Positions 1-64,000 of a stretch of DNA of 64,000 nucleotides are shown here, one piece after another (position 1 is the first letter of the stretch; the number at the start of each line of letters is the position of its first letter). The notes below the pieces were generated by a model. That model searched no databases. It saw nothing but the letters and a program-made list of their open reading frames with translations, and was not told the DNA's origin. Made by a program: the position numbers and the translations under genes. Source of the stretch: Steroidobacter agaridevorans. GTDB taxonomy: Bacteria > Pseudomonadota > Gammaproteobacteria > Steroidobacterales > Steroidobacteraceae. The stretch covers positions 620,001 through 684,000 of the forward strand of contig NZ_BLJO01000003.1 in the NCBI RefSeq assembly GCF_009932555.1, written 5' to 3'.

Positions 1-1
1 A

Positions 2-901
2 GTCGCCATCATGCGAGATGGCCGGATGATCACTCAGGCATCCTACGAGTCGCTGACCCACGAGCAGATCGTCAGCCTCATGGTCGGACGCACCCCGACA
101 GCAACGCATGCGCGACGCGTGCGACGCTCGACGAAGGAGCCGGTGCTCTGCGTAAAGCAGGCGTATCTGCCGCATCCCTCCCGGCCTGGCGACTACCTGG
201 TGCGCAACGTCGACTTGCATCTGTGCCGCGGTGAAGTGTTGGGCATCTTCGGGCTCATGGGCGCCGGACGCACCGAACTGCTGGAGACAATCTTCGGCAT
301 GCATGCGCGTCGCGCTCGTCTAGATCTCGCCATCGACGGGCGTGAAGCGCGCTTCGCGTCGCCGGCGGAGGCCGTCGATGCGGGGCTTGCGTTTGCTCCG
401 GAGGATAGAAAGCGTGATGGACTGGTGTTGGACATGAGCACGCAACAGAACGCCACGCTGGCGTGTCTGGGCGCGATGAAACGTTGGGGATTGATCCATC
501 CGGCACTCGAGACGGAATGTGCGCGTACTTTGCTCCAACGCATCCACTGGCGCGGATCATCGCTGCGGGAACCGGTGCGCAATCTCAGCGGCGGCAATCA
601 GCAGAAGGTGATTCTGGCGAAGTGGCTCGCCACCCGTCCGAAGGTGCTGCTGTTGGATGAGCCAACGCGTGGCATCGATATCAATGCGCGCAACGAAATC
701 TACGCGCTCATCGAGGAACTGGTGGCGGGCGGTCTGTCGATCGTCATGGTCTCCTCCGAGCTGCCGGAGATCATGGCGCTTTCCGATCGCATCATGGTGA
801 TGTGCCAGGGCGCCAATGCCGGCGAGTTCGCCGCCGACACCGCCACCGCTGAAGCGATCATGACGGCTGCTTTACCGAACTCGACGAGGTCGCGGGCGTG
901 A
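2..901 (+). CDS. Sugar ABC transporter ATP-binding protein, 5'-truncated by window edge
   Basis: C-terminal part of an RbsA/XylG-type ATPase that powers import of a monosaccharide through an inner-membrane permease. These proteins carry two fused nucleotide-binding domains. What is visible is the end of the first and the whole second: a Walker A-like GLMGAGRTEL with the Lys replaced by Arg, as is normal for the second domain of this family, then the signature LSGGNQQK followed by LLLDEPTRGID (Walker B and D-loop). The reading frame is open to the window edge, so the true start lies upstream. It overlaps the permease gene by four bases (GTGA), so translation is probably coupled. The specific sugar cannot be read from the sequence; the neighbours suggest a plant cell-wall sugar. 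Confidence 0.95.
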   Translation, partial: VAIMRDGRMITQASYESLTHEQIVSLMVGRTPTATHARRVRRSTKEPVLCVKQAYLPHPSRPGDYLVRNVDLHLCRGEVLGIFGLMGAGRTELLETIFGMHARRARLDLAIDGREARFASPAEAVDAGLAFAPEDRKRDGLVLDMSTQQNATLACLGAMKRWGLIHPALETECARTLLQRIHWRGSSLREPVRNLSGGNQQKVILAKWLATRPKVLLLDEPTRGIDINARNEIYALIEELVAGGLSIVMVSSELPEIMALSDRIMVMCQGANAGEFAADTATAEAIMTAALPNSTRSRA

Positions 902-1884
902 ATGTGACGATTCTGAATACTCCATCGGTGGCGCGGTTGCAGTCGCTGCTCGCGCTCGCGTTAATGGTCGTCGGCCTCGGCCTGATGACTGACACCTTCC
1001 TTACGTCCGATAACGGTTGGAATATTCTGCGGCAGATCTCGGTGAATCTGTGCCTGTCGGTAGGCATGACACTGATCATCATCAGCGGCGGCATCGACCT
1101 GTCTGTCGGCGCCGTGCTGGCGCTCTCCGGGGCGGTGGCGGCGGGCTTGCTCAAGCAAGGCATTGCGTTGCCTTTTCTTGGCGTGCACCTCGATTTCACA
1201 ATCACCGGCGCCATCGTGTCGGCTATTGCCGTTGGTGCCGCAGCGGGCGCGTGCAATGGCTTAGCGATCACGCGCCTGCAGCTGCCACCCTTCGTCGCTA
1301 CGCTTGCGATGCTCAGTATCGCGCGCGGCCTCACGTTGCTGTGGACCGGAGGATTTCCTATCACTGGACTCGGGCCATCGTTCGGCTTCATCGGCACAGG
1401 CGCATGGCTCGGCATCCCCATGCCGGTTTGGGAAGTACTGGTGATCGTCATGCTCGCTGCGCTCGTTTGCAAGCGCACAGCTTTCGGCCGGCATCTCTAT
1501 GCCGTCGGCGGCAGCGAGCGAGCCGCGCTTCTCGCGGGGGTACGCGTCGAGCGAGTCAAGCTGATCGTGTACGTCGTCGGCGGCGTGCTGAGCGGAGTTG
1601 CCGGCCTCCTCGTGACGGCGCGTCTCGATTCCGCGCAGCCCAATGCGGGTCTGGGTTACGAGCTCGACTCCATCGCCGCCGTGGTGATTGGCGGCACGTC
1701 GCTATCCGGCGGCCGAGGCTCCATCGTGGGAACGGTCATTGGTTGTCTCATCATCGGTGTGCTCAACAACGGCCTGTTTCTGCTCGACGTGTCTCCTTTC
1801 TGGCAGCAGGTCATCAAGGGTCTGGTGATCATCGTCGCGGTCGCACTCGACAGGTTCGGCGCACCGAAGGGCCGGGCTGGCTGA
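898..1884 (+). CDS. Sugar ABC transporter permease (RbsC-like)
   Basis: Inner-membrane permease of the BPD_transp_2 family, 328 residues, the usual size. It is hydrophobic with roughly eight to ten membrane segments. The family hallmarks are present: GGIDLSVGAVLALSG near residue 65 and the C-terminal GGTSLSGGRGSIVGT stretch. The GTG start overlaps the stop of the ATPase gene. It works with the ATPase just upstream; a periplasmic binding protein is expected before the window. No second permease follows, so it probably forms a homodimer, as RbsC does. Confidence 0.95.
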   Translation: MNVTILNTPSVARLQSLLALALMVVGLGLMTDTFLTSDNGWNILRQISVNLCLSVGMTLIIISGGIDLSVGAVLALSGAVAAGLLKQGIALPFLGVHLDFTITGAIVSAIAVGAAAGACNGLAITRLQLPPFVATLAMLSIARGLTLLWTGGFPITGLGPSFGFIGTGAWLGIPMPVWEVLVIVMLAALVCKRTAFGRHLYAVGGSERAALLAGVRVERVKLIVYVVGGVLSGVAGLLVTARLDSAQPNAGLGYELDSIAAVVIGGTSLSGGRGSIVGTVIGCLIIGVLNNGLFLLDVSPFWQQVIKGLVIIVAVALDRFGAPKGRAG

Positions 1885-2108
1885 TCCTTCGCGCCGGGAG
1901 CCTGTCGGAATAGATCCAGGCCACCGGCTTAGCATTCAAGACATCATCGATAGAAAACAGGTGGAAGCGGGCTTCGAGCGGCGGTAAATCATCGGCTCGG
2001 GGGAACCGTTAGCCCAGCCGGTTGACGCGAGCTGACGGCATCCGCACGCGCGTCGCCATCGACGCTCGATCACTACCGCTCGATCACTACTCATGGAAGG
2101 GTGCAAAG

Positions 2109-4865
2109 ATGCATAGCTATTCCAGGATACGTAGAAGACTCGTCTCCGGATTGGGTCTGTTTGCCGCGGCAGCGCTGATATGCAGCGCCGAGGCGGCTGT
2201 CATCAGCTGGAGCTCACCTGTGAACATCACGAGTGAGGCCGATGTGAGCACCAATGGCACGCTGGTGCGAGCAGCCAATCTCACCAGACAGGGGCAATCA
2301 CTCGACATCGATGTGACGGTAAATGGAGTGACATTCGCGCGCTCCCCGTACGTGGGCACCACCACCAATCTTCCCAATGGCGATGCTCTGGTGACCAGCG
2401 ACGGCAGCAACGTCAACGGCTTTCAGGGGTTCGGCGGCAACAGTGCACCGTTCAGTGGCCTGTCGGTCAACTACAAGAACCTGCTCTCCTCGGGACACTT
2501 CAACGATGGCGACGTGGCCAACGCCGCAGCCACGGCGCGTACCACTCTGACTTTGAAGAACCTGACGGTCGGTACGCCTTATGAGTTCCAGCTCTGGGTG
2601 CACGACTACCGCGTCGTGAATCTAGGTCAGAACAATCCCGGGCTGATCACGGTGGTGGGTGGCGGGACCAGCAATGTGAGCCTCGAGCACAACGTTCAAA
2701 ACGCGCTCGGCGGCATCGGCCAGTACGTCACGGGGGTGTTCACCGCCGATGCTGCGACTCAGATGATCACGCTCACCGGCGGCAACACAGGCACGGACTC
2801 TTCCGTGCCGAATGCCACCGCGATCTTCAACGCGTATCAGCTGCGGAGTCTTGCCGGCGCGAGCGCTCCAACCATCAGCTCGCAGCCGCAAAGTCGAACC
2901 GTGGCGGCGGGCAGTAACGTCACCTTCAGCGTCACCGCCACAGGGACGCAGCCGCTGAGCTATCAGTGGCAAAGAAACGGGACGAACCTCGCCGGCGCGA
3001 CCGCCCCCAGCTACACCATCACCAACGTGCAGGCATCGCATGCCGGCAACTATGCCGTCATCGTGAGCAATTCGGCGGGTTCGGTCACCAGCGAGGTAGC
3101 GTCGCTTACGGTGAACAGCGTGCCGGTCGCACCGACCATCACCTCCCACCCGCAGAGCCAGAGCGTCGCAACCGGCAGCAACGTTACATTCAGCGTCATC
3201 GCCATGGGCACCGAGCCGCTGAGCTATCAGTGGCGCAGGAATGGCTCGACCATCGCCGGCGCAACCAGCAACAGCTACTCGATATCGAATGTCCAGGTCT
3301 CGCATGCCGGGAGCTACAGCGTGGATGTGAGTAACGCCGTCGGCTCCGTCCCAAGCCAGGCGGCCACACTTACGGTCGTCGCTGGCGCGCTCGCCGCGTT
3401 TCCCGGAGCCCAAGGCGCCGGCGCCAACGCTACCGGCGGTCGTGGCGGAGATGTTTATTACGTGACGACGCTGGCCGATTCGGGAACGGGTTCTTTGCGA
3501 GCCGGCATCGCCGGCACACCCGCCAGCGGGCGCACGATTCTCTTCAAGGTCTCCGGCACCATCGCCCTGAATTCGACGCTGTCGATCAATAAATCCAAGC
3601 TCACGATCGCCGGTCAGAGCGCGCCAGGGGATGGGATCGCCCTGCGCAATCAGAGTTTCAACGTGACGGGCGGCGCCACTGACGTAATCGTTCGCCACCT
3701 TCGCGTCCGTCCCGGGTCGAGCGCGGCCATCGACGGAATGTGGATCAGCTCCGGCCGGAATATCATCATCGACCATGTATCGGCGTCGTGGGGCTCCGAT
3801 GAAGTGTTGTCAGCGAGCCGCGATGTGCGGGACCTGACCGTGCAGCACTCCTACATCACCGAGGCGTTGAATCCAGCTGGACATGCTTTCGGCAGCATCA
3901 TCGCTTCTCAGCATTCCACCATCTATTCGTGGCATCACAACCTTTGGGCGCACAACCTGAGCCGCAACCCTCGCCCCGGCACCGATCCGCCGAATGCAGG
4001 TTTCCGCCTGGATCTGCGCAACAACGTGTTCTACAACTGGGGGGATCGCATCGGCTACAGCGGACCCGACGATGCAACCATCGAATTGAACTACATCGGC
4101 AACTATCTCATCGCCGGCCCCAGTTCGAACTCCACCTGCGCAATGGACAGTGGCGGCAGCCTCAGGACCTACCAGTCGGGCAATCTGATCGATCTGAACA
4201 AGAATGGCTTGGTCGACGGTACGGACACCGGTTGGAGCATGTTCTGCGGAAGTCATGCGCGCCAGAGCACAGCATTCGACGTACCGCCGGTGGCGAGTGA
4301 TTCAGCGGGAAGTGCCTATCTTCGCGTGTTGACTCAGGGAGGTGCGATGCCCTGGCGGCGCGACGCCGTCGACCGACGCATCGCCAGCACGATTCGTCAG
4401 CAAACCGGCCAGATCATCAACAATCCATCCCAGGTCGGCGGCTGGCCGACGCTTGCTTCGGAGGCCGCGCCGGCGGATGCCGACAGCGATGGCATGCCGG
4501 ATTTCTGGGAGGCCGCGCTGGGATTGAACTCTTCCAATGCGGCGGATCGTAATGACACGGACGCGAGCGGCTACACCATGCTCGAGAAATATCTCAACTG
4601 GCTCGCCGACGGTCATGCCGTCTGCAATCGCAACGGCTCGGTGGATGTGGATCTCGCCAGCTTGAACGGCGGTTTGACCGGTCTCGCCTTCAGCGTCGCG
4701 TCCGACAACAACGGAACCGTGACGCTGCTCGGCGATGGTCGTACCGCGCGCTTCACGGCGGCACCGAACGCGAGCGGACTTGCGAGCTTCACGTATAACG
4801 TCACTGAACCGGCCAGCGGCCTGAGCTTCGGACCGGTGCAAGTCGGAGTTCTCGTCGGCAGGTAA
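2109..4865 (+). CDS. Secreted pectate lyase with two Ig-like domains
   Basis: Predicted extracellular polysaccharide lyase of about 918 residues that would cleave polygalacturonate by beta-elimination. I chose ATG 2109 because GGAAGG lies 8 bases upstream and a clear signal peptide follows (basic MHSYSRIRRRL, hydrophobic core, AEA cleavage site). Order: a beta-rich unclassified region (about 30-250), two tandem Ig-like domains (about 253-337 and 340-422) with YQW and HAGNY/HAGSY motifs, then a right-handed beta-helix PL1-type lyase domain (about 429-784) with GQSAPGDGI, VRHLRVRPG and ISSGRNIIIDHVS. Near 788 is an acidic DADSDGMPDFWE calcium-binding-like segment, followed by a C-terminal adhesin-like beta domain. 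The gene stands alone, with a terminator-like hairpin after it. Confidence 0.88.
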   Translation: MHSYSRIRRRLVSGLGLFAAAALICSAEAAVISWSSPVNITSEADVSTNGTLVRAANLTRQGQSLDIDVTVNGVTFARSPYVGTTTNLPNGDALVTSDGSNVNGFQGFGGNSAPFSGLSVNYKNLLSSGHFNDGDVANAAATARTTLTLKNLTVGTPYEFQLWVHDYRVVNLGQNNPGLITVVGGGTSNVSLEHNVQNALGGIGQYVTGVFTADAATQMITLTGGNTGTDSSVPNATAIFNAYQLRSLAGASAPTISSQPQSRTVAAGSNVTFSVTATGTQPLSYQWQRNGTNLAGATAPSYTITNVQASHAGNYAVIVSNSAGSVTSEVASLTVNSVPVAPTITSHPQSQSVATGSNVTFSVIAMGTEPLSYQWRRNGSTIAGATSNSYSISNVQVSHAGSYSVDVSNAVGSVPSQAATLTVVAGALAAFPGAQGAGANATGGRGGDVYYVTTLADSGTGSLRAGIAGTPASGRTILFKVSGTIALNSTLSINKSKLTIAGQSAPGDGIALRNQSFNVTGGATDVIVRHLRVRPGSSAAIDGMWISSGRNIIIDHVSASWGSDEVLSASRDVRDLTVQHSYITEALNPAGHAFGSIIASQHSTIYSWHHNLWAHNLSRNPRPGTDPPNAGFRLDLRNNVFYNWGDRIGYSGPDDATIELNYIGNYLIAGPSSNSTCAMDSGGSLRTYQSGNLIDLNKNGLVDGTDTGWSMFCGSHARQSTAFDVPPVASDSAGSAYLRVLTQGGAMPWRRDAVDRRIASTIRQQTGQIINNPSQVGGWPTLASEAAPADADSDGMPDFWEAALGLNSSNAADRNDTDASGYTMLEKYLNWLADGHAVCNRNGSVDVDLASLNGGLTGLAFSVASDNNGTVTLLGDGRTARFTAAPNASGLASFTYNVTEPASGLSFGPVQVGVLVGR

Positions 4866-4876
4866 CCTTCCTTTCC

Positions 4877-4905
4877 GAGCGGGGCTGCGAGGTGCAGTCC
4901 CGCTC
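4877..4905 (+). terminator. Stem-loop after the pectate lyase gene
   Basis: GAGCGGG and CTGC pair with GCAG and CCCGCTC, with one G-U between them and a short GAGGT loop. It starts 12 bases after the lyase stop. The following bases (GCCTTGTT) are only weakly T-rich, so termination may be inefficient or factor-dependent. Confidence 0.5.
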
Positions 4906-5134
4906 GCCTTGTTAGCAGCTTGGTCCGCATCCTTTCCATTCTCGATCGACCAGCGGAGTCGAGTTGTCGCCGCATCGATCGTGACAATTCTGGTTGGCTC
5001 GTCCTCGATCGGATCTCGGCGCCGATCCCGCAACTGCCACCGGTGTCAGGATACAGGTGAATTTGCGCGGAATACAGGATGAATCGCCTGGAGCCATCCG
5101 TTACTTATAACCCGCCAGCATAAAGCAACCGGCA

Positions 5135-5158
5135 GCGCCGGGCTTCCGAGCCCGGCGC
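5135..5158 (+). promoter_or_regulatory. Perfect 9-bp hairpin in the TonB receptor leader
   Basis: GCGCCGGGC and GCCCGGCGC form a perfect stem around a 6-base TTCCGA loop. It ends 30 bases before the chosen ATG of the receptor gene and lies inside its 5' leader. It has no T-run, so it is not a standard terminator. The rest of the 4866-5188 gap shows no gene or other recognisable signal. Confidence 0.45.
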
Positions 5159-5188
5159 ATGTCGTTACATCTAGTTGGGGGAATCCAG

Positions 5189-7909
5189 ATGAGTTCGTTC
5201 GCAAAGCGGCTTACCGTGTGCTCGCTCCTGATCGGCACCTCGGCCTATTCGCAGTTCGGTTCGGCTCAGTCCGAGCCGAACCAGCCCGGAGCGTTGGAGG
5301 AAATCGTCGTCACAGGCTATCGCAGCAGCTTGAATGCCAGCCTCGACCTGAAAAGAGATAGCATCATCATGGGCGACAGCATCGTCGCCGAAGACATTGG
5401 CGACTTCCCGGATACCAATCTGGCCGAAGCCATGGCGCGCATCCCAGGCGTGACGACCACCCGCGCCGACGGTCGAGGCAAGAACCTCACCGTGCGCGGA
5501 CTTAACTCCACGTTTACGCGCACCACGCTGAACGGCATGGAAGTGCAGGCTGTGGACTTCAACACGCGAGATCGCTCCTTCGATTTCAACGTGTTTGCAT
5601 CCGAGCTGTTCACCCGGATCGACGTTGCCAAGTCCACGGAGGCGAGGATGGAGGAGGGCTCGCTGGGGGCTACCATCGACCTGCACACGGCGCGTCCGCT
5701 GGAGATGGATCGAAACACATTCGTGACTTCCGCGGAGCTGGGGCAGAACGAGAACGCCAATAAGCTGGACCCGCGGTTCGCCGCTCTGCTGAGCATGAAG
5801 AACGATGCAGGGACATTCGGCGGCGCGCTGTCGGTAGCGTACTCGGACACCCATACCGCCAACGAGAGTCACAACTCCGGCCGATGGGAAGCGAACAGTG
5901 GGGCGGGCGCCAATCGGTGGCGCAACTCGGCCAGCCTGCCGGCCGAGATCAACAACGCGTATCACCCGCGCTTCCCTCGCTATTTCAACGGTACCAAGAA
6001 CTTCGAGTCCCTGGGAGCGACCGGAGCGCTGCAGTGGGCGCCCACCGATTCGACGCTGCTGACGTTCGACGCGCTGCATTCGAGCTTCGATTGGACGTCG
6101 AGCGACCCGGCGCTCACGCCGATCTCCCTGTCACGAACCACCAACACCGGCCGGCTCGAAACGACCCTCAACGCCTATGAGTACGATGCATCCAAGAACG
6201 CATTGCTCTACGCGGACATGTCGGGCATAGACATCCGTTCCGAAGGCGTCGAGCGGGACAACGAGTCCACCATGAATACGTTCTCGTTGACGCTCGAGCA
6301 AGGCCTCGGCGAGAACGTCAACCTGCGAATTCTGGCGGGCACGTCCAAGGCCAAGTCTGAAGCCGTCGAAACCCTCGCCATTCTGGAAGCCTTCAATCAG
6401 AACTTCACGTACGACTACCGCAACGGGCAGTCCAACCCCACCTTCACCTACGGTTTCGACCTGGCCAATCCGGCGAACTGGCTGATCTCCGAAAGCCGCT
6501 ACCTCGAATACTTCAACGAAAATACCTACGACACGCTCAAAGCCGATCTGAGCTGGGAGATCAACGACACATTCAAGCTGAGCGGCGGCGCTTCGCAGAA
6601 GGAGTATGAGTTCGATCTGCTCGCCTCGAATAGAAACTTGAGCCTGCACGGCAGCCCGCAGGGAGTTGTCGCGCCACCGGCGGGATGCAATATCACGCAG
6701 CAGCAGCTCGCGGTCGGCAGCAACCTCGGTCGTGTCTACACCGATTGGCGCGGGCAGAGCTATTTCCTGGCAGACTGGGATGCCTTCGCCGCGCAGCTCA
6801 ATTTTCCGGGTGCCGGCTCGCTTGCCAACGATCCGTGCTTCGGGATTTCGCCTGGATCCGCCGGGCGGCGCAACGTGCAGGAAACCGATTCGGGTGCCTA
6901 TGCGCAGCTGGATTTCAAGACCGAGATCGCTTCCCGTCGGTTCTTCGGCAACGTGGGCGTGCGCTACGTCGAGACCGAAGTGGACTCCACCGGCGACATT
7001 GCCACTGCGCCCGTCACAGTCACCAGGGAGTACAGCGACACGCTGCCCTCGGTCAATCTCGGACTGTGGGCCACCGACGGCGTCGTCGTGCGTGCTTCAT
7101 GGGCTAAAGTGATGGCACGACCGGATCTCGCCGATCTGACGCCTGGCGGGACCGTGGATGGATTCAACCGCCGCTACACCGCCGGCAATCCGGGCCTCGA
7201 GCCGTTTCGTGCCGAAGCGATCGACCTGGCTGTCGAATGGTATTTCGCTGAAGAAGCCCTCGTGTCGCTGGCTTACTTCGGCAAGGACATCGAATCCTTC
7301 CCCGCGAGCGTCACGAGACGGGTCACCTGGCAGTCGCTGGGACTGCCGGACAGTCTGCTGGCGAATACCCCCGCCACACCGCAGGATCTGTTCGACTACA
7401 TTGCAGTACAAAACGGCCCGGGCGGAACGCTGGAAGGATACGAGCTGCAGTTTCAGACACCGTTCAACTTCGGTCCCAACTGGATCCGCTCCTTTGGTGT
7501 GAAGCTCAACTACACCGATATCTCATCCGAGGTGAGGTATGGCGATACGAAGGGCCGATTGTTGAATCAGTCCGACACGGCCTACAACGCGACCTTGTGG
7601 TATGAAAAGGCCGGCTTCTCCGGGCGCGTCTCGTACACACACACGGGCGATGCCGCGACCCGGGTTCCTTCGCTGTTCAACGTTCCGGGGGCTCCGGATG
7701 CGGGCGAAGACATCACGGACGACATCAACCTGCTCGACGCCAAGGTGAGCTACCGGTTCAACGATGCGCTGAGCGTCAGCTTGGACATGCTGAACTTGAC
7801 GGATGAAGTCACCCACACGTTGATGGGCACCAATGGCCTGCTGCTGGAAGATCTTTCGAACGGCTCGGGACGGCAGTACTTCTTCGGAGTCCAGTACGCG
7901 ATCCGATAG
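5189..7909 (+). CDS. TonB-dependent outer-membrane receptor
   Basis: Outer-membrane active transporter of about 906 residues, in the usual range for the large oligosaccharide-type TonB receptors of Xanthomonas and Caulobacter. I chose ATG 5189: TTGGGGG lies about 7 bases upstream and a signal peptide follows (MSSFAKRLTVCSLLIGTSAY). After it come a TonB-box-like LEEIVVTG, a plug domain with ARIPGVTTTRADGRGK and LTVRGLN, and a long beta-barrel ending in the aromatic FFGVQYAIR expected for barrel insertion. It lies between the pectate lyase and the rhamnosidase cluster, so import of pectin-derived oligosaccharides is likely. The ligand is inferred from context only. Confidence 0.93.
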   Translation: MSSFAKRLTVCSLLIGTSAYSQFGSAQSEPNQPGALEEIVVTGYRSSLNASLDLKRDSIIMGDSIVAEDIGDFPDTNLAEAMARIPGVTTTRADGRGKNLTVRGLNSTFTRTTLNGMEVQAVDFNTRDRSFDFNVFASELFTRIDVAKSTEARMEEGSLGATIDLHTARPLEMDRNTFVTSAELGQNENANKLDPRFAALLSMKNDAGTFGGALSVAYSDTHTANESHNSGRWEANSGAGANRWRNSASLPAEINNAYHPRFPRYFNGTKNFESLGATGALQWAPTDSTLLTFDALHSSFDWTSSDPALTPISLSRTTNTGRLETTLNAYEYDASKNALLYADMSGIDIRSEGVERDNESTMNTFSLTLEQGLGENVNLRILAGTSKAKSEAVETLAILEAFNQNFTYDYRNGQSNPTFTYGFDLANPANWLISESRYLEYFNENTYDTLKADLSWEINDTFKLSGGASQKEYEFDLLASNRNLSLHGSPQGVVAPPAGCNITQQQLAVGSNLGRVYTDWRGQSYFLADWDAFAAQLNFPGAGSLANDPCFGISPGSAGRRNVQETDSGAYAQLDFKTEIASRRFFGNVGVRYVETEVDSTGDIATAPVTVTREYSDTLPSVNLGLWATDGVVVRASWAKVMARPDLADLTPGGTVDGFNRRYTAGNPGLEPFRAEAIDLAVEWYFAEEALVSLAYFGKDIESFPASVTRRVTWQSLGLPDSLLANTPATPQDLFDYIAVQNGPGGTLEGYELQFQTPFNFGPNWIRSFGVKLNYTDISSEVRYGDTKGRLLNQSDTAYNATLWYEKAGFSGRVSYTHTGDAATRVPSLFNVPGAPDAGEDITDDINLLDAKVSYRFNDALSVSLDMLNLTDEVTHTLMGTNGLLLEDLSNGSGRQYFFGVQYAIR

Positions 7910-7930
7910 AGCGGGAGATTGGCAGAGAAC

Positions 7931-7960
7931 GACGGGCCCGCCGCGAGCGGCGAGCCCGTC
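7931..7960. terminator. Hairpin between convergent receptor and ferredoxin genes
   Basis: GACGGGC pairs with GCCCGTC, with an inner CGCCG/CGGCG stem. An outer GGCAGA (7921) pairs with TCTGCC (7962). It sits between two convergent genes 65 bases apart, so it is a probable bidirectional terminator, though no T-run follows on either strand. Confidence 0.5.
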
Positions 7961-7974
7961 ATCTGCCCCGGCAG

Positions 7975-8292
7975 CTATCCGGCTCTGCGCGGTATGCGAA
8001 CGGTGATGCCGTCCAGTTCCGGCTTGAGGCGAACACGGCAGGTCAGGCGCGAGTTGTACCGGCAATTCTCGATCACATCGAGCATCTGAGCTTCGTTGAT
8101 CGAGACCGGGGGCAGCGCCTGCAGCCAGGCGGCGTCGATATACGCGTGACACGAAGCGCAGATGCATGAGCCGCCGCACTCGCCCAGCAAGGTGGTGAAC
8201 GCGTCGTAGCGCGCCGCCTGCATCAGGGTTTCGCCTTCGGCGGCCTCGACGACGCGCTCGCCTCGTTCGTCTACGAACTTCACTCGGATCAT
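7975..8292 (-). CDS. 2Fe-2S ferredoxin, putidaredoxin/adrenodoxin type
   Basis: Small (105 residues) soluble electron carrier. The cluster ligands are visible as Cys39, Cys45, Cys48 and Cys85. They sit in the context CGGSCICASC and SRLTC, with the C-x5-C-x2-C spacing of vertebrate-type ferredoxins; an extra Cys43 lies inside the binding loop. Position 8292 is an ATG that gives the family's usual N-terminus (MIRVKFVDERGERVV). Such ferredoxins usually feed cytochrome P450s or ring hydroxylases, but no P450, oxygenase or ferredoxin reductase is in this neighbourhood. Its partner is therefore elsewhere. It is the only minus-strand gene in the sugar locus, between the receptor and the DUF1593 gene. 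Confidence 0.92.
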   Translation of the reverse strand: MIRVKFVDERGERVVEAAEGETLMQAARYDAFTTLLGECGGSCICASCHAYIDAAWLQALPPVSINEAQMLDVIENCRYNSRLTCRVRLKPELDGITVRIPRRAG

Positions 8293-8406
8293 GGCCGTGG
8301 ACGCTGGGAAACTGCTTCGCTGAGGGCACAGACTACTGCAAACCTTCGCACTGCAGACAAATGATTTTTTACGATGCTGCTTCCGCCGGAGCAAAGCTGA
8401 CGAACC

Positions 8407-9510
8407 ATGAAGATACTGATTCGACCATTTTTAGTTCTCGTGACTGGCCTGATTGGCGCCGGCACTTGTTGCGCGCAGTCGCGCCCTGCCGCCGGCACCG
8501 CGCCGCGCGTGATCGTCACTTCTGATTTCCCGCCGCTGGACGTCATTGCAGGCAAGAGCGGGCAGGGGCCCGCCGAAAAGCGCAGCGACCCGGACGATGT
8601 GCAGTCGATGGTGCGGTTCCTGCTGTATACGAACGACCTCGACGTCGAGGGGCTGGTCGCCTCAGCCGGCACGTTCGCCAACGTCGCAAACAAACGGCAC
8701 ATCCTAGATATCCTGGATCTCTACGACCAGGTCGATGAGAACCTTCGCCTGCGCGATGGTCGCTATCCGACTGCGGATCAATTGCGGGCGGTGACGTGGC
8801 AGGGCCGCTCCGGCACGTGGGGCAAACCCGTCGATGAGGTGATCGGGCAGGGTAAGGATTCGGAAGCTTCGCAAGCCATCATCCGGGCCGTGGACCGATC
8901 CGACCCTCGTCCGCTCTGGATCTGCGTCTGGGGCGGCTCGGGCGATGTGGCCCAGGCCATCTGGAAAGTACAGCAGACTCGCAGCCCGGCCGAACTGCAG
9001 CGTTTCATTGCAAAGCTGCGCATCTTCATGATCGGGCTGGGCCAGAAGACCGGGCAGGATGGCTCCGGGCAGTGGCTGCTGGATACGTTTCCGCAGTTGT
9101 TCGTCATCGTCTCGCAACGGACCTACGCGGGAATGTTTGCTCACGATTCACCCCTGGGCGATCTGCAGTGGATAAGCGCCAACGTTCGCGAAGGTCACGG
9201 TCCGTTGGGGGCGGTGTACCCGCGCAGCGGTTTCGATCCGGACGAGCCGGGCATGAAGGAAGGCGACACCCCCTCGTTCCTGCATCTGGTCAGCGCGACG
9301 CGCGGCTTGAACGATCCGGAGCAGCCCGATCAAGGTGGATGGGGCGGACAATACGCCCGACGCAATCCGGCCACGAGGCACTGGTACGATGACTCCGGCG
9401 CCGACAGCATTCGCAAGTGGCTCCCGGATATCCAATCTGATTTCGCGCAACGCGCGGACTGGATGCTGCCCAGGTCGGAGTCAGCCAACTCGGTCACGCG
9501 GCCTCGCTAG
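8407..9510 (+). CDS. DUF1593 nucleoside-hydrolase-like secreted protein
   Basis: Protein of 367 residues with a signal peptide (MKILIRPFLVLVTGLIGAG, then a CCAQ cleavage region). The mature part opens with RVIVTSDFPPLD and SDPDDVQSMVRFLLY. It resembles the acidic metal-binding N-terminus of inosine-uridine nucleoside hydrolases, as annotated for DUF1593. This family is common next to carbohydrate genes in polysaccharide-degrading bacteria, but its substrate is not established. Here it precedes an MFS transporter and a GH78 rhamnosidase and probably acts in the periplasm. ATG 8407 has no strong ribosome binding site; I accept it because the signal peptide begins there. Confidence 0.8.
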   Translation: MKILIRPFLVLVTGLIGAGTCCAQSRPAAGTAPRVIVTSDFPPLDVIAGKSGQGPAEKRSDPDDVQSMVRFLLYTNDLDVEGLVASAGTFANVANKRHILDILDLYDQVDENLRLRDGRYPTADQLRAVTWQGRSGTWGKPVDEVIGQGKDSEASQAIIRAVDRSDPRPLWICVWGGSGDVAQAIWKVQQTRSPAELQRFIAKLRIFMIGLGQKTGQDGSGQWLLDTFPQLFVIVSQRTYAGMFAHDSPLGDLQWISANVREGHGPLGAVYPRSGFDPDEPGMKEGDTPSFLHLVSATRGLNDPEQPDQGGWGGQYARRNPATRHWYDDSGADSIRKWLPDIQSDFAQRADWMLPRSESANSVTRPR

Positions 9511-9986
9511 GATGCGTTGACGAAGCGAGCGTTTGTCGACTCAGACGCGATGGTCGTCCGGCCGCGCATGACCAAGGCACGACGTGCACGTCGCGGAGTC
9601 AATGAACGCCTGGAGCGTCTCCTCGCTGCGCGAGGCCAACGTCGACCTGTGTTCCCAGCGCGCCCGAAAATTACGATCCCGGAAGTCTTACGGGTGTTTC
9701 GAGAAGAAGTGCTGGCCTGGTTGCCTTTAATGTGACCGTACAGGGCGTCGAGACAGGTCGCGTACTCGCGAGCTATCCAGAGCGATCGAGCAGACGATGA
9801 CGGGGGATACGACATGCAGCGGCGCAATCGCGAACTGCGCTACACAGGCACGTACAGCAGCGTAGCCGCGACTGGCTTGGTCACGCAAAGCGCGGTCTGT
9901 GTTGAAAAATCGCTAATTATCGTCGCCCACAGTTGCTCGTCAGCCCGCCAGTGACAGTCAATCGCGAGGACGAACTGCAGGCGGCG
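9511..9986. other. Intergenic gap with no convincing gene
   Basis: About 475 bases between the DUF1593 and MFS genes. Short open frames exist on both strands, but none has a recognisable domain or ribosome binding site. The promoter for the MFS-GH78-DUF5060 operon should lie here, but I could not identify one confidently. Confidence 0.4.
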
Positions 9987-11279
9987 ATGGAGTTGCCGCT
10001 CGGCTCCGAAGCTGCACACGGCGCCGTTGTCGTGACCCGCCAGCAATGGAAGTGGTCCGCGCTGGCGGGTATGGCTTCATATCTGGACGCCGGCTCCATC
10101 GTCGCGCTCGGCGCGGCGATGGCGTTGTTCCAGCAGCGCTTCGGCCTGACCGACACTGCGGTGGGCGCGTTGGCCGCCATCGGTCCCAACGCCATCGGTT
10201 GCGCGCTGGGCGCTTTTGTTGGCGGCTGGCTTGGCGACAAGCTCGGGCGCAAGCGGATCTATCAATACGACCTGCTCGTCTACGCCGCTGGCATCCTTTG
10301 CATCGCGTTCGCGATCAATCCCGCAATGCTGTTCCTGGGCACGTTCGTAGTCGGTCTCGCGGTAGGTGCGGACGTGCCGACCTCGCTGGCGCTGGTTGGC
10401 GAGCTCGCGCCGGCGAAGGCTCGAGGAAAACTGCTCGGACTGACGCAGGTTGCGTGGTGCCTCGGCCCGGCGATCGTATTGTGGCTGGCGTTGGCGCTCT
10501 CCCGATGGGGATTGCTGGGCATCCGCATCGTTCTGTTGCATCTGTTCGTCGTGGCGATGGTCACGTGGGCGATGCGTCGTGGGCTGAGCGAGTCGGCTCG
10601 CTGGAAGGCGGCCACCGCTACGGCGAGTCAGAGCATTCACGCACTGTTTGCCGGGGCAAACCTGCGTGCGCTGCTGTGGACGCTCACGATCTATCTGTTC
10701 TGGAATCTCGCGGCAGGCACGGCCGGGGCATTCAACTCATATCTCATCTCCAAGCATATCGAAGCGGACGCAGCCAACGTCCAGGCGCTCGCGGTAGGGT
10801 TGCCAAGCATCGCCTTCGTCAGCGCGATGCTGGTCGGGTGGTTCGTGTTCATGCCGTACGCCGATCGCAGTCACGAGACGCGCAAACGGCTGTGGGCGGT
10901 CGGCGCCGTTGCCCAGATCTTCGCCTATGTGCTTCTGATCGTGATGCCATTCAGCATTCCGGTGATCGTGCTGAACATCGCCCTGTTCGCGTCGGGCGGC
11001 GCGCTGGCGGGCGAGGCATTCTACAAGGTGTTCAGTCAGGAGCTGTTTCCGACTCTGCTGCGAGGGACGGCGCAAGGACTCACTTTTGGCACGGCGCGCA
11101 TCGCGGTCGGCATCTGGAGCTTCTTCGTGCCGGCGATCGCCAGTCGAGGTGACATCTCCACGCTGGCCACGCTACTGACGCTGTTTCTGGTGATCAGCGG
11201 TGCGGTCGGCTTCCTCTTCATGCCCAACACCTCCGGCAAACCGCTGGAGCAGATCGAAAGCGAGCGTGCCCGGAGATGA
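9987..11279 (+). CDS. MFS sugar transporter
   Basis: Inner-membrane major facilitator of about 430 residues with twelve predicted membrane segments. Between segments 2 and 3 is GGWLGDKLGRKRIYQYD, the conserved loop motif (D-x-x-G-R-K-R) of the sugar porter family. The start is uncertain: ATG 9987 is used here; a GTG at 9951 would add twelve residues before the first membrane segment, and neither has a good ribosome binding site. The stop overlaps the GH78 start by four bases (ATGA), so the transporter and the rhamnosidase are co-translated. The likely cargo is rhamnose or a rhamnose-containing oligosaccharide, by context. Confidence 0.85.
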   Translation: MELPLGSEAAHGAVVVTRQQWKWSALAGMASYLDAGSIVALGAAMALFQQRFGLTDTAVGALAAIGPNAIGCALGAFVGGWLGDKLGRKRIYQYDLLVYAAGILCIAFAINPAMLFLGTFVVGLAVGADVPTSLALVGELAPAKARGKLLGLTQVAWCLGPAIVLWLALALSRWGLLGIRIVLLHLFVVAMVTWAMRRGLSESARWKAATATASQSIHALFAGANLRALLWTLTIYLFWNLAAGTAGAFNSYLISKHIEADAANVQALAVGLPSIAFVSAMLVGWFVFMPYADRSHETRKRLWAVGAVAQIFAYVLLIVMPFSIPVIVLNIALFASGGALAGEAFYKVFSQELFPTLLRGTAQGLTFGTARIAVGIWSFFVPAIASRGDISTLATLLTLFLVISGAVGFLFMPNTSGKPLEQIESERARR

Positions 11280-14035
11280 TCGCGGCGCCCGGCGGCAGTC
11301 GATTGAGCATAGTCAATCTGCGTTGCGAGTATCTGGTCGATCCGCTCGGCATCGACGAACGGGCGCCACGCCTGAGCTGGATCCTCGAATCCGAGCGGCG
11401 GGGCGCAAGACAGATGGCGTACCGCATTCGCGTTGCCAGTACGGCGGAGAAGCTTGCGGCAGGCGAGGCTGATCGGTGGGACAGTGGGCGCGTCGAAAGC
11501 GGCCAGACTGCGCACGTCGTGTATGCGGGCAGTCCGCTATCTTCACGTGACGCTTGCCATTGGGACGTTGAAGTCTGGGATGAAAATGACTGCGCGGCGC
11601 GATCCGCCTGGGCGGCCTGGACGATGGGATTGCTGGAAGCATCGGCATGGACGGCGCATTGGATCTGCGCGCCGACGGAAATCATCGGTCGTGACGCGCA
11701 GGCCACTGCACCAACGCTGATCGATTCCGGCACCCCGGCGATGTTCCGCAGGGAGTTCGATGTGCCCGGCCCGATCTCGCGCGCGACGCTTTACGTCAGT
11801 GCTCGTGGTGTGTTCGAGCTGCGCGCCAACGGTCGTCGCGTCGGCGACGATATCTTCGCGCCGGAATGGACCGACTACGACATGCGCATTCACTACCGAA
11901 CATATGATGTCACCGCGCTGTTGGCGGAGGGGCGGAACGCGCTGGGCGCAACGCTCGGCGATGGTTGGTGGAGCGGTTACGTCGGATGGCAGGAGACGCG
12001 CGCCCGCTACGGATCGCTCGAAAACAGCCTGCTCGTGCAGCTGGAGATCGAGCTCACCGATGGCCGGCGCATCCTCATCGGCACCGATCGCTCGTGGACC
12101 TGCAACACCGGCCCGATCCTCAGCTCCGATTTCATGATGGGAGAATTCTACGACGCGCGCCGCGAACGCAGGGGATGGGATCAGCCGAGCTTTGCCCAGC
12201 AGGGTTGGCTCGCGGCTCGGGAAGTGGCCGCGCCTGCCGCAGTGCTGGTTGCACAGCGATCCGAACCGGTGCGTGTCGTCGAGCAACTCGCGCCGGTCGC
12301 CATGCACCAGATCGCGCTCGGAACATACATCTACGACCTCGGGCAGAACATCGCGGGCTGGGTTCGACTGAGAGTGCGCTCGCCCGCGGGCACACGTATC
12401 ACGATCCGACACGGCGAACGACTCAATCCGGACCGCACGCTCTACACCGACAATCTGCGCAGAGCCAAAGCCACTGACGTGTATGTCTGCAAGGGCGGCG
12501 GTGAAGAAACATTCCAACCGCATTTCACGTTCCACGGTTTTCAATACGTCGAGCTGTCCGGGCTCGCCGGTGTGCCGGATGAGCGAGCAGTGACAGGCTG
12601 CGTAGTGCGGTCCGCAACGCCGGAGGCAGGCGACTTCCTGTGCTCACATCCCGCGATCAATCGTCTGTGGCTGAATGGCCTGTGGTCGCAGAAGGATAAC
12701 TTCCTTTCCGTCCCTACCGATTGTCCTCAGCGCGACGAGCGGCTCGGGTGGATGGGCGATGCCCAGGTTTTCCTGCGGACCGCCAGCTACAACATGGATG
12801 TCGCTGCGTTCTTCACGAAGTGGATGATCGACGTAGCAGACGCGCAGACACCGGAAGGCATCTTTCCAGACACCGCGCCCCGCTTGCGCGAGGGCGAGAA
12901 TTTCGTTGGCCTGGACAATCTCGCCGGGTCGGCCGGCTGGGCCGATGCAGGTGTCATCGTGCCTTACATGATCTGGCGCATCTACGGTGACCGCCGGATC
13001 CTGGAGCGTCACTACGCGGCCATGGTCAAGTGGGTGGACTGGATCGCCTCGCGCAACCCGGATGGAATGCGCGTGCATGACTTGGGCAACAACTACGGCG
13101 ACTGGCTGTGCATTCCGAGCGACACCTCGTTCGGCACGCATTCACCGATGAAATACCTGCTCGCGACTGCGTACTGGGCCGACGATTGCGCCAAGCTGGC
13201 GCGCATCGCTCATGAACTCGGCCGAGAGTCGGACGCGCGGCGCTTCCGGAACATGTTCGAGCATGTGCGCGCGGCTTTCCAGAGGGAGTGGGTCGAGCCG
13301 AACGGGCGCGTCACGCCCAACACTCAAACGGGCTATCTGCTGGCGTTGGCTTTCGATCTGCTGCCAGTCGAGCTTCGCGGCGCGGCCGTCGATCACCTGG
13401 TGGAAAACATCCGCGCGCTGGACTGGCACTTGAGCACGGGCTTCATCGGCATCAGTCACCTGAATCCCGAGCTCACGTCGGCAGGCCGCGCGGACGTCGC
13501 GTATCGCCTGCTTGCCCGCGAGGACTATCCGTCGTGGCTGTACCCTGTGAAGCACGGCGCGACGACGATCTGGGAACGCTGGAACGGCTGGACGCACGAG
13601 GAACGTTATTTCAACCCGCACATGAATTCCTTCAATCACTATTCGCTCGGCTCCGTGGGCGAATGGCTGTTCCGGCACGTTGCCGGGATCGAGCTCGATC
13701 CCGAAGTGCCCGGCTTCCAGAGGTTCGTGCTGCGGCCGTTTCTCGGCGGCGGCCTGAGTTTCGCCCGGGCCCGCTTCCGCAGCATGCACGGCGAAATTGT
13801 AAGCGCCTGGCGGCGAGTCGGTGACGAAGTGACCTGGATCGTGCGCGTTCCAGCCAACACGACTGCGACGATATTCATTCCCAGCGCGCCGGGCTCGGCC
13901 GTTACCGAAGCGAATCAGCCCCTGGAGCAGACGGCAGGGCTGCAAGTGCTCGCTCGCGAGGGCGATTTCCTGGTCTGCGAAGCGCAGTCTGGTCGTTATG
14001 AGTTCGGCTCGGTATCGAGAGGTGTCTATGCATAA
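11276..14035 (+). CDS. Alpha-L-rhamnosidase, GH78
   Basis: Glycoside hydrolase of 919 residues that releases terminal alpha-L-rhamnose with inversion. Domains in family order: an N-terminal beta-sandwich (LRCEYLVDPLGID, PRLSWIL), a rhamnose-binding lectin-like part (DGWWSGYVGW), an (alpha/alpha)6 catalytic barrel from about residue 440, and a C-terminal beta-sandwich. The catalytic acid region DCPQRDERLGWMGDAQ is present (Glu near 488), and the base is Glu near 767 in TTIWERWNG. No signal peptide is seen, which suggests cytoplasmic action on sugars brought in by the MFS protein encoded just upstream. Operon with the flanking genes, overlapping both. Confidence 0.95.
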   Translation: MIAAPGGSRLSIVNLRCEYLVDPLGIDERAPRLSWILESERRGARQMAYRIRVASTAEKLAAGEADRWDSGRVESGQTAHVVYAGSPLSSRDACHWDVEVWDENDCAARSAWAAWTMGLLEASAWTAHWICAPTEIIGRDAQATAPTLIDSGTPAMFRREFDVPGPISRATLYVSARGVFELRANGRRVGDDIFAPEWTDYDMRIHYRTYDVTALLAEGRNALGATLGDGWWSGYVGWQETRARYGSLENSLLVQLEIELTDGRRILIGTDRSWTCNTGPILSSDFMMGEFYDARRERRGWDQPSFAQQGWLAAREVAAPAAVLVAQRSEPVRVVEQLAPVAMHQIALGTYIYDLGQNIAGWVRLRVRSPAGTRITIRHGERLNPDRTLYTDNLRRAKATDVYVCKGGGEETFQPHFTFHGFQYVELSGLAGVPDERAVTGCVVRSATPEAGDFLCSHPAINRLWLNGLWSQKDNFLSVPTDCPQRDERLGWMGDAQVFLRTASYNMDVAAFFTKWMIDVADAQTPEGIFPDTAPRLREGENFVGLDNLAGSAGWADAGVIVPYMIWRIYGDRRILERHYAAMVKWVDWIASRNPDGMRVHDLGNNYGDWLCIPSDTSFGTHSPMKYLLATAYWADDCAKLARIAHELGRESDARRFRNMFEHVRAAFQREWVEPNGRVTPNTQTGYLLALAFDLLPVELRGAAVDHLVENIRALDWHLSTGFIGISHLNPELTSAGRADVAYRLLAREDYPSWLYPVKHGATTIWERWNGWTHEERYFNPHMNSFNHYSLGSVGEWLFRHVAGIELDPEVPGFQRFVLRPFLGGGLSFARARFRSMHGEIVSAWRRVGDEVTWIVRVPANTTATIFIPSAPGSAVTEANQPLEQTAGLQVLAREGDFLVCEAQSGRYEFGSVSRGVYA

Positions 14036-15671
14036 ACAGCTGCATGCCGCAGTGCTGGTCGTTTGTTTGTTTGTCACGAGTCTGCTGCGCGCCGCGGAAC
14101 CGGCCACCGTCGAGCAGTGGGGTCTCCACGAAATCACGTTGCAGGGGCCGCGCGACGGCAACCCCTTCGTCGATGTAAGACTCGCCGCGATATTCGATAA
14201 CGGAAGCAGACGCGTGGAGGTGGATGGTTTCTACGACGGCGATGGAATCTACCGCATCCGCTTCATGCCCGACGAGCAGGGGCGGTGGCGGTATGAAACG
14301 AAGGCGAACCGCTGGGAGCTGACCAACAAGACCGGTGAGCTCAACGTCACCGCGCCGAGCAAGGGCAACCATGGGCCGGTCCGGGTGCGCAACACCTATC
14401 ATTTTGCGTATGCCGACGGCACGCCCTACAAGCAGATCGGCACGACCATCTACAACTGGCTCGACACGCCCGATGAAGTGCAGGAGCGGACGCTGCAAAC
14501 CCTCGCGGGCTCGCCGTTCAACAAGGCGCGCATGCTCATCACCCAGCAGCCCAATCCCTTCATGGCCAAGCACCCACCGTCACGCTGGCCGTTCGCGGGG
14601 CGGCCACCGCGAGACTGGGATTTCACTCGCTTCAATCCGGAGTTCTTTCGTCACTACGAGAAACGCATCGGCCAGCTGCGCGATCTGGGCATCGAGGCGG
14701 ACCTGATCCTGTTCAATCCCTATGGCAGATGGGGCTTCGAGACGATGTCGGCCGAGAACGACGATCGTTATGTGCGCTATGTGGTCGCGCGGTTCGCCGC
14801 GTTCCGCAACGTGTGGTGGTCGCTTGCCAACGAGTACGACTTCCTGCGCACCAAGACCGAGGCGGATTGGAATCGTCTCGGCCGGCTCGTACAGCAGGCC
14901 GATCCATACGATCATCTACGTTCCATCCACAATGGCAAGGAGATGTTCGACCACGGCAAGCCATGGATCTCTCACGCCAGCATTCAGAACGGCGTGGCAG
15001 TGCAATCTGCCGCGAGCGCGGAGATCTATCGCGATGTCTGGCGCAAGCCTGTGGTCTACGATGAGGTGAGATACGAAGGCGATGCGTCATATCGCTGGGC
15101 CGACTTGAGCGGTCAGGAGATGGTGCATCGATTCTGGTGCGGCACTGTCGGTGGCACCTATGTCGGCCATGGCGACTACTTTCATTCGTTGGGCAATGAC
15201 ACATGGACTTCTTTCGGCGGCAGTCTGCGAGGTCAGAGCGCGCCGCGTCTCGCGTTCCTTCGCAAGATACTGGAGCAGGGACCGGCAGAGGGGCTCGATC
15301 CCATCGATCTATGGAACGATCCGGACACCGTGGGTCAGGCCGGGCGGTACTATCTCACTTATTTCGGACACTCGGCGCCGACGGGCTGGACGTTTCAACT
15401 CTACAAGCGTGGCGTGGTCGATGGCATGCGCTTCAAGGTCGACGTGATCGATACCTGGAACATGACCATCACGCCGGTGGAGGGCGAGTTCGTTACCCGG
15501 CAGAAGGACGGCTACCACTTCGCGGATGCAGAGGGCCGCGTCGTGAGCCTGCCTGGAAGGCCCGGCATGGCGATTCGCGCCAGCTACTTGGGCGGAGCCA
15601 AAGCAAGCGTCGACGCGAACGCATTCATCGATCCCAACGCGCCTCCGGAGAAGAAGAAATCATTGCGATGA
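14028..15671 (+). CDS. DUF5060/DUF4038 glycosidase-like secreted protein
   Basis: Protein of 547 residues with a signal peptide (MHKQLHAAVLVVCLFVTSLL, then RAAE). The N-terminal part (about 20-110, EQWGLHEITLQGP) is the DUF5060 beta-sandwich. The middle part (PYKQIGTTIYNWLD and VWWSLANEYDF near residue 270) is a TIM-barrel like DUF4038, a clan that includes glycosidases; the Glu of ANEYDF and Glu in YDEVRYEG are plausible catalytic acids. The C-terminus resembles DUF5605. ATG 14028 follows GAGAGG by about 6 bases and overlaps the GH78 stop by 8 bases. Substrate unknown; coupling to a rhamnosidase suggests pectin side chains. Confidence 0.82.
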   Translation: MHKQLHAAVLVVCLFVTSLLRAAEPATVEQWGLHEITLQGPRDGNPFVDVRLAAIFDNGSRRVEVDGFYDGDGIYRIRFMPDEQGRWRYETKANRWELTNKTGELNVTAPSKGNHGPVRVRNTYHFAYADGTPYKQIGTTIYNWLDTPDEVQERTLQTLAGSPFNKARMLITQQPNPFMAKHPPSRWPFAGRPPRDWDFTRFNPEFFRHYEKRIGQLRDLGIEADLILFNPYGRWGFETMSAENDDRYVRYVVARFAAFRNVWWSLANEYDFLRTKTEADWNRLGRLVQQADPYDHLRSIHNGKEMFDHGKPWISHASIQNGVAVQSAASAEIYRDVWRKPVVYDEVRYEGDASYRWADLSGQEMVHRFWCGTVGGTYVGHGDYFHSLGNDTWTSFGGSLRGQSAPRLAFLRKILEQGPAEGLDPIDLWNDPDTVGQAGRYYLTYFGHSAPTGWTFQLYKRGVVDGMRFKVDVIDTWNMTITPVEGEFVTRQKDGYHFADAEGRVVSLPGRPGMAIRASYLGGAKASVDANAFIDPNAPPEKKKSLR

Positions 15672-16034
15672 CGTCCGCGGGTCGGGTGAGCCTGGCGCTC
15701 GAGTGGCGAGCGCAGTTCAACGAACGGGCGGGCTCTCCTGGTGCAGTGAAAGCGGGCTGACAAGCACTGGAGGCAAACATGCTTTGACGGTTCGGAAGTC
15801 GGGCTGTCAGCTGGTCGGATCAGGTGGCTTGGTCGCAATGATGCCCTTCCTCCTGTCGGCGTCGCCGGGCCGACAGCTGCAATCCTCGGCGGCGCAGTAG
15901 GTAACAAGGTCGGACCTTCGCATACTCAGCGCGGAGGACGTCTGCTAGTCGCGTCGACGATAGTTGGGCGACATCCCAGAATCGCAGGTTGTATCGGCTA
16001 TATCGCTGATTCAGGAGCATCGAGACTCGCGCGA
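15672..16034. other. Intergenic region between convergent genes
   Basis: About 360 bases with no gene I can support. It contains one perfect 8-bp hairpin at 15853-15876 (CTGTCGGC with GCCGACAG around an 8-base loop), roughly 180 bases after the DUF5060 stop. It has no T-run. No repeats or promoters were recognised. Confidence 0.4.
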
Positions 16035-17615
16035 TCAGTTGCCTACCGGCAGGCCGATATTGAATCCCTGCTTCGCAAGTTGTGTGCGGACGTGCTCGAA
16101 ACGTTGATAGCGCGTGAGCGTGATCGGGCCCGTATAGCTCTCGCTCTGCAACTTACGCGGCGGATATTTCGCGTAGGTCTTCATCAATTCCTGGATGGCG
16201 CCATTGATCGACACGAGCGTCCAGGTGTGCTCCGTATAGTTGTTCATGAAAATGTCATAGCGCTCCTGCGGATCCTGCCAGAGGTCGAACACCTGAGGTA
16301 CGGTAGCGACGTAGGCGTTTGCGCCTTTCCAGCCCAGATTGCTGTCGACGGCCAGGCCGCCCGTTCTCGCGCCATCATCGCCGCGCAGGTTGAAGACTGC
16401 CTTGTAGTTACCGACGCGCGCTGCGCCTGGAGACAGTTCGTCTTCCGTGAAGTAGAACCAGCTCTTGCGCTCGCTTTTGCCGGTGCCGAACAACACCGGT
16501 GACATGTCGTAGCTGTCGAAGATGATTGGCTCTCCTTCGCGATCCATTTTCGGCAGGTCTACACCGGCCAGCGCTGCGAACGTCGCCATGTAGTCCAAGC
16601 CACCGACGATGTCCGAATTTCGCGATCCTGCCTTGATTCCCGGTCCCCACGCGATGGACGGGACGCGATTGCCGCCTTCGCGCACCGTACCTTTGGTTCC
16701 GCGGAAAGGCGTGAATCCGGCATCCGGATAGACATCCTGCCAAGCACCGTTATCGGTGGTCCAGAACACATAAGTGTTGCCCTCGAGTCCCAGCGCACGG
16801 ATCTTGTCCATGATGCGGCCGATTCGTGTGTCGTTCTCCACGACCGAATCGGCAAACTTCGATTTCGACAGCGACTTGCCCTTGAACTCGGGCGCCGGCA
16901 TGTTCGGCTGATGGACCTTCATGAACATCACGCTCATGAAGAACGGTTCGGTGGACTTGGCGTTGCGATCGAGGTATTCGAGCGCGGCCTTCTCCACATA
17001 TTCGTCGAAGAACGGAATGCCGACGACACCTTTGTTCGGGGTGTTGACGTACTGACCGTTGACCTTGAACTCTTCCTTCGCTTGCTGGCCCGCGTTTCCC
17101 GAGAGCGCCCCTTTCGTTACCTTCTCGAACATCTTGCGCAGTTCCGGATCCATATCGGGGAACCATTCCGGATCGGCGTAGGTGTAAGCGTTGAGGTGGT
17201 ACAGGCCCGCGTACCTCATTTCGTCATAACCATGTGCGTTGGGCAGCGCGTAGTCCGACTCGCCCAGATGCCACTTGCCGGTGAAGAATGTTTTATATCC
17301 CGCAGTCTTGAGAACAGAAGCGAGCGTCCACTCGGCGGCTGGCAAGCCTCCGCCCTGTCCTTGAAACGCGACCGTCGTCATGCCACTGCGGTTCGGGATG
17401 CGGCCTGTCAGCACGGCCGCGCGACCCGGGGTGCAGCTTGGTTGCGCGTAGAAGGACATGAATTGCATACCCTCGGCAGCCATGCGATCGATATTCGGGG
17501 TCGGCATGCCGCGATTTTCGCCGCCGCCATAGACTCCAGCGTCTCCGTAGCCGAAGTCATCCGAGAGGATGAGAACGATGTTGGGTTTACGCTTCTGCTT
17601 GCTGGAAGTTGCCAT
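16035..17615 (-). CDS. Sulfatase (arylsulfatase family, S1)
   Basis: Alkaline-phosphatase-superfamily sulfatase of 526 residues that hydrolyses sulfate esters. Metal-binding Asp19-Asp20 lie in LILSDDFGYGD. The formylglycine motif is C-T-P-G-R (Cys61 in PSCTPGRAAVLTG), where the textbook C-x-P-S/A-R has Ser or Ala at the fourth position; the Gly variant occurs in the family. GKWHLGE, FMKVHQPN and TTDNGAW are further family blocks. No signal peptide is seen. A formylglycine-generating enzyme is needed in trans and is not in this window. ATG 17615 follows GAGGAG at about 8 bases. Its place at the end of the sugar locus suggests sulfated polysaccharide or sulfate-ester scavenging. Confidence 0.93.
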   Translation of the reverse strand: MATSSKQKRKPNIVLILSDDFGYGDAGVYGGGENRGMPTPNIDRMAAEGMQFMSFYAQPSCTPGRAAVLTGRIPNRSGMTTVAFQGQGGGLPAAEWTLASVLKTAGYKTFFTGKWHLGESDYALPNAHGYDEMRYAGLYHLNAYTYADPEWFPDMDPELRKMFEKVTKGALSGNAGQQAKEEFKVNGQYVNTPNKGVVGIPFFDEYVEKAALEYLDRNAKSTEPFFMSVMFMKVHQPNMPAPEFKGKSLSKSKFADSVVENDTRIGRIMDKIRALGLEGNTYVFWTTDNGAWQDVYPDAGFTPFRGTKGTVREGGNRVPSIAWGPGIKAGSRNSDIVGGLDYMATFAALAGVDLPKMDREGEPIIFDSYDMSPVLFGTGKSERKSWFYFTEDELSPGAARVGNYKAVFNLRGDDGARTGGLAVDSNLGWKGANAYVATVPQVFDLWQDPQERYDIFMNNYTEHTWTLVSINGAIQELMKTYAKYPPRKLQSESYTGPITLTRYQRFEHVRTQLAKQGFNIGLPVGN

Positions 17616-17898
17616 GAGCCTGGACTCCTCGAACGGTCATCGATAGGTGCGCTGAGTCAAATGGTAGGCGCGAGCGCTACGAGAATGACATGAGACTCAG
17701 GGCGTACCATTACAGCCCGTCATACCTAGGTTTGAGATGGCTGCTATGGGCATGAAGTGGTCGACCTTCTCGAGGCTCGCGGGAATGCGATGCCGAACGC
17801 GAACAGCGCTGTCGCATTTGACCCGGCGATTCAGTCCCTGACATCGAAGCCCGGTTCTTCCAGTCACTACCGCATGAATGGTTTGCGGTACTCGCGGA

Positions 17899-18585
17899 AT
17901 GACCTTGCGTAGAGCTTACGTACGAGGCACGATCCCGATTGTGAGTGTTGCGCCTACCAATCGAGCCACTGCGGGCAGAACGCCGACGCTCGGTGAGTTG
18001 CTGTACGCTGATCCAACGATCGCTCTTGTTTCTGAGAAGGAATGGCTGGCCCTCGTTCGTGCCATCTCGGCCGGGGACCAAGCCGCCTTGCGCACGCTCT
18101 CCGATAAAACGTTTCCTGTCGTATTCACTTACTTGATGCGGCTCACGGGCAATCGTCACCTGACGGATACGCTGATTCTCGACGTCTTTCAGATGGTGTG
18201 GTGCGAAGCGCCGGTGTTCGAGACGACGGAGGGACCGGTGCTTGGGTGGATCATGCGGCAAGCCCGGAACCTCGCGCTCACCCATGCAGGCAGTGATAGT
18301 TCAGCTCATGGCGATTCCGGTCAAGTCGCCACGGAAATGTCGGCCGACCCTGTTCCCAGTGGCGACAGCGACTTCAGTGCTCGAGCCAGCGCTCCACTCC
18401 AGAGAGCACTCGAGGCGCTGACGGTGGAGGAACGCCAGGCGATCGAGGCCACATTGCTCAATGGCTTGTCGTACTCGGAGTTCGCCACGCAGTGTGGGCA
18501 GCCCATCGGAACAATCAAGGGTCGGATCCGTTCAGGATGGGCGACGCTGCAATACGCTTTGCGCGCACGAGGTGAGGAAACATGA
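17899..18585 (+). CDS. ECF-type sigma factor
   Basis: Sigma-70 family, extracytoplasmic-function class. The sigma2-like part (about residues 45-115) reads LRTLSDKTFPVVFTYLMRL and LTDTLILDVFQMVWCEAP. The sigma4-like part (about 165-225) contains ALTVEERQAIEATLLNGLSYSEFATQ followed by IKGRIRSGWATLQYALR. The next gene, in a four-base ATGA overlap, encodes a ChrR-like anti-sigma factor, so this is an ECF/anti-sigma pair that responds to stress, probably oxidative or singlet-oxygen type as in RpoE-ChrR. The start is uncertain among ATG 17899, GTG 17941 and a further upstream codon. It is divergent from the sulfatase. Confidence 0.88.
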   Translation: MTLRRAYVRGTIPIVSVAPTNRATAGRTPTLGELLYADPTIALVSEKEWLALVRAISAGDQAALRTLSDKTFPVVFTYLMRLTGNRHLTDTLILDVFQMVWCEAPVFETTEGPVLGWIMRQARNLALTHAGSDSSAHGDSGQVATEMSADPVPSGDSDFSARASAPLQRALEALTVEERQAIEATLLNGLSYSEFATQCGQPIGTIKGRIRSGWATLQYALRARGEET

Positions 18586-19187
18586 GCTCGCGATCGGAAC
18601 GCACTCGATGCGGGCGGCGAGACCTGGTTGCCTCCTATGCGCTGGCTCTTCTGGACAGCAATGAAGCCGAGTTGATGGCTGCGCATCTGACCGTTTGCCC
18701 GGAGTGCCAGCAGGAGTACCACGCGGTAGGTGGGCTCACCGATGCGTTGAGCGCTCGGCGCGTGCAGGAGCTACCGCTTCCAACTCCGCTGTGGGAGCGC
18801 TTGCTGGAACGTATTGCCCATGTTCCGCAAAGGAAGATGCCATCGTCAGCCGCGTCCGCAGTGACCTCATCTGTCGCACAGGGTTGGCAAGAACCTCTAT
18901 GGAACGAGGTTGCTCCTGGCATTACCTGCAAACTATTGTCGATGGATGCCGAAAAGGATCGTGTGAGTATGCTTGTACGGCTCGCCCCAGGCATCTCTTA
19001 TCCCCCGCACAGTCACGCAGGCCTGGAAGAGTTGTACCTGCTGGAGGGGGAGCTGTGGATCGAGGATCGTAAACTTCAGCCAGGGGACTACAACAGGGCC
19101 GAGGTCGGCACTTCAGATCAGCGTGTCTGGAGCGAGTCGGGATGCATGTGCCTACTGATTACTTCGCCGCTGGACGAGCTCCGCTGA
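18582..19187 (+). CDS. ChrR-like cupin anti-sigma factor
   Basis: Cytoplasmic zinc-binding anti-sigma factor of 201 residues. The N-terminal ZAS domain shows H35-x3-C39-x2-C42 in AAHLTVCPECQQEY, which with an upstream residue would bind zinc and hold the sigma factor. The C-terminal half is a cupin (about 100-195) with PPHSHAGLEELYLLEGEL and GDYNRAEVG; its His-x-His and Glu are typical metal ligands of ChrR cupins, the likely sensing module. The gene overlaps the sigma gene, as is normal for these pairs. No target operon with a matching promoter was identified here. Confidence 0.9.
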   Translation: MSSRSERTRCGRRDLVASYALALLDSNEAELMAAHLTVCPECQQEYHAVGGLTDALSARRVQELPLPTPLWERLLERIAHVPQRKMPSSAASAVTSSVAQGWQEPLWNEVAPGITCKLLSMDAEKDRVSMLVRLAPGISYPPHSHAGLEELYLLEGELWIEDRKLQPGDYNRAEVGTSDQRVWSESGCMCLLITSPLDELR

Positions 19188-19434
19188 CACTCTGCTGATG
19201 CACGGTTAGGGTATCGCGGATCCCTTCGACCTTCCGCATGTCGACGAGTCGACAGACTGGCTTCCCACTGGGCGCACCGGGCGCAGACCTGGAGCGCGTG
19301 TACTCGATCGGCGTGCGAATCGCATTCGACTGGCGACGTTGCTTCAGGCTAAATTGGCGCGGGTGCCGGGCGATTCGTTCCGGTAGGCAAAGAGGTTGGT
19401 CGGGCCGCCAGTCTCCTATTTGGAGCAATGTGTC

Positions 19435-20784
19435 TTGAACTCGCCCAACCGCGCGCAGGCGCCCGCCGCGCCTCAAATCCTGGCTGAACGATTCTTCGCC
19501 GCATTAGAGCGGTTCCTGCACATCGAGGCGGTCAGCGGCATCGTTCTGCTACTGGCGGCGGCCGCCGCATTGGGTTGGGCGAACTCTCCCTGGGCGGCGA
19601 GCTACGAGCATGTGTGGCACACCCCGATCAGCATCAGTATCGGCACATCCGCCTTTTCGCAATCGCTGCATTTCTGGATCAATGACGGACTGATGACGAT
19701 TTTCTTTCTCGTCGTCGGCATGGAAATCCGCCGAGAAATTCATGAAGGCACCCTGTCCACCGCGGCGCTGGCGTCGCTCCCGGTGGCCGCCGCAGTTGGC
19801 GGCGTGGTCGTGCCGGCGCTGATTTATCTGGCCATCAACTCGGATCCGGCCTTACAGCACGGCTGGGCAATTCCGACCGCCACCGATATCGCGTTCGCGG
19901 TCGGCGTGCTGGCGCTGCTCGGACGCTCCATACCTGGCTCGATCAGAATCTTTCTGCTCGCGCTAGCCATCATCGACGACATCGCGGCGGTGCTGATCAT
20001 CGCGATCTTTTATTCCAGTGGCCTCGACTACACCGGTTTGCTGGTGGCCGCGCTGGGCATTGCCATCGTGCTCGGCTTCCAGACGATCGGCATCGCTTCG
20101 GCGTTCTCGTATCTATTGCCCGGTGTCATCGTGTGGTACGGGCTGCTTCTGTCTGGGGCGCATCCAACGCTGGCGGGCGTAGTGCTCGGCCTGATGACAC
20201 CGGTGGTTCGTCGCCGCAGGCGCGAACAGCCCGTGGAGGTCGCTACTCAGGCATTGAATGAGTTTGGCGCACGCTCGCAAGCAGCGACTGTCGATGAACG
20301 CGAATTGGTTTCGCCGCTGCATCGATTGGAGGAAGCGCAGCGTGACCTGTTGTCACCGGTCGTGCGCGTACAAGCCGCCTTGCATCCGTGGGTTGCGTTC
20401 GGTGTGATGCCGCTGTTCGCGCTGGCCAATGCGGGCGTTCCTCTTGCTGGCGCCAATCTCAGCGGCGCCTCGTTGAGTGTACTCGCCGGCGTCGTGCTCG
20501 CGCTGGTCTTTGGCAAGCCGATCGGCATTCTGCTCGGCAGCTGGCTCGCGGTGCGCAGTGGCTTGAGTCGCCTGCCGCCCCATGTGACCTGGCAGGGGCT
20601 GCTGGTGGTCGGCTGTCTGGGCGGCATCGGTTTCACGATGTCGATATTCATCGCGATGCTTGCCTTCGCGGATGCCCGCTTGCTGGCCGCCGCCAAACTC
20701 GGCGTACTGGTTGCCTCGTTTCTTGCTGCGGCGGTTGGCCTGTCCATCGGCCGCCTTTATGTACGAAGCGTGCGGTCGAGCTAA
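19435..20784 (+). CDS. nhaA: Na+/H+ antiporter NhaA
   Basis: Inner-membrane electrogenic antiporter that expels sodium in exchange for protons. It has about 11-12 membrane segments. Family hallmarks: [21 protein letters not shown], the [12 protein letters not shown] motif with the transport Asp, [12 protein letters not shown] with the Asp pair of the ion-binding site, and [19 protein letters not shown] near the end. I chose TTG 19435 because GGAG lies about 7 bases upstream; a TTG at 19396 would add 13 residues of no family character. A longer hydrophilic loop (about 265-310) than in the E. coli protein separates the two halves. It converges on the DUF2254 gene with a 4-base overlap. Confidence 0.95.
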
Positions 20785-22163
20785 AGCCAGCGGTCTTGGC
20801 TCCATCCGCGGTCGCGCGACCAGAGTGTCGACGCGTCGGACGGGTCGGGGCGAGCTCCGCACACGGCGCCGATAGCACCGTGCTCCATCATCGTCGCGAA
20901 ATTGTCATGGCGAGCGCGGATGTCCGCTAGATCGGCTGGGTTTTCGATGTTGCGTTTGGCGTCGTCCACGATCAAGTCCACGTGACGTTGCAGGCTCTGC
21001 CTGCGCGTCGTGTCGTGTTCACACCCCACGACCGCGGTGAGGACCTCCAACATCCGGATCAGCGTCGCGGCGCTGCCAGCGGCATTCTGGCGGATGAGAT
21101 GAAACATCGAATCGGTCAGGCCGTCGTAGTTCACGCTCGGGACGATCAGCGCCGGCCGATCATTGCGCAGATGGACGCCAGTAGGCAGATGGACGCTCGC
21201 TACGTCGCACAGCGCGGCACCGAGACGATCGAGCACACTCATCGCGGTGTGGGGATCGTTGATTCCAGGCGAGAGCGCGCGAACGGCCACTTCGACCAGC
21301 TGTCGAATTTCCGATTCGAGGTCGGCTGAAGAGGCGCGCTGCGAGGACAATGCAGTCGCGTCGCGGATTGCGACGCCCGCGCCTTCGACGGCCGGCGTGA
21401 CCAAGGCGATGACGGCGCCGGGAAACAGATATTCTCCGGGTCGAAGTAGCAGGCGGATCGCGGTCTCGTTGACCGCCGCCCAGTCGGCGAGGGTGTCGGC
21501 ATCGAGTTGCTGCAGATAGCCGCGCCGATCATCGACGACTTCAGTGGAATGCAGCCAGAAGCTCGCTGGCGGTGGCGCGGGCTCGGGATCTGCGACGGTG
21601 AGGCGTGCGATCGCCTTGCGAACTTCGGTTCCGACCAGGTCGATGACGGAGTCGACGTTGATGCGGCCCGCCATATGACCAACGAAAAACACCAGCGTCG
21701 CCACGCAAAAGAACGCCAGAAGAATTCCCACGCTCAGTGCCAGATGCGGCACGAACTCGCCTTCGCTCTGCGTACGAACCGAGCGCAGTACCATCATCGC
21801 GTAGGAGAATGTGCCGAGAAATGCACCCAGTGTGATCTGATTGCCCCGATCACGGGTGAAGTTCTGCAGCAGCCGTGGGCCCATCTGACCGGCCGCCAGC
21901 GACAGCGCGGCGATCGTGATCGAGAACACGGTGCCCGCGACGCCGATCGTAGATGCCGCCACGGCCCCGAGCAAAGTGCGCGCGCCGGTGCCGCCGCCGT
22001 TGTAGAGCCAGTTGCCTTGCAGAATCCTGCTCGAGATGAGCCCGCTGCGATCGACGGCGATCAAGGCGAACGCCGAGAGAATGCCGAGGATCACCATCGC
22101 AGCCGGCAGCAGCCAGAAAGCGTTGCCTAGCGCGTACAGGAGTTTGCGGAGGCGGGCGGTCAA
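20781..22163 (-). CDS. DUF2254 membrane protein
   Basis: Predicted inner-membrane protein of 460 residues. Four hydrophobic segments lie in the first half (about 12-35, 60-90, 110-130, 145-170), with [24 protein letters not shown] matching the conserved DUF2254 block. They are followed by a soluble C-terminal half containing [15 protein letters not shown]. Function of the family is not established. The likely start is a TTG at 22163, because an in-frame stop lies just upstream and the next Met would remove part of the first membrane segment. The ribosome binding site is poor. Confidence 0.85.
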
Positions 22164-22299
22164 TTCGACACGTCAGGGCGATTGATTGAGGCTGTGCCAC
22201 TCACCAACCGGCGTGTCCGATACGGCGGCGGCCCGGTAAGGTGCGGAGGGTCCGGCGCGAGGGGTTGTCTTTGCGCCGGCGCCAGCCCGCTCCCCCGCG

Positions 22300-22614
22300 T
22301 CATCGGCCGTCCGGCCGAGTTGCCGGTGCGGCGTCGAAGGGTACGCGAGTTGTGCGCGCCTTACGTTCGATGTCGTTCGCCTCCATGGCAGCGAGACGAC
22401 TTTGCAACTCACGGGTGGCATTGCGACGGCGGTACAGCAGCGGTGCGAGCACGGCAAGACCGACCAACAATCCCATGCTGAGACACAAGATCATGATGAC
22501 CGCGAGCGACGCCCGCACCTGCCACCACAGCAGCGATACTGTAGCAACGTCTGTGTTTTGAATCGCGAATATCACCGCGAACACAGCGACAACAACCAGA
22601 GCGATGATTCGCAT
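22300..22614 (-). CDS. LapA-domain (DUF1049) small membrane protein
   Basis: Protein of 104 residues with two membrane helices (about 3-22, MRIIALVVVAVFAVIFAIQN, and 40-65) and a cytoplasmic tail with a short helical segment (RNATRELQSRLAAMEA). This matches the LapA/YciS architecture. In E. coli LapA works with LapB in control of lipopolysaccharide synthesis; here no lapB is adjacent, so the role is only suggested by family. I chose ATG 22614, preceded by AGGAC at about 6 bases. Confidence 0.8.
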   Translation of the reverse strand: MRIIALVVVAVFAVIFAIQNTDVATVSLLWWQVRASLAVIMILCLSMGLLVGLAVLAPLLYRRRNATRELQSRLAAMEANDIERKARTTRVPFDAAPATRPDGR

Positions 22615-23313
22615 GTCAGGTCCTGTTTGCAGCAAAAGAGCTGTCATGGCTCGCAAAGCGAGTGGTGATCCTTAACGTTCCCGCATTCCGAGTGTTCCGG
22701 AATGGAGTCACGGCGCGTACGCCGCTACCGACAAGCCGGGAGAACAGCTCGCTGTTTCCAGGCGCAGGAAAAACAACCTCAGTCGTCGTGCTCAAGAACC
22801 TTCCGAGTGATCTATGCTCGGCGCGACAGCACTTTCGAGGGATCATCACCGTCACCAAGGACGACTCCACGACGCCTATCTCGATGTGCCGCTGACGCTC
22901 TGTTCGCATTCTTCCACGATCTGGGCTATGAGTACCCAGTCCGCTTGCGCTACGCGACAAGGTTGATGTGAGCGTGAGCTCCCAGCGTCCGTCGCTAGCA
23001 AAGAACTCTGGCAGCGGTGTGGGATCGAGGTTGATAGTCAAGCTCGCTTCGGTGGCAGAAGGTAACTTTCCGGTCTCGTCAGGCGAGTTGCAACTGCGCA
23101 TTGATGTGTTAGAGCCGAGAGCTGAGCGGCGTGCTTCACTCGGCATGAAAACCGCACACCGAAGGAGCCTGATCGATGGGGGACACGCGCCGCAATACGC
23201 CGGACCGCACGATTCTGCCGCTCCCTGAGCCGCAGAGCCCGCCCCATCACCGAAATCGATGCACGCAAGGCTAAGGCGCAACCGTTCGCTTCGATTCGAC
23301 GTTTCACCGCGGG
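22615..23313. other. Gene-poor junction region
   Basis: About 700 bases with no gene I can support on either strand. A long open frame runs through it on the minus strand in continuation of the decayed arsenite-pump gene, but the translated residues show no family and the composition looks like an accidental reading. This is the likely transition from chromosomal sequence to acquired sequence. Confidence 0.45.
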
Positions 23314-23745
23314 GCCGCGGTTGTACCAATCCATGTGTCTTCATGGTGAAGTGCACCACCGACAGCATGACCGGCACTTCGATGAGCACTCCGACCACAA
23401 TGGCAAGCGCAGCCCCAGACTGTAGTCCGAATAGACTCACCGCAGCTGCAACCGCAAGCTCGAAGAAGTTGCTCGCGCCGATGAGTGCGGAAGGTGCGGC
23501 CACGCAGTGAATCTCACTGCTCACTCGATTCAGCCAGTAGGCGAGACCCGCGTTGAAGTAGACCTGCACTAGAATGGCACTGCTAGCAGCGCAATCACGA
23601 GCGGTTGCGCAATGATCTCCTTCCCTTGAAACCCGAACAGAAGCACTAGCGTCAGCAGCAGGGCCATCAGGGACATCGGCTGCAGGATCTCGAGGAGGCC
23701 CTTCAGACCCGTGCGTACGCCGAGTTGCACAACCGAATGAAGCAA
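23314..23745 (-). pseudogene. Remnant of ACR3-type arsenite efflux pump
   Basis: C-terminal third of an ACR3/ArsB arsenite permease. After the break the translation reads [34 protein letters not shown] and [12 protein letters not shown], all highly characteristic of ACR3. Before the break, in another frame, it reads [30 protein letters not shown]. The two frames meet at a TAG at 23569-23571, where one missing base would restore the family reading (VPFLVQVYF). The N-terminal two thirds are absent, and no arsR or arsC was found nearby. Not functional. Confidence 0.85.
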
Positions 23746-23890
23746 GCATGGCGTTGCATAGAGCTGTGGGCTTCAACTACATCGGAACATTTCAGTCGGT
23801 CGGGCGAAAATTTGACCGATGGCACGACGTTGCGTGGTTCCAGCGCAAACTCCGGGAAACATTGTCTGGGGAATAGGTGCTATGTTTGTC

Positions 23891-26800
23891 TCAGTGGAAA
23901 TCACGTGACGGTACTCTGAGAACACCCAGCCAACGCGTGTGATCGAACAGCGCCAGCGCGACGACATTCTTGACGCCGCTCTCGTGTTGAAATGTTCCGC
24001 GAATCTCAAGGAGCGAGGCGCCAAGAAAAGCAGCTCTGTACGTTTGCGCTACCTGATTCCAAACGATGACTTGCACGATGCCGGTCTCGTCCTCGAGGGT
24101 CATGAATGTCGTGTGTTTGGCCGTGCTCGGGCTCTGGCGTAACGTGACCAATCCCACGAAGCGAACCTCAGCACCATTCTCCGACTCGAGCACCTGTCTG
24201 GCCGACAGAATATTGCGCCGAACTAATCGGTCGCGCAGCAACGCTACTGGATGCCGGCGCAGTGAAAGTCCCGTGCTGCGGAAATCTGCCAGAATGCTTT
24301 GCCCCTCGCTGGGCGCTCGGAGCAGCGGCATGGCTTCCTTGGGGGGCGCATCCGTCAGCAACGCGTAATCGGTTTCTACACCCGCGAGTGTCCAGGCTGC
24401 GTGATGACGATTGCCTGCCAGTGCAGAGAGTGCATTGGCGCCCGCCAACAGTTCCAAGTCGCGGCGCGCAAGCTCACTTCGACGGACCAGATCTCCCGTG
24501 TCGATAAACGGTCGTGAATGGCGCGCGCTGAGAAGCGCGGCCGCGCCTGTTTCACTCAAGCCTTTGACAAGGCGCAACCCCAGCCTCAACGCCGGCGCTT
24601 CGCCGGCCGTAGCCACCTCGAGCGTGCAGTCCCAATGACTTCGTATCACATCGATGGGGCGCACTTCGACGCCATGCTCTCGCACGTCGCGAATGATCTG
24701 CTGGGGCGAATAGAAGCCCATCGGTTGGCTGTTGATCAAACCTGCAGCGAAGGCGGCGGGGGAATGACATTTCAGCCAGCCACTAGCATAGGCGATGGCC
24801 GCGAAACTCGCGGCGTGCGATTCAGGAAAGCCATAGGCGCTAAATCCTTGTAGCTGTCGCCACAGCTGATCCGCGAACTGCTCACTGTAACCTCGCTCTC
24901 GAAGGCCGGTGAGCAACTTCTCGTGAAAGGCATCTAAGTTGCCATGACGACGCCAGGCCGCCATCGCTCGGCGCAGCGCATCGGCTTCGCCGAGCGTAAA
25001 TCCGGCGGCGACCACGGCCAATTCCATGGCTTGCTCCTGCCAAATCGGGATGCCCAGCGTTCGTTCGAGCACGCGACGTACCGCCTCACTGGGGTAAGTG
25101 ATGGGTTCTGTTCCCATACGCCGGCGCAAATAGGGATGAACCATATCACCGACAATCGGACCGGGACGCACGAGACCCACTTCCACGACCAGGTCGTAGA
25201 ATTGGCGTGGCTTCAGCCGCGGCAGCATCGACATCTGCGCGCGACTCTCAATCTGAAAGACACCGACAGTATCTGCGCGGCAAAACATCTCGTAGGTTGC
25301 CGGATCTTCGGTCGGCAGGGTGGCCATGGTGAGCGACTCACCGGTCGCACCGTTGTGAAGATCAAGCGTCTTTCGAATCGCGCTCAGCATGCCGAGAGCA
25401 AGCACATCGACTTTCAATAGTCCCAGGCTTTCCAAGTCATCCTTGTCCCACTGAATCACGGTTCGATCCTGCATGCTCGCGTTCTCGATGGGTACCAGTT
25501 CATCGAGGCGATGGGCGGCGATGACAAAGCCGCCGACGTGCTGTGAGAGGTGGCGCGGAAAGCCCACGATCTCTGCCACCAATTTCATTAGTCGCTCGAT
25601 GAGCGGATTGCTGGCATCAAAGCCGACCTCGGCGAGCCACTTGGGGAGTTCCTGCGGATCGTCCGTTTCGCGCCGAGATAGCGCGCCGATCAATCGCTCG
25701 ACTTGCAGAAGATCGAACCCGAGCGCCTTGGCGACATCGCGAAGCGCGCTCTTCAGACGGTACGTGATGACAGTCGCAGCGATGCCCGCTCGATGGCGAC
25801 CGTAGCGCTGATACAAGTACTGCATGACCTCTTCACGTCGTTCGTGCTCGAAATCGACATCGATGTCCGGCGGCTCGTGACGCTCCTTGCTGATGAACCG
25901 CTCGAATAGCACGGACTGACGCGATGGATCGACGATCGTAATTCCCAGGCAATAGCAAACGACGGAGTTCGCCGCCGAGCCGCGCCCCTGACAGAGGATA
26001 TGACGTTCGCGGGCGAAGCGGACCAGGTCCCAGACGGTGAGAAAGAAATGCTCATACCGCAGCTCCGCAATCAGCGACAACTCATGTTCGAGCAGCGTCT
26101 GAACTTTCGCGGGGATTTCTTCCGGCCATCGTTCCCGGGCGCCGTCGTACGCCAGCTTGCGCAGCCAGCTCGAGGCCGTGTGTTCATCTGGGACGAGTTC
26201 CGCGGGGAACTGGTATTTGATCTCGTCCAGCGAGAATCGGCACTGATCGGCGATGCGCACACTCTCCGCCAACCACTCAGCGGGATAGCGGGCGGCCAGC
26301 ACTTTGATGGCGTGGAGGTGGCGATCGCGATTGGGCTCGAGCGCATACCCACACTGCGAGACAGGCAGGCGTAAACGAATCGCGGTCAGCACGTCCAAGA
26401 GGGGCTTTCGCTCGCGCTCGTGCATGAGCACGCCGCCGCAGGCGGTGATCGGTAGAGTCAGCGCGGCGGATAAGTCCCTTGCACGACGAACCTGCTCGCG
26501 ATCATGTCCGTCGTGATGTAACTCCACCCCAATCCAGAGTCGCCCTGCATACTGTCCTTGCAGCCAATGACCATTCGCTTCATCGTTTTGTTGATCCGGC
26601 AGCCAGATCAAACAGCACTCATTCAGGGCGTCCGCTAGCCATGCACGCTCGAGCAGGTAGGTGCCTTTGATCGCCGCGCGTCGTGCTCGCGTGATCAATC
26701 GGCATAAGTTGCCATAGCCCTCGCGAGAGGCGGCTAAGACAACGACGGTTAGGCCATCGCTACAGGTAAGCGTGGCGCCTACAACCAAGTGGAGATGGGC

Positions 26801-26965
26801 TTTCTTCGCCGCCTCGTGCGCGCGAACGACGCCCGCGACACTGCACTCATCGGTAATGGCGATCGCGCGGTAACCGAGTGCCGCCGCACGCTCAACCAGT
26901 TCTTCAGGGAAGGAAGCGCCTCTCAAGAATGAGAAATTGCTCAAGGCGTGCAGTTCGGCGTACAT
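23891..26965 (-). CDS. dnaE2: Error-prone DNA polymerase DnaE2 (ImuC)
   Basis: Translesion polymerase of the C family, 1024 residues, the normal length for DnaE2. An N-terminal PHP domain begins YAELHALSNFSFLRGAS. The polymerase palm carries LCQGRGSAANSVVCY and the catalytic PDIDVDFEHERREEV near residue 366. A C-terminal OB-fold (QVIVWNQVAQTYRAAFLG) and the family tail (VPSRDFH) close it. It acts with ImuA and ImuB in damage-induced mutagenesis, reaching the beta clamp through ImuB. It is last in the order Zn-ribbon, imuA, imuB, dnaE2, with a 3-base gap to imuB, and is probably under the LexA site at 29490. Confidence 0.96.
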   Translation of the reverse strand: MYAELHALSNFSFLRGASFPEELVERAAALGYRAIAITDECSVAGVVRAHEAAKKAHLHLVVGATLTCSDGLTVVVLAASREGYGNLCRLITRARRAAIKGTYLLERAWLADALNECCLIWLPDQQNDEANGHWLQGQYAGRLWIGVELHHDGHDREQVRRARDLSAALTLPITACGGVLMHERERKPLLDVLTAIRLRLPVSQCGYALEPNRDRHLHAIKVLAARYPAEWLAESVRIADQCRFSLDEIKYQFPAELVPDEHTASSWLRKLAYDGARERWPEEIPAKVQTLLEHELSLIAELRYEHFFLTVWDLVRFARERHILCQGRGSAANSVVCYCLGITIVDPSRQSVLFERFISKERHEPPDIDVDFEHERREEVMQYLYQRYGRHRAGIAATVITYRLKSALRDVAKALGFDLLQVERLIGALSRRETDDPQELPKWLAEVGFDASNPLIERLMKLVAEIVGFPRHLSQHVGGFVIAAHRLDELVPIENASMQDRTVIQWDKDDLESLGLLKVDVLALGMLSAIRKTLDLHNGATGESLTMATLPTEDPATYEMFCRADTVGVFQIESRAQMSMLPRLKPRQFYDLVVEVGLVRPGPIVGDMVHPYLRRRMGTEPITYPSEAVRRVLERTLGIPIWQEQAMELAVVAAGFTLGEADALRRAMAAWRRHGNLDAFHEKLLTGLRERGYSEQFADQLWRQLQGFSAYGFPESHAASFAAIAYASGWLKCHSPAAFAAGLINSQPMGFYSPQQIIRDVREHGVEVRPIDVIRSHWDCTLEVATAGEAPALRLGLRLVKGLSETGAAALLSARHSRPFIDTGDLVRRSELARRDLELLAGANALSALAGNRHHAAWTLAGVETDYALLTDAPPKEAMPLLRAPSEGQSILADFRSTGLSLRRHPVALLRDRLVRRNILSARQVLESENGAEVRFVGLVTLRQSPSTAKHTTFMTLEDETGIVQVIVWNQVAQTYRAAFLGASLLEIRGTFQHESGVKNVVALALFDHTRWLGVLRVPSRDFH

Positions 26966-26968
26966 CGC

Positions 26969-28579
26969 TCATCCAAACAACCCGTGCAGGAACCACTGAT
27001 CACGCTTCTCCAAGTCGCGATAGATCCAGCACTGGGTGCCGTCCCGCTTTCTCGCCCGGTAGTAGGCGCGTCTCACGCTCAAGCCTTCCCAACTTTCCGC
27101 CTCGATGGTTTCCGGGCTGGACTCGATCTGGAAGCCACCCGCCTGATGCTCGCGCGTGATCGATTTCGGTTCGCGCAGCATCCACAAAGGGCGTCTAGGT
27201 AGACGAGGCGGTGTCGATACGGGGGCGAACTCCCGCGATGGCGTGGCTAAGCACTGCGCGCGTTCGGGCACGTGATGGCAGTGGACCGTCAATGCGCGGA
27301 CTGCGTGCGCGCCGAAGCGACTTTGAAGTTGCTCGAGTAAGCGTGCCTTCATTTCCGAAGCGTCGGTAACCTCTCTGCGTGTCGCGGGATCCATCGCGAG
27401 CGGACGATTGCGTGCAGACGCAACGAGCAACCTGGGCGCATCGAGCAACACTTCACGTACCGGCGCACGTAACGCCAGTCGATCGAGGTGTTCGTGTAGC
27501 AGGCTTGCTAAGTGCGCGGTGTCAGCGGTCGGCTGTTGGAGACGCAGCGTGAGGGGCGTGGTGCCGTCACGATGTTTTAGTGTCACCGTGAGTTCATCGA
27601 TCGAGCGGGTCGCACCGATGAGTGTCCTTTTCAATCGAGCAAGCGGCCGCTCGAGCATCTTTTCCAGCAACGTGGTCGTTTCGATCTCGAAATCGAGCAA
27701 CACACGATGGTGGTAGCTCGGCGGTGTTGACCACCCGTGATGAAGCCATTCGGTGCGTCCCATGGCCTGCTGCAGCTCGCGCACGGGACCGGCACCAATG
27801 CGCCGCGCCAGGTCCTTGCGCGACAGACGCATCAAATCGCCGAGGCTGGTCACGCCGAAGCGTGCGAGTTGCAGCTCGACTGCCAGCGGCCACTGCAAGC
27901 TGGAGATGGGCAACGAGCTCAGCGTATCGGTGAGTTGACGCGGCAGGCATACGCACGGCGCGGTCGACGCTCGAGCGAGCCACTGTGCGCTTCGGGCCGT
28001 TGGAGCAAGGGCCACTTGCAAGGCGGCGTTGATGATGGCCAGATCCGTTTGTACGCGCTCGATGAGCGCGGCGGGTCCGCCGAAGAGCCGCAAACTGCCG
28101 CGGACCTCGAGGAGTACTTCGTTGGGCGGCTGCACGCTGACGGCGGACGTGTAGTTCAAGCACTCAGTAGCGATGTGCTCGAGCAAGTCTCTTTCAGTGC
28201 GGGCGTTACGCGAAACCAGCGTGAGCGACCCACAGAAGGCGATAGCGGCGTTCATACGATGACCCGGGCGCACACCGTGGCTCCATGCCCGCTCATCACA
28301 AGCCACGACGTGTTTCAGGCGATCATCTTCGATCACGGCCCACGCTGACGTGTCGAGTAGCGCTCGCCGCTCTGGCGGTGCTGTTCGGTACGCCGCTGCG
28401 AGCGACAGATTGGCAAAATGCAATGCCAGCCAGGCTTGCGCTCGTCGTCGTAAAGGGGCTGCGCGTGGCGAGTACCCTGGTGACGATTCGATGAATGCGG
28501 GTAAGGGTGCGACTGGCTGAATCGGTGGGACCGATTGCGCCGGCGCGTCGAATAACATCAGTTGGGCGGCGGCGGCCAT
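26969..28579 (-). CDS. imuB: ImuB, Y-family polymerase-like translesion protein
   Basis: Protein of 536 residues related to Y-family polymerases. In known ImuB proteins the catalytic acidic residues are lost and the protein acts as a hub between the clamp, ImuA and DnaE2. Visible blocks: WLALHFANLSL at the N-terminus, VVACDERAWSHGVRPGHRMNAAIAF, FGVTSLGDLMRLSRKDLARRIG (helix-hairpin-helix-like fingers, about 230-255), and a C-terminal region ending QCWIYRDLEKRDQWFLHGLFG, typical of ImuB. It lies 3 bases after imuA and 3 bases before dnaE2. Confidence 0.93.
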   Translation of the reverse strand: MAAAAQLMLFDAPAQSVPPIQPVAPLPAFIESSPGYSPRAAPLRRRAQAWLALHFANLSLAAAYRTAPPERRALLDTSAWAVIEDDRLKHVVACDERAWSHGVRPGHRMNAAIAFCGSLTLVSRNARTERDLLEHIATECLNYTSAVSVQPPNEVLLEVRGSLRLFGGPAALIERVQTDLAIINAALQVALAPTARSAQWLARASTAPCVCLPRQLTDTLSSLPISSLQWPLAVELQLARFGVTSLGDLMRLSRKDLARRIGAGPVRELQQAMGRTEWLHHGWSTPPSYHHRVLLDFEIETTTLLEKMLERPLARLKRTLIGATRSIDELTVTLKHRDGTTPLTLRLQQPTADTAHLASLLHEHLDRLALRAPVREVLLDAPRLLVASARNRPLAMDPATRREVTDASEMKARLLEQLQSRFGAHAVRALTVHCHHVPERAQCLATPSREFAPVSTPPRLPRRPLWMLREPKSITREHQAGGFQIESSPETIEAESWEGLSVRRAYYRARKRDGTQCWIYRDLEKRDQWFLHGLFG

Positions 28580-28581
28580 GC

Positions 28582-29214
28582 TTATCGCTCCGCGTCGGAC
28601 CGAACGATTCGCACGGTGCTGGGTCGTCGACCCTGCATCTTCAGAATCGAAAGATCGAGCGCGCCGGCGCTACTGCGCAGCGAAATGCGCAAGGTGGCGG
28701 GAGACGCAAGGCGTGCCTCACTCGTCGATCGGAACAACACGCCAACGCCGCGTCCCGTCATCGCCGCAAGCTTGAGTGTGCGAAGCGCCGCAGGTTTCAA
28801 GTGCCGAGCCCAAGCGATCACGGCGAGGCACGCGCCCGAGCGAAGTGCCTGCGTCATGGCCCATTGCAGGTCGCTCGGCTGAGGGATCGGGCAGACCCAA
28901 TGATCCTCAGGCGTGAGACCACACTGTGTGAGTGCGGCGGCGTGTACATCGAAGGGCGGCGACAACCAGAGCACGATCTGTCGACCCGCGGTGTCAGCCA
29001 CTAGACTGCGTCGTCGCAACAGGGCGAGCAGCAGTGTCAACTCGCCAATGCCATGCTCGTCACATAGCACTTCGATGAGGGCGGGCAGGGGCCAACCGCT
29101 GCCGAGGGCTCGATCGAGGGCCGCATAGCCGGTCGGGATGCAGTAATCCTGGGTCGAGGCGAGCGACTCTGCGCGCCAGAGCAGAGGAATGTCCGCGAGC
29201 GTCACCGTCGTCAT
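28582..29214 (-). CDS. imuA: ImuA, RecA-like translesion accessory protein
   Basis: RecA-related accessory protein of the mutasome, 210 residues. IPTGYAALDRALGSGWPLPALIEVL is the opening block of the ImuA/SulA-like family, where a Walker A loop would sit in RecA; here it is degenerate. TQALRSGACLAVIAWARHLKPAALRTLKLAA is the conserved core. ImuA binds ImuB and is needed for mutagenesis in other bacteria. The stop of the preceding Zn-ribbon gene is 3 bases upstream of the ATG and imuB starts 3 bases downstream, so all are one transcript. Confidence 0.92.
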   Translation of the reverse strand: MTTVTLADIPLLWRAESLASTQDYCIPTGYAALDRALGSGWPLPALIEVLCDEHGIGELTLLLALLRRRSLVADTAGRQIVLWLSPPFDVHAAALTQCGLTPEDHWVCPIPQPSDLQWAMTQALRSGACLAVIAWARHLKPAALRTLKLAAMTGRGVGVLFRSTSEARLASPATLRISLRSSAGALDLSILKMQGRRPSTVRIVRSDAER

Positions 29215-29217
29215 CGA

Positions 29218-29475
29218 TCACTCCCGCTCCCGTCGCCGCTGCGTGATCTTCGACCAGGACTGAATCGCAGGCATGCTCGAGGCAGTCCGTCGTGCATTCG
29301 GCCGATCTTCGAATGCGCGTGTCAACGCCACAGGATCCAGGCAGACGATTGTGCAGTTAGCGCAGTAGATGAATCGACTCGTGACCTGCGAGCCATCCGG
29401 ACGCTTAACCACCACCGGCTGGAATACGGTGCCGTTGCAGATGGGGCAGCAGATGTGATCGGGCCGGTCCGGCAT
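29218..29475 (-). CDS. Small zinc-ribbon protein, first gene of the imu operon
   Basis: Protein of 85 residues. CPIC (about 10-13) and CANC (about 38-41) form a four-cysteine zinc ribbon. The intervening strand-rich stretch is PVVVKRPDGSQVTSRFIYC. The basic C-terminus ends QRRRERE. I know no named family for it. It is directly downstream of a perfect LexA-type box and 3 bases before imuA. It should therefore be induced with the mutasome and may be a fourth component or a DNA- or RNA-binding adaptor. That role is inference from position only. Confidence 0.75.
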   Translation of the reverse strand: MPDRPDHICCPICNGTVFQPVVVKRPDGSQVTSRFIYCANCTIVCLDPVALTRAFEDRPNARRTASSMPAIQSWSKITQRRRERE

Positions 29476-29489
29476 GGCAGTTAGAATGA

Positions 29490-29505
29490 CTGTACAGATG
29501 TACAG
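29490..29505 (-). promoter_or_regulatory. Perfect LexA/SOS box before the imu operon
   Basis: CTGTACAGATGTACAG fits the CTGT-N8-ACAG LexA consensus exactly and ends 15 bases before the start codon at 29475. It places the Zn-ribbon-imuA-imuB-dnaE2 transcript under SOS control, as is known for imu operons elsewhere. Confidence 0.88.
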
Positions 29506-29656
29506 ATCCTAAATCGCATCGCCGCGCGGGGGAAGACGTGAGACCGGCAAATTCGTGGGTCCGGCCCCTAGGCTTCTGCTAACCGGCTGATCAGAGGCCA
29601 AATAAATTTTCAATGCACCGCGCACTGACTCGTGTCAGAGCGGCAAAACGGGTATG

Positions 29657-29672
29657 CTGTACATAAACCCAG
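29657..29672 (+). promoter_or_regulatory. LexA-like site before the VRR-NUC gene, one mismatch
   Basis: CTGTACATAAACCCAG matches CTGT-N8-ACAG except for one base (CCAG). It ends 8 bases before the ATG at 29681. With the perfect box at 29490 it would make both divergent units damage-inducible. A degenerate match of this kind can arise by chance. Confidence 0.4.
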
Positions 29673-29680
29673 GTTAACCC

Positions 29681-31315
29681 ATGATCATGAGTGGCCCAGC
29701 GCTCACCGATGCCCTCTACTACTTGCGCAATTTCCGACAGGCCATCCAGTGGGTTGTCGAGCGCAATGACGACTTGCTCTCACCGGCGGAGCGGCAGTTC
29801 GCGGCTGACCTGAATTCGCTACCGATCGCCGCGCAAGCGCTATTGGCGCGGTTGTCTATGCGCCGGGGCGATCTGTTCCGTCAATCCAAGATTCGATACG
29901 CAGAGATCGATCCGCTTGCGGACGCGGTGCAGGCGTTGGCGGAGATGGGTTGGTTGGATCCACGGCCAGTGCTGGCGCTCCAAGAGGTGTTTCGACTGTC
30001 CACACGCGCAGAGCTGGGCATGCGATTCGGCGAGCGCATCGGGCGAATGAACAAACAAGATGCCTACGATGCACTCGTCGCAGAGCAGGGCGCCGACCGA
30101 CCGTTCCAGGACTGGCTGAATACGAACGAAGCCGTCTATCACGTATCGATTGCGCCGTTGGTGCTGCAGTTTCGCCTACTGCACTTCGGGAATTTTTATC
30201 AGGAGTGGCACGAATACACGCTCGCGTACTTGCAGGTATTCAAGTACGAGCCTGTGCCACTCGATCTTGCGAGCCGGCCGTTCCAGTCGCGCGAAGACAT
30301 CGAGTTCTTCTACGCACTGTATCGTTGCTACGAAGTCATGGGCGAGGGCGCTAAATTGCCGGAGGCACTGGAGATCTTGCCAAACGCGCCGCCTGCTCAA
30401 GACTGGCTGCGCCGACGCTGGGATCGATTGCGATATCACTTGGGGCAGATTGCGGAACGCGAGGAAGATCCTCGCGCAGCGCTACTGATGTATCGGGACA
30501 ACACTCAGCCCGACGCACGCATACGTCAGGTGAGAGTACTGGAGCGTCTCGAACGCGATGAGGAAGCCCTGGTGACTGCGCGCGCATTGATCGAGGAACG
30601 CTCAAGCGAGCTGATCGTGCAGCGAGCGACGCGGATCGTTGCACGTATCGAGCGGCGCCAGGGCATAAAGCCAATGAAGCGCGCCGCGCAGGCTGCCTGG
30701 GTCTCAACCCGCTTGCGGTTGAGTCCTGATCCAGAGCGGCGCGTTGAGATGCTTGTACAGGAGCATCTGTCGCGGATTGACGCGCCGGTGCACTATGTGG
30801 AGAACAGCCTCATCTGTTCTCTGTTTGGTCTGCTGTGCTGGGAAGCCATTTTTCTACCGGTGCGTGGCGCCTTCTTCCATCCTTTTCAGTCGGGGCCCGC
30901 CGACCTTGGGTGTCCTGAGTTCGTGGCCCGACGCCGTTCCACCTTCAACCTGTGCCTGCAGCACCTGGAAACGGGAGAGCACGCGACGATCATTCTGCGC
31001 ACATTCACTGAGAAGTACGGCACGAGCGCACCGTTCGTGCATTGGTTCGCCCTCGATGAACCGTTATTGCAGCTCGCCCTGACGTGCATCCCGGCGGAGC
31101 ACCTGAAACTGTACTTCGCTCGGCTGCTCGATGATCTGAGCGAGAACGCAACGGGATTCCCCGACCTCGTGCAGTTTTTCCCCGCCACGCTCACTTATAA
31201 GTTGATCGAGGTGAAAGGGCCGGGTGATCGCCCGCAAGACAATCAGCGGCGATGGTTGAGTTACTTTGCCAGCCAGCAGCTGCCGGTCGAGGTGTGCCAG
31301 GTCACCTGGGCATAG
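29681..31315 (+). CDS. FAN1-like VRR-NUC nuclease
   Basis: Protein of 544 residues resembling bacterial FAN1 (Fanconi-associated nuclease). FAN1 is a structure-specific 5' flap nuclease/exonuclease in interstrand-crosslink repair. The C-terminal VRR-NUC domain (about 440-540) has the motif FPDLVQFFP, then LIEVKGPGD and QRRWLSYF: the P-D, E-V-K and Q residues of the PD-(D/E)xK active site. The N-terminal SAP-like and helical TPR-like regions (LLARLSMRRGDLFRQSKIRY; repeats at about 250-330) are also as in FAN1. It is the first gene of a rightward unit with the SRAP gene, divergent from the imu operon. ATG 29687 is an alternative start. Confidence 0.88.
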   Translation: MIMSGPALTDALYYLRNFRQAIQWVVERNDDLLSPAERQFAADLNSLPIAAQALLARLSMRRGDLFRQSKIRYAEIDPLADAVQALAEMGWLDPRPVLALQEVFRLSTRAELGMRFGERIGRMNKQDAYDALVAEQGADRPFQDWLNTNEAVYHVSIAPLVLQFRLLHFGNFYQEWHEYTLAYLQVFKYEPVPLDLASRPFQSREDIEFFYALYRCYEVMGEGAKLPEALEILPNAPPAQDWLRRRWDRLRYHLGQIAEREEDPRAALLMYRDNTQPDARIRQVRVLERLERDEEALVTARALIEERSSELIVQRATRIVARIERRQGIKPMKRAAQAAWVSTRLRLSPDPERRVEMLVQEHLSRIDAPVHYVENSLICSLFGLLCWEAIFLPVRGAFFHPFQSGPADLGCPEFVARRRSTFNLCLQHLETGEHATIILRTFTEKYGTSAPFVHWFALDEPLLQLALTCIPAEHLKLYFARLLDDLSENATGFPDLVQFFPATLTYKLIEVKGPGDRPQDNQRRWLSYFASQQLPVEVCQVTWA

Positions 31316-31397
31316 CATTCGCGAGCGATCTGCCGGCTTGTGCGGGGGCGTACTCGTGGCATGATCAGGTTTCAAGCGTCGGATTTTGGGGTGGTGG

Positions 31398-32363
31398 ATG
31401 TGTTACGCAGCGCTCGTCGCCGCGGATTTGCGTCGGTTGGAACGAGAATTTGGCATCAACATCGATTTTGCCGGCTTTCAGCGAGCCTACGAGGCACGCG
31501 CGGCAGACCCAAAGTCGTTCAAGATACCGATCGCCTTTGACCGGCAGTTTCTCGGCATGCAAGAGGAGGCCACCACCTCCATCGTCGCTGCCATCCATCA
31601 ATACCGCAGTCAGCGTATCCCCGAATGGGAGGCGGAGATTGTGGATCTACATCGCCGCCACGTCGAGGCTCAGCAGAAGCTCGAGAAGAAGGAGACCAAG
31701 ACGGCACAGAAGGAGCTGCAGGTGACTGCCAACAAGATCCAGCAGCGCCTGAAATGGTTGAATGACTTTCTTGATGCCGAGACGACGGAGGAGGACGAGA
31801 TCGTCTATCCGATGCACTATGGTCCATTGATCATCGAGCGTGATGGTCAGCGAACATTGACGCCCATGCGATATCACTGTCGATTGCCGGGGCATGCGCC
31901 GGTGACAGATCATCGATTGCAAGGCAACTACAATGCACGCCTCGATTCGCTCGAAGACTGGTGGCGCCCGGTCTTCGGGAAGAACCACGGCTTGCTCGTG
32001 TTAGATGGGTTTCGCGAGAACGTCAAACGACATGACATGCAGGGGCGGGTGTTGAGCGAGGGCGAGCAGCCGGAGAATGTCGTCCTTCAATTCAAGCCAA
32101 AAGATGCCACACAGATGTTAGTGCCTTGCATCTGGTCGCGTTGGGAAAGAGATGATGAAACTCTCTTTTCGATGGCACTGATCACAGATGATCCACCCGC
32201 GGAAGTGGCGGCGGCAGGCCATAACCGTTGCCCGATTAACCTGACTCGGGAAGCTGCGCTTGCTTGGCTCGGGCCCCGTGGTCGTAGCTCGGCAGAGCTG
32301 TTCGAGATATTGAGTCAACGGTACCGCCCGTATTACGAGCACAGAATCGCCGAAGCAGCGTAG
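31398..32363 (+). CDS. SRAP-domain protein (YedK/HMCES type) with coiled-coil insert
   Basis: Protein of 321 residues that in this family forms a covalent crosslink with abasic sites in single-stranded DNA, shielding them. ATG 31398 makes Cys the second residue (MCYAALV), required for catalysis after Met removal. Other active-site blocks match: YNARLDSL (Asn), LDGFREN (Glu) and AGHNRCPI (His). About 65 residues of charged helix (around 50-135, rich in KLEKKETKTAQKEL-like sequence) are inserted after the N-terminal strand, which lengthens it well beyond the roughly 220 residues of YedK. It is 82 bases downstream of the FAN1-like gene. Confidence 0.9.
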   Translation: MCYAALVAADLRRLEREFGINIDFAGFQRAYEARAADPKSFKIPIAFDRQFLGMQEEATTSIVAAIHQYRSQRIPEWEAEIVDLHRRHVEAQQKLEKKETKTAQKELQVTANKIQQRLKWLNDFLDAETTEEDEIVYPMHYGPLIIERDGQRTLTPMRYHCRLPGHAPVTDHRLQGNYNARLDSLEDWWRPVFGKNHGLLVLDGFRENVKRHDMQGRVLSEGEQPENVVLQFKPKDATQMLVPCIWSRWERDDETLFSMALITDDPPAEVAAAGHNRCPINLTREAALAWLGPRGRSSAELFEILSQRYRPYYEHRIAEAA

Positions 32364-32673
32364 TGCACCCATGTGCGGAGCATCTACAGCAAATGAGAAA
32401 AGGCGGAGGATTCACCCTCCGCCAGTAACGCACTACTCAACTTGGCGCCTTCTCCCGTGGCGACCAAGCGCAAGAGTGCCCGCAAGCGCAGGCCATCGTG
32501 AGTCGCAATTTCGCGTAGTCCTCGTGACATAAGTCACTGAGCCTTGAGGACACATTTGAGTCTCAGATGTGAGCAGCGTGAGCCCGAGAAATGGCAATCT
32601 CGCGCTGGCGGCGCTCACCCGATCGAGACTTCTACGGTGAGTACGGAAGTGAATCGCGACTCAATGTCTCAAA
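32364..32673. other. Intergenic region between SRAP gene and the 148-residue gene
   Basis: About 310 bases without a gene. It holds a terminator-like hairpin at 32402-32423. The rest shows no recognisable feature. Confidence 0.5.
32402..32423 (-). terminator. Rho-independent terminator reading leftwards
   Basis: GGCGGAGG pairs with CCTCCGCC around a 6-base loop. On the minus strand it is followed by TTTTC. It could end transcripts from the minus-strand gene at 32674-33120. A weaker effect on the SRAP transcript is possible. Confidence 0.65.
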
Positions 32674-33120
32674 TCAGCTCGTCGATGTTGCGGCCCCGAA
32701 GCCCGGACGCTGCTGGTTGAGCCACTGCGCGGCTTCACGGAGCGAAGCAACTCGTTTGGTGGTGTGATCGAAAGTTATGTCCCAGCCTTTACTTGCGACC
32801 AATCTCAAACCAACCCGATCCTCATTCTTATATAGGGTCTCCAATATCTCACTTATATCGAGGCTTCCTGTCGGCGCGGTGCTTGATAGCTCGGCCATTC
32901 GATCTCTGTACTTGGACAGGGGATACCGCTCTAGCATCTGCCCATGAAGCCATTGCGCGGCTTCCTTGAGATCGGCCGCTAGCGGCTCCGTCGCCTCATC
33001 CAACCTGACCTGCCAGCCACAGTCCCACTCATCGCGAATGACCGCGGTTACTTCCGCGCCAGAGTCCGCGATCGACTGTAGTACTGAGTTCAGATTCACA
33101 GGGGCACCTGTAAACCGCAA
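32674..33120 (-). CDS. Hypothetical protein with an internal duplication
   Basis: About 148 residues, no recognised family. It contains two copies of one motif. Residues about 32-62 read WQVRLDEATEPLAADLKEAAQWLHGQ in the parent, and about 112-141 read WDITFDHTTKRVASLREAAQWLNQQ, both of the form W-x-(beta)-...-L-(R/K)-E-A-A-Q-W-L. Each looks like a beta hairpin plus a helix. The start is uncertain: a TTG at 33120 or a GTG at 33099. It is divergent from ligD, and a leftward terminator lies downstream. Confidence 0.55.
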   Translation of the reverse strand: MRFTGAPVNLNSVLQSIADSGAEVTAVIRDEWDCGWQVRLDEATEPLAADLKEAAQWLHGQMLERYPLSKYRDRMAELSSTAPTGSLDISEILETLYKNEDRVGLRLVASKGWDITFDHTTKRVASLREAAQWLNQQRPGFGAATSTS

Positions 33121-33227
33121 CTCTGCGGAGCGTCGTCGGTTCCGTGCACGATGCTAACGCCGCTCGCGGTAGGAACCGTCCAGGAGATCCCGTCGTTTTT
33201 GCAGTAAATCCACTGACTTTGCCCTTC

Positions 33228-35015
33228 ATGCCGTCCCGTCCTCGAAAGACCACTACGACCGGCGCGAGACGCTCGCCAATGCCGGGATTCGTTGAGCCAT
33301 GCAATCCGAAGATCGGATCTCCTCCGCAAAAAGGAGAGTGGGCTCACGAGATCAAGTTCGATGGATATCGAGCCCAGCCGCACATTGCCGGCGGGCGTGC
33401 GACCATATTCACCAGGCGTGGCTTCGACTGGACGGAGCGGTTCCTAGCTGTTGCGCGCGCCCTTGGCCGGCTGAACGTTAGGAACGCCATTCTCGATGGC
33501 GAGATCGTTGTCCCAGATGACAACGGTGTTCCCGACTTTCACCTTCTCGAGGCAGATCTCGCCGACGGGCGTGATGATCGAATGATCTTCTACGCTTTCG
33601 ACCTTCTCTATCACGATGGATGGGATATACGCGATGCTACATTGAGGGATCGGCGCGCTGCGCTTGCTGAGGTTGTCGGGGCCGCCTCGGAGCACATCCG
33701 TCTCAGTGAGAATTTACATCCTGAGCGCTCCACGATGATCGAGCTTGCCTGTCGAATGAATCTGGAAGGCATCGTAAGCAAGAGACTTGATGCTCCATAC
33801 CGATCGGGAGAACAGGATTCATGGCTGAAGCAGAAGTGCAAACAGTCTGGAGACTTTCCGATCATCGCCTTCGTGGAGAAGCTGGGCGCGAAGCCACGCC
33901 GAATCGCATCTCTCTATCTGGGGCGCTTGGTTGACGGCAAGCTGCTGTACGCTGGCAAGGCGCAAACGGGTTTCAAAACCCATGATCTTTACAGGCTCCG
34001 CGAGCGACTTGATCCTCACATCATCGCCTCATCTCCGTTGTCCGAGCCGATCAAGAAACCGAAGGCAACGTGGGTAGACCCGGTTGTGACAGCGGAAGTC
34101 GAGTACAGCGCCTTCACATCGGGCGGGCGCCTGCGCGAGCCGGTATTCAAAGGATTGCGTGATGATCTCGCTGGCGCCCCTCCGGTTAAGGTGAGGCGTG
34201 AGCGACGCGCCAGCAGTTCAGCGAGCGTTCCAAAAGAAAACATACTGCAGCTATTGCCTGATGCTGATCCTGCAAGCCGGGAGGAGCTCGTCGCCTACTG
34301 GAAGCGCGTCCATCAGCGCGCGTTGCCCTATCTCTCCCGTCGGCCGCTGAAACTCGTGAGGCATGTGCAGGGCACTACCTTCTATCACAAGGGCCCATTG
34401 CCGCCGATCCCTGAAGGTGTGCACCAGCTAAACGTCCAGAAGCGTTCGGGCGGCGAGGGCACGAGGCTATGGGTCGAAGATCTGAGAGGCTTGATCGGGC
34501 TCGTACAGATCGGTGCGGTTGAGCTGCATCCATGGAATGCTCTGGTCGATGATATTGAGAAAGCCGACACCTTGGTTTTTGACTTAGACCCCAGTGAAGG
34601 TATCAGCTGGAGCTTCGTAATCGATGCCGCTCTGACGTTGCGCGAACTTTTGGAGCAAGAGGGGTTCGAGAGCTGGCCGAAACTAACGGGCGGGAAAGGC
34701 ATCCATTTGATGGTTCCATTGGCTGAAACCATGACGCATGACGCTGCTCACCGTCGCAGTAGGCTCATCGCCGAACGTCTAACAGAAACTGATCCGGATC
34801 GCTTTACAGTCTCAGCCGCATTCGCTCAGCGCTCTAAGCGACTCTTCGTGGACTACCTTCGCAACGGCCGGGGAACAACAGCCGTGGGTACGTTTTCGCC
34901 CCGCGCAAGGCTTGGCCATCCGATCGCGGCACCGGTGAGTTGGAAAGATATCGAGTCTGGCATCCGACCCGACGCATTTACGATGCAGCAGTTGCCTCCT
35001 CGCGTGCGGCGGTAG
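33228..35015 (+). CDS. ligD: LigD-type DNA ligase-polymerase (LIG-POL)
   Basis: ATP-dependent ligase fused to a primase-like polymerase, 595 residues from ATG 33228. The ligase domain (about 15-310) has the catalytic Lys43 in EIKFDGYR, DGEIVVPD, NLEGIVSK and the terminal EYSAFTSGGRLREPVFKG. The polymerase domain (about 335-590) has the metal-binding D-L-D of VFDLDPSEG and the SWPKLTGGKGIHLMVPL block. The 3'-phosphoesterase domain of three-part LigD proteins is missing, and no ku gene is seen, so the end-joining partner would be elsewhere. The start has no good ribosome binding site. Confidence 0.9.
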   Translation: MPSRPRKTTTTGARRSPMPGFVEPCNPKIGSPPQKGEWAHEIKFDGYRAQPHIAGGRATIFTRRGFDWTERFLAVARALGRLNVRNAILDGEIVVPDDNGVPDFHLLEADLADGRDDRMIFYAFDLLYHDGWDIRDATLRDRRAALAEVVGAASEHIRLSENLHPERSTMIELACRMNLEGIVSKRLDAPYRSGEQDSWLKQKCKQSGDFPIIAFVEKLGAKPRRIASLYLGRLVDGKLLYAGKAQTGFKTHDLYRLRERLDPHIIASSPLSEPIKKPKATWVDPVVTAEVEYSAFTSGGRLREPVFKGLRDDLAGAPPVKVRRERRASSSASVPKENILQLLPDADPASREELVAYWKRVHQRALPYLSRRPLKLVRHVQGTTFYHKGPLPPIPEGVHQLNVQKRSGGEGTRLWVEDLRGLIGLVQIGAVELHPWNALVDDIEKADTLVFDLDPSEGISWSFVIDAALTLRELLEQEGFESWPKLTGGKGIHLMVPLAETMTHDAAHRRSRLIAERLTETDPDRFTVSAAFAQRSKRLFVDYLRNGRGTTAVGTFSPRARLGHPIAAPVSWKDIESGIRPDAFTMQQLPPRVRR

Positions 35016-35075
35016 GGCCGTGGCTAGCTCAATCGTGAAGGACTCGGCGCATTCCCGACACGATCGTACGGGCAA

Positions 35076-35333
35076 TTATTTCTCGTCGACTTCCCGCAGG
35101 GCTTCGCGGAAGAGCTGGACAGCTTTCATGTTCATCGCGTCGGCGATGGCAATGATCAGAGCGCCTTCAAGCCCGCGGCTGTGACTCTCAAGCTTGGACA
35201 TCAGGTTCTTTGGCGCGCCCATTGCCAGCGACACCTGTTCTCTCGTCATACCTTTGCGCTCGCGGACGCGAGCGATCCCATCGATAAGCCTCGCTTCGTC
35301 CTCGGCCAGTTTCTCCTGGAAATCCTTGGTCAT
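35076..35333 (-). CDS. XRE-family DNA-binding regulator
   Basis: Short (85 residues) helix-turn-helix protein: ARVRERKGMTREQVSLAMGAPKNLMSKLESHSRG is the Cro/C1-type domain (about 20-60), followed by a helix with ADAMNMKAVQLFREAL. No toxin gene is adjacent on its strand. Two palindromes of near-identical sequence lie 67 and 89 bases upstream of its start and are probable autoregulatory operators. Confidence 0.82.
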   Translation of the reverse strand: MTKDFQEKLAEDEARLIDGIARVRERKGMTREQVSLAMGAPKNLMSKLESHSRGLEGALIIAIADAMNMKAVQLFREALREVDEK

Positions 35334-35399
35334 TCGTCAGTCCATGGATGGCTGTTGATATTTTGTTTGCAAAGCTCAAACCGGTTCGGCATGATCAAG

Positions 35400-35416
35400 C
35401 TTCCCAAATTGGGAAG
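35400..35416. promoter_or_regulatory. Operator-like palindrome 1
   Basis: CTTCCCAAATTGGGAAG is a perfect 17-base palindrome with a central A. A second, related palindrome follows 23 bases further on, centre to centre. Confidence 0.65.
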
Positions 35417-35421
35417 TTAGA

Positions 35422-35440
35422 GCTTCCCAATCTAGGAAGC
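35422..35440. promoter_or_regulatory. Operator-like palindrome 2
   Basis: GCTTCCCAATCTAGGAAGC keeps the CTTCC/GGAAG arms of palindrome 1 with a changed centre. The pair looks like tandem dimer sites for one regulator, most simply the XRE protein encoded at 35076-35333. Confidence 0.6.
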
Positions 35441-35733
35441 CGGGCGGCGTCCGTCGGTGGTGGAACACCGCAGGACGCCTGACCACATACCCAACCTGTC
35501 ACGAGGTTGTGCACATGGCTGCTCGTCAGTTTAGCCGACGCGCGCGTCACGCGCGCGCACGCTTCGCGCGGAGCGTACCAGGTACGAGTTCCCTCCCAGG
35601 CCGGGGCCGCGGCCCGAATGCCTGGTTTCTTCAGCCTGCAGGGGCCGGCCAGTCCAAGGCCATCGAGGGTTGGGGCGCTGCCGCGGCTGGCTCCAGGCGT
35701 TCGGCCTGCCGCTCTGGCGGATGAGGGGCGGCA

Positions 35734-36201
35734 ATGCCTCGCCGCCGCCCCGCCAAAAGGGTGCTTCCGACTCAGTCTCAGCCGTCGATTCCGACGGTCT
35801 TGGACCGCGTACGCGCCCAGTTGCAGGAAGCAGGTGCGACAGCTCGTGATACCGCGACATCGATCCATGCGTCCTACGATTTTCCGCCCGACAGACCGAA
35901 TCTAGGCTGCTGTTGCGAGCTCGTGGCCGAGATGCTCAATAGCGTCGCTTCGAAACTGGTAGTCGCGGCGGTGCTGCACCTCCGTTCACCGGATGTGGGT
36001 GTTGCTCTGGAGGAGCAGCGTAGGCGCTTGCGCCGGGTGCAAGCAGTGCTGAGCGCCATGACGTATTTCCTTCGCAGAACGCCTCGGGCGACGGCGCCTC
36101 ACCTATTGGTCGTGTACAGCCTCGCGGCAGATTGTGATTCGGCGCTGACCGCGCTTGACCCCGCTGCCCTGGGACTCCCGGCTTCGAGGCCCCCCGGTTG
36201 A
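35734..36201 (+). CDS. Hypothetical protein
   Basis: Predicted soluble protein of 155 residues, no family recognised. The middle is helical with CCELVAEMLNSVASKLVVAAVLHLRS and EEQRRRLRRVQAVLSAMTYFLRR, and the N-terminus is basic (MPRRRPAKR). GGGGCGG precedes the ATG. It is followed 34 bases later by the XRE gene at 36236 on the same strand. I judge it probably real from its coherent amphipathic helices, but codon bias in GC-rich DNA can mimic this. Confidence 0.5.
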   Translation: MPRRRPAKRVLPTQSQPSIPTVLDRVRAQLQEAGATARDTATSIHASYDFPPDRPNLGCCCELVAEMLNSVASKLVVAAVLHLRSPDVGVALEEQRRRLRRVQAVLSAMTYFLRRTPRATAPHLLVVYSLAADCDSALTALDPAALGLPASRPPG

Positions 36202-36235
36202 TTTCTTTAACCGTCAATGTGGCGGTATCGGCGCC

Positions 36236-36619
36236 ATGATCCACGCCGAGTCCCGGGCGTACTTCAAAGCTCTCGGCGCTCGTATCTGCCAGCTACGAAA
36301 GGCGCGTGGGTTTACTCAGGCGGAGTTGGCGCGCGCCATCCGCGTTTCGCAACAGGCTGTCTTCGCTTATGAGCTGGGCGAGCGGCGAGTATCGGTTCTT
36401 GTTCTAGCGAAGATCGCGCGTGTGTTCTCTGTTTCGGTCGAGGAGTTGGTCGGCATCGCTCCACCAACGCGCGCAGCCAAGTCGCGACTGTCGCCGCGGG
36501 CTATCCGCAATGCCGAACGGCTGCAGGCACTTTCGAAAACGCAGCAGAGGTTCGTCGTCCGAATCATAGACACGCTAGAGCAGTCAGGAAGGCGGTCAGC
36601 ATCGCCGCCCTCTTGCTGA
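36236..36619 (+). CDS. XRE-family transcriptional regulator
   Basis: Repressor-like protein of 127 residues with an N-terminal Cro/C1 helix-turn-helix (about 10-65: ICQLRKARGFTQAELARAIRVSQQAVFAYELGERR, and LAKIARVFSVSVEELVG). The C-terminal tail has a helix (RFVVRIIDTLEQSGR). ATG 36236 starts the family-like MIHAESRAYFKALG. It lies just upstream of the Myb-like gene, on the same strand. Confidence 0.88.
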   Translation: MIHAESRAYFKALGARICQLRKARGFTQAELARAIRVSQQAVFAYELGERRVSVLVLAKIARVFSVSVEELVGIAPPTRAAKSRLSPRAIRNAERLQALSKTQQRFVVRIIDTLEQSGRRSASPPSC

Positions 36620-36657
36620 CATAGGCGTGAACAGATGGGCAGAAGAGGACATAGCAT

Positions 36658-37074
36658 ATGAACGACCAACAGGCTCTCAAAATCGTTTCTGCGCTCGCGA
36701 ACGGTCTCGATCCGACGAATAACGAGCCGATGGAGTTGCCGCCGGTTCTCCAAGAACTGGACGTGATACGCGCGCTGTATGTTGCGCTTCGTGCGCTCGA
36801 GTCAACTTCTCGATCAAGGACTCGTGCTAACCGACGGAGCATGCCGGGCAATGCAGGCAAGCCATGGAGCGAAGAGGAGGACTGCAAGCTATTGGAGAGA
36901 TTCGACGCCGGACAGACCGTCGCGCAGCTGGCACAGGCACATGACCGAACTCCCGCTGGGATTCAGGCCCGACTGGAGCGACACGGCCGCGTACAGGGAC
37001 AAGGGCTGCAATGGCGAGGTCGTGCCGGCGCTGCACTGGCGGGCGCAACTCGTGCCGAGCGTTCAGAGTCATGA
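36658..37074 (+). CDS. Myb/SANT-like DNA-binding protein
   Basis: Protein of 138 residues. An N-terminal helical part (NDQQALKIVSALANGLDPTNNE, IRALYVALRALE) and a C-terminal Myb-like helix bundle are present: GKPWSEEEDCKLLERFDAGQTVAQLAQAHDRTPAGIQARLERHGRV, about residues 66-110. Proteins of this kind are common as small plasmid or accessory genes. The last 25 residues are low-complexity (Ala, Gly, Arg). It ends 29 bases before the stop of the FlhC-like gene, converging on it. Confidence 0.68.
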   Translation: MNDQQALKIVSALANGLDPTNNEPMELPPVLQELDVIRALYVALRALESTSRSRTRANRRSMPGNAGKPWSEEEDCKLLERFDAGQTVAQLAQAHDRTPAGIQARLERHGRVQGQGLQWRGRAGAALAGATRAERSES

Positions 37075-37102
37075 GCGTTCCGAGCTAGCGCGTCCGCAGG
37101 TC

Positions 37103-37729
37103 TCACGACGAGCCGACCCCGGCTTGAGCGTGTTGTCGCGGCTTCTGGCTGAGGGTTCTTTTGCCTGCAACGGACTCAGTCTGGTCCCGCTCCGTACGCG
37201 AGCAGAACGCGCATTCCGATCGACCGTGCGACAGCCGATCTGACAAGATCACGCCGCCGCACGAGCGGCAGCTCGCAAGTTCGATCTGCTCACCGCGTGC
37301 TAACTCATTCAAGACCAGTAAGCCCTGCTCAAGGGTAATCTTGGCGGGAGGGATCTCCACGCGGAACCAGGCATAGGCGTCGCAAAGTAGTTCGCCTCGA
37401 TCCAGGTTTGGCAAGTCGCGCTCAGGCTGACTGACTCTTTCTGTGGGCAATAAATCCAGAGACCGACACAGCGCTGCGAATATCGCGGCCTCAAGTCGCA
37501 GCCGGGTCGAGTCAAGGATAATCTCGAGGCGGTAAGGTGATACGCCGCGTCGACGCTTTACCGCCCCATGGTCCTGCGTGGCATAGCTCCTATAAAGGGC
37601 GCGAATTCTATGGGGTGCGAGCTGCGTCCAATTGGAAATCGTTCGTGTCCGGACTTCATACTGGATCAGGCGCCAGGCGAGATCGAGGCGCCTGCGATGC
37701 TGCATGTAACGATCATCAATGATTCGCAT
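37103..37729 (-). CDS. FlhC-like transcriptional activator
   Basis: Protein of 208 residues with the layout of FlhC. The N-terminal helical part (RLDLAWRLIQYEVRTRTISNWTQL) aligns with the helix-turn-helix region. The C-terminal part (LARGEQIELASCRSCGGVILSDRLSHGRSECAFC) matches the FlhC zinc site: C-x2-C ... C-x2-C, 15 residues between the pairs. FlhC works as a complex with FlhD, and in SXT/R391 elements the SetC/SetD homologues switch on conjugation genes. No flagellar genes are here, so a role as the element's transfer activator is the best inference. Last gene of the leftward regulatory set. Confidence 0.78.
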   Translation of the reverse strand: MRIIDDRYMQHRRRLDLAWRLIQYEVRTRTISNWTQLAPHRIRALYRSYATQDHGAVKRRRGVSPYRLEIILDSTRLRLEAAIFAALCRSLDLLPTERVSQPERDLPNLDRGELLCDAYAWFRVEIPPAKITLEQGLLVLNELARGEQIELASCRSCGGVILSDRLSHGRSECAFCSRTERDQTESVAGKRTLSQKPRQHAQAGVGSS

Positions 37730-37762
37730 GGCGTTCGTAGTCCCGTCCTTACCTCAGGATGT

Positions 37763-38140
37763 TTATCCCGAATCCTTGGGCTCATCCGCCAACCACCTTT
37801 CGATGTCTGACCGCCGCCAGCCCTTGGAGGAGTGTTGCCGCGGGAACGTGCCGGCACGCATTCGGCGATAGATTGTTGAGCGATGGCATCCTGTGATTTG
37901 CAGGACTTGTCGCGTCTTCAGCACCTGGTCCGATGCCAAGGTCGCGTCCGAAGTCCTCGATGCTCGAGGGACTGGGTGCGTCGTAGATGGTGAGGGTGAG
38001 CGCAGTGGAGTCGGTGGCCCAATGGGTAACGGTAGCTGCCGAGAAGGCTCGGTGCACGCCGGGACGGATGAGCGCCGAAAAGGCTTCCTGCGCGAACGCA
38101 TGGCATCTCGACCGATTCCTTTAGGTATCTCAGCTTGCAT
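37763..38140 (-). CDS. AlpA-type excisionase-like regulator
   Basis: About 125 residues. The C-terminal half is a winged-helix AlpA/MerR-like domain: VLKTRQVLQITGCHRSTIYRRMRAGTFP, then SKGWRRSDIERWL (about residues 73-118). Such proteins act as regulators or directionality factors for integrases of phages and integrative elements. The N-terminal 70 residues are low-complexity and may not be translated; the start is uncertain (a Met at 38104 is possible). 33 bases separate it from the FlhC-like gene, so co-transcription is likely. Confidence 0.72.
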   Translation of the reverse strand: MQAEIPKGIGRDAMRSRRKPFRRSSVPACTEPSRQLPLPIGPPTPLRSPSPSTTHPVPRASRTSDATLASDQVLKTRQVLQITGCHRSTIYRRMRAGTFPRQHSSKGWRRSDIERWLADEPKDSG

Positions 38141-38214
38141 AGTGTGCTAGCGCGATAACAAGCGATGAATTTGACGTGTTTGTGTAGAAACAGCTGATCG
38201 GGTCGCGTCTTGCA

Positions 38215-38892
38215 TTATCTCCTACGCCCATTAGTAACCAATTCCTGAAGAAACAACTGCAGACCACGCGTTGATACGGTTGCGAAGTCGTCATTCTGTG
38301 GGGAGCGCGCCATATGTATTAGACGCAACCAGACGGCTGGTCGATCATGCCATCGAGGACCCACGCAACCGTTGCGAACCCGCTCCTGCGCAATCCGTCG
38401 AATGTCGGATAATGTGACCCGCGCCATGAACGAAGTGGTTGCGGAGTCCATCGCGAATACGAGGCGTGCTGCGATCAAATCGCTGCGAACTAAATGCCAC
38501 GAAAATAGGAGGGCAGCATGCGCGAGATGGTGCAGCCGGGTCTGCGGCGTCATGAGAGAGAACATCAGCTCTCCCTGGATGGGGCCGTCTGGCGCGCTAT
38601 CGCAGCCAGCACAGTCAGGTACCTCTCGCAGGCCCACATCAATGAGGGAGAAGGGACATCGAGCCAGGCTCTCGCGTTGGTTGGCTTCGAGCTGCATCAG
38701 TTCGTTGCCCAGCATTCGCCATCCGGACCAAGTTCGATCGAGCACCGGCGTGGCGGCGACGTCCATCAGCAGCGCTATCGTTTGCCTATTGATGTCGAAC
38801 AGCGAGGCAAACGATTGTGGATGACGCGAACCATCGCGCCCGTTTGCTGATGGGGCAGGGAGATTCGATTCCGTGTAAGGGTCAGCACCCAT
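38215..38892 (-). CDS. Possible FlhD-like regulator
   Basis: Protein of 225 residues, no confident family. Its C-terminal part (RLVFAMDSATTSFMARVTLSDIRRIAQERVRNGCVGPRWHDRPAVWLRLI in parts) follows the pattern of FlhD: hydrophobic start, a TL-x-D-(I/V) block, then alternating charge to a terminal arm. The N-terminal portion has FASLFDINRQTIALLMDVA. The gene sits two genes upstream of the FlhC-like gene. That pairing is what suggests FlhD; on sequence alone I would call it hypothetical. Confidence 0.42.
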   Translation of the reverse strand: MGADPYTESNLPAPSANGRDGSRHPQSFASLFDINRQTIALLMDVAATPVLDRTWSGWRMLGNELMQLEANQRESLARCPFSLIDVGLREVPDCAGCDSAPDGPIQGELMFSLMTPQTRLHHLAHAALLFSWHLVRSDLIAARLVFAMDSATTSFMARVTLSDIRRIAQERVRNGCVGPRWHDRPAVWLRLIHMARSPQNDDFATVSTRGLQLFLQELVTNGRRR

Positions 38893-38990
38893 TCGCGCCT
38901 CCGCATCCCTGGCAAAGACGAAGTCCGATTACGTTCGCCACGCAGCGGATCGTGGACACCTTGAGGAGCGCTGCATTCAGCGCCACATCG

Positions 38991-39566
38991 TCAGGGTGAT
39001 CGATTAAGCGCGCGGCCAGTTTCCAGCATGCCGGCCAGAACCTCGCGAGTTGTAGGGTCGAGGCGCGGTTGGCCATCACCAGCGTTGCTGGAGCCGATCC
39101 GTGCCCGCACAGTTCGCAAAATTACTTGGCGCACGTCGCGCGGCAATTCGCTGAACTCCACGCCTTGGCGCCGAGCAAACTCCGCGACTTCGAGGTAGAG
39201 CTCGACCACTCCCAGCGTGTCGTCATCGCCAAAGGGGTGGGGGACGGCGTCGCCTGCGAGCAGCCAAGCGATCACTGCACGGGCATCTAAACGGGTGGGT
39301 ATATCACGGAGCAAATGTTCAACAATGCGCGTGAGATCCGCATGAGTCTGCGGAATTCGATCGCTCAAACACCAATGCTTTGCGGTATTGAGTACGACCT
39401 GAAATCGCTTCGCGACGGCGCCAGGGCGATTCGACTTCGGGAATCCCGCACGATCCAGCAGCACGTTGAACCGGCTCGAGAAACCATCGACAACATTCGG
39501 TTGCGCCACCGACTCAGGAGCGCGCGCGGTGGTCGAAGAGCGTCTCGGTGGCGTGCGCAGTGCCAT
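38991..39566 (-). CDS. C1-like helix-turn-helix regulator
   Basis: Protein of 191 residues. A region near 30-95 reads SRFNVLLDRAGFPKS, AVAKRFQVVLNTAKHWCLSDRIPQTHADLTRIVEHLL, typical of a phage-type helix-turn-helix. No peptidase S24 (LexA/CI cleavage) domain is evident. The ATG at 39566 lies just downstream of the palindromes at 39572-39600, with no obvious ribosome binding site. It is the first gene of the leftward regulator set and divergent from the binding-protein gene. Confidence 0.68.
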   Translation of the reverse strand: MALRTPPRRSSTTARAPESVAQPNVVDGFSSRFNVLLDRAGFPKSNRPGAVAKRFQVVLNTAKHWCLSDRIPQTHADLTRIVEHLLRDIPTRLDARAVIAWLLAGDAVPHPFGDDDTLGVVELYLEVAEFARRQGVEFSELPRDVRQVILRTVRARIGSSNAGDGQPRLDPTTREVLAGMLETGRALNRSP

Positions 39567-39571
39567 TTAGA

Positions 39572-39600
39572 ATACCGGTATCTGTCAATTATAATGACAG
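39572..39600. promoter_or_regulatory. Divergent promoter with two palindromes
   Basis: ATACCGGTAT (39572-39581) is a perfect 10-base palindrome. It adjoins CTGTCAATTATAATGACAG (39582-39600), arms CTGTCA/TGACAG. The second contains TATAAT on both strands (39590-39595 plus; 39588-39593 minus), so overlapping divergent -10 elements sit inside an operator-like site. The two genes flanking it are the C1-like regulator and the binding-protein gene. Confidence 0.6.
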
Positions 39601-39658
39601 CTGCTTTGACTTATAGTTCTGCCTCTGGCCACTTGTCAATGCGGTGACGGAACCACGA

Positions 39659-40525
39659 ATGGCTGCGCGTATGGAAACGCTTTTGCGCTACTTCCGATGT
39701 GCGCTCTTATGCGTCTCGGTGCTCGTGCCCGCAATTTCGATGGCGCAGATCGAGATAGATCCCGGACCTGAACCTACGGAGCAGGGCGCCGCACTAACCG
39801 AACTGATTGGTCAGACCCTCGAGATGCATCCGGAGTGGAGCACTCTCGATGTGCGTGTCACGATCGGTCCAGCGGCCTTACGACGGGCACTGAATCGCGG
39901 CGATGGAAAGCCGGTGATCGCTTCATATCTCACAAGTACGGATTTCCGAAGAATCATTGATGTAGCGGGCCGCACAATCCGTGTGACTGCGGTGTTTTCT
40001 AATCCGGATCCACAAGATCAGTTCACACTCGCGCGTGCTGTGCTCGGAGAAAATGCGCTCATTGGGGTGTTTGACACCCCAAGTGCAAACGCTCTGCTTC
40101 GTCCTCCAATTCACGACACGATCCGTGCTCTGAAGTTTCGCACAGGGGACGATATCGACGGGGTGTTGAGGCAAGCGGGTTCGCTGAATGCCATCCTGGT
40201 GTTGCCAGACGGGGTGCTGACTCGGGACAACATCAATCATGCGGTCCGCACGCTCTACGGGCGCCGAGTGGTCCTCATCGGACATTCGGAAATGCTTTCT
40301 CGTGTCGGCAGCCTCGCCTCGGTCTACATCTCTCCGGAGAATATCGCGGCTGCGGTGGCTGATGTGGTGTCTCAGTACGCGGCTACCCAAGAGCTCATGG
40401 CCCCCGTGTTCGTAGAGGAGGTAGATGTCGCGGTAAATCCGCGCCTGGCGCGTTCGCTGAATCTCACCCTGCCATCGACGTCGATACTAGTGCGCACTGT
40501 GCGTGAAGGCAGGCGGCGCCGATGA
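39659..40525 (+). CDS. Periplasmic binding-protein-like (ABC_sub_bind) protein
   Basis: Predicted periplasmic protein of about 288 residues with a signal peptide ending AISMAQ. The mature part resembles the ABC_sub_bind (DUF534-like) solute-binding proteins: NAILVLPDGVLTRDNINHAVRTLYGRRVVLIGHSEML and AAAVADVVSQY near the end. No ABC permease or ATPase accompanies it. It overlaps the sensor gene by four bases, so it may deliver a ligand signal to that protein. The start is uncertain (GTG 39644, ATG 39659 or ATG 39671). Confidence 0.72.
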   Translation: MAARMETLLRYFRCALLCVSVLVPAISMAQIEIDPGPEPTEQGAALTELIGQTLEMHPEWSTLDVRVTIGPAALRRALNRGDGKPVIASYLTSTDFRRIIDVAGRTIRVTAVFSNPDPQDQFTLARAVLGENALIGVFDTPSANALLRPPIHDTIRALKFRTGDDIDGVLRQAGSLNAILVLPDGVLTRDNINHAVRTLYGRRVVLIGHSEMLSRVGSLASVYISPENIAAAVADVVSQYAATQELMAPVFVEEVDVAVNPRLARSLNLTLPSTSILVRTVREGRRRR

Positions 40526-42423
40526 TCCGCACCATTCGACAACGGATCTATGGGCTTGCGCTGCTTCCGCTTGCGGTGCTCGCGATGACATTGCTCGTTC
40601 TCAACGGCTTCGCTCGGGTGGAGCAAGCTCGCAACGAACTTCGTAGCGGTCAGCGGATGATTGTTGAGCTTCTGCGGGCGCGCGCCGCCGAGGCTCTGAT
40701 CGTCGGAAATATCCTGGCCTTCGATGAGGTGACAAACGAGTTGCTGCGAAACTCCAGTTCCATCGCTTGTGTCGTGCTGAGAGATGTTGACGAACGAATC
40801 GTCAGCCGCCACGGAAAGTGTGCTACGGCAATCTCCTCCGCGGACTGGTTCACGGTTCGAACGCTCGGCGAGGGGTTGTCCGACTTTGAGGTCGCGGCAG
40901 AGGCGACTCTTGGTCACATTGCTATTTCCATGAATGATAAATCTGTTCAAGAGAAGCGTCAGCAGATCGGAGTTCAAATTACGATCAGCCTGCTACTCAT
41001 TGCCCTCGTCGTTGGCGTCATGCAGCGAATACTGCGCAGCCGCCTGATCGAACCAATAGAGCAGATTCATCTCGGAATGGGTGCTTTGCGTGAAGGTGTG
41101 TATCACACGCGCATCCCGGTGCGCGGCGACGACGAATTGTCACGCCTAAGTCATTCCATCAACTCGACGATCGAGCGGATCTCGGCGTATACCCGAGAGC
41201 TCGAACGCCGACGTGATGATGCCAACCGCGCCCTCCAAGAGGCGGATGACGAAGGGTTAGCACGCGATGCGCTTGTCCACTGGCTGACGGAAGATCTGGA
41301 GGGGCCGCTCCATGCTATGCAGGGTGAACTGACGGCCGTAGCGGTCGCAAACAACGATCCGTCACTGAAGGCGCGAATCCGACGAGCGCTGGCGCTGCTG
41401 CAAGATGCGCGCTCGAGTTTGACCGAGTTGATGCAGGTCGCAGCAGTGCGTCGGCTCCGGGCTTCGCCACCCGTTGCTCTAACCGATCTCTGGCTGGATT
41501 TTCAGCAAGATGTTCGTCAGTACGCCGGGGCCCCTGAAGCGCACATTGCTCTGACTATGACCGGACCGGATGTGGGCGCCGACTGCCCGACGGAGCCATT
41601 TCTGGAGATTGATAGCGTACGGCTGCGTAAGGCGCTGATGCATCTGATTCAATCGATGGAACGGCACTGCTTGGAACACGCTGTTCAGGTAACCGCTCAG
41701 TTCGTGCCGGTGGCGGAGGATCAGTTGCATGTGGTGTTCACGCTCAAGGCCTCCTACGGTCCGTCGCATGATTCTGCAGTAGATGGATGGTTTGAGCGCG
41801 TGGGCGGCGCCGGGTTTGGGCGGATTCCGCCTACCCAGCTGCGCTGGACCGATCGTGATGCTCGAGTGCTGGAATATCTGCTGCGATCGATTGGAGTCGC
41901 GCCCACCTATACGGTGTCTGACTCCGGCAGTGTCAGCGTTGTTGTCGAGCTGACGTGTCGGTTCAAGCGAGGACCCTCGACCTCGAGCGCGACGCTGTCG
42001 CATGAAGCGAGTCACGGCTCCGTCTTAGCCGGTATCGTAACGGATGATCTCGACCTCGGACGCCTCACGGCGCGAGGCGATCTTGCGCACGTCGAATTCA
42101 GGATGATCTCAGTCGGCCAGGCGCTGGCCGATCTGTCCGCATTGAGCGTGCACGACGTGCTGCTGATCGATGTCAGCAGCGATATCTCCGACGCTTTCGC
42201 ATTGATCCATCGTTTGCGGTCACAGGCGATTGCACCGCCGCCGCTGATAGCGCTTTGCCCAGCGGGTCATGTGACTACTCAATTGGGAGCGAAGCTGATG
42301 GATGCCGGCTTCGCTGGAATCGTGCAGAAGCCTGTTCAGTATAGCCGCGTCATCGAAGTAATCGAGGCAGCGCTCCGGGTGACAAGGCGTTCCGGTTCGG
42401 TCAAATCTCAGCTCTTGCGCTAG
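40522..42423 (+). CDS. HAMP pseudo-histidine-kinase with receiver-like domain
   Basis: Membrane protein of 633 residues: membrane helix about 8-28, periplasmic sensor about 29-145, second helix about 148-168, HAMP about 170-225. Next is a DHp-like helix pair where the usual SHE is TED in WLTEDLEGPLHAM, so no phosphoacceptor His. The degenerate ATPase-like region (about 320-480) lacks the N-box Asn (LMHLIQSMERH) and the DxGxG loop. The C-terminal receiver-like domain (about 510-625) keeps VLLIDVSSD (Asp) and IVQKPV (Lys). It overlaps the binding-protein gene (start) and the phytochelatin-synthase-like gene (end, convergent). No response regulator is nearby. It probably signals by conformation rather than phosphorylation. 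Confidence 0.75.
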   Translation: MIRTIRQRIYGLALLPLAVLAMTLLVLNGFARVEQARNELRSGQRMIVELLRARAAEALIVGNILAFDEVTNELLRNSSSIACVVLRDVDERIVSRHGKCATAISSADWFTVRTLGEGLSDFEVAAEATLGHIAISMNDKSVQEKRQQIGVQITISLLLIALVVGVMQRILRSRLIEPIEQIHLGMGALREGVYHTRIPVRGDDELSRLSHSINSTIERISAYTRELERRRDDANRALQEADDEGLARDALVHWLTEDLEGPLHAMQGELTAVAVANNDPSLKARIRRALALLQDARSSLTELMQVAAVRRLRASPPVALTDLWLDFQQDVRQYAGAPEAHIALTMTGPDVGADCPTEPFLEIDSVRLRKALMHLIQSMERHCLEHAVQVTAQFVPVAEDQLHVVFTLKASYGPSHDSAVDGWFERVGGAGFGRIPPTQLRWTDRDARVLEYLLRSIGVAPTYTVSDSGSVSVVVELTCRFKRGPSTSSATLSHEASHGSVLAGIVTDDLDLGRLTARGDLAHVEFRMISVGQALADLSALSVHDVLLIDVSSDISDAFALIHRLRSQAIAPPPLIALCPAGHVTTQLGAKLMDAGFAGIVQKPVQYSRVIEVIEAALRVTRRSGSVKSQLLR

Positions 42424-43127
42424 TGTGACGCATCCGGCGCGCGAGCGCCCTTAACGAACAACACTCCGCGGTACTCAGCGCCGTCGAGTGTGCGGGTCGC
42501 TTCGTACAACTCTTGCGTCGGGACCCAGGTCCACGGATACCGATAAGCTGCCTGATCTAAAACCAGAAAGGCGTCACGGTTCGAGTCGTAACCACCCGCG
42601 GCCGATATGTGGCCAGCGCCAGCCTGATTCAGAACACGCCGATCGTAGTTGATGATGACGTAGTCGCCGGCGTGTGCCAGGTTCTGCCTGAGACGTTTGC
42701 GAAAGCTATCCACTGTGAACTCATCACCTCGAACGAGCTCAGTGTGCAAGCCATTGGCTCGAGCCAGACTGGCGAGGTCCGATAGCGACATGCCGCCATA
42801 GAATGTTCGCAAACCAGCAATGGCGGAATCGAATAGGCCCCACTCGGTAGCTGAAACGTCGCCATCCGCGCGCAGCACCGTCGCAAGCGTGGCTGGACCG
42901 CAAAACGATCGATGTGGCTGTGGTTGGAAAGCAGCAATCAGCGATGCAAGATCGGCGCCCTCAGCAGAGGCGGCACTAATCGAGGCTTCCTCCTTGGTTA
43001 CGCGCTCAAGCGGGCTGACCAACGGCTCTTGAGTGCGATAGGGGAACGCGATCCAGGCGCTTCCAGAGGCGAAAGTGACGACGAACACGCACGCGATGGC
43101 TGCGGGGAATTTACTCCAGCGACGCAC
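42420..43127 (-). CDS. Exported phytochelatin-synthase-like peptidase
   Basis: Papain-like protein of 235 residues. The catalytic triad of the phytochelatin synthase family is visible as Cys76 (SFCGPATLATVLR), His173 (GHISAAGGYD) and Asp191 (FLVLDQAAYRYPWTWV). The N-terminal hydrophobic stretch (FPAAIACVFVVTFASGSAWIA) is a signal anchor or signal peptide. Bacterial relatives hydrolyse glutathione to gamma-glutamylcysteine, and some make short phytochelatins that bind Cd, Zn or Cu. It starts with GTG at 43127, after AGGAGAG, 11 bases downstream of the TonB receptor stop, so it is the second gene of that operon. Confidence 0.85.
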   Translation of the reverse strand: MRRWSKFPAAIACVFVVTFASGSAWIAFPYRTQEPLVSPLERVTKEEASISAASAEGADLASLIAAFQPQPHRSFCGPATLATVLRADGDVSATEWGLFDSAIAGLRTFYGGMSLSDLASLARANGLHTELVRGDEFTVDSFRKRLRQNLAHAGDYVIINYDRRVLNQAGAGHISAAGGYDSNRDAFLVLDQAAYRYPWTWVPTQELYEATRTLDGAEYRGVLFVKGARAPDASH

Positions 43128-43138
43128 GGCGCTCTCTC

Positions 43139-45232
43139 CTAGAACGTTAGCTCCACATACGCGAAAAGCTGCCCGCGGCGTTCAAAGTATCCCTCATCCG
43201 ACAGGTACAGTGAGGCGTCGCGAATTCCGTGGGCTTCGCGAGCATAGTATTGAAGAATCAGCTGCGAGCGCCACTGCCATCCCTTGAATGCGCGTTGGTG
43301 GGCATACACCAGGTCGTATCGACCATATGAAAGGCCCGAGATCGCGCTGTTGCCATAGTAAGCGGCGGAAATCTGATGGGCCGGGGTGGGTTGGTAGGTC
43401 AGTGCAAGCGAGCCTGCGTGCCGGCCATGTAGCCCTTGTTCGAAGGCGGTACGGGCGGTCGTGTCCAGATAAGAGTACTGCCCACTGATTCGCCAACGCT
43501 CACTCGCGCGCACCCCGATCTCTGTTTCCACCCCGCGTAGAGTGAATGCTGTGCTGTTGAAAGGAGGTGACGAGAAGTGAATGACATCCGCTTCGACCGG
43601 ATTCGACAGATGTTCGGTGAAGGCCTTGATATCCAGCGTCAGAGTCGAGTTGCGGAAGGAGCCGAAGTAGCCAAGGGCGTGCGCTTCAATTCGCTCGGGC
43701 CTGAGGCGACGCTCCATGCTCACGTTTGGTAAGGGAAGGCTGAATGTGTAGCTCGCCAGCGGCTCGTTGCGGCGGCCAAAGTGAAATGCTCCGGCCCAGT
43801 CAGCCTCGGTTTCAACGAGCGAGGGGATTCGAAAGCTACGGGCGTAGGAGTAACGTATGATTTGCTCAGGCCGGAACTGCCAATTGAGCGCCCCACGCCA
43901 CGCGAGCTGCGTGTCTGCAATGTTGGACGCACGCTGTGCCATCAATCCTGCGCTTGCATGCACAGGACCAATCGGTCGAGCGATCTCACCGAACAGTCGG
44001 TAAGAGCGGAGTTGTGCATCGACGCCTGCCAGGTACTGCTCGCTGGATGCGTCGCTCAGCCCTGCTGAGGTGCCGAGCGCGTATCTCCATGGGCCGCTGT
44101 TGGACTCGTACTCAACTTCGATCTCGCTGCGTTCCGATTCGACGCCGAGATCGGTGAAGAAGCAGGTATCTGCTAGGGACGCACCGAGCAGGGTTGGCAC
44201 GAAGAGCGTCGGTGCGAGCAATCCTGCCAGTTGTGCCGGATCGGTGGCGAATGCCATTGCGCCTGCAATTGCATCGGGCGTGTAGCATCCATGTTGCCGC
44301 ACAGACTCGGTTTGGCGATTGTGACTGATCATCAAGTCGATCCGCGTCGCTTCGACGGACTCATGCTGATAGGCGAGTCCGATGAACCGGCCATCATTGC
44401 GCTGCTGGCCTGTGAAGCGCAGCGGTCTGAATCCCGTTTGATGTCGACTATCGTAGCCACTCGCGTCCAGTCGGAGGTGACCGCTGCTTCCTACGTCACG
44501 AGATACTGCGATCCGTGCCTGGTCGATGTCCTTGCCATCCTGTCGCGGCGTGCGATCGGAATCGAGATAGTCATAGCCGCCGTCGCGCTCGGTGCCCGCC
44601 GACAAGGCGACTGCGTAAGGACCCAGCTGCTCATTGACTCCGAGGCCGATGCGTCGCCGGGCGTTGTCACCACCTCCACCCCGCAGCGACAGCCCGCGGG
44701 GATCGTCACGGCCGAGCGTTTCGAAGTTGATACTTGCGAGGAAGGCGTTCTCACCGAAGGCGGCTGCGTTGGGGCCTCGCGTGATGGTGATGCGACGGAT
44801 GTCCTCCAACTGAATCGGTAGGCGATCGAACTCGATGTACTGACCGTCGGCCACCAGTATTGTGTGACCGTCGATCGTAATGCGCATGCGGCGATTTTGC
44901 CGCGCGGTAGTGCCGTGGTAAGACACGCGCGACTCGTCACCCGTCTTGACAATGCGGAAGCCGGGAACAGAGCGAAAGATCTCTGAGATTTCCAGATAAC
45001 CAATCCGCCAAATGTCTTCCTGCGTAATGACTGTGACGGCCTCAGGAATATCCCATTCCGAGTAGTCCAGTCGTGTTGCATGGATTGCCGGCGCGAGTGC
45101 TGGCCCGCTCGAAAGGTCGTTTTGATCGAGTGAGGACTGTGCGATCGTGAACGGGCTGCTTGTCAGCAACGCGAAGCATAGAGCGGATTGGCGTGTTCGA
45201 AAATCCGTATCAATAGAGCGCCTGTTCCACAT
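43139..45232 (-). CDS. TonB-dependent receptor of the cargo unit
   Basis: Outer-membrane receptor of 697 residues, shorter than the chromosomal one at 5189. It has a signal peptide (ALCFALLTSSPFTIAQ), then a plug domain: AVTVITQEDIWRIGY, IFRSVPGFRIVKTGDES, RMRITIDGHTILV, ITITRGPNAAAFGEN. The barrel follows, with REAHGIRDASLYL and a terminal FAYVELTF. This plug type is found in siderophore- and metal-complex receptors. It is co-transcribed with the phytochelatin-synthase-like gene. The ligand may be a thiol peptide or metal complex; that is inference from context. Confidence 0.9.
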   Translation of the reverse strand: MWNRRSIDTDFRTRQSALCFALLTSSPFTIAQSSLDQNDLSSGPALAPAIHATRLDYSEWDIPEAVTVITQEDIWRIGYLEISEIFRSVPGFRIVKTGDESRVSYHGTTARQNRRMRITIDGHTILVADGQYIEFDRLPIQLEDIRRITITRGPNAAAFGENAFLASINFETLGRDDPRGLSLRGGGGDNARRRIGLGVNEQLGPYAVALSAGTERDGGYDYLDSDRTPRQDGKDIDQARIAVSRDVGSSGHLRLDASGYDSRHQTGFRPLRFTGQQRNDGRFIGLAYQHESVEATRIDLMISHNRQTESVRQHGCYTPDAIAGAMAFATDPAQLAGLLAPTLFVPTLLGASLADTCFFTDLGVESERSEIEVEYESNSGPWRYALGTSAGLSDASSEQYLAGVDAQLRSYRLFGEIARPIGPVHASAGLMAQRASNIADTQLAWRGALNWQFRPEQIIRYSYARSFRIPSLVETEADWAGAFHFGRRNEPLASYTFSLPLPNVSMERRLRPERIEAHALGYFGSFRNSTLTLDIKAFTEHLSNPVEADVIHFSSPPFNSTAFTLRGVETEIGVRASERWRISGQYSYLDTTARTAFEQGLHGRHAGSLALTYQPTPAHQISAAYYGNSAISGLSYGRYDLVYAHQRAFKGWQWRSQLILQYYAREAHGIRDASLYLSDEGYFERRGQLFAYVELTF

Positions 45233-45570
45233 GGCTCTCCCTCTGTCCTGAGACGTAAATTCGCCTGCACCTCACTGTGCGAGAAGGATTGCATTATAAA
45301 TGACGGGTTCATTACATCGGTAATTTCCGACGCATTCCGTTCAGGATGGACAACACAACGCCGCGCGCTTGAGTGTTCGATGTTAGTCGTTGTGTCACTA
45401 ACTGATGTTTGAGCAACGCGGGAGTGTGGTCTCGCTGAACGACGGTCCGTCGCGAGCGCGCCGCAGCCACTCTATGGGGTGGAGGAACCGCGTTCTACTA
45501 CGAAATGACGATCAGACAGCGTCGGCAAAGTGAGGGCGATGATTCGTCAGTTGTCGCGGTTGGTTCCCGC
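45233..45570. other. Upstream region of the TonB receptor gene
   Basis: About 340 bases without a gene. A TATAAT on the minus strand (45293-45298) sits in GTCATTTATAATGC, which resembles the palindrome centre at 39582-39600 (GTCATTATAATTG on the minus strand there). No good -35 was found. Confidence 0.45.
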
Positions 45571-45852
45571 TCACCTCGGACGGAACAGCCGCATGAGCAG
45601 GTAGTACACCGCCAGTAACACGCCAAAACCTAGCGCAGTCGCGAGCAGCGTCCAGAACGGGGCGTCCGGCAGCGCGAGCTTCACGCCGATCGCCGTGAGA
45701 ACCCCGAGTACGGTCAGCGCGCTCAGGAAGAAGCCCACGAAGGGCTCCAGTATCACCAGCACGGTATAGATCGGAACAGACATCGCTCGCCACGCGAGCT
45801 TCAGGCTGGTGAGAAATATTTGCAGGGGGCGGCTGTGCGGTTCGGAGATCAT
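45571..45852 (-). CDS. Small membrane protein beside the conjugation operon
   Basis: Protein of 93 residues with two strong membrane helices (about 24-60 and 68-86) and short charged ends (MISEPHSRPLQ; RLFRPR). AGGAG precedes the ATG by about 6 bases. No family recognised. It is divergent from the VirB operon and shares the phased-repeat region with it, so it may be an entry-exclusion or mating accessory protein; that is speculation. Confidence 0.65.
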   Translation of the reverse strand: MISEPHSRPLQIFLTSLKLAWRAMSVPIYTVLVILEPFVGFFLSALTVLGVLTAIGVKLALPDAPFWTLLATALGFGVLLAVYYLLMRLFRPR

Positions 45853-45886
45853 CGCTCACGCTCCTCTGTCGAGATGTGCGCATCCC

Positions 45887-45923
45887 TGTCGCAACCTGTT
45901 GCGTCCTGTCGCAGGGTGTCGCA
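45887..45923. promoter_or_regulatory. Four 10-bp-phased TGTYGCR repeats before the VirB operon
   Basis: TGTCGCA (45887), TGTTGCG (45897), TGTCGCA (45907) and TGTCGCA (45917) recur at exact 10-base steps, and a half-match TGTCGAG sits in phase at 45867. The helical spacing puts all copies on one DNA face, as expected for a multimeric activator site. They lie 35 bases upstream of the 93-residue gene and about 150 upstream of virB2. Confidence 0.75.
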
Positions 45924-46074
45924 TGGCCGGTGAATCGCTCCTGAACCATACCTCTATCAGGAATGTTTTTAAACAAACACGACAATTTCGTCGCTCACGG
46001 CGCGGGCTGATGCGGTGATTTGATTCTGTCCCACGAGGCGGCCGCCGGTCGCCCGGATGCAGTGGAGGCAGACC

Positions 46075-46389
46075 GTGACGACCCAATCCGATGTTGCTGC
46101 GCCAAGTATCATTTGGTTGCACACGGTGGCGTTCGGTTGCGTGCTGTTGCTCGCGACACCGCTGGTCTGGGCGCAGGCATCGCCGTTCCACGTCGGGGCA
46201 CAGAGTCTCGTCACAGACATTGTCGCCATCGCTACGCCTATCGCAATCATTCTCGTGATGGTCCTTGGCATCGTCGCGGCGACCGGTCGAATCTCTTGGG
46301 GCTGGCCCATCGGTGTTCTGATCGGCATTGCTGTCATCTTCGGCGCGCCCCAATTCGTCGCCTGGATTCGTGGCCTCTTTGGTGTCTGA
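46075..46389 (+). CDS. virB2: VirB2/TrbC-type pilin subunit
   Basis: Protein of about 104 residues: signal-like segment (IIWLHTVAFGCVLLLATPLVWAQA), then two hydrophobic helices (IVAIATPIAIILVMVLGIVAA and PIGVLIGIAVIFGAP). This is the two-helix plan of VirB2/TrbC pilins, which build the mating pilus. I prefer GTG 46075, 8 bases after GGAGG, to the ATG at 46057. First gene of the conjugation operon. Confidence 0.8.
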   Translation: MTTQSDVAAPSIIWLHTVAFGCVLLLATPLVWAQASPFHVGAQSLVTDIVAIATPIAIILVMVLGIVAATGRISWGWPIGVLIGIAVIFGAPQFVAWIRGLFGV

Positions 46390-46399
46390 GGATCACGTC

Positions 46400-46762
46400 A
46401 TGAGCGAACGAAACGCTGGCCTCACTTTGGACCCACTGTTCGTCGGTGCGACCCGCCCGCCGATGCGATGGGGTGTGACGTACCTCGCGCTGCTGGGCGA
46501 GATGGTAATCACGATGGAAGTGTTCCTGTTGAGCAAGAACCTGCTCACGTTGCTACTTGCTATCCCACTGCACGGTGTAGCCGCGCTCCTATGTCAACGC
46601 GATGTCAGGTTCTTTGATCTCGCGGCACTGTGGCTGAGGACTCGCGTGCCGGCACTTGTCGGAACGATGCGGTATTGGCGCGGCACGAGTTATAGCCCGC
46701 TGCTGCTGGATCTGCCAGATGGCGAGGGACGGCGGCGTCGAGTGCCGCACGTTCGGCTGTGA
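46400..46762 (+). CDS. virB3: VirB3-like inner-membrane protein
   Basis: Protein of about 120 residues from ATG 46400. The start TLDPLFVGATRPPMRWGV is the typical VirB3/TrbD opening, followed by two adjacent hydrophobic helices (about 25-60). VirB3 helps place the VirB4 ATPase. It is 10 bases from the virB2 stop and 9 bases before virB4. Confidence 0.85.
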   Translation: MSERNAGLTLDPLFVGATRPPMRWGVTYLALLGEMVITMEVFLLSKNLLTLLLAIPLHGVAALLCQRDVRFFDLAALWLRTRVPALVGTMRYWRGTSYSPLLLDLPDGEGRRRRVPHVRL

Positions 46763-46771
46763 GGTGCATGT

Positions 46772-49219
46772 ATGCGTGACTTGCTCTCCGTGGCACGGGC
46801 GAAACGAGAAACCGGACTAGCCGATCGCATTCCGTACTCCGCCCATGTCGCGCCCAACGTAGTGCGCACCGTAGGCGGCGACTACGTGCAAACGATGCGT
46901 CTGCATGGTGCAAGCTTCGCGACCGCCGATGATGAAGATCTCAACGTTCGCCACGAACGGCTGAACGTGTTGTGGCGAACGATCGCCAGCCCCCACCTGG
47001 CTGTCTGGACGCATGTCATTCGGCGCGCAGTTAGCGTCGAGCCTCAGGGCGACTTCTCGCCCGGTTTCGCCGCACAGTTGCTCGATGCGTATCGACAGCG
47101 TGTGCGCGACCGGCTGATGTGCAATGAGCTGTATGTCTCGCTCGTGTATCGACCGGCGCCAGGACGCACCACTGGATTGGCTGCGCGGCTGCTCACTCGC
47201 ACCGATCCCAACGGAGCGGCACTTGAGCTTCTGGACTCGCTTGAGCAGTGCGCGCAGTTGAGACAGACAATGACCGAGCACTTGCAAGCCTACGATCCTG
47301 AAACGCTCGGAGTGGTGGAGCGCGAAGGACGGCCATTCTCGACGCTGCTCGAGTTCTTCACGCAGCTGCTCGATACGGAACCACGGGTGGTCGCTCTACC
47401 GCGCGCACCGTTGAGCGAGGTGCTCGGTGCCACGCGTCCCATCTTCGGTGCTGAGGCGATCGAGTACCGAATGGCCGCCGCTACGCGCGTGGCTGGCATG
47501 CTGGGAATCCGCGAGTACGGCACTCCTACGACTCCGGGCATGTTCAACGGACTGCTGGCGGCGCCATTCCCGTTCGTGATGACTCAGTCATTCACGTTTC
47601 TGAGTCGCGCCACCGCTCAGGGCCTGCTCGTTCGCCAGCACAACCAGATGCGAAACGCCGGTGACTACGCTGTCTCGCAGGCGGAGGCGTTGCATGTGGC
47701 GCTCGACGAACTCTCCGGCGGCGAGTGGGTGATGGGGGACCATCACTGGTCGTTGCAGGTATTGGCAGAGCTGACCGAGGACACCGCGGATCAGGATGTG
47801 GCGCGTCGGTTGAAGCCACTGAACGATCGGCTAGCAATGGCGACTGGTCTGCTCGTCGACACGCAGTTCGCCTTCGCTCGCGAAGATCTCGGGATGGAGG
47901 CAGCGTGGTGGTCGCAGTTACCAGGTTACTTCGCCATGCGCCCCCGAAAAGCGCCGGTGACCTCGCGTAACTTCGCGGCATTCGCTTCATTTGATAACTA
48001 TCCGATCGGTCGGGCCACGGGCAATCACTGGGGCGAGGCCGCAGCTCTGCTGGTGACGCCCGTCCGTTCGCCATTTTATTTCTCCTTGCATGCGAGTGAT
48101 CCGCGCGCCACGGATGGCGGGGCTCGTCGCGACGTTGGCCACACGCTCATTCTCGGGCCGACTGGCAGCGGTAAGACGGTGTGGATCGGGTTTCTGTTGA
48201 CGATGCTGACCCGATTTCGCACGACGCAAATCGTAATCGACAAGGATTGCGGGCTTGAGATTCTCATTCGCGCGCTGGGCGGCCCGTATGCGCCGCTGCG
48301 CAATGGCATCGCCACTGGATTCAATCCTCTGCAGCTCGTGCCCACAGCGGGCAACGTGGATTTTCTGCGTCACTGGTTGCGCGTGCTCGTGAGGCGACCC
48401 GATCGACCGCTTTCGGCGCGCGAGGAGAACGAGCTCGATCAGGCGCTGCGCGGTGTGATGGCGCTCGATCCTCCAACACGCCGTCTATCGCGCGTGCTCG
48501 AGTACTTGGATGTGACGGATGCCGAAGGCATCTGTGCACGACTCGCGCCGTGGTGTGCCGATGGTGGTGGCGAGGATGCTTGGGTATTCGACAATCCTAA
48601 TGATGTGTTTCTGCCAGGACTGGCGGAGCACGCGGTAATGGGGTTTGACATCACAGACTTCATCGAGCATGCGCGCGTGCGGACTCCGATCACCATGTAT
48701 CTCTTCCACCTCGTACGCACCCTCGTCGGCTGCGGACGCGTGGTGTGTTGGGCGGACGAATTCTCCAGGCAACTGGATGACGAGGCATTCAGCGGCTTCG
48801 CTAAGGACGGCTTGCAGACTTTCCGCAAGCTCGATGCCGCATTGGTTGCGGCCGCGCAGAGCCCAAGCAATGTGATTGGTAGCCGCATCTCTCGGGTCAT
48901 TCTCGAGCAGACCGCAACGAAGTTGTTTTTGCCTAATCCCGATGCCACGCGTGAGGACTACATCGATGGATGTAGCTTGACGGAGCGCGAATTCTCGCTG
49001 GTCAAGCTCGAGCTGAGGCCTGGCAGCTGCCTTATCAAGCAGGGTCATCACAGCGTTGTGTGCACGCTCGATCTGCGGGGATGTTCGGATGAACTCGCCG
49101 TTTTGTCCGGACGCGCCGGCACTGGGGCGCTTATGCGGGAACTGATCGAGCGCCATGGTTCTGCGCCGGAGACGTGGCTGCCAGTGTTTCTTGCGGAGTA
49201 TCGGTCCATCGGGGCCTGA
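46772..49219 (+). CDS. virB4: VirB4/TrbE-type conjugation ATPase
   Basis: Largest and most conserved ATPase of the type IV secretion channel, 815 residues, normal length. Walker A is LGPTGSGKTV near residue 461 and Walker B is VVCWADEFSRQLDDE near 660. QVIVD-like strands before Walker B and GISRV-like C-terminal helices follow the family. The N-terminal third is the VirB3-interacting domain. It energises pilus assembly and substrate transfer. Confidence 0.95.
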   Translation: MRDLLSVARAKRETGLADRIPYSAHVAPNVVRTVGGDYVQTMRLHGASFATADDEDLNVRHERLNVLWRTIASPHLAVWTHVIRRAVSVEPQGDFSPGFAAQLLDAYRQRVRDRLMCNELYVSLVYRPAPGRTTGLAARLLTRTDPNGAALELLDSLEQCAQLRQTMTEHLQAYDPETLGVVEREGRPFSTLLEFFTQLLDTEPRVVALPRAPLSEVLGATRPIFGAEAIEYRMAAATRVAGMLGIREYGTPTTPGMFNGLLAAPFPFVMTQSFTFLSRATAQGLLVRQHNQMRNAGDYAVSQAEALHVALDELSGGEWVMGDHHWSLQVLAELTEDTADQDVARRLKPLNDRLAMATGLLVDTQFAFAREDLGMEAAWWSQLPGYFAMRPRKAPVTSRNFAAFASFDNYPIGRATGNHWGEAAALLVTPVRSPFYFSLHASDPRATDGGARRDVGHTLILGPTGSGKTVWIGFLLTMLTRFRTTQIVIDKDCGLEILIRALGGPYAPLRNGIATGFNPLQLVPTAGNVDFLRHWLRVLVRRPDRPLSAREENELDQALRGVMALDPPTRRLSRVLEYLDVTDAEGICARLAPWCADGGGEDAWVFDNPNDVFLPGLAEHAVMGFDITDFIEHARVRTPITMYLFHLVRTLVGCGRVVCWADEFSRQLDDEAFSGFAKDGLQTFRKLDAALVAAAQSPSNVIGSRISRVILEQTATKLFLPNPDATREDYIDGCSLTEREFSLVKLELRPGSCLIKQGHHSVVCTLDLRGCSDELAVLSGRAGTGALMRELIERHGSAPETWLPVFLAEYRSIGA

Positions 49220-49239
49220 ACATTTACCGGGGAGGCTAT

Positions 49240-49950
49240 ATGCGATCGCTTTTGAGTCGGTTTATCGCAATAGGGGCATTGTCGCTTGTGACGGTATCCG
49301 CAGCCCATGCGCAATGGGCTGTGGTTGACGTGGGAGCGATCGCCCAGTTGGTGCAGCAGCTGCAGACCTTGCAGCAGCAGCTCGACACGGCCCGTAACCA
49401 GTTGGAGGCCCAACGCTCCCATTACAGGGCCATCACCGGCTCCCGAGGCATGCAACTGCTATTGCGTGGAGTCAATCGGAACTATCTGCCGCAGGACTGG
49501 GCGGCGTTGGTCGCCGCCGCGCAAGGAGCTCAGGGCGCTTACAGTGCCCTAGCGGCAGAAGTGAACGCAGCGACACGGGCGAATGCTGTGCTGTCAGCGG
49601 CCCAGCTTGCCGCTCTGTCCCCGGCGGAGCGCGCAGATATCGAGGCCACGCGACGCACGACGGCCATGATGCAAGGGCTGGCGCGCCAAGCGCTGCAGGC
49701 GACGAGTAACCGATTCGCGAGCATCGAACAGCTTATCGATGCCATCTCCAGTGCGGGTGATGAGAAAGCCGTGCTGGATCTTCAGGCGCGTATCGGCGCC
49801 GAGACAGCGATGCTCGCCAATGAGCAAAGCAAGCTCGAAGTGCTGCGCCAGGCCGCGCAGGCGGAATCCGAGGCGCAGCGGCAACGTCTGCTCGAGCGTG
49901 CCATCACCGACATTGGCTCGCTGCGGCAGTTGCCACCCCTGCAGTTCTAG
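49240..49950 (+). CDS. virB5: VirB5/TrbJ-like minor pilus protein
   Basis: Exported protein of about 236 residues with a clear signal peptide (RSLLSRFIAIGALSLVTVSAAHAQ). The long helices are rich in Gln and Ala (LVQQLQTLQQQLDTARNQLEAQ; about 28-60) and a C-terminal coiled coil runs through LANEQSKLEVLRQAAQAESEAQRQRLLERA. This is the TrbJ/VirB5 layout: a periplasmic, pilus-tip protein. ATG 49240 follows GGGGAGG by 6 bases. Confidence 0.85.
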   Translation: MRSLLSRFIAIGALSLVTVSAAHAQWAVVDVGAIAQLVQQLQTLQQQLDTARNQLEAQRSHYRAITGSRGMQLLLRGVNRNYLPQDWAALVAAAQGAQGAYSALAAEVNAATRANAVLSAAQLAALSPAERADIEATRRTTAMMQGLARQALQATSNRFASIEQLIDAISSAGDEKAVLDLQARIGAETAMLANEQSKLEVLRQAAQAESEAQRQRLLERAITDIGSLRQLPPLQF

Positions 49951-49976
49951 TTCTCGCACGCGCAAGGAGTGCCGCC

Positions 49977-51002
49977 GTGGGATTCTTCGCTCAGTTCTAT
50001 GGTTGGTTGAACGACATACTGCTCGACTACATCGCGCAGATGGTCGTCCGAGTCGCCACTGCGTTGGAGCCCGCGGTAGCCACGGTGGCCGTGCTCTACG
50101 TCATGATCTGGGGCTTTCTTCACCTCACCGGCAGAATCGAGGAGCCTCTGACTGAAGGCTTGAAACGCATCGGCATGCTGGCGCTGATACTCGGCCTGAG
50201 TATGCGCTTGTGGCTCTACCACGATGTCATCGTTGAAATGTTCTATCACGCACCGTCGGAGCTTGCCGCTGCCGTGGTGGGTGCGAATGATCCTGTTGGA
50301 ATCGCCGACGACGTCATGTTTCAGGGAGCGGATGCGGCGCAGTCGTTGCTGGCGAAGGGCTCCATCTTTGGCGGGAACATCTCTTACTACGCCGCCGGAA
50401 TCATTGTCTTCCTGCTGGTCGGCGTGACTGCAGTGTACACGATGTTTCTTCTCGCGTTATCGCATGTCGCGCTGGCCGTGCTGTTAAGCCTCGGCCCGCT
50501 GTTCTTGGTAATGGCGCTGTTCAATGCAACGCGACGATTCCTGGAGTCGTGGCTTGCGCAGCTCGCGAACTACGCGCTGATCGCGTTGCTCACTGTAATG
50601 ATTGCTGCGTTCATGCTCACGATGCTGATTGCTACCACGCGTCAGGTCGCCGCGGTCGGCACGGGGATCCAGATTGTCGATGCGGTCCGGGTAGGGCTCG
50701 CCTCCGGGTTGACGCTGCTCATCATGCGCCAGGTGATGCCGATGGCGGCGGGGCTCGCGAGCGGCATCGCGCTTTCAAGCTTTGGCGTGATGAGTGCGGC
50801 CATCGCCTGGGGTATGGGTCACGCCTCCAATTCGTTCCGGCAATTCACGCGAGGTGCACTGCTGGACCAGGAAACCACGCGTTGGGATTCGTTGTCTCGC
50901 AAGGCCGGGTTCCATGCGCGCAGCGCGATGCTGGGCGGAGGCCGCCGGGTGTCACGAGCGCTGACGGGTCAAAACGCCGTGAGCCCGTCAGCACGGCGCT
51001 GA
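49977..51002 (+). CDS. virB6: VirB6/TrbL-like polytopic membrane protein
   Basis: Protein of 341 residues with about six or seven membrane segments, including the conserved central block GVTAVYTMFLLALSHVALAVLLSLGPLFLVMALF. GTG 49977 follows AAGGAG by 8 bases. VirB6/TrbL helps form the inner-membrane channel. The C-terminal 50 residues are charged and soluble. Confidence 0.88.
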   Translation: MGFFAQFYGWLNDILLDYIAQMVVRVATALEPAVATVAVLYVMIWGFLHLTGRIEEPLTEGLKRIGMLALILGLSMRLWLYHDVIVEMFYHAPSELAAAVVGANDPVGIADDVMFQGADAAQSLLAKGSIFGGNISYYAAGIIVFLLVGVTAVYTMFLLALSHVALAVLLSLGPLFLVMALFNATRRFLESWLAQLANYALIALLTVMIAAFMLTMLIATTRQVAAVGTGIQIVDAVRVGLASGLTLLIMRQVMPMAAGLASGIALSSFGVMSAAIAWGMGHASNSFRQFTRGALLDQETTRWDSLSRKAGFHARSAMLGGGRRVSRALTGQNAVSPSARR

Positions 51003-51023
51003 TCCAAAGAGAAGGAGCAAGAC

Positions 51024-51185
51024 ATGAAAGCATGGATGTTACTGGCGGTGGTGGTAGTGCTCGCTGGCTGTGCAAGTAAGCGGGCCGTACCGGTGGACTG
51101 CGATCGACGCCTGTCGCCGATCAATCTCCCGGCAACGATAGAAGATCCGGTGACGGGTGAGCCGAAGGTGCCGGAGCAATCATGA
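51024..51185 (+). CDS. virB7: VirB7-like lipoprotein
   Basis: Small (53 residues) exported lipoprotein: MKAWMLLAVVVVLAGC ends in a lipobox (LAGC), and the mature part has CDRRLSPINLPATIEDP. AGAAGGAG lies 6 bases upstream of ATG 51024. It overlaps the virB8 start by four bases (ATGA). VirB7 lipoproteins anchor VirB9 in the outer-membrane core complex; this one occupies that position. Confidence 0.82.
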   Translation: MKAWMLLAVVVVLAGCASKRAVPVDCDRRLSPINLPATIEDPVTGEPKVPEQS

Positions 51186-51907
51186 GCACCGATCCGTCGT
51201 TGGCCAGTTACTTCGCTGAGGCACAGAGCTGGGATCGCGATCGTGCGCGCGAGTTCGAACGGCGAGCACGCACTGCCTGGATTGTGGCCGGCGTCAGCAT
51301 CGTGTGTCTGTTGGCCAGCGTGATTGCGTTGATGCTGTTGATGCCACTGAAGTCGGTCGAACCATTCCTCGTGCGTGTGGATTCGCGCACCGGCATCGTC
51401 GATGTCGTTCCGCCGTACGACGGGAGTGGCACGTTGAGCGAGACGATCACTCGATATCTACTCACTCACTACGTCACTGTCTGCGAGCGCTTCTCCTGGT
51501 CGACGGCCGAGAGTGACTACGAAGAGTGTGCTGCATTCCACGCCGCGCAACGCAACCAGGTGTGGGCGGCGGACTGGGCGACCGCGAATCCGGCTTCACC
51601 CCTGAATGTCTACAAGGACGGGTCGACAGTCCGCACAGACGTCCAGAGCGTTACATTCTTCACGCGCAGCAGTGGACTCTCTGATCTTGCACAGGTTCGA
51701 TTCGCGAAGGCACTTCGTCGGGGCAACGGAGCGGACGAACAGCGCACGTACTGGATCGCGACCATTCAGTACGCGTATACCAAACCGGCCTCGGATCCGA
51801 ACGTACGGCGCTGGAATCCACTGGGTCTCCGCATTATCGACTATCGCGCCGAAGCTGAATCCGCCGGCGAGCGTACCGGAACGCGCGATTCAGTGGCAAA
51901 GGAGTGA
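51182..51907 (+). CDS. virB8: VirB8-like inner-membrane protein
   Basis: Bitopic membrane protein of 241 residues. One membrane helix lies at about 33-57 (TAWIVAGVSIVCLLASVIALMLLMPL), followed by a periplasmic domain with the family motifs LKSVEPFLVRVDSRTGIVDVV and WATANPASPLNVYKDGSTV. VirB8 bridges the inner-membrane and outer-membrane parts of the channel. Its stop overlaps the following virB9 region. Confidence 0.92.
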   Translation: MSTDPSLASYFAEAQSWDRDRAREFERRARTAWIVAGVSIVCLLASVIALMLLMPLKSVEPFLVRVDSRTGIVDVVPPYDGSGTLSETITRYLLTHYVTVCERFSWSTAESDYEECAAFHAAQRNQVWAADWATANPASPLNVYKDGSTVRTDVQSVTFFTRSSGLSDLAQVRFAKALRRGNGADEQRTYWIATIQYAYTKPASDPNVRRWNPLGLRIIDYRAEAESAGERTGTRDSVAKE

Positions 51908-51912
51908 CCGCC

Positions 51913-52737
51913 ATGTGGGGCCGGCTTACCTGCATCGGGTTGTGTTTCGTCAGCTGCGTAGTGCTCGCTGATGAATTGCCTATGCCAAGCAAGGATGCTT
52001 TGCGCTTGTCGGGCGTGGTCGATACCAGAGTGCGCTCCTTGCCGTACGTGGCCGATCAGGTGTATCGCCTGAATGGCGCGGTCGGCTATGCCCTTCACAT
52101 AGAGCTCGAACCCGGCGAGCAGTATCGAGGTCTCGGAGCTGGAGATAGCGAGGCCATCGCGGTTGATGTTCAAGATCACCATCTGTTTCTTAAACCACGC
52201 GTCCCGTTCGTCGCAACGAATCTCATCCTAGTGACGGATCGGCGCCGATACCATTTTGAGTATCACGTCGAGTCTGAGCCCCTCGCTCGCGAGGTGGAAC
52301 CGCCGCCGATGTATTCGTTGCGCTTCTCGTACCCAGCGGCACCGGAGTCAGATCGGTCGCGCGTGGAGCGGGCGTTTTCGGACTCAGCGCCTTCGCTTAG
52401 CCGAAGCGTGAATGTTGACTACTGGTACTGCGGCCATCCGGCTCTCAAGCCCGATGCGGTGACGGATGACGGTGTTCACACGCGCATTCGTTTTGGAACG
52501 CGCAGCGAAATCCCAGCGATGTTCGTGCGACACCAGGACGGCTCAGAGGCGCTGTTGAACTTCAGTCTCCAGGACGGCGAGGTGATCATCCATCGGCTTG
52601 CGCCACGACTCATTCTGCGGCGAGGACGCCTCGTCGGGTGCATCGTCAATCGAGGCTACGCGGGTAGCGGCGAGCGACTGCCCAACGGGACGATCTCACC
52701 CAACGTGGTGCGTGACGTCAGGCAGGTGCACCCATGA
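51913..52737 (+). CDS. virB9: VirB9/TrbG-like outer-membrane core protein
   Basis: Exported protein of about 274 residues with a signal peptide (CIGLCFVSCVVLADE). Family blocks are present: IELEPGEQYRGLGAGDSEAI, then HLFLKPRVPFVATNLILVTDRRRYHFEY, and the C-terminal domain from YWYCGHPALKPDAVTDDG to NGTISPNVVRDVR. I prefer ATG 51913 (AAAGGAG 8 bases upstream) over the GTG at 51904 that overlaps virB8. The stop overlaps virB10 by four bases. Confidence 0.9.
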   Translation: MWGRLTCIGLCFVSCVVLADELPMPSKDALRLSGVVDTRVRSLPYVADQVYRLNGAVGYALHIELEPGEQYRGLGAGDSEAIAVDVQDHHLFLKPRVPFVATNLILVTDRRRYHFEYHVESEPLAREVEPPPMYSLRFSYPAAPESDRSRVERAFSDSAPSLSRSVNVDYWYCGHPALKPDAVTDDGVHTRIRFGTRSEIPAMFVRHQDGSEALLNFSLQDGEVIIHRLAPRLILRRGRLVGCIVNRGYAGSGERLPNGTISPNVVRDVRQVHP

Positions 52738-54035
52738 GCAGGTCATCGCATGACGACGTCAGTGGCGTAGTGGGTGAGATTGCGGGCAACGCAGGGTCCG
52801 AACCGCCGAGCGCTGAAGCGAAGGGTGATTTTTCGCAAGAGCGCGTCGAGTCGATATCCGGCGTTGCTGGGGAGCGTGGCATTCCCTCCGTCAACCGCGT
52901 CCGTTCGATGCAAAGTCGGGTGAGCAGCACGCTCGCCATCGGGCTGATGGCAGTCATAGGTGTCGGATTTCTAGCGTGGTACTACTCACATGCGCTCGGG
53001 CGTGGAGAGCGCACACAAGCAAGCGCCGAACGAGCCACACGTGAGCGCGCTCAGTCGGAGATGATTGTTCCTCCGCTCGGCCCAATTCACGCGCCGCGCG
53101 TTGTGCCGCTGGATGCGCCGGTGGAGGACAAGTCTGCATCCTGGATGAATAGAGCCCTCGGTGAGCCGCCACCATTGCCTGGTGTTGCACAAGCGCAGGA
53201 TGTGCACGTCTTTGCGCCGGATGCCAGTGCCGGGTCCGCGGGCACACCTGCGAGCTCAGCGCACCAGGCGCCGGTCGATCGGCGGCTCACCGGCACTGTG
53301 TTCATTGGCATCAGCCAGGCCACCCGGGATGGCCGAGCAGCGCCCCCGTCGATATCCCGCGGTGAACTCGGTACTGAGCGCGATCTCGCCGCGGCGGCAG
53401 GTGCGTCGACGCTTGAAGGCTCGCTCACGCCAAGCGTGTTGCCAGCGAGTGAGGCGCGTGTGCTGCCGTCGCGGCACCTATTGCTGTCTAAGGGTACGCC
53501 GGTCGACTGCACGTTGATCACGGCGATCGACACCAGTCTCGCGGGTGTGACCACCTGTGTGACCGCGACCGACACGTTTGGCGCGGATGGCAGGGTCGTG
53601 CTGATAGAACGCGGCAGCACGCTCTTCGGCGAGACCCGTGGAGATGTTCGCCAAGGGAACGCTCGGGTGTTCGTGCTATGGACCGAAGCGCGTACGCCCA
53701 ACGGAGTCGTCGTGCCACTCGAATCCCCCGGCACTGATGCGCTCGGACGTTCAGGACTACCGGGCCACGTGAACCGTCATTTCTTTGAGCGGTTCGGCGC
53801 CGCGATCTTGGTGTCCGTCATCGATGGCGTTGTACAAGCCGCATCGCAATCTCAACAGGGTGATGGCGCGGTCGTCGTTCAACCCTCGGCGTCCAGCGGT
53901 GTGCTCACCGAAGTGCTGCGCCAAACCATCGGTATCCCACCCACAGTACTCGTGCATCAAGGCGATCGAATCCAGGTCATGACGGCGCGAGATGTTGACT
54001 TCCGGAGGATCTATGAGCTTCGCCTCACGAGGTAG
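52734..54035 (+). CDS. virB10: VirB10/TrbI-like channel protein
   Basis: Protein of 433 residues that spans both membranes in the assembled channel. A cytoplasmic N-terminus is followed by one membrane helix (about 65-85: STLAIGLMAVIGVGFLAWYY), a Pro/Ala-rich periplasmic linker, then the conserved beta-barrel domain from GTPVDCTLITAIDTSLAGV through VLIERGSTLFGE and LGRSGLPGHV. VirB10 senses ATPase energy and gates the outer-membrane pore. Confidence 0.93.
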   Translation: MSRSSHDDVSGVVGEIAGNAGSEPPSAEAKGDFSQERVESISGVAGERGIPSVNRVRSMQSRVSSTLAIGLMAVIGVGFLAWYYSHALGRGERTQASAERATRERAQSEMIVPPLGPIHAPRVVPLDAPVEDKSASWMNRALGEPPPLPGVAQAQDVHVFAPDASAGSAGTPASSAHQAPVDRRLTGTVFIGISQATRDGRAAPPSISRGELGTERDLAAAAGASTLEGSLTPSVLPASEARVLPSRHLLLSKGTPVDCTLITAIDTSLAGVTTCVTATDTFGADGRVVLIERGSTLFGETRGDVRQGNARVFVLWTEARTPNGVVVPLESPGTDALGRSGLPGHVNRHFFERFGAAILVSVIDGVVQAASQSQQGDGAVVVQPSASSGVLTEVLRQTIGIPPTVLVHQGDRIQVMTARDVDFRRIYELRLTR

Positions 54036-55095
54036 TGCTGTTGCCTTAGCTGATGTCGCCGCACCAGACACGCGGGGTGTGCGCGAAGCGCAGACTTCCC
54101 TCGCGATGACTCTGCGTCCGCTCGCGCCGTGGTTGTCGCGACCCGAGGTCACGGAGGTCTGCATCAACCGACCAGGGGAGTTGTTCGTCGAATCACAGTC
54201 CGGCTGGCAGCGCGAAGCGTTGCCCGTCGCAACGTTCGATTGGTGTTTGCGTCTGGCCAAGTTGATCGCGCATTCGACCCACCAACGCATCGCTGAGGAT
54301 GCGCCGCTGCTATCAGCAACACTTCCTGGCGGAGAGCGCATTCAGATCGTCTTGCCGCCTGCTGCGTCGGCCGGGACTATCACGATGGCGATAAGGCGCC
54401 CGTCGCCGTGCACCTGGTCGCTCGAGGAACTCGCCGCTCAAGGTTTGTTTGGTCGCACCCGTCGTGCACGTGACGCGCTGGATGGTAGCGAGGAGACGCT
54501 TGTGCGTCTGCTGGCCGCTGGCGACTACGAACAGTTCTTGCGCCTCGCCGTGCATACCCGACGTAACATTATCGTCTCCGGAGCTACAGGCACCGGAAAA
54601 ACCACGTTCACGCGAGCACTCATCTGCGACATCCCCGTCCACGAGCGGCTGATCACCATCGAGGACGCGGCCGAACTCACGCTCGATCGCCACCCGAATC
54701 ACGTGAGATTGTTCTATTCGAAGGGCGGGCAGAGCGGCGCGTCGGTATCGCCCAAGCAGCTTCTCGAATGTTCGTTGCGCCTGCGGCCCGATCGCATTCT
54801 GCTCGCAGAGCTGCGCGCGGAGGAGGCCTGGGACTATCTGCGCTCGGTCGCTTCTGGTCATCCCGGTTCGATCACCAGCATCCACGCGTCGAGCGCAACA
54901 CTCGCCTTCGAGCAACTGACATTGCTTGTCCAGCAGAGTCGCGCCGGTGCGGCGCTTGCGCCTGATGACATCCGGAAACTGCTCCATCAGTTGGTCGACG
55001 TCGTCGTGCAGTTCGGGCGCGACGGGCGGGATCGATACATCACGGAGGTGTGGTATGAGCCTGCACGCAAGCGCAGTCAGGACTACCGCGCATAA
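54013..55095 (+). CDS. virB11: VirB11-type traffic ATPase
   Basis: Hexameric secretion ATPase of 360 residues. Walker A is SGATGTGKTT near residue 190, Walker B and Asp box are TIEDAAEL, followed by the His box region SVASGHPGSITSIHASSATLAFEQL. N-terminal beta domain: WLSRPEVTEVCINRPGELFVES. ATG 54013 follows GGAGG by 4 bases and overlaps the virB10 end by 23 bases. It powers pilus assembly and DNA transfer jointly with VirB4. Confidence 0.95.
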   Translation: MSFASRGSAVALADVAAPDTRGVREAQTSLAMTLRPLAPWLSRPEVTEVCINRPGELFVESQSGWQREALPVATFDWCLRLAKLIAHSTHQRIAEDAPLLSATLPGGERIQIVLPPAASAGTITMAIRRPSPCTWSLEELAAQGLFGRTRRARDALDGSEETLVRLLAAGDYEQFLRLAVHTRRNIIVSGATGTGKTTFTRALICDIPVHERLITIEDAAELTLDRHPNHVRLFYSKGGQSGASVSPKQLLECSLRLRPDRILLAELRAEEAWDYLRSVASGHPGSITSIHASSATLAFEQLTLLVQQSRAGAALAPDDIRKLLHQLVDVVVQFGRDGRDRYITEVWYEPARKRSQDYRA

Positions 55096-57031
55096 ACGTC
55101 CGATCTCACGAGCGGCGTGGGTGCTCGCCTGTGGTACCGCTGCGGTGATCGTCGCGCAGTGGCTTGCGGGTTATCTCTTACTGTGGTCACTCGATGTTGC
55201 CGCGTTCAACGCAACGCCGCTGACTACATCTCGATATCTCTATTACTACGGCGATCGACCGCAGATACGTCGACGCGTGCTCGTCTGCTCGGTGTTGAGT
55301 TTCGGTGTGGTGGGCATCGCGGCAGTTGCGGCGGGCTGGCCGCAGCCCCGTCCACTGCACGGCGCTGCGCGATTCGAACATCGACGCGAAATCAAGCGCG
55401 CCGGGCTGCTCGGCGAGGAGGGGCTTCTGCTCGGCGAGATGCACGGTCGATATCTCGTCCTTCCGGGTCAGCAAGGCGTCGCGCTCGCCGCGCCGCCGAG
55501 GGCGGGTAAAGGTGTCGGCGTAGTGATTCCGAATCTCCTGAATTGGGCAGGTAGTGCGGTCTGCGTCGACATCAAGCGAGAGAACTGGACGATCACCGCC
55601 GGATACCGTGCAGCTCAAGGCTACGACTGCTTTTTATTTGATCCCTTGTCTGACTCTGGGTTTACCGCCGCTTGGAATCCATTGAGCTATGTGAGCCCGA
55701 TTCCAGATCAGCGGGTCAACGATTTGCAGCGCATCGGCAGCATGCTCTATCCGGAAGTCCCTGGTACCGATCCGTTCTGGATTGCATCGGCGCGGTCGCT
55801 CTTTTTGGGCATCGGCTTGTATCTATTCGAGACGCCGTCCTTGCCAAAGACGGTGGGCGAGATTCTGCGGCAAGGCATGGCATCTGACGATGAAGGATTT
55901 GGTGCCCACTGGAAACGAATCGTCCAAGGCCGTAACAGCGGCCGCTATCCCTTGTCGCCGACGTGTGTGCGTGCGCTCTACGATGTGATCGATCTTGCGC
56001 CGGTGACCGCGAGCTCGATCCGGAAAACATTCACGAGCCGGCTCGATCTGTGGCTAAACCCAATTCTGGATCGAGCGACCGCGCGCAACGATTTTGATCT
56101 GCGTGACCTGCGACGCCGGCCCATGAGCATCTATGTCGCAGTCAATCCGGACGATTTACACCGGCTGCGTCCGGTGCTGTCGCTGTTCTTCGAGCAGGCA
56201 ATCGGTTTGCAGACGCGTACTCTCCCGGAACACGACCCGACACTGAAGCTGCAGGTGATGATGCTGCTGGATGAATGTCCGGCGCTCGGCCGTATTCCGA
56301 TTCTGTCAGAAGCCATCAGCTATGTGCCCGGTTACAACGTGCGAGTGCTGATGGTATTTCAGGCACCTTCGCAGCTGCGCGAGGTGTATGGACCCGAGAA
56401 CAGCCGAACAATTCTAAAGAGTTTGGGTGCTCGCATCGCGTTTGCGGCAAGGGATTATGAGGATGCGAGGGAGATCTCAGAGGATCTTGGCGATACGACC
56501 GTGCGCGTGCGCTCGCGCTCGCTTCCACAGTTCGCTGGATGGGGTCTGTCATCGCGAGGTGCGACGATATCGGTGAGCGAACAGAAACGACCGCTGCTAT
56601 TACCTCAGGAGGTGAAAGAGCTCGGCAGCCATGAGGAGATCGTGTTCTGCGAGGGGCTGCGGCCGATTCGCGCTCAAAAAATCTGCTATTGGTGCGATCC
56701 CCGCTTTATGGCTCGACTGTTGCCGGCCCCAACGTTGCCGCTACCCAGATCCTATAACTCGCAATCGTCCAGCGCGATGAACGGTCGTTCCCCGAATCTC
56801 CAGACAGAGAGTGTCCCCATGGAAGCATCCGTCGTCCTGCCTGCGGAAGGTGCCGCCACGAGTGCGCGGCCAGCAGCGGCCGCTGACCTCGACCGACTAG
56901 ATGAACTCAAGCTGGAAGACTTCGCTTGTGACTTCTCGCAGGTGGAGTTCCCTACACATGATGGGCCTTGGAGCGACGCGGAGATGCAGACCGCCGTGGA
57001 CAGCTTCATGGCCGCGCTCGAGACGAGGTGA
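55055..57031 (+). CDS. virD4: VirD4/TraG-type coupling protein
   Basis: Type IV coupling protein of 658 residues that delivers the relaxase-DNA complex to the channel. It has two N-terminal membrane helices (about 20-45 and 65-95), then Walker A APPRAGKG near residue 148 and Walker B with LLDECPALGRI near 405. ATG 55055 follows GGAGG by about 7 bases and overlaps the virB11 end by 41 bases. The C-terminal 100 residues are a low-complexity acidic tail (SNMNGRS-like, ending QTAVDSFMAALETR). Confidence 0.93.
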   Translation: MSLHASAVRTTAHKRPISRAAWVLACGTAAVIVAQWLAGYLLLWSLDVAAFNATPLTTSRYLYYYGDRPQIRRRVLVCSVLSFGVVGIAAVAAGWPQPRPLHGAARFEHRREIKRAGLLGEEGLLLGEMHGRYLVLPGQQGVALAAPPRAGKGVGVVIPNLLNWAGSAVCVDIKRENWTITAGYRAAQGYDCFLFDPLSDSGFTAAWNPLSYVSPIPDQRVNDLQRIGSMLYPEVPGTDPFWIASARSLFLGIGLYLFETPSLPKTVGEILRQGMASDDEGFGAHWKRIVQGRNSGRYPLSPTCVRALYDVIDLAPVTASSIRKTFTSRLDLWLNPILDRATARNDFDLRDLRRRPMSIYVAVNPDDLHRLRPVLSLFFEQAIGLQTRTLPEHDPTLKLQVMMLLDECPALGRIPILSEAISYVPGYNVRVLMVFQAPSQLREVYGPENSRTILKSLGARIAFAARDYEDAREISEDLGDTTVRVRSRSLPQFAGWGLSSRGATISVSEQKRPLLLPQEVKELGSHEEIVFCEGLRPIRAQKICYWCDPRFMARLLPAPTLPLPRSYNSQSSSAMNGRSPNLQTESVPMEASVVLPAEGAATSARPAAAADLDRLDELKLEDFACDFSQVEFPTHDGPWSDAEMQTAVDSFMAALETR

Positions 57032-57037
57032 GCCATC

Positions 57038-57823
57038 ATGGCGAATCCGCGCGAGCGCTCTCCATCCGCTGCGTCAACCGTAGCCGGAACGTGGCGACGC
57101 GCAGCAGACGTCGCTGCCGCTGCGCTCGATCCGCCGCGGCCCGAGGTGGATCGCGTGACCTTCGGTCGCTTCATTGATCACGGGCCCGGCCGGCACGAGG
57201 GCAAGCCCGACGCGCCGCAGTCCTATTTCGTGAAGCTTGCGACGGAGCGTGGCGAGCGTGTGTTCTGGTCTCCGGCGCTAAAGACTGCGCTCGCGCAATC
57301 GCGCACACAACCGAAGATCGGGGAGCAGGTTGGCGTGCGAGAGAACAGTATTCTGCCGGCCACAGTTCTTTACAGCGCGCGCGATAGTGCCGGGAAGGTA
57401 GTTGAGCAACGCCGCTTCGACTCACCGCGAACTCACTGGGCGATTGAAGAGCGAGCGTTCTACGACGAGGCACTGCTTGCGGCGGAAGCCTTGCGGAGCG
57501 AGCGACTGCATCCGCGCGAAGCAATCAAAACCTACCCGCAGCTGCTGCCCGCGTACCTCGCGCTCGATTCCGCGCGGCGAGTCGCGAAAGAGAGAGTCTC
57601 CCCGACGCAGCGAGATAGATTCGTCTCGCTGGTCCGCGAGACATTGGCGCACGCTGTTGAGCGGGGTATGCCACTGCCGGTCCTCGAGAGACGAACGGCG
57701 GATGCGCCTGCAGCCCCATCCGTAGCCGCTTCGTCTCCTGCCACGTCATCGTCGTCAAACTCGTCGCACCCCATAGCCGTCGGTCCCCGTGTGACCACGC
57801 GCCCGAGTGCGCGCACCCGTTAG
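57038..57823 (+). CDS. Conjugation-associated protein with HG-module, copy 1
   Basis: Soluble protein of 261 residues. A module at about 30-100 reads VTFGRFIDHGPGRHEG, then SYFVKLATERGERVFWSPALKTALAQ, which recurs in the proteins encoded at 57840 and 60020. It is followed by a helical region (AEALRSERLHPREAI, RFVSLVRETLAHAVERG) that also recurs. Seven bases after virD4. Related sequences occur fused to TraI/MobA-type relaxases and in large plasmid proteins. No relaxase motif (three His) is seen here. Function unknown. Confidence 0.68.
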   Translation: MANPRERSPSAASTVAGTWRRAADVAAAALDPPRPEVDRVTFGRFIDHGPGRHEGKPDAPQSYFVKLATERGERVFWSPALKTALAQSRTQPKIGEQVGVRENSILPATVLYSARDSAGKVVEQRRFDSPRTHWAIEERAFYDEALLAAEALRSERLHPREAIKTYPQLLPAYLALDSARRVAKERVSPTQRDRFVSLVRETLAHAVERGMPLPVLERRTADAPAAPSVAASSPATSSSSNSSHPIAVGPRVTTRPSARTR

Positions 57824-57839
57824 CTGCGAGGAGATGTTC

Positions 57840-59384
57840 ATGGTCGACATTACTCCGCCAACACCGCCATCACGGCCCGCAGGCCCAGCGAGCAAACGTG
57901 CCCGCGGGGAGCCACTGACAAATGAGCTGCGGCCCTCACCGGCGATCGTTAGTTGGATCGATCGAGCTGTTCAGCGCATCACCTCGGATCCTCCGTGGAC
58001 TTATCAGGCCGATCCGACAGCTGCGTCGCGCGCGGACGCCCGACGGCTATTACCGGAGCTCGAGCCGGAGCCAGAAGGATTCGCGCCAAGGGCGGCATCG
58101 CAGCCACAGGCGGGACCGCCAGCCATTTGGGCGCCGCGCTCAGCGCCGCTCGATACGCGTTCAGTCCCAGAGGATGTGCGCGAACGTTTCGTGCGAATGG
58201 GGCGCTATTACTACTTTCCGGGTGGCAACGTCGCTTTCGAGGACAAAGGAAAGAAGGTAGTTACTCGCTCCGAGAACACTGAGGTTGTGCGCAGCCTTGT
58301 CGAGATTGCTCAGGCGCGCGGTTGGAATGACATCACCGTCTCTGGTACGGAGCGTTTCAGGCGCGAGGCATGGCGACAGGCGACTTACGCTGGGCTAGTG
58401 GTGCGTGGCTATGAGCCGACCGAACAGGACAAGCGGCAGTTTGTACGCGACCTGGCCAAAGCTCGCTCTGCGCAAGAGTCGCTTGAACCTTTGATCGACC
58501 CGCCACGACCAGTGATTCCTTCGTCGTATCGAGGAATGTCGACGCCTGCGGCGTCAGCCGCCCCTGAACGAGGGGCCGAGATGCCCCGGCAGACGCAGAT
58601 GTCGTTCGAACGCGAAGCGAATCGGGAGCGCAATGCGCCCTTGACGGCATCGAATCGGCACGGCGCCAAGCCACCCCAGGCCGATCCGGCGCCTGCGGTA
58701 TCGACACTCGAGCCAGAGGTGGTGAGCAATGGGGGGCGCAAAGGAACGCGCAGTGGATCGCAGCGTTCGCGGGTGTATGCCGGGCGGCTAATCGAGCATG
58801 GCGAAGCCCGCTACAAATTCCGCGACGACCAGGAGCCGTCCTATTTCGTTCGCCTTGAAACTGCCAACGGGACGAAAGAACTCTGGGGCGTTGATTTCCC
58901 CCGCGCCCTGAATCAAGCCGGAGTGAAGGAGGGCGACCTCGTTGAAGTGGAGCTCACGGGCCGTAAGAGCGTTGCCGTGAAACGGCCTGCGCGCGATGCG
59001 GAGGGACGTGTGCTCGGAGAAGAGGAAGTTTCCGCTCACCGTAACGAATGGGACGTGCGTCAGCAAGCACGCGGGTCGAATGGCAGCTCTCGCGCGAACG
59101 GTTCCCCGTACAGCCCTCGTAGCCAAGCATTGCATGAGCCGTCCGCCTTGGCACGGGAATCCGCGCGTGACGACTCGGCGCTCACGAACGCGCTGGCGAC
59201 ACTCAGGGCAGCTGAGTTGCTCGCAGAGGCTCGGATACCCGACGTCGCTTTGCGAGGTCAGTTCGTTGAAGGAGTGCGTGCACAGTTATCGCAGGTGCTC
59301 GACAGCGAGGCAACACCCGCAGCTCCGCAGTTGCGGGAGCGAACAGTCCAGCGCGTACGAACTCCCGCGCGCGCCTTGAGCTGA
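57840..59384 (+). CDS. LPD7-domain protein with HG-module, copy 2
   Basis: Protein of about 514 residues. Middle part (about 110-220) is the LPD7 domain: VRMGRYYYFPGGNVAFEDKGKKV, TRSENTEVVRSLVEIAQARGWNDITVSGTERFRREAWRQA. It is followed by a basic Pro/Arg-rich stretch, then the module (about 310-385) VYAGRLIEHGEARYKFRDD, SYFVRLETANGTKELWGVDF. C-terminal helices (LATLRAAELLAEARIP, FVEGVRAQLSQVL) recur in copies 1 and 3. LPD7 is usually the C-terminal part of relaxases; here no relaxase catalytic domain precedes it. ATG 57840 follows GCGAGGAG by about 7 bases; overlaps the end of the previous open frame nowhere. Confidence 0.75.
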   Translation: MVDITPPTPPSRPAGPASKRARGEPLTNELRPSPAIVSWIDRAVQRITSDPPWTYQADPTAASRADARRLLPELEPEPEGFAPRAASQPQAGPPAIWAPRSAPLDTRSVPEDVRERFVRMGRYYYFPGGNVAFEDKGKKVVTRSENTEVVRSLVEIAQARGWNDITVSGTERFRREAWRQATYAGLVVRGYEPTEQDKRQFVRDLAKARSAQESLEPLIDPPRPVIPSSYRGMSTPAASAAPERGAEMPRQTQMSFEREANRERNAPLTASNRHGAKPPQADPAPAVSTLEPEVVSNGGRKGTRSGSQRSRVYAGRLIEHGEARYKFRDDQEPSYFVRLETANGTKELWGVDFPRALNQAGVKEGDLVEVELTGRKSVAVKRPARDAEGRVLGEEEVSAHRNEWDVRQQARGSNGSSRANGSPYSPRSQALHEPSALARESARDDSALTNALATLRAAELLAEARIPDVALRGQFVEGVRAQLSQVLDSEATPAAPQLRERTVQRVRTPARALS

Positions 59385-59394
59385 GGACCAACCG

Positions 59395-59988
59395 ATGGCC
59401 ACGGATTCTCGTGTCGTCCAGGATTACTACGATGTCGAGTTGCTGAGAATCGACGCTCACAACGGCACTCTCTATTTCGTCGGCGGTCACCTGCTCAAGC
59501 TTTCGCGCCGCGATGAACTGCGCTGGTGGCGCGTCGGAGAGATCGGCGTCCTGCGCCTCGGTGTGATGCCACATGGTTGGGGCTGGCGGCCATACCCTGA
59601 TCAGAGAATGCGTCGTGCGCCCGAACGTGACGATTCGGCAAGTGATCGGTGGGCATGGAAGCTTCTGCGTGCTGATGGTCGGCGCGTTGATCGGTACCTC
59701 TTAACGAAGGTCGGTGTGATTCCTGGTGGCAACGGCTCGCTTGTCCGCCAGGACCTGGAAACGGTGACCATCGATTTACCGAGAGAGTTTCGCGAGCTAT
59801 GTCGTGCGTACCGGCAGCAGCCCACTGTGGTGCTCCGAGCATTCATTGCGGACGTCTGCTCGTTCAAGAATTTGGCTAAGGGGCCGCGTAACGACGGTTA
59901 CTGCTCGCTGGGGAGCGAGGAGCGGCGGCTTGCGCAAGATTATTTCTCTCGTGCCCATGGCATGTACACCGAGCATGAGGGACCGTGA
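59395..59988 (+). CDS. Hypothetical protein of the transfer region
   Basis: Protein of 197 residues, no family recognised. N-terminal part: YYDVELLRIDAHNGTLYFVGG and LRWWRVGEIGVLRLGVMPHGWGWRPYP. The C-terminal half has FRELCRAYRQQPTVVLRAFIADVCSFKNLAKGPRNDGYCS, an even mix of charged and hydrophobic residues as in a real protein. No signal peptide or membrane helix. It lies 10 bases after the LPD7 gene, on the same strand, and 31 before copy 3. Confidence 0.6.
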   Translation: MATDSRVVQDYYDVELLRIDAHNGTLYFVGGHLLKLSRRDELRWWRVGEIGVLRLGVMPHGWGWRPYPDQRMRRAPERDDSASDRWAWKLLRADGRRVDRYLLTKVGVIPGGNGSLVRQDLETVTIDLPREFRELCRAYRQQPTVVLRAFIADVCSFKNLAKGPRNDGYCSLGSEERRLAQDYFSRAHGMYTEHEGP

Positions 59989-60019
59989 CGGTGTCTCCGC
60001 ATCCGGCTGAGTACTTCGC

Positions 60020-60808
60020 ATGAGTGAGGGGCCGACTCGCCGACGCACCGGAGCCACGTTCGCGGATGTGTGGCCGAACGCGCGTACACCCACGAAGTCG
60101 ACCTCTACGGATGCGCCGCAACCTGACGCGACGGCCGGCCGCGAGAGCCCGCCGACGCAGACCAGTGCACGCACCGAACCGGCTGCACCGTCGCGACCCG
60201 GTGCGACAGAACGCACCATTGCGCCCCGCGATCACCGCATCAGCACAGAGACTATGGAAGGCAAGCTTCTGGGGCACGGCACCGCGCGCTACCGATTTCA
60301 ACCCACAGAGGCGCCGAGCTACTACGCACGGTTACTCACATCAGGAGGCGTGGTGACGTTGTGGGGGCGCGGACTCGCCAAGGCCATCGCACAATCGGCG
60401 ACGCATGTGCGCATCGGCGATCGGGCCGCCTTTCGGCGGCTCGATCAAGACCCGCAGACAGGGCGTGTGCAATGGCGTGCCGAGAAACCTGAGTGGTTCG
60501 CCGCTCAGGATAAGTCCGCCCGTCGCCGCCGAGACGAACAGCTCGCCGCGCAGCGCGCGGCGAAGGAAGATCCGGAACTTGCTCGAGCGATGCTTCCGAT
60601 GAAGGCGGCACGCGTGCTCGCTGAGCGCCGTCTCAGTGATCCGAAGCAGCGGCTCCAATTCATCGCCGGCGTCGCAATGCGCCTGAAACAAACGGCTCTA
60701 ACCGTTCACGCCCAAGCTGATACTCCAGTACATTCTCAAACGCGCGGTGGCACTCAGTCTGATGGGCCGTCCGGCCATGAGGGTCGCAGCGACGATCGAA
60801 CACGATAG
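60020..60808 (+). CDS. Conjugation-associated protein with HG-module, copy 3
   Basis: Protein of 262 residues. A low-complexity N-terminus (about 1-70) is followed by the module MEGKLLGHGTARYRFQPT, SYYARLLTSGGVVTLWGRGLAKAIA (about 75-125) and the C-terminal helices LPMKAARVLAERRLSDPKQRLQFIAGVAMRL that parallel copies 1 and 2. Function unknown; perhaps a DNA- or protein-binding unit of the transfer machinery. Last large gene before the small-gene run. Confidence 0.68.
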   Translation: MSEGPTRRRTGATFADVWPNARTPTKSTSTDAPQPDATAGRESPPTQTSARTEPAAPSRPGATERTIAPRDHRISTETMEGKLLGHGTARYRFQPTEAPSYYARLLTSGGVVTLWGRGLAKAIAQSATHVRIGDRAAFRRLDQDPQTGRVQWRAEKPEWFAAQDKSARRRRDEQLAAQRAAKEDPELARAMLPMKAARVLAERRLSDPKQRLQFIAGVAMRLKQTALTVHAQADTPVHSQTRGGTQSDGPSGHEGRSDDRTR

Positions 60809-60944
60809 AACGAAGCGACGACACGTAACGCCCCTGAGCAAGCATCTCCTCGGCAGAGGCCTGTCGTAAATCCGACGGATAACAAAACTGACGATACGCG
60901 CGGCGGGATTGCTGAACGGGCCAGACTATCACGGCGATCCCTCC

Positions 60945-61036
60945 GTCAAGGACGAGTGCGAAGCACTCGCCGCCTGCGGCGGTTTGCATCCTTGACTACG
61001 GGCCACGTCGCGATGTCTGCCCGTCGGGCAATCCCG
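60945..61036 (+). promoter_or_regulatory. Structured leader A (before DUF932 gene)
   Basis: Outer stem GTCAAGGA (60945-60952) with TCCTTGAC (60989-60996), 8 bp. It encloses hairpin P2 CGAGTGC/GCACTCG (60953-60969, GAA loop) and hairpin P3 CCGCC/GGCGG (60970-60982). A CGGGCAATCCCG hairpin (61025-61036) follows, 27 bases before the ATG of the DUF932 gene. Shares its plan with leaders B, C and E. Confidence 0.72.
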
Positions 61037-61063
61037 CCCAAATCAATCGAATGAGGAATCGTC

Positions 61064-61891
61064 ATGGATACCATCCAGACACTGCTCGGCGACGTCCAGA
61101 TCGATAGCGCCTTCAACGATGGGCTTGATCGCGCGCAACTGGAGAGGCTAACACCAGCAGCATACACGACAGCTCCGCATGCAAAGCTGTCTACGAGGTA
61201 CGCGTTCTTGCCTACCTCGAGCGTCATCGAAACTATGAGCACGGCCGGCTTCAACGTCGTTCAAGCCGCGCAATCTCGTTCTCGCAAACAGCAGCCAGAG
61301 TTTGCATGTCACGCCCTGCGCTTTCGGAAAGCCAAATCCGCCGTGTTCATTGGGGAAGTTGTGCCGGAGATCCTGATACTCAACTCGCATGACGGGACGA
61401 GCGCGTACCAGGTCCGGATCGCTCTGTTTCGAGCAATTTGTGGGAACGGCATGATCGTGAGCGACACCGCATTTCCCTGCTGGCGAGTACCACATCGGGG
61501 CAGCGCCCCCATGGAGGTTTTGGAGGCAGCATTGCGACTCTCGGATCACTTCGGCGAGGTCAGTGCTGTCATCGATCGGATGCGCCACTTCCCTCTGGAT
61601 GAGGAACAACGTCTCGAGTTTGCAAGCGACGCGCTTGCTATTCGATATCCCGATGAACCCGTTGGGCACGCCGTTTCTCCGGCCGAGCTCCTTGTTGCAA
61701 GACGTCCTGAGGACGAGGGAACCGACTTGTGGCACACGCTCAATGTCGTGCAGGAGTACCTCCTGCGCGGCGGCGCTCGACGGATTACTGCTACCAAACG
61801 CCAGGTGAGGATGCGAGGTATCGGTGCAATTCGCGAGGGCGTTCGACTCAACACAGCTTTGTGGGAGCGAGCCATGGTTGAGTTGGCGTAA
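61064..61891 (+). CDS. DUF932 protein
   Basis: Protein of 275 residues of a family frequent on plasmids and phages. It shows LSTRYAFLPTSSVIETMSTAGFNVVQA, EILILNSHDGTSAYQVRIALFRAICGNGMI and a C-terminal helical tail (WHTLNVVQEYLLRGG), the DUF932 blocks. Function is not established; related genes sit in transfer leading regions. It is preceded by leader A and followed by a terminator-like hairpin. Confidence 0.85.
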   Translation: MDTIQTLLGDVQIDSAFNDGLDRAQLERLTPAAYTTAPHAKLSTRYAFLPTSSVIETMSTAGFNVVQAAQSRSRKQQPEFACHALRFRKAKSAVFIGEVVPEILILNSHDGTSAYQVRIALFRAICGNGMIVSDTAFPCWRVPHRGSAPMEVLEAALRLSDHFGEVSAVIDRMRHFPLDEEQRLEFASDALAIRYPDEPVGHAVSPAELLVARRPEDEGTDLWHTLNVVQEYLLRGGARRITATKRQVRMRGIGAIREGVRLNTALWERAMVELA

Positions 61892-61898
61892 CGCCAAG

Positions 61899-61927
61899 TG
61901 GGAGGGGCGCTGGAGGCGTCCCTCCCA
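61899..61927 (+). terminator. Terminator after the DUF932 gene
   Basis: TGGGAGGG pairs with CCCTCCCA around a 13-base loop, starting 8 bases after the DUF932 stop. It is followed by TTCTTGT, weakly T-rich. Confidence 0.6.
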
Positions 61928-61988
61928 TTCTTGTCCACACTCAGAATGCGTATCGAGGCCACATTGAGTGCCTGCCTGTTCCAGTCTG

Positions 61989-62100
61989 CCACATCGGTCT
62001 TCACCTTCCAGGCCGAGGCCGGACGGCCTCGCAAGGCGCAAGCGACCTGGAAGCTGAAGACCGGTGTGGCGTGCCACTCCCGCAGGCAATCTCGCTTGCG
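61989..62100 (+). promoter_or_regulatory. Structured leader D (before the 107-residue gene)
   Basis: Outer stem of 15 pairs with one G-U (61989-62003 with 62055-62069). Inside it is CTTCCAGG/CCTGGAAG (62005-62012 with 62046-62053), then hairpin CGAGGCC/GGCCTCG (62014-62031). Only a very small third hairpin is present. CGCAGGCAATCTCGCTTGCG (62081-62100) follows, 17 bases before the ATG. The stem is longer than in A or B. Confidence 0.72.
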
Positions 62101-62117
62101 ATCTTTCGGAGTGTGTC

Positions 62118-62441
62118 ATGAGTCGTCATATCTTCGATGCCGAGGTGCAGGAACAGCCCGTTCGCGTGACGATTGGATACGACCGGCCCACCGCCAAGTT
62201 CTATCTGCACATCGGTTGGGTGGATTCCCAAACCGACGAGATCTTGTCCTACGCCTCGGATCTTAGCCTCGCTTACGAACCGTCCGATTTGAGGTCGATT
62301 CGCCGATTTCTGGACAAAACCGGGATCGAGTCGCCTGCAGCTGTCTGGGCGGAAGTGTCATTCGATGCGACGAGTAAGGCTGGAAATCGCGTTGTGAAGC
62401 ATTCGAGTGACGGCACTATGCGTGAGCTCGCTGCTTGGTGA
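62118..62441 (+). CDS. Small conserved-type hypothetical protein
   Basis: Protein of 107 residues, no family recognised. Beta-rich start (MSRHIFDAEVQEQPVRVTIGYDRP) with FYLHIGWVD, then a helix DLRSIRRFLDKTGI and a final beta region. Starts at ATG 62118 after GGAGTG and leader D. Probably a small accessory gene of the element's right region. Confidence 0.62.
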   Translation: MSRHIFDAEVQEQPVRVTIGYDRPTAKFYLHIGWVDSQTDEILSYASDLSLAYEPSDLRSIRRFLDKTGIESPAAVWAEVSFDATSKAGNRVVKHSSDGTMRELAAW

Positions 62442-62592
62442 CGTGAATCGTCTGAGCGAGAGCATCGGGTACTTCGCTGAACTAGCCGGTGCTCCCCTTC
62501 ACACGCATTATTGCGTGGACGCGCTTCGCTTTGTTCTGTTCGCGCATACGGCCTGACCTTGCTGGATGGCCGACCTTGCCTGTTGCGAAGTT

Positions 62593-62709
62593 ACCGACTC
62601 CGATTCCACCGACCAAAGAGTCGCGCAGAGGCGCGCCCGCCGCGGACGGCGGCTTCGCTCTTTGGCGTCCGAATCGGAGTCGGTGCCTTATCGCGGGCAA
62701 GTTCGCCCG
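62593..62709 (+). promoter_or_regulatory. Structured leader C
   Basis: Outermost perfect 14-bp stem ACCGACTCCGATTC (62593-62606) with GAATCGGAGTCGGT (62671-62684). Inside is CCAAAGAG (62613-62620) with CTCTTTGG (62658-62665), enclosing hairpins CGCGC/GCGCG (62622-62635) and CCGCCG/CGGCGG (62637-62652). A GGGCAA hairpin (CGGGC/GCCCG, 62694-62709) follows, and the ATG is 16 bases further on. Confidence 0.78.
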
Positions 62710-62724
62710 AGAAGGAGAGATGTC

Positions 62725-63081
62725 ATGAACGACTCAATGGAGAGCACTGACGCCAACTCGACCGACACAGATGCGATGGCTTCCGCCCCGGTATCTCAAA
62801 GGCTCGCGGAATTGGCGAGTCAACTTCGCGAAGCTGGCATCGTGCAGTTGGTCGCGGTCTATGAACGCGAGAACTGCGTGACGACATTCACAGTAACTTG
62901 TGTCGATGCTCAGCAGCGCATCGGCTTATCACCATGCCCGATTCTGGTACTTGCTGAGGTGATAAGCATCTACGGGATACTTGTGCGCCAGTACGCTGAG
63001 GAAGGCGACAAGCGAGCGAGGGGACAGTTTGATTGGTATGTCCTTGATAACAAACTCACTCACGAGCACAAGAGCGCGTGA
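62725..63081 (+). CDS. Small hypothetical protein, paralogue of the next gene
   Basis: Protein of 118 residues. After a Thr/Asp/Ser-rich N-terminus (about 1-22) the body reads VSQRLAELASQLREAGIVQLVAVYE, and the end is RGQFDWYVLDNKLTHEHKSA. The same order (SQR helix, central region, F-(D/E)-W, LTH-x-H end) is found in the protein encoded at 63331. No known family. ATG 62725 follows AAGGAGAG by 6 bases. Confidence 0.65.
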   Translation: MNDSMESTDANSTDTDAMASAPVSQRLAELASQLREAGIVQLVAVYERENCVTTFTVTCVDAQQRIGLSPCPILVLAEVISIYGILVRQYAEEGDKRARGQFDWYVLDNKLTHEHKSA

Positions 63082-63221
63082 CGCGACGTTGGGTCGCTGC
63101 GTCTAGGAGCGCGCGGAGCGCAAGGATGCGCTCCAACCCCACGCGGGATAAGCGTACTTCCGAATGTCGAGAGTAGGGAGGATTGCCTGATTGCGCGAAG
63201 ATAGCACGCCGTGCTCGCCGC

Positions 63222-63313
63222 CAAGAGTCGTGCATATGCACGACCGCCGCAGACGGCGGCTCCGCTCTTGACGGCTGCGCGCGCCGAGCTGGATCGAGCG
63301 CGGGCAATCCCGC
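63222..63313 (+). promoter_or_regulatory. Structured leader B
   Basis: CAAGAG (63222-63227) pairs with CTCTTG (63265-63270) and encloses two perfect hairpins: TCGTGCATATGCACGA (63228-63243) and CCGCCG/CGGCGG (63244-63259). Then GCGGG/CCCGC around CAAT (63300-63313), 17 bases before the ATG at 63331. Confidence 0.78.
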
Positions 63314-63330
63314 CCAGGCGGAGAGCGATC

Positions 63331-63729
63331 ATGAGCGACCGAACGAACGGAACCTCGTCAGACGCGCGAGAAGAGCGGTCTCAAACTCCACATTTGTCCC
63401 AAAGGATGCCGGCAGTAGCGGCAGCGCTGCGGCGGTCGAATGTAGCGTATGTGCGGATCGTGTACGACGGTGCTTGGGACACTGGACGAATGAGCGATCC
63501 GCTCTTCTATAGCGAAAATTTAGTACTTTTCAACCCGCTACTCAGCTCGAAAACCTATCGAGCTCTCTCACTATTCTTTCGAGAGCTGCTCGAGACACGC
63601 CACCCGGGCTGGCAAAACGCGGAAGGTTCGCGTGGCGAGTTTGAATGGGAGTTGGTGAGAGATCAGTTGACTCACATCCATGGCTGGCGACACTTCAGCT
63701 ATGACTTCGAAACCGTAGAAGGCTTGTGA
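63331..63729 (+). CDS. Small hypothetical protein, paralogue of 62725-63081
   Basis: Protein of 132 residues. LSQRMPAVAAALRRSNVAYVRIVYDG and GEFEWELVRDQLTHIHG parallel the preceding protein, although identity outside these is low. The central part (FNPLLSSKTYRALSLFFRELLETRHPGW) is helical. ATG 63331 follows GGCGGAGAG. It is preceded by leader B. Function unknown. Confidence 0.65.
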   Translation: MSDRTNGTSSDAREERSQTPHLSQRMPAVAAALRRSNVAYVRIVYDGAWDTGRMSDPLFYSENLVLFNPLLSSKTYRALSLFFRELLETRHPGWQNAEGSRGEFEWELVRDQLTHIHGWRHFSYDFETVEGL

Positions 63730-63734
63730 CCTCT

Positions 63735-63768
63735 GCTGAGGCGTGGACTTACAGGTCCGCGCCTCAGC
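63735..63768 (+). terminator. Strong stem-loop after the last small gene
   Basis: GCTGAGGCG and GGAC pair with GTCC and CGCCTCAGC, joined by a T-G pair, 14 pairs in all with a 6-base loop. It starts 5 bases after the stop codon. No T-run follows. It may be a terminator or an mRNA 3' stabiliser. Confidence 0.5.
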
Positions 63769-63888
63769 GTTAGCTACGCGCGATTCTCGGACTTCCCAGA
63801 CCGGAGTCGATGTCACAGTTCAGATGATCCGGTCCGTCCATCCGAATGCCTGGCGAGCTGATGCGAATTGCCTGCATTCAATGAGTAT

Positions 63889-64000
63889 GCCCCACCGTTC
63901 TCGCCGTCAATGCCTGCGCGCGACTGCGTCGTGCTCGCGAGCGCGCTTCGCGCGGCACTGACGGCTGCGCTTCGGTGGGGCGGGTCCTCGATGCAGGCAA
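63889..64000 (+). promoter_or_regulatory. Structured leader E, cut by the window end
   Basis: Outer GCCCCACCG (63889-63897) with CGGTGGGGC (63973-63981). Inner GCCGTCA (63903-63909) with TGACGGC (63959-63965) encloses a 7-bp hairpin at 63918-63934 (one G-U) and a GCGCG/CGCGC hairpin at 63941-63953. The window ends in GCAGGCAA, the start of the GGCAA hairpin seen in the other leaders. Its gene lies beyond the window. Confidence 0.65.

Follow-up and report, generated by a model that had tools for sequence, protein, structure and literature searches.

What do the five structured leaders that precede a row of consecutive genes in Steroidobacter agaridevorans do, and on which strand do they act? 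The window, a stretch of 64,000 nucleotides, ends in five hairpins of 135-148 nt each, ahead of five consecutive genes, the fifth of which lies just beyond the window (Table 1). An initial annotation of this DNA described such leaders in tandem and offered two explanations, a 5'-UTR RNA element, possibly the known radC motif, or a single-stranded promoter like Frpo/ssi of the F plasmid. All five leaders are present, longer than first described, and their tandem arrangement before a row of genes is supported; the second explanation is favoured by the evidence, and the Rfam radC RNA is not. We consider it likely, with a probability of roughly 0.8, that each leader is a promoter working on single-stranded DNA. 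The best reading is of a family, unrelated in sequence to the F leading region, that would work like the Frpo/ssi promoters.

Table 1. Leaders, candidate promoter elements and genes of the array (positions are those of the window).
Feature	Coordinates	Strand	Context or family	Model match (bits)	Fold z	Candidate -35	Candidate -10	Spacer	PWM
Leader A	60901..61039	-	precedes DUF932 gene	105	-6.2	TTGACG = complement 60944-60949	TAGTCT = complement 60923-60928	15	p 0.0005; left arm 22.2 vs right arm 3.8
DUF932 gene	61064..61891	+	behind leader A; Pfam PF06067, E 1.4e-35
Leader D	61961..62097	-		52	-6.3	TGGAAG (-35-like) = complement 62005-62010	CAGACT = complement 61983-61988	16	p 0.0075
Small gene, no family assigned	62118..62441	+	behind leader D; reading frame without Pfam match
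Leader C	62568..62708	-		72	-4.1	TTGGTC (possible) = complement 62611-62616	TAACTT (possible) = complement 62588-62593	17	p 0.45, not significant; right arm outscores left
Small gene, no family assigned	62725..63081	+	behind leader C; reading frame without Pfam match
Leader B	63176..63315	-		107	-2.8	TTGGCG = complement 63219-63224	TATCTT = complement 63198-63203, TG extension	15	p 0.007; left arm 9.6 vs right arm 8.4, nearly equal
Small gene, DUF6878	63331..63729	+	behind leader B; Pfam PF21798, E 6e-7
Leader E	63861-64008 (L004:361-508), 8 nt beyond window	-		90 (whole leader, L004)	-3.4	TTGACG = complement 63905-63910	CATACT = complement 63884-63889	15	p 0.0025

The leaders are stabler than their shuffles (z -2.8 to -6.3), and at most one of 200 dinucleotide shuffles folds as well as any of the five (A 0, D 0, C 0, B 1, E 0). 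Because a local minimum-energy scan blurred the units, an inverted-repeat scan restricted to Watson-Crick pairs was used instead over 83.5 kb, the window and its continuation. Its top four hits are C, D, E and A; leader B is absent from the hits scoring at least 60, and hits were obtained in one of five first-order shuffles of equal length (three, score 63). A sixth leader sought before the parB-like gene proved to be a weak inverted repeat only (score 36), and a comparison of leader B with plasmids gave three short matches, of which two fall under a ggt gene and the third under a gene for a transporter. The annotated hairpin containing GGCAA needs revision, since in these folds GGCAA pairs with TTGCC to form an outer stem, of which it is the right arm; what stands of it is a possible small local hairpin in the mRNA, which GGGCAATCCCGCCC could form.

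Covariation of the stems had also been claimed, and is strong in homologues. Across 32 homologous leaders, 85.2% of cells are paired in a hand-drawn structure based on the very alignment used for counting, compared with 34-46% after sliding and with 0 of 500 shuffles reaching it; RNAalifold returned 16 pairs only on alignment A3, and the hand-drawn structure was counted instead. Cells changed on both sides number 96, against 21-29 after sliding. The bottom single strand folds into a long hairpin, as expected of Frpo/ssi-type promoters.

On this bottom strand, the left arm carries the motif TTGACG-15-TAnnCT with a TG extension; a spacer of 15 is short for sigma-70 and counts against the promoter reading. 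The equivalents of -11A and -7T are kept in 29 and 30 of the 32 leaders, respectively, and the two bases of the TG extension in 29/32 and 27/32. Opposite the -10, Watson-Crick pairs are found in 51 of 190 cells (27%) versus 88.6% and 86.6% in the helices on either side, and a bubble of ~13 nt is left open at the -10. The -35 and -10 are rebuilt in the folded strand and read toward the gene, leader C excepted; four of the five window leaders have a significant promoter by position weight matrix (PWM) and C does not. Among inverted repeats upstream of relaxases, a relaxed form of the motif occurs in 26/56 left arms and 0/56 right arms, compared with 4/33 and 1/33 in inverted repeats elsewhere, and among 16 distinct leaders from other families the motif occupies the left arm in 13 and the right arm in none. 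Also against the promoter reading, the relaxed motif is missing from 30 of these 56 repeats, leader C has no significant motif and a higher score on its right arm, and the right arm of B scores nearly as high as its left. Read in the duplex, the motif would be directed leftward, and protein sites are commonly inverted repeats, so that the hairpins might be conventional leftward promoters or protein-binding sites acting in the duplex. We regard such a function as extremely improbable, because any RNA made leftward would run antisense to the gene before it, and because compensatory changes preserve a partner arm that is nonetheless unpaired at the -10, a pattern relevant only to a folded strand.

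The strand bias extends to the placement of the hairpins. Within 0.2-9 kb upstream of relaxases, hairpins that have the motif and score at least 45 number 35 (33 distinct) on the bottom strand and none on the top, compared with 4 and 3 elsewhere; against the promoter reading, 19 of 35 related loci, several of them truncated, yielded no such hairpin. The heptamer TATCCTG, which we take to resemble the nic consensus, is present on the bottom strand ahead of the relaxase in 28/37 loci (0.09 expected), which suggests that this strand is the one transferred; in a Tn4371-like element, no such heptamer occurs before or near the relaxase-like gene. Judged from this putative nic site, the leaders would sit in the leading region with the transferred strand as template. 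The host is best read as a MOBP integrative conjugative element whose leading region has an array of leaders, one for each gene.

The genes behind the leaders are consistent with this position. The gene beyond the window, after leader E, is radC-like from its translation, and Pfam families among 40 downstream proteins include RadC (8), DUF932 (8), Antirestrict (5) and N6_N4_Mtase (3); by these assignments, the downstream genes are predicted to be of the establishment or anti-restriction type. The promoter motif, which lies on the bottom strand in the left arm and not in the right, the unpaired -10, the nic-like site and these genes together argue for the Frpo/ssi-like reading.

Alternatively, the leaders could be 5'-UTR cis-regulatory RNAs made from an upstream duplex promoter and controlling translation or mRNA stability. 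The sense strand would show equal structure and covariation, and every leader lies close ahead of a start codon (median GGCAA-to-ATG distance of 33 nt, in 37 of 42). We nevertheless regard a regulatory RNA as unlikely, as it leaves unexplained why a -35/-10 should be kept on the bottom strand in the left arm only, and why the bases are unpaired exactly there. There is also no excess of G.U pairs: single mismatches on the sense strand comprise 52 G.T and 66 A.C of 272, a distribution not significantly different from that of controls (676 and 631), while the two main helices have 8 G.T against 22 A.C, which is suggestive beside the non-significant wide count. No conventional sigma-70-like promoter is found in the array, where 0.8 is expected. 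Terminators number two against 2.4 expected, and we therefore make no claim of a terminator for each gene.

Rfam likewise provides no family for such an RNA. At gathering score, the window has one match, nhaA-I, away from the leaders, and a permissive search of the array up to E = 5 returns three miRNA models at chance level, all of them off the leaders. Matches to miRNA precursor models at the related locus L053 (to E = 1.1e-4) are far below gathering scores and were dismissed as mere hairpin likeness. The proposed identity with the radC motif is not supported by comparison with the Rfam radC family (RF01754), no leader matching its covariance model at gathering score or up to E = 5. RF01754 occurs upstream of radC and of further mobile-element genes that handle DNA, and the leaders share this setting. 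However, seven genuine RF01754 loci have no long hairpin at the match in the inverted-repeat scan, and the leaders have no RF01754 match; in their own genome, 16 weak matches are found, none being a leader, and among 299 genomes the family exceeds its cut-off in four, all of one genus.

From the computed fold, covariation, motif place and strand, unpaired -10, position of the nic-like site and gene content, we infer the nicked strand, polymerase binding, start site and timing as follows. During conjugation the relaxase would nick between the parB-like gene and mobC, and the bottom strand would be sent 5' end first, so that the leader region would arrive early in the recipient. On the transferred strand every leader would fold into a long hairpin, whose 3' half (the complement of the left arm) would provide the non-template -35 and extended -10, and whose 5' half (the complement of the right arm) would serve as template, continuing into the gene. 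The halves would be paired at the -35 and spacer, open for ~13 nt from the -10 on, and paired again at TTGCC/GGCAA. The open stretch would resemble a ready-made open complex, so that RNA polymerase holoenzyme could bind with little or no melting. Transcription would run toward oriT, one gene per hairpin, until second strand synthesis removes the hairpin and the gene falls silent.

Priming of the second strand may be a by-product, or it may be the main role, the hairpins then being single-strand origins at which RNA polymerase or primase lays primers in the recipient. Frpo is reported to prime DNA synthesis too (PMC7736820), a polymerase-binding hairpin would serve priming and transcription alike, and a related sub-class has a separate conserved core that could be a module of this kind. 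This role has only a slight chance of being the principal one, as five copies just ahead of start codons, all directed at genes, exceed the needs of priming, and the genes behind them appear to be of the establishment type. The single-strand origin of ICEBs1, as described in PMC4595007, is likewise a site that folds on the incoming strand of an integrative element and acts in the recipient, but it is a replication origin and not a set of promoters before genes.

The promoter reading has its closest parallels in Frpo1 and Frpo2 of F and ssi2 and ssi3 of ColIb-P9, in which folding is reported to rebuild the -35 and -10 (PMC9849209, PMC7736820); these accounts likewise describe a long hairpin upstream of leading-region genes and a transferred strand that is read. 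Frpo1 is followed by a DUF932 gene (assigned by position), as is leader A. The leaders differ in length (~140 nt here, ~318 nt for Frpo in F), in forming a row of five with one per gene on an integrated element, and in the ~13-nt bubble at the -10. Within the F leading region no sequence homology is apparent: model R1 has no match up to E = 1, and blastn gives short matches only, of at most 35 nt among the matches listed. As a positive control, when the F leading region is scanned in the same way, hairpins located where Frpo1 and Frpo2 lie come joint second and fourth, a control that covers hairpin and place, and not the bubble or the -35/-10 of Frpo. Samuel et al. (2024) describe putative Frpo candidates ahead of leading-region anti-defence genes, predicted from folding and a promoter consensus and obtained from BLAST to five known sequences and candidates of four islands (PMC11541004); the leaders are set apart from these by that description alone, and the two sets may overlap. 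A literature search, with preprints, subscription journals and supplements outside its scope, found no paper describing the leaders, and Tn4371 is not named in the literature it found on the subject.

According to their descriptions, two large surveys relied mainly on BLAST with known or candidate Frpo sequences in their search for single-stranded promoters (PMC11541004, PMC12826799). The present family has no such similarity to the F leading region, belongs to chromosomal integrative elements and provides most leading-region genes with a copy of their own. Its signature, a promoter on the gene-distal arm with an unpaired -10, would allow such promoters to be recognized by a rule that does not depend on sequence and would predict which genes of a conjugative element are the first to be expressed after entry into a new host; these would be candidate anti-defence genes, for example the small unassigned genes of the array. 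A wider view, which we hold tentatively and at somewhat less than even odds, is that the hairpins are natural mimics of the open promoter complex, DNA folds offering RNA polymerase a -35, an extended -10 and ~13 nt that are already melted. They would form an entry programme with one promoter for each gene, present only as long as the element is single-stranded, in a family that spans integrative elements, including Tn4371-like ones, of several gammaproteobacterial families and has a sister class. This sister class, whose central core hardly varies, is found in Xanthomonas MOBF plasmids and in Curtobacterium (Actinomycetota), and its core suggests a second, conserved recruiting module.

The leaders most likely function like Frpo, that is, as predicted promoters that would be formed by the entering strand. 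By sequence they are no members of Frpo when compared with the F leading region, and no description of this leader family was found in the literature searched. What is new here is that the family is unrelated in sequence, that it resides in integrative elements, that its copies are arrayed gene by gene and that the -10 is left unpaired.

The window covers G000:C3:620001-684000, and the array occupies its right end, inside an apparent MOBP integrative conjugative element whose features are collected below. The genes behind the leaders are the DUF932 gene and three small genes, as the initial annotation had it, and then radC beyond the window. Among named relatives of the relaxase, that of Peristeroidobacter soli is closest (87% identity). 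Related relaxases were found in 25 of the 100 genomes searched in this family and at 9 loci of named genomes.

Features of the host element and window (L004 is the DNA holding leader E and its continuation beyond the window)
Feature	Coordinates	Strand	Remark
nhaA-I riboswitch candidate	19361-19413		42.1 bits, gathering score 37
T4SS coupling protein	54926-57031		
LPD7 protein	57807-59384		
radC-like, parB-like and mobC-like genes	beyond window		named by eye from translations
TATCCTG	L004:3407-3413	bottom	between parB-like and mobC-like genes
Relaxase	L004:3974-4969		named by eye from translation, backed by homologue searches
Integrase	L004:11858-13279		adjoins tRNA-dihydrouridine-synthase-like gene; both named by eye from translations

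The random-shuffle control proposed for the fold has been run, and each of the leaders A-E folds better than shuffled sequence (5/5). In a strand-neutral inverted-repeat scan of 83.5 kb, four of the five take the top four ranks; leader B is absent from the hits with a score of at least 60. The covariation noticed among the five copies was borne out in an alignment of 32 leaders (5 from the window and 27 from other elements, with longer-central-domain leaders put in a separate alignment). Its 33-pair structure, favoured over slid versions because it was drawn from the tested alignment, has 85.2% of cells paired versus 34-46% when slid, and 96 cells with two-sided changes, distributed over 23 pairs, versus 21-29. 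None of 500 shuffles matches the real alignment on any of five measures. At 71% paired, the outer stem counts among the weaker helices of this alignment, since its register shifts; when each sequence is aligned on its own, mostly 7-11 of the 11 pairs form, versus about 6 in shuffles.

On the bottom strand, in the direction from loop to base, the left, gene-distal arm reads TTGACG, 15 nt and TAnnCT, with TG preceding the -10. The equivalents of -11A and -7T are conserved in 29 and 30 of the 32 rows and the TG in 27 and 29; the third and fourth positions of the -10 vary almost freely. Watson-Crick pairs make up just 51 of 190 cells opposite the -10, compared with 88.6% in the -35 helix and 86.6% in the spacer helix. 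On the right, gene-proximal arm, 12-17 nt separate the spacer helix from GGCAA (2 in one misplaced row), about the size of the transcription bubble, which spans -11 to +2. This arm, where a conventional gene-directed promoter would sit, has no -10, and a conventional sigma-70-like promoter scan of the array found 0 (0.8 expected).

With duplicates removed, the relaxed form of this -35/extended -10 motif occurs on the left arm of 26/56 inverted repeats upstream of relaxases and on the right arm of 0/56; elsewhere the counts are 4/33 and 1/33. The strict form gives 20 left and 0 right upstream (n=56), and 1 and 0 elsewhere (n=33). Two of the four outside left-arm hits (loci L051 and L059) look like leaders slightly past the 9-kb limit. 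Among the 30/56 upstream repeats without the motif, some are leaders of C or D type and many look like chance repeats in coding DNA. Of 35 relaxase loci, scanned once three duplicates had been removed, 16 have motif-bearing hairpins with a score of at least 45 at a distance of 0.2-9 kb upstream of the relaxase; 19 had no such hairpin, and several of these end at contig edges.

With a PWM trained on the 27 leaders from other elements, p for the left arm was 0.0005 in A, 0.0075 in D, 0.0070 in B, 0.0025 in E and 0.45 in C. The right arm scores below the left in A, D and E, and nearly equals it in B (8.4 vs 9.6). In leader C the right arm (6.2) exceeds the left (1.1), so that with its p of 0.45 the case for C stands on fold, place and homology. 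Before the parB-like gene, L004:1150-1290 shows a stem AAAATCCG/CGGATTTT around two GC-rich hairpins, resembling the leader core; its inverted repeat is weak, with no clear promoter, and it is perhaps a diverged sixth leader.

The direction of transfer was approached through TATCCTG, which in 28/37 loci (23/32 genome loci, 5/5 plasmids) occupies the bottom strand at a distance of 550-792 nt ahead of the relaxase match, versus 0.09 expected per 1200 nt; on the top strand it occurs in 4 loci at scattered places. TATCCTG|C is the IncP-type nic consensus. If it applies here, the bottom strand would be the transferred one, its 5' end lying at the nick, and the array would lie in the leading region with the bottom strand as template of its genes. 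Upstream of relaxases, all 35 motif matches with a hairpin score of at least 45 are on the bottom strand, with 0 on the top; 33 are distinct, since one hairpin was matched twice and one copy is common to loci L006 and L048. Elsewhere there are 4 bottom and 3 top, and upstream matches with hairpin scores of 36-44 divide evenly between strands (7 and 6). In pLS20 the transferred strand is the non-template strand according to PMC8708921, which argues against such promoters in that plasmid.

As a control, the F leading region (L112, NC_002483) was scanned for inverted repeats. A tandem repeat array ranks first, the hairpins at 18670-18987 (place of Frpo1) and 11481-11719 (before an antirestriction gene) tie for second, and the hairpin at the place of Frpo2 ranks fourth; the Frpo places follow PMC9849209. 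In the experimentally proven Frpo1 and Frpo2 the control reaches as far as hairpin and place; the bubble at the -10 is a feature seen in the leaders here. Long hairpins additional to these places are L112:11481-11719 and L112:7661-7825, whose bottom-strand arms read by eye TTGCAT-15-TAAGAT, with three unpaired bases at the -10, and TTGCAT-15-TAACGT.

Searching 398 genomes of the phylum with R1, a model of the leaders, revealed leaders in 9; of these genomes, eight are from three other families. The 7 matches listed for the own genome (8 Mb) are the five window leaders and two in a second integrative element. Among leaders from other genomes (20 matches, 16 distinct leaders), the relaxed motif is on the left arm in 13/16 and on the right in 0/16, a result that is not fully independent since R1 includes the motif columns. 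The -35-plus-spacer pattern, without the -10, hit 10/369 genomes (reversed control 2/369). Outside the own genome, 4/10 pattern matches (3/9 genomes) are followed by a -10-like stretch plus a GCAA box, and these four match R1; the other six are unlike leaders by appearance, the R1 comparison having covered the four only.

One leader from other genomes has relatives in 262 plasmid records, 241 of them typed conjugative. In the one examined, pPSP-75c of Pantoea, the leader precedes radC and, by gene order, looks to sit in a Tn4371-type element. A sister class of leaders shares a common central core, which is present in 56 plasmid records; Xanthomonas accounts for 46. Its left arms, as judged by eye and not by statistics, show TTGCTG-17-CAGGTT (X. 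albilineans), TTGCGG-16-TACCTT (Eleftheria) and TTGCAT-16-TACGCT (Curtobacterium), and no promoter counterpart was seen by eye on these right arms. On the sense strand the core, CTTTCGCGGCATAAACGG ... GCGGGTCCCC ... CCATTTATTCCACG, hardly varies between Steroidobacteraceae, Xanthomonas plasmids and Curtobacterium (alignment A6 of loci L006:8892-10203, L053:6762-8884, L101, L102, L103 and L104). Possible roles are an UP-like element or a site for primase or SSB. Parts of the core are also present in F, ahead of a DNA methylase gene (L112 about 9000-9060).

Proteins downstream of the leaders (40 of 42, two doubtful readings in locus L071 omitted) include RadC (8), DUF932 (8), Antirestrict (5), N6_N4_Mtase (3), DUF6878 (3) and one large helicase/methylase-like protein; the remainder have no informative family. 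Anti-restriction and methylase genes are described from leading-region islands in PMC11541004, and a methyltransferase gene behind Frpo guards pESBL on entry according to PMC7736820. The second integrative element of the own genome (L006, G000:C3:70001-90000) carries three leaders of this kind, one of which precedes a DNA methylase gene. A third related relaxase is located close to the end of a contig, at G000:C9:475249.
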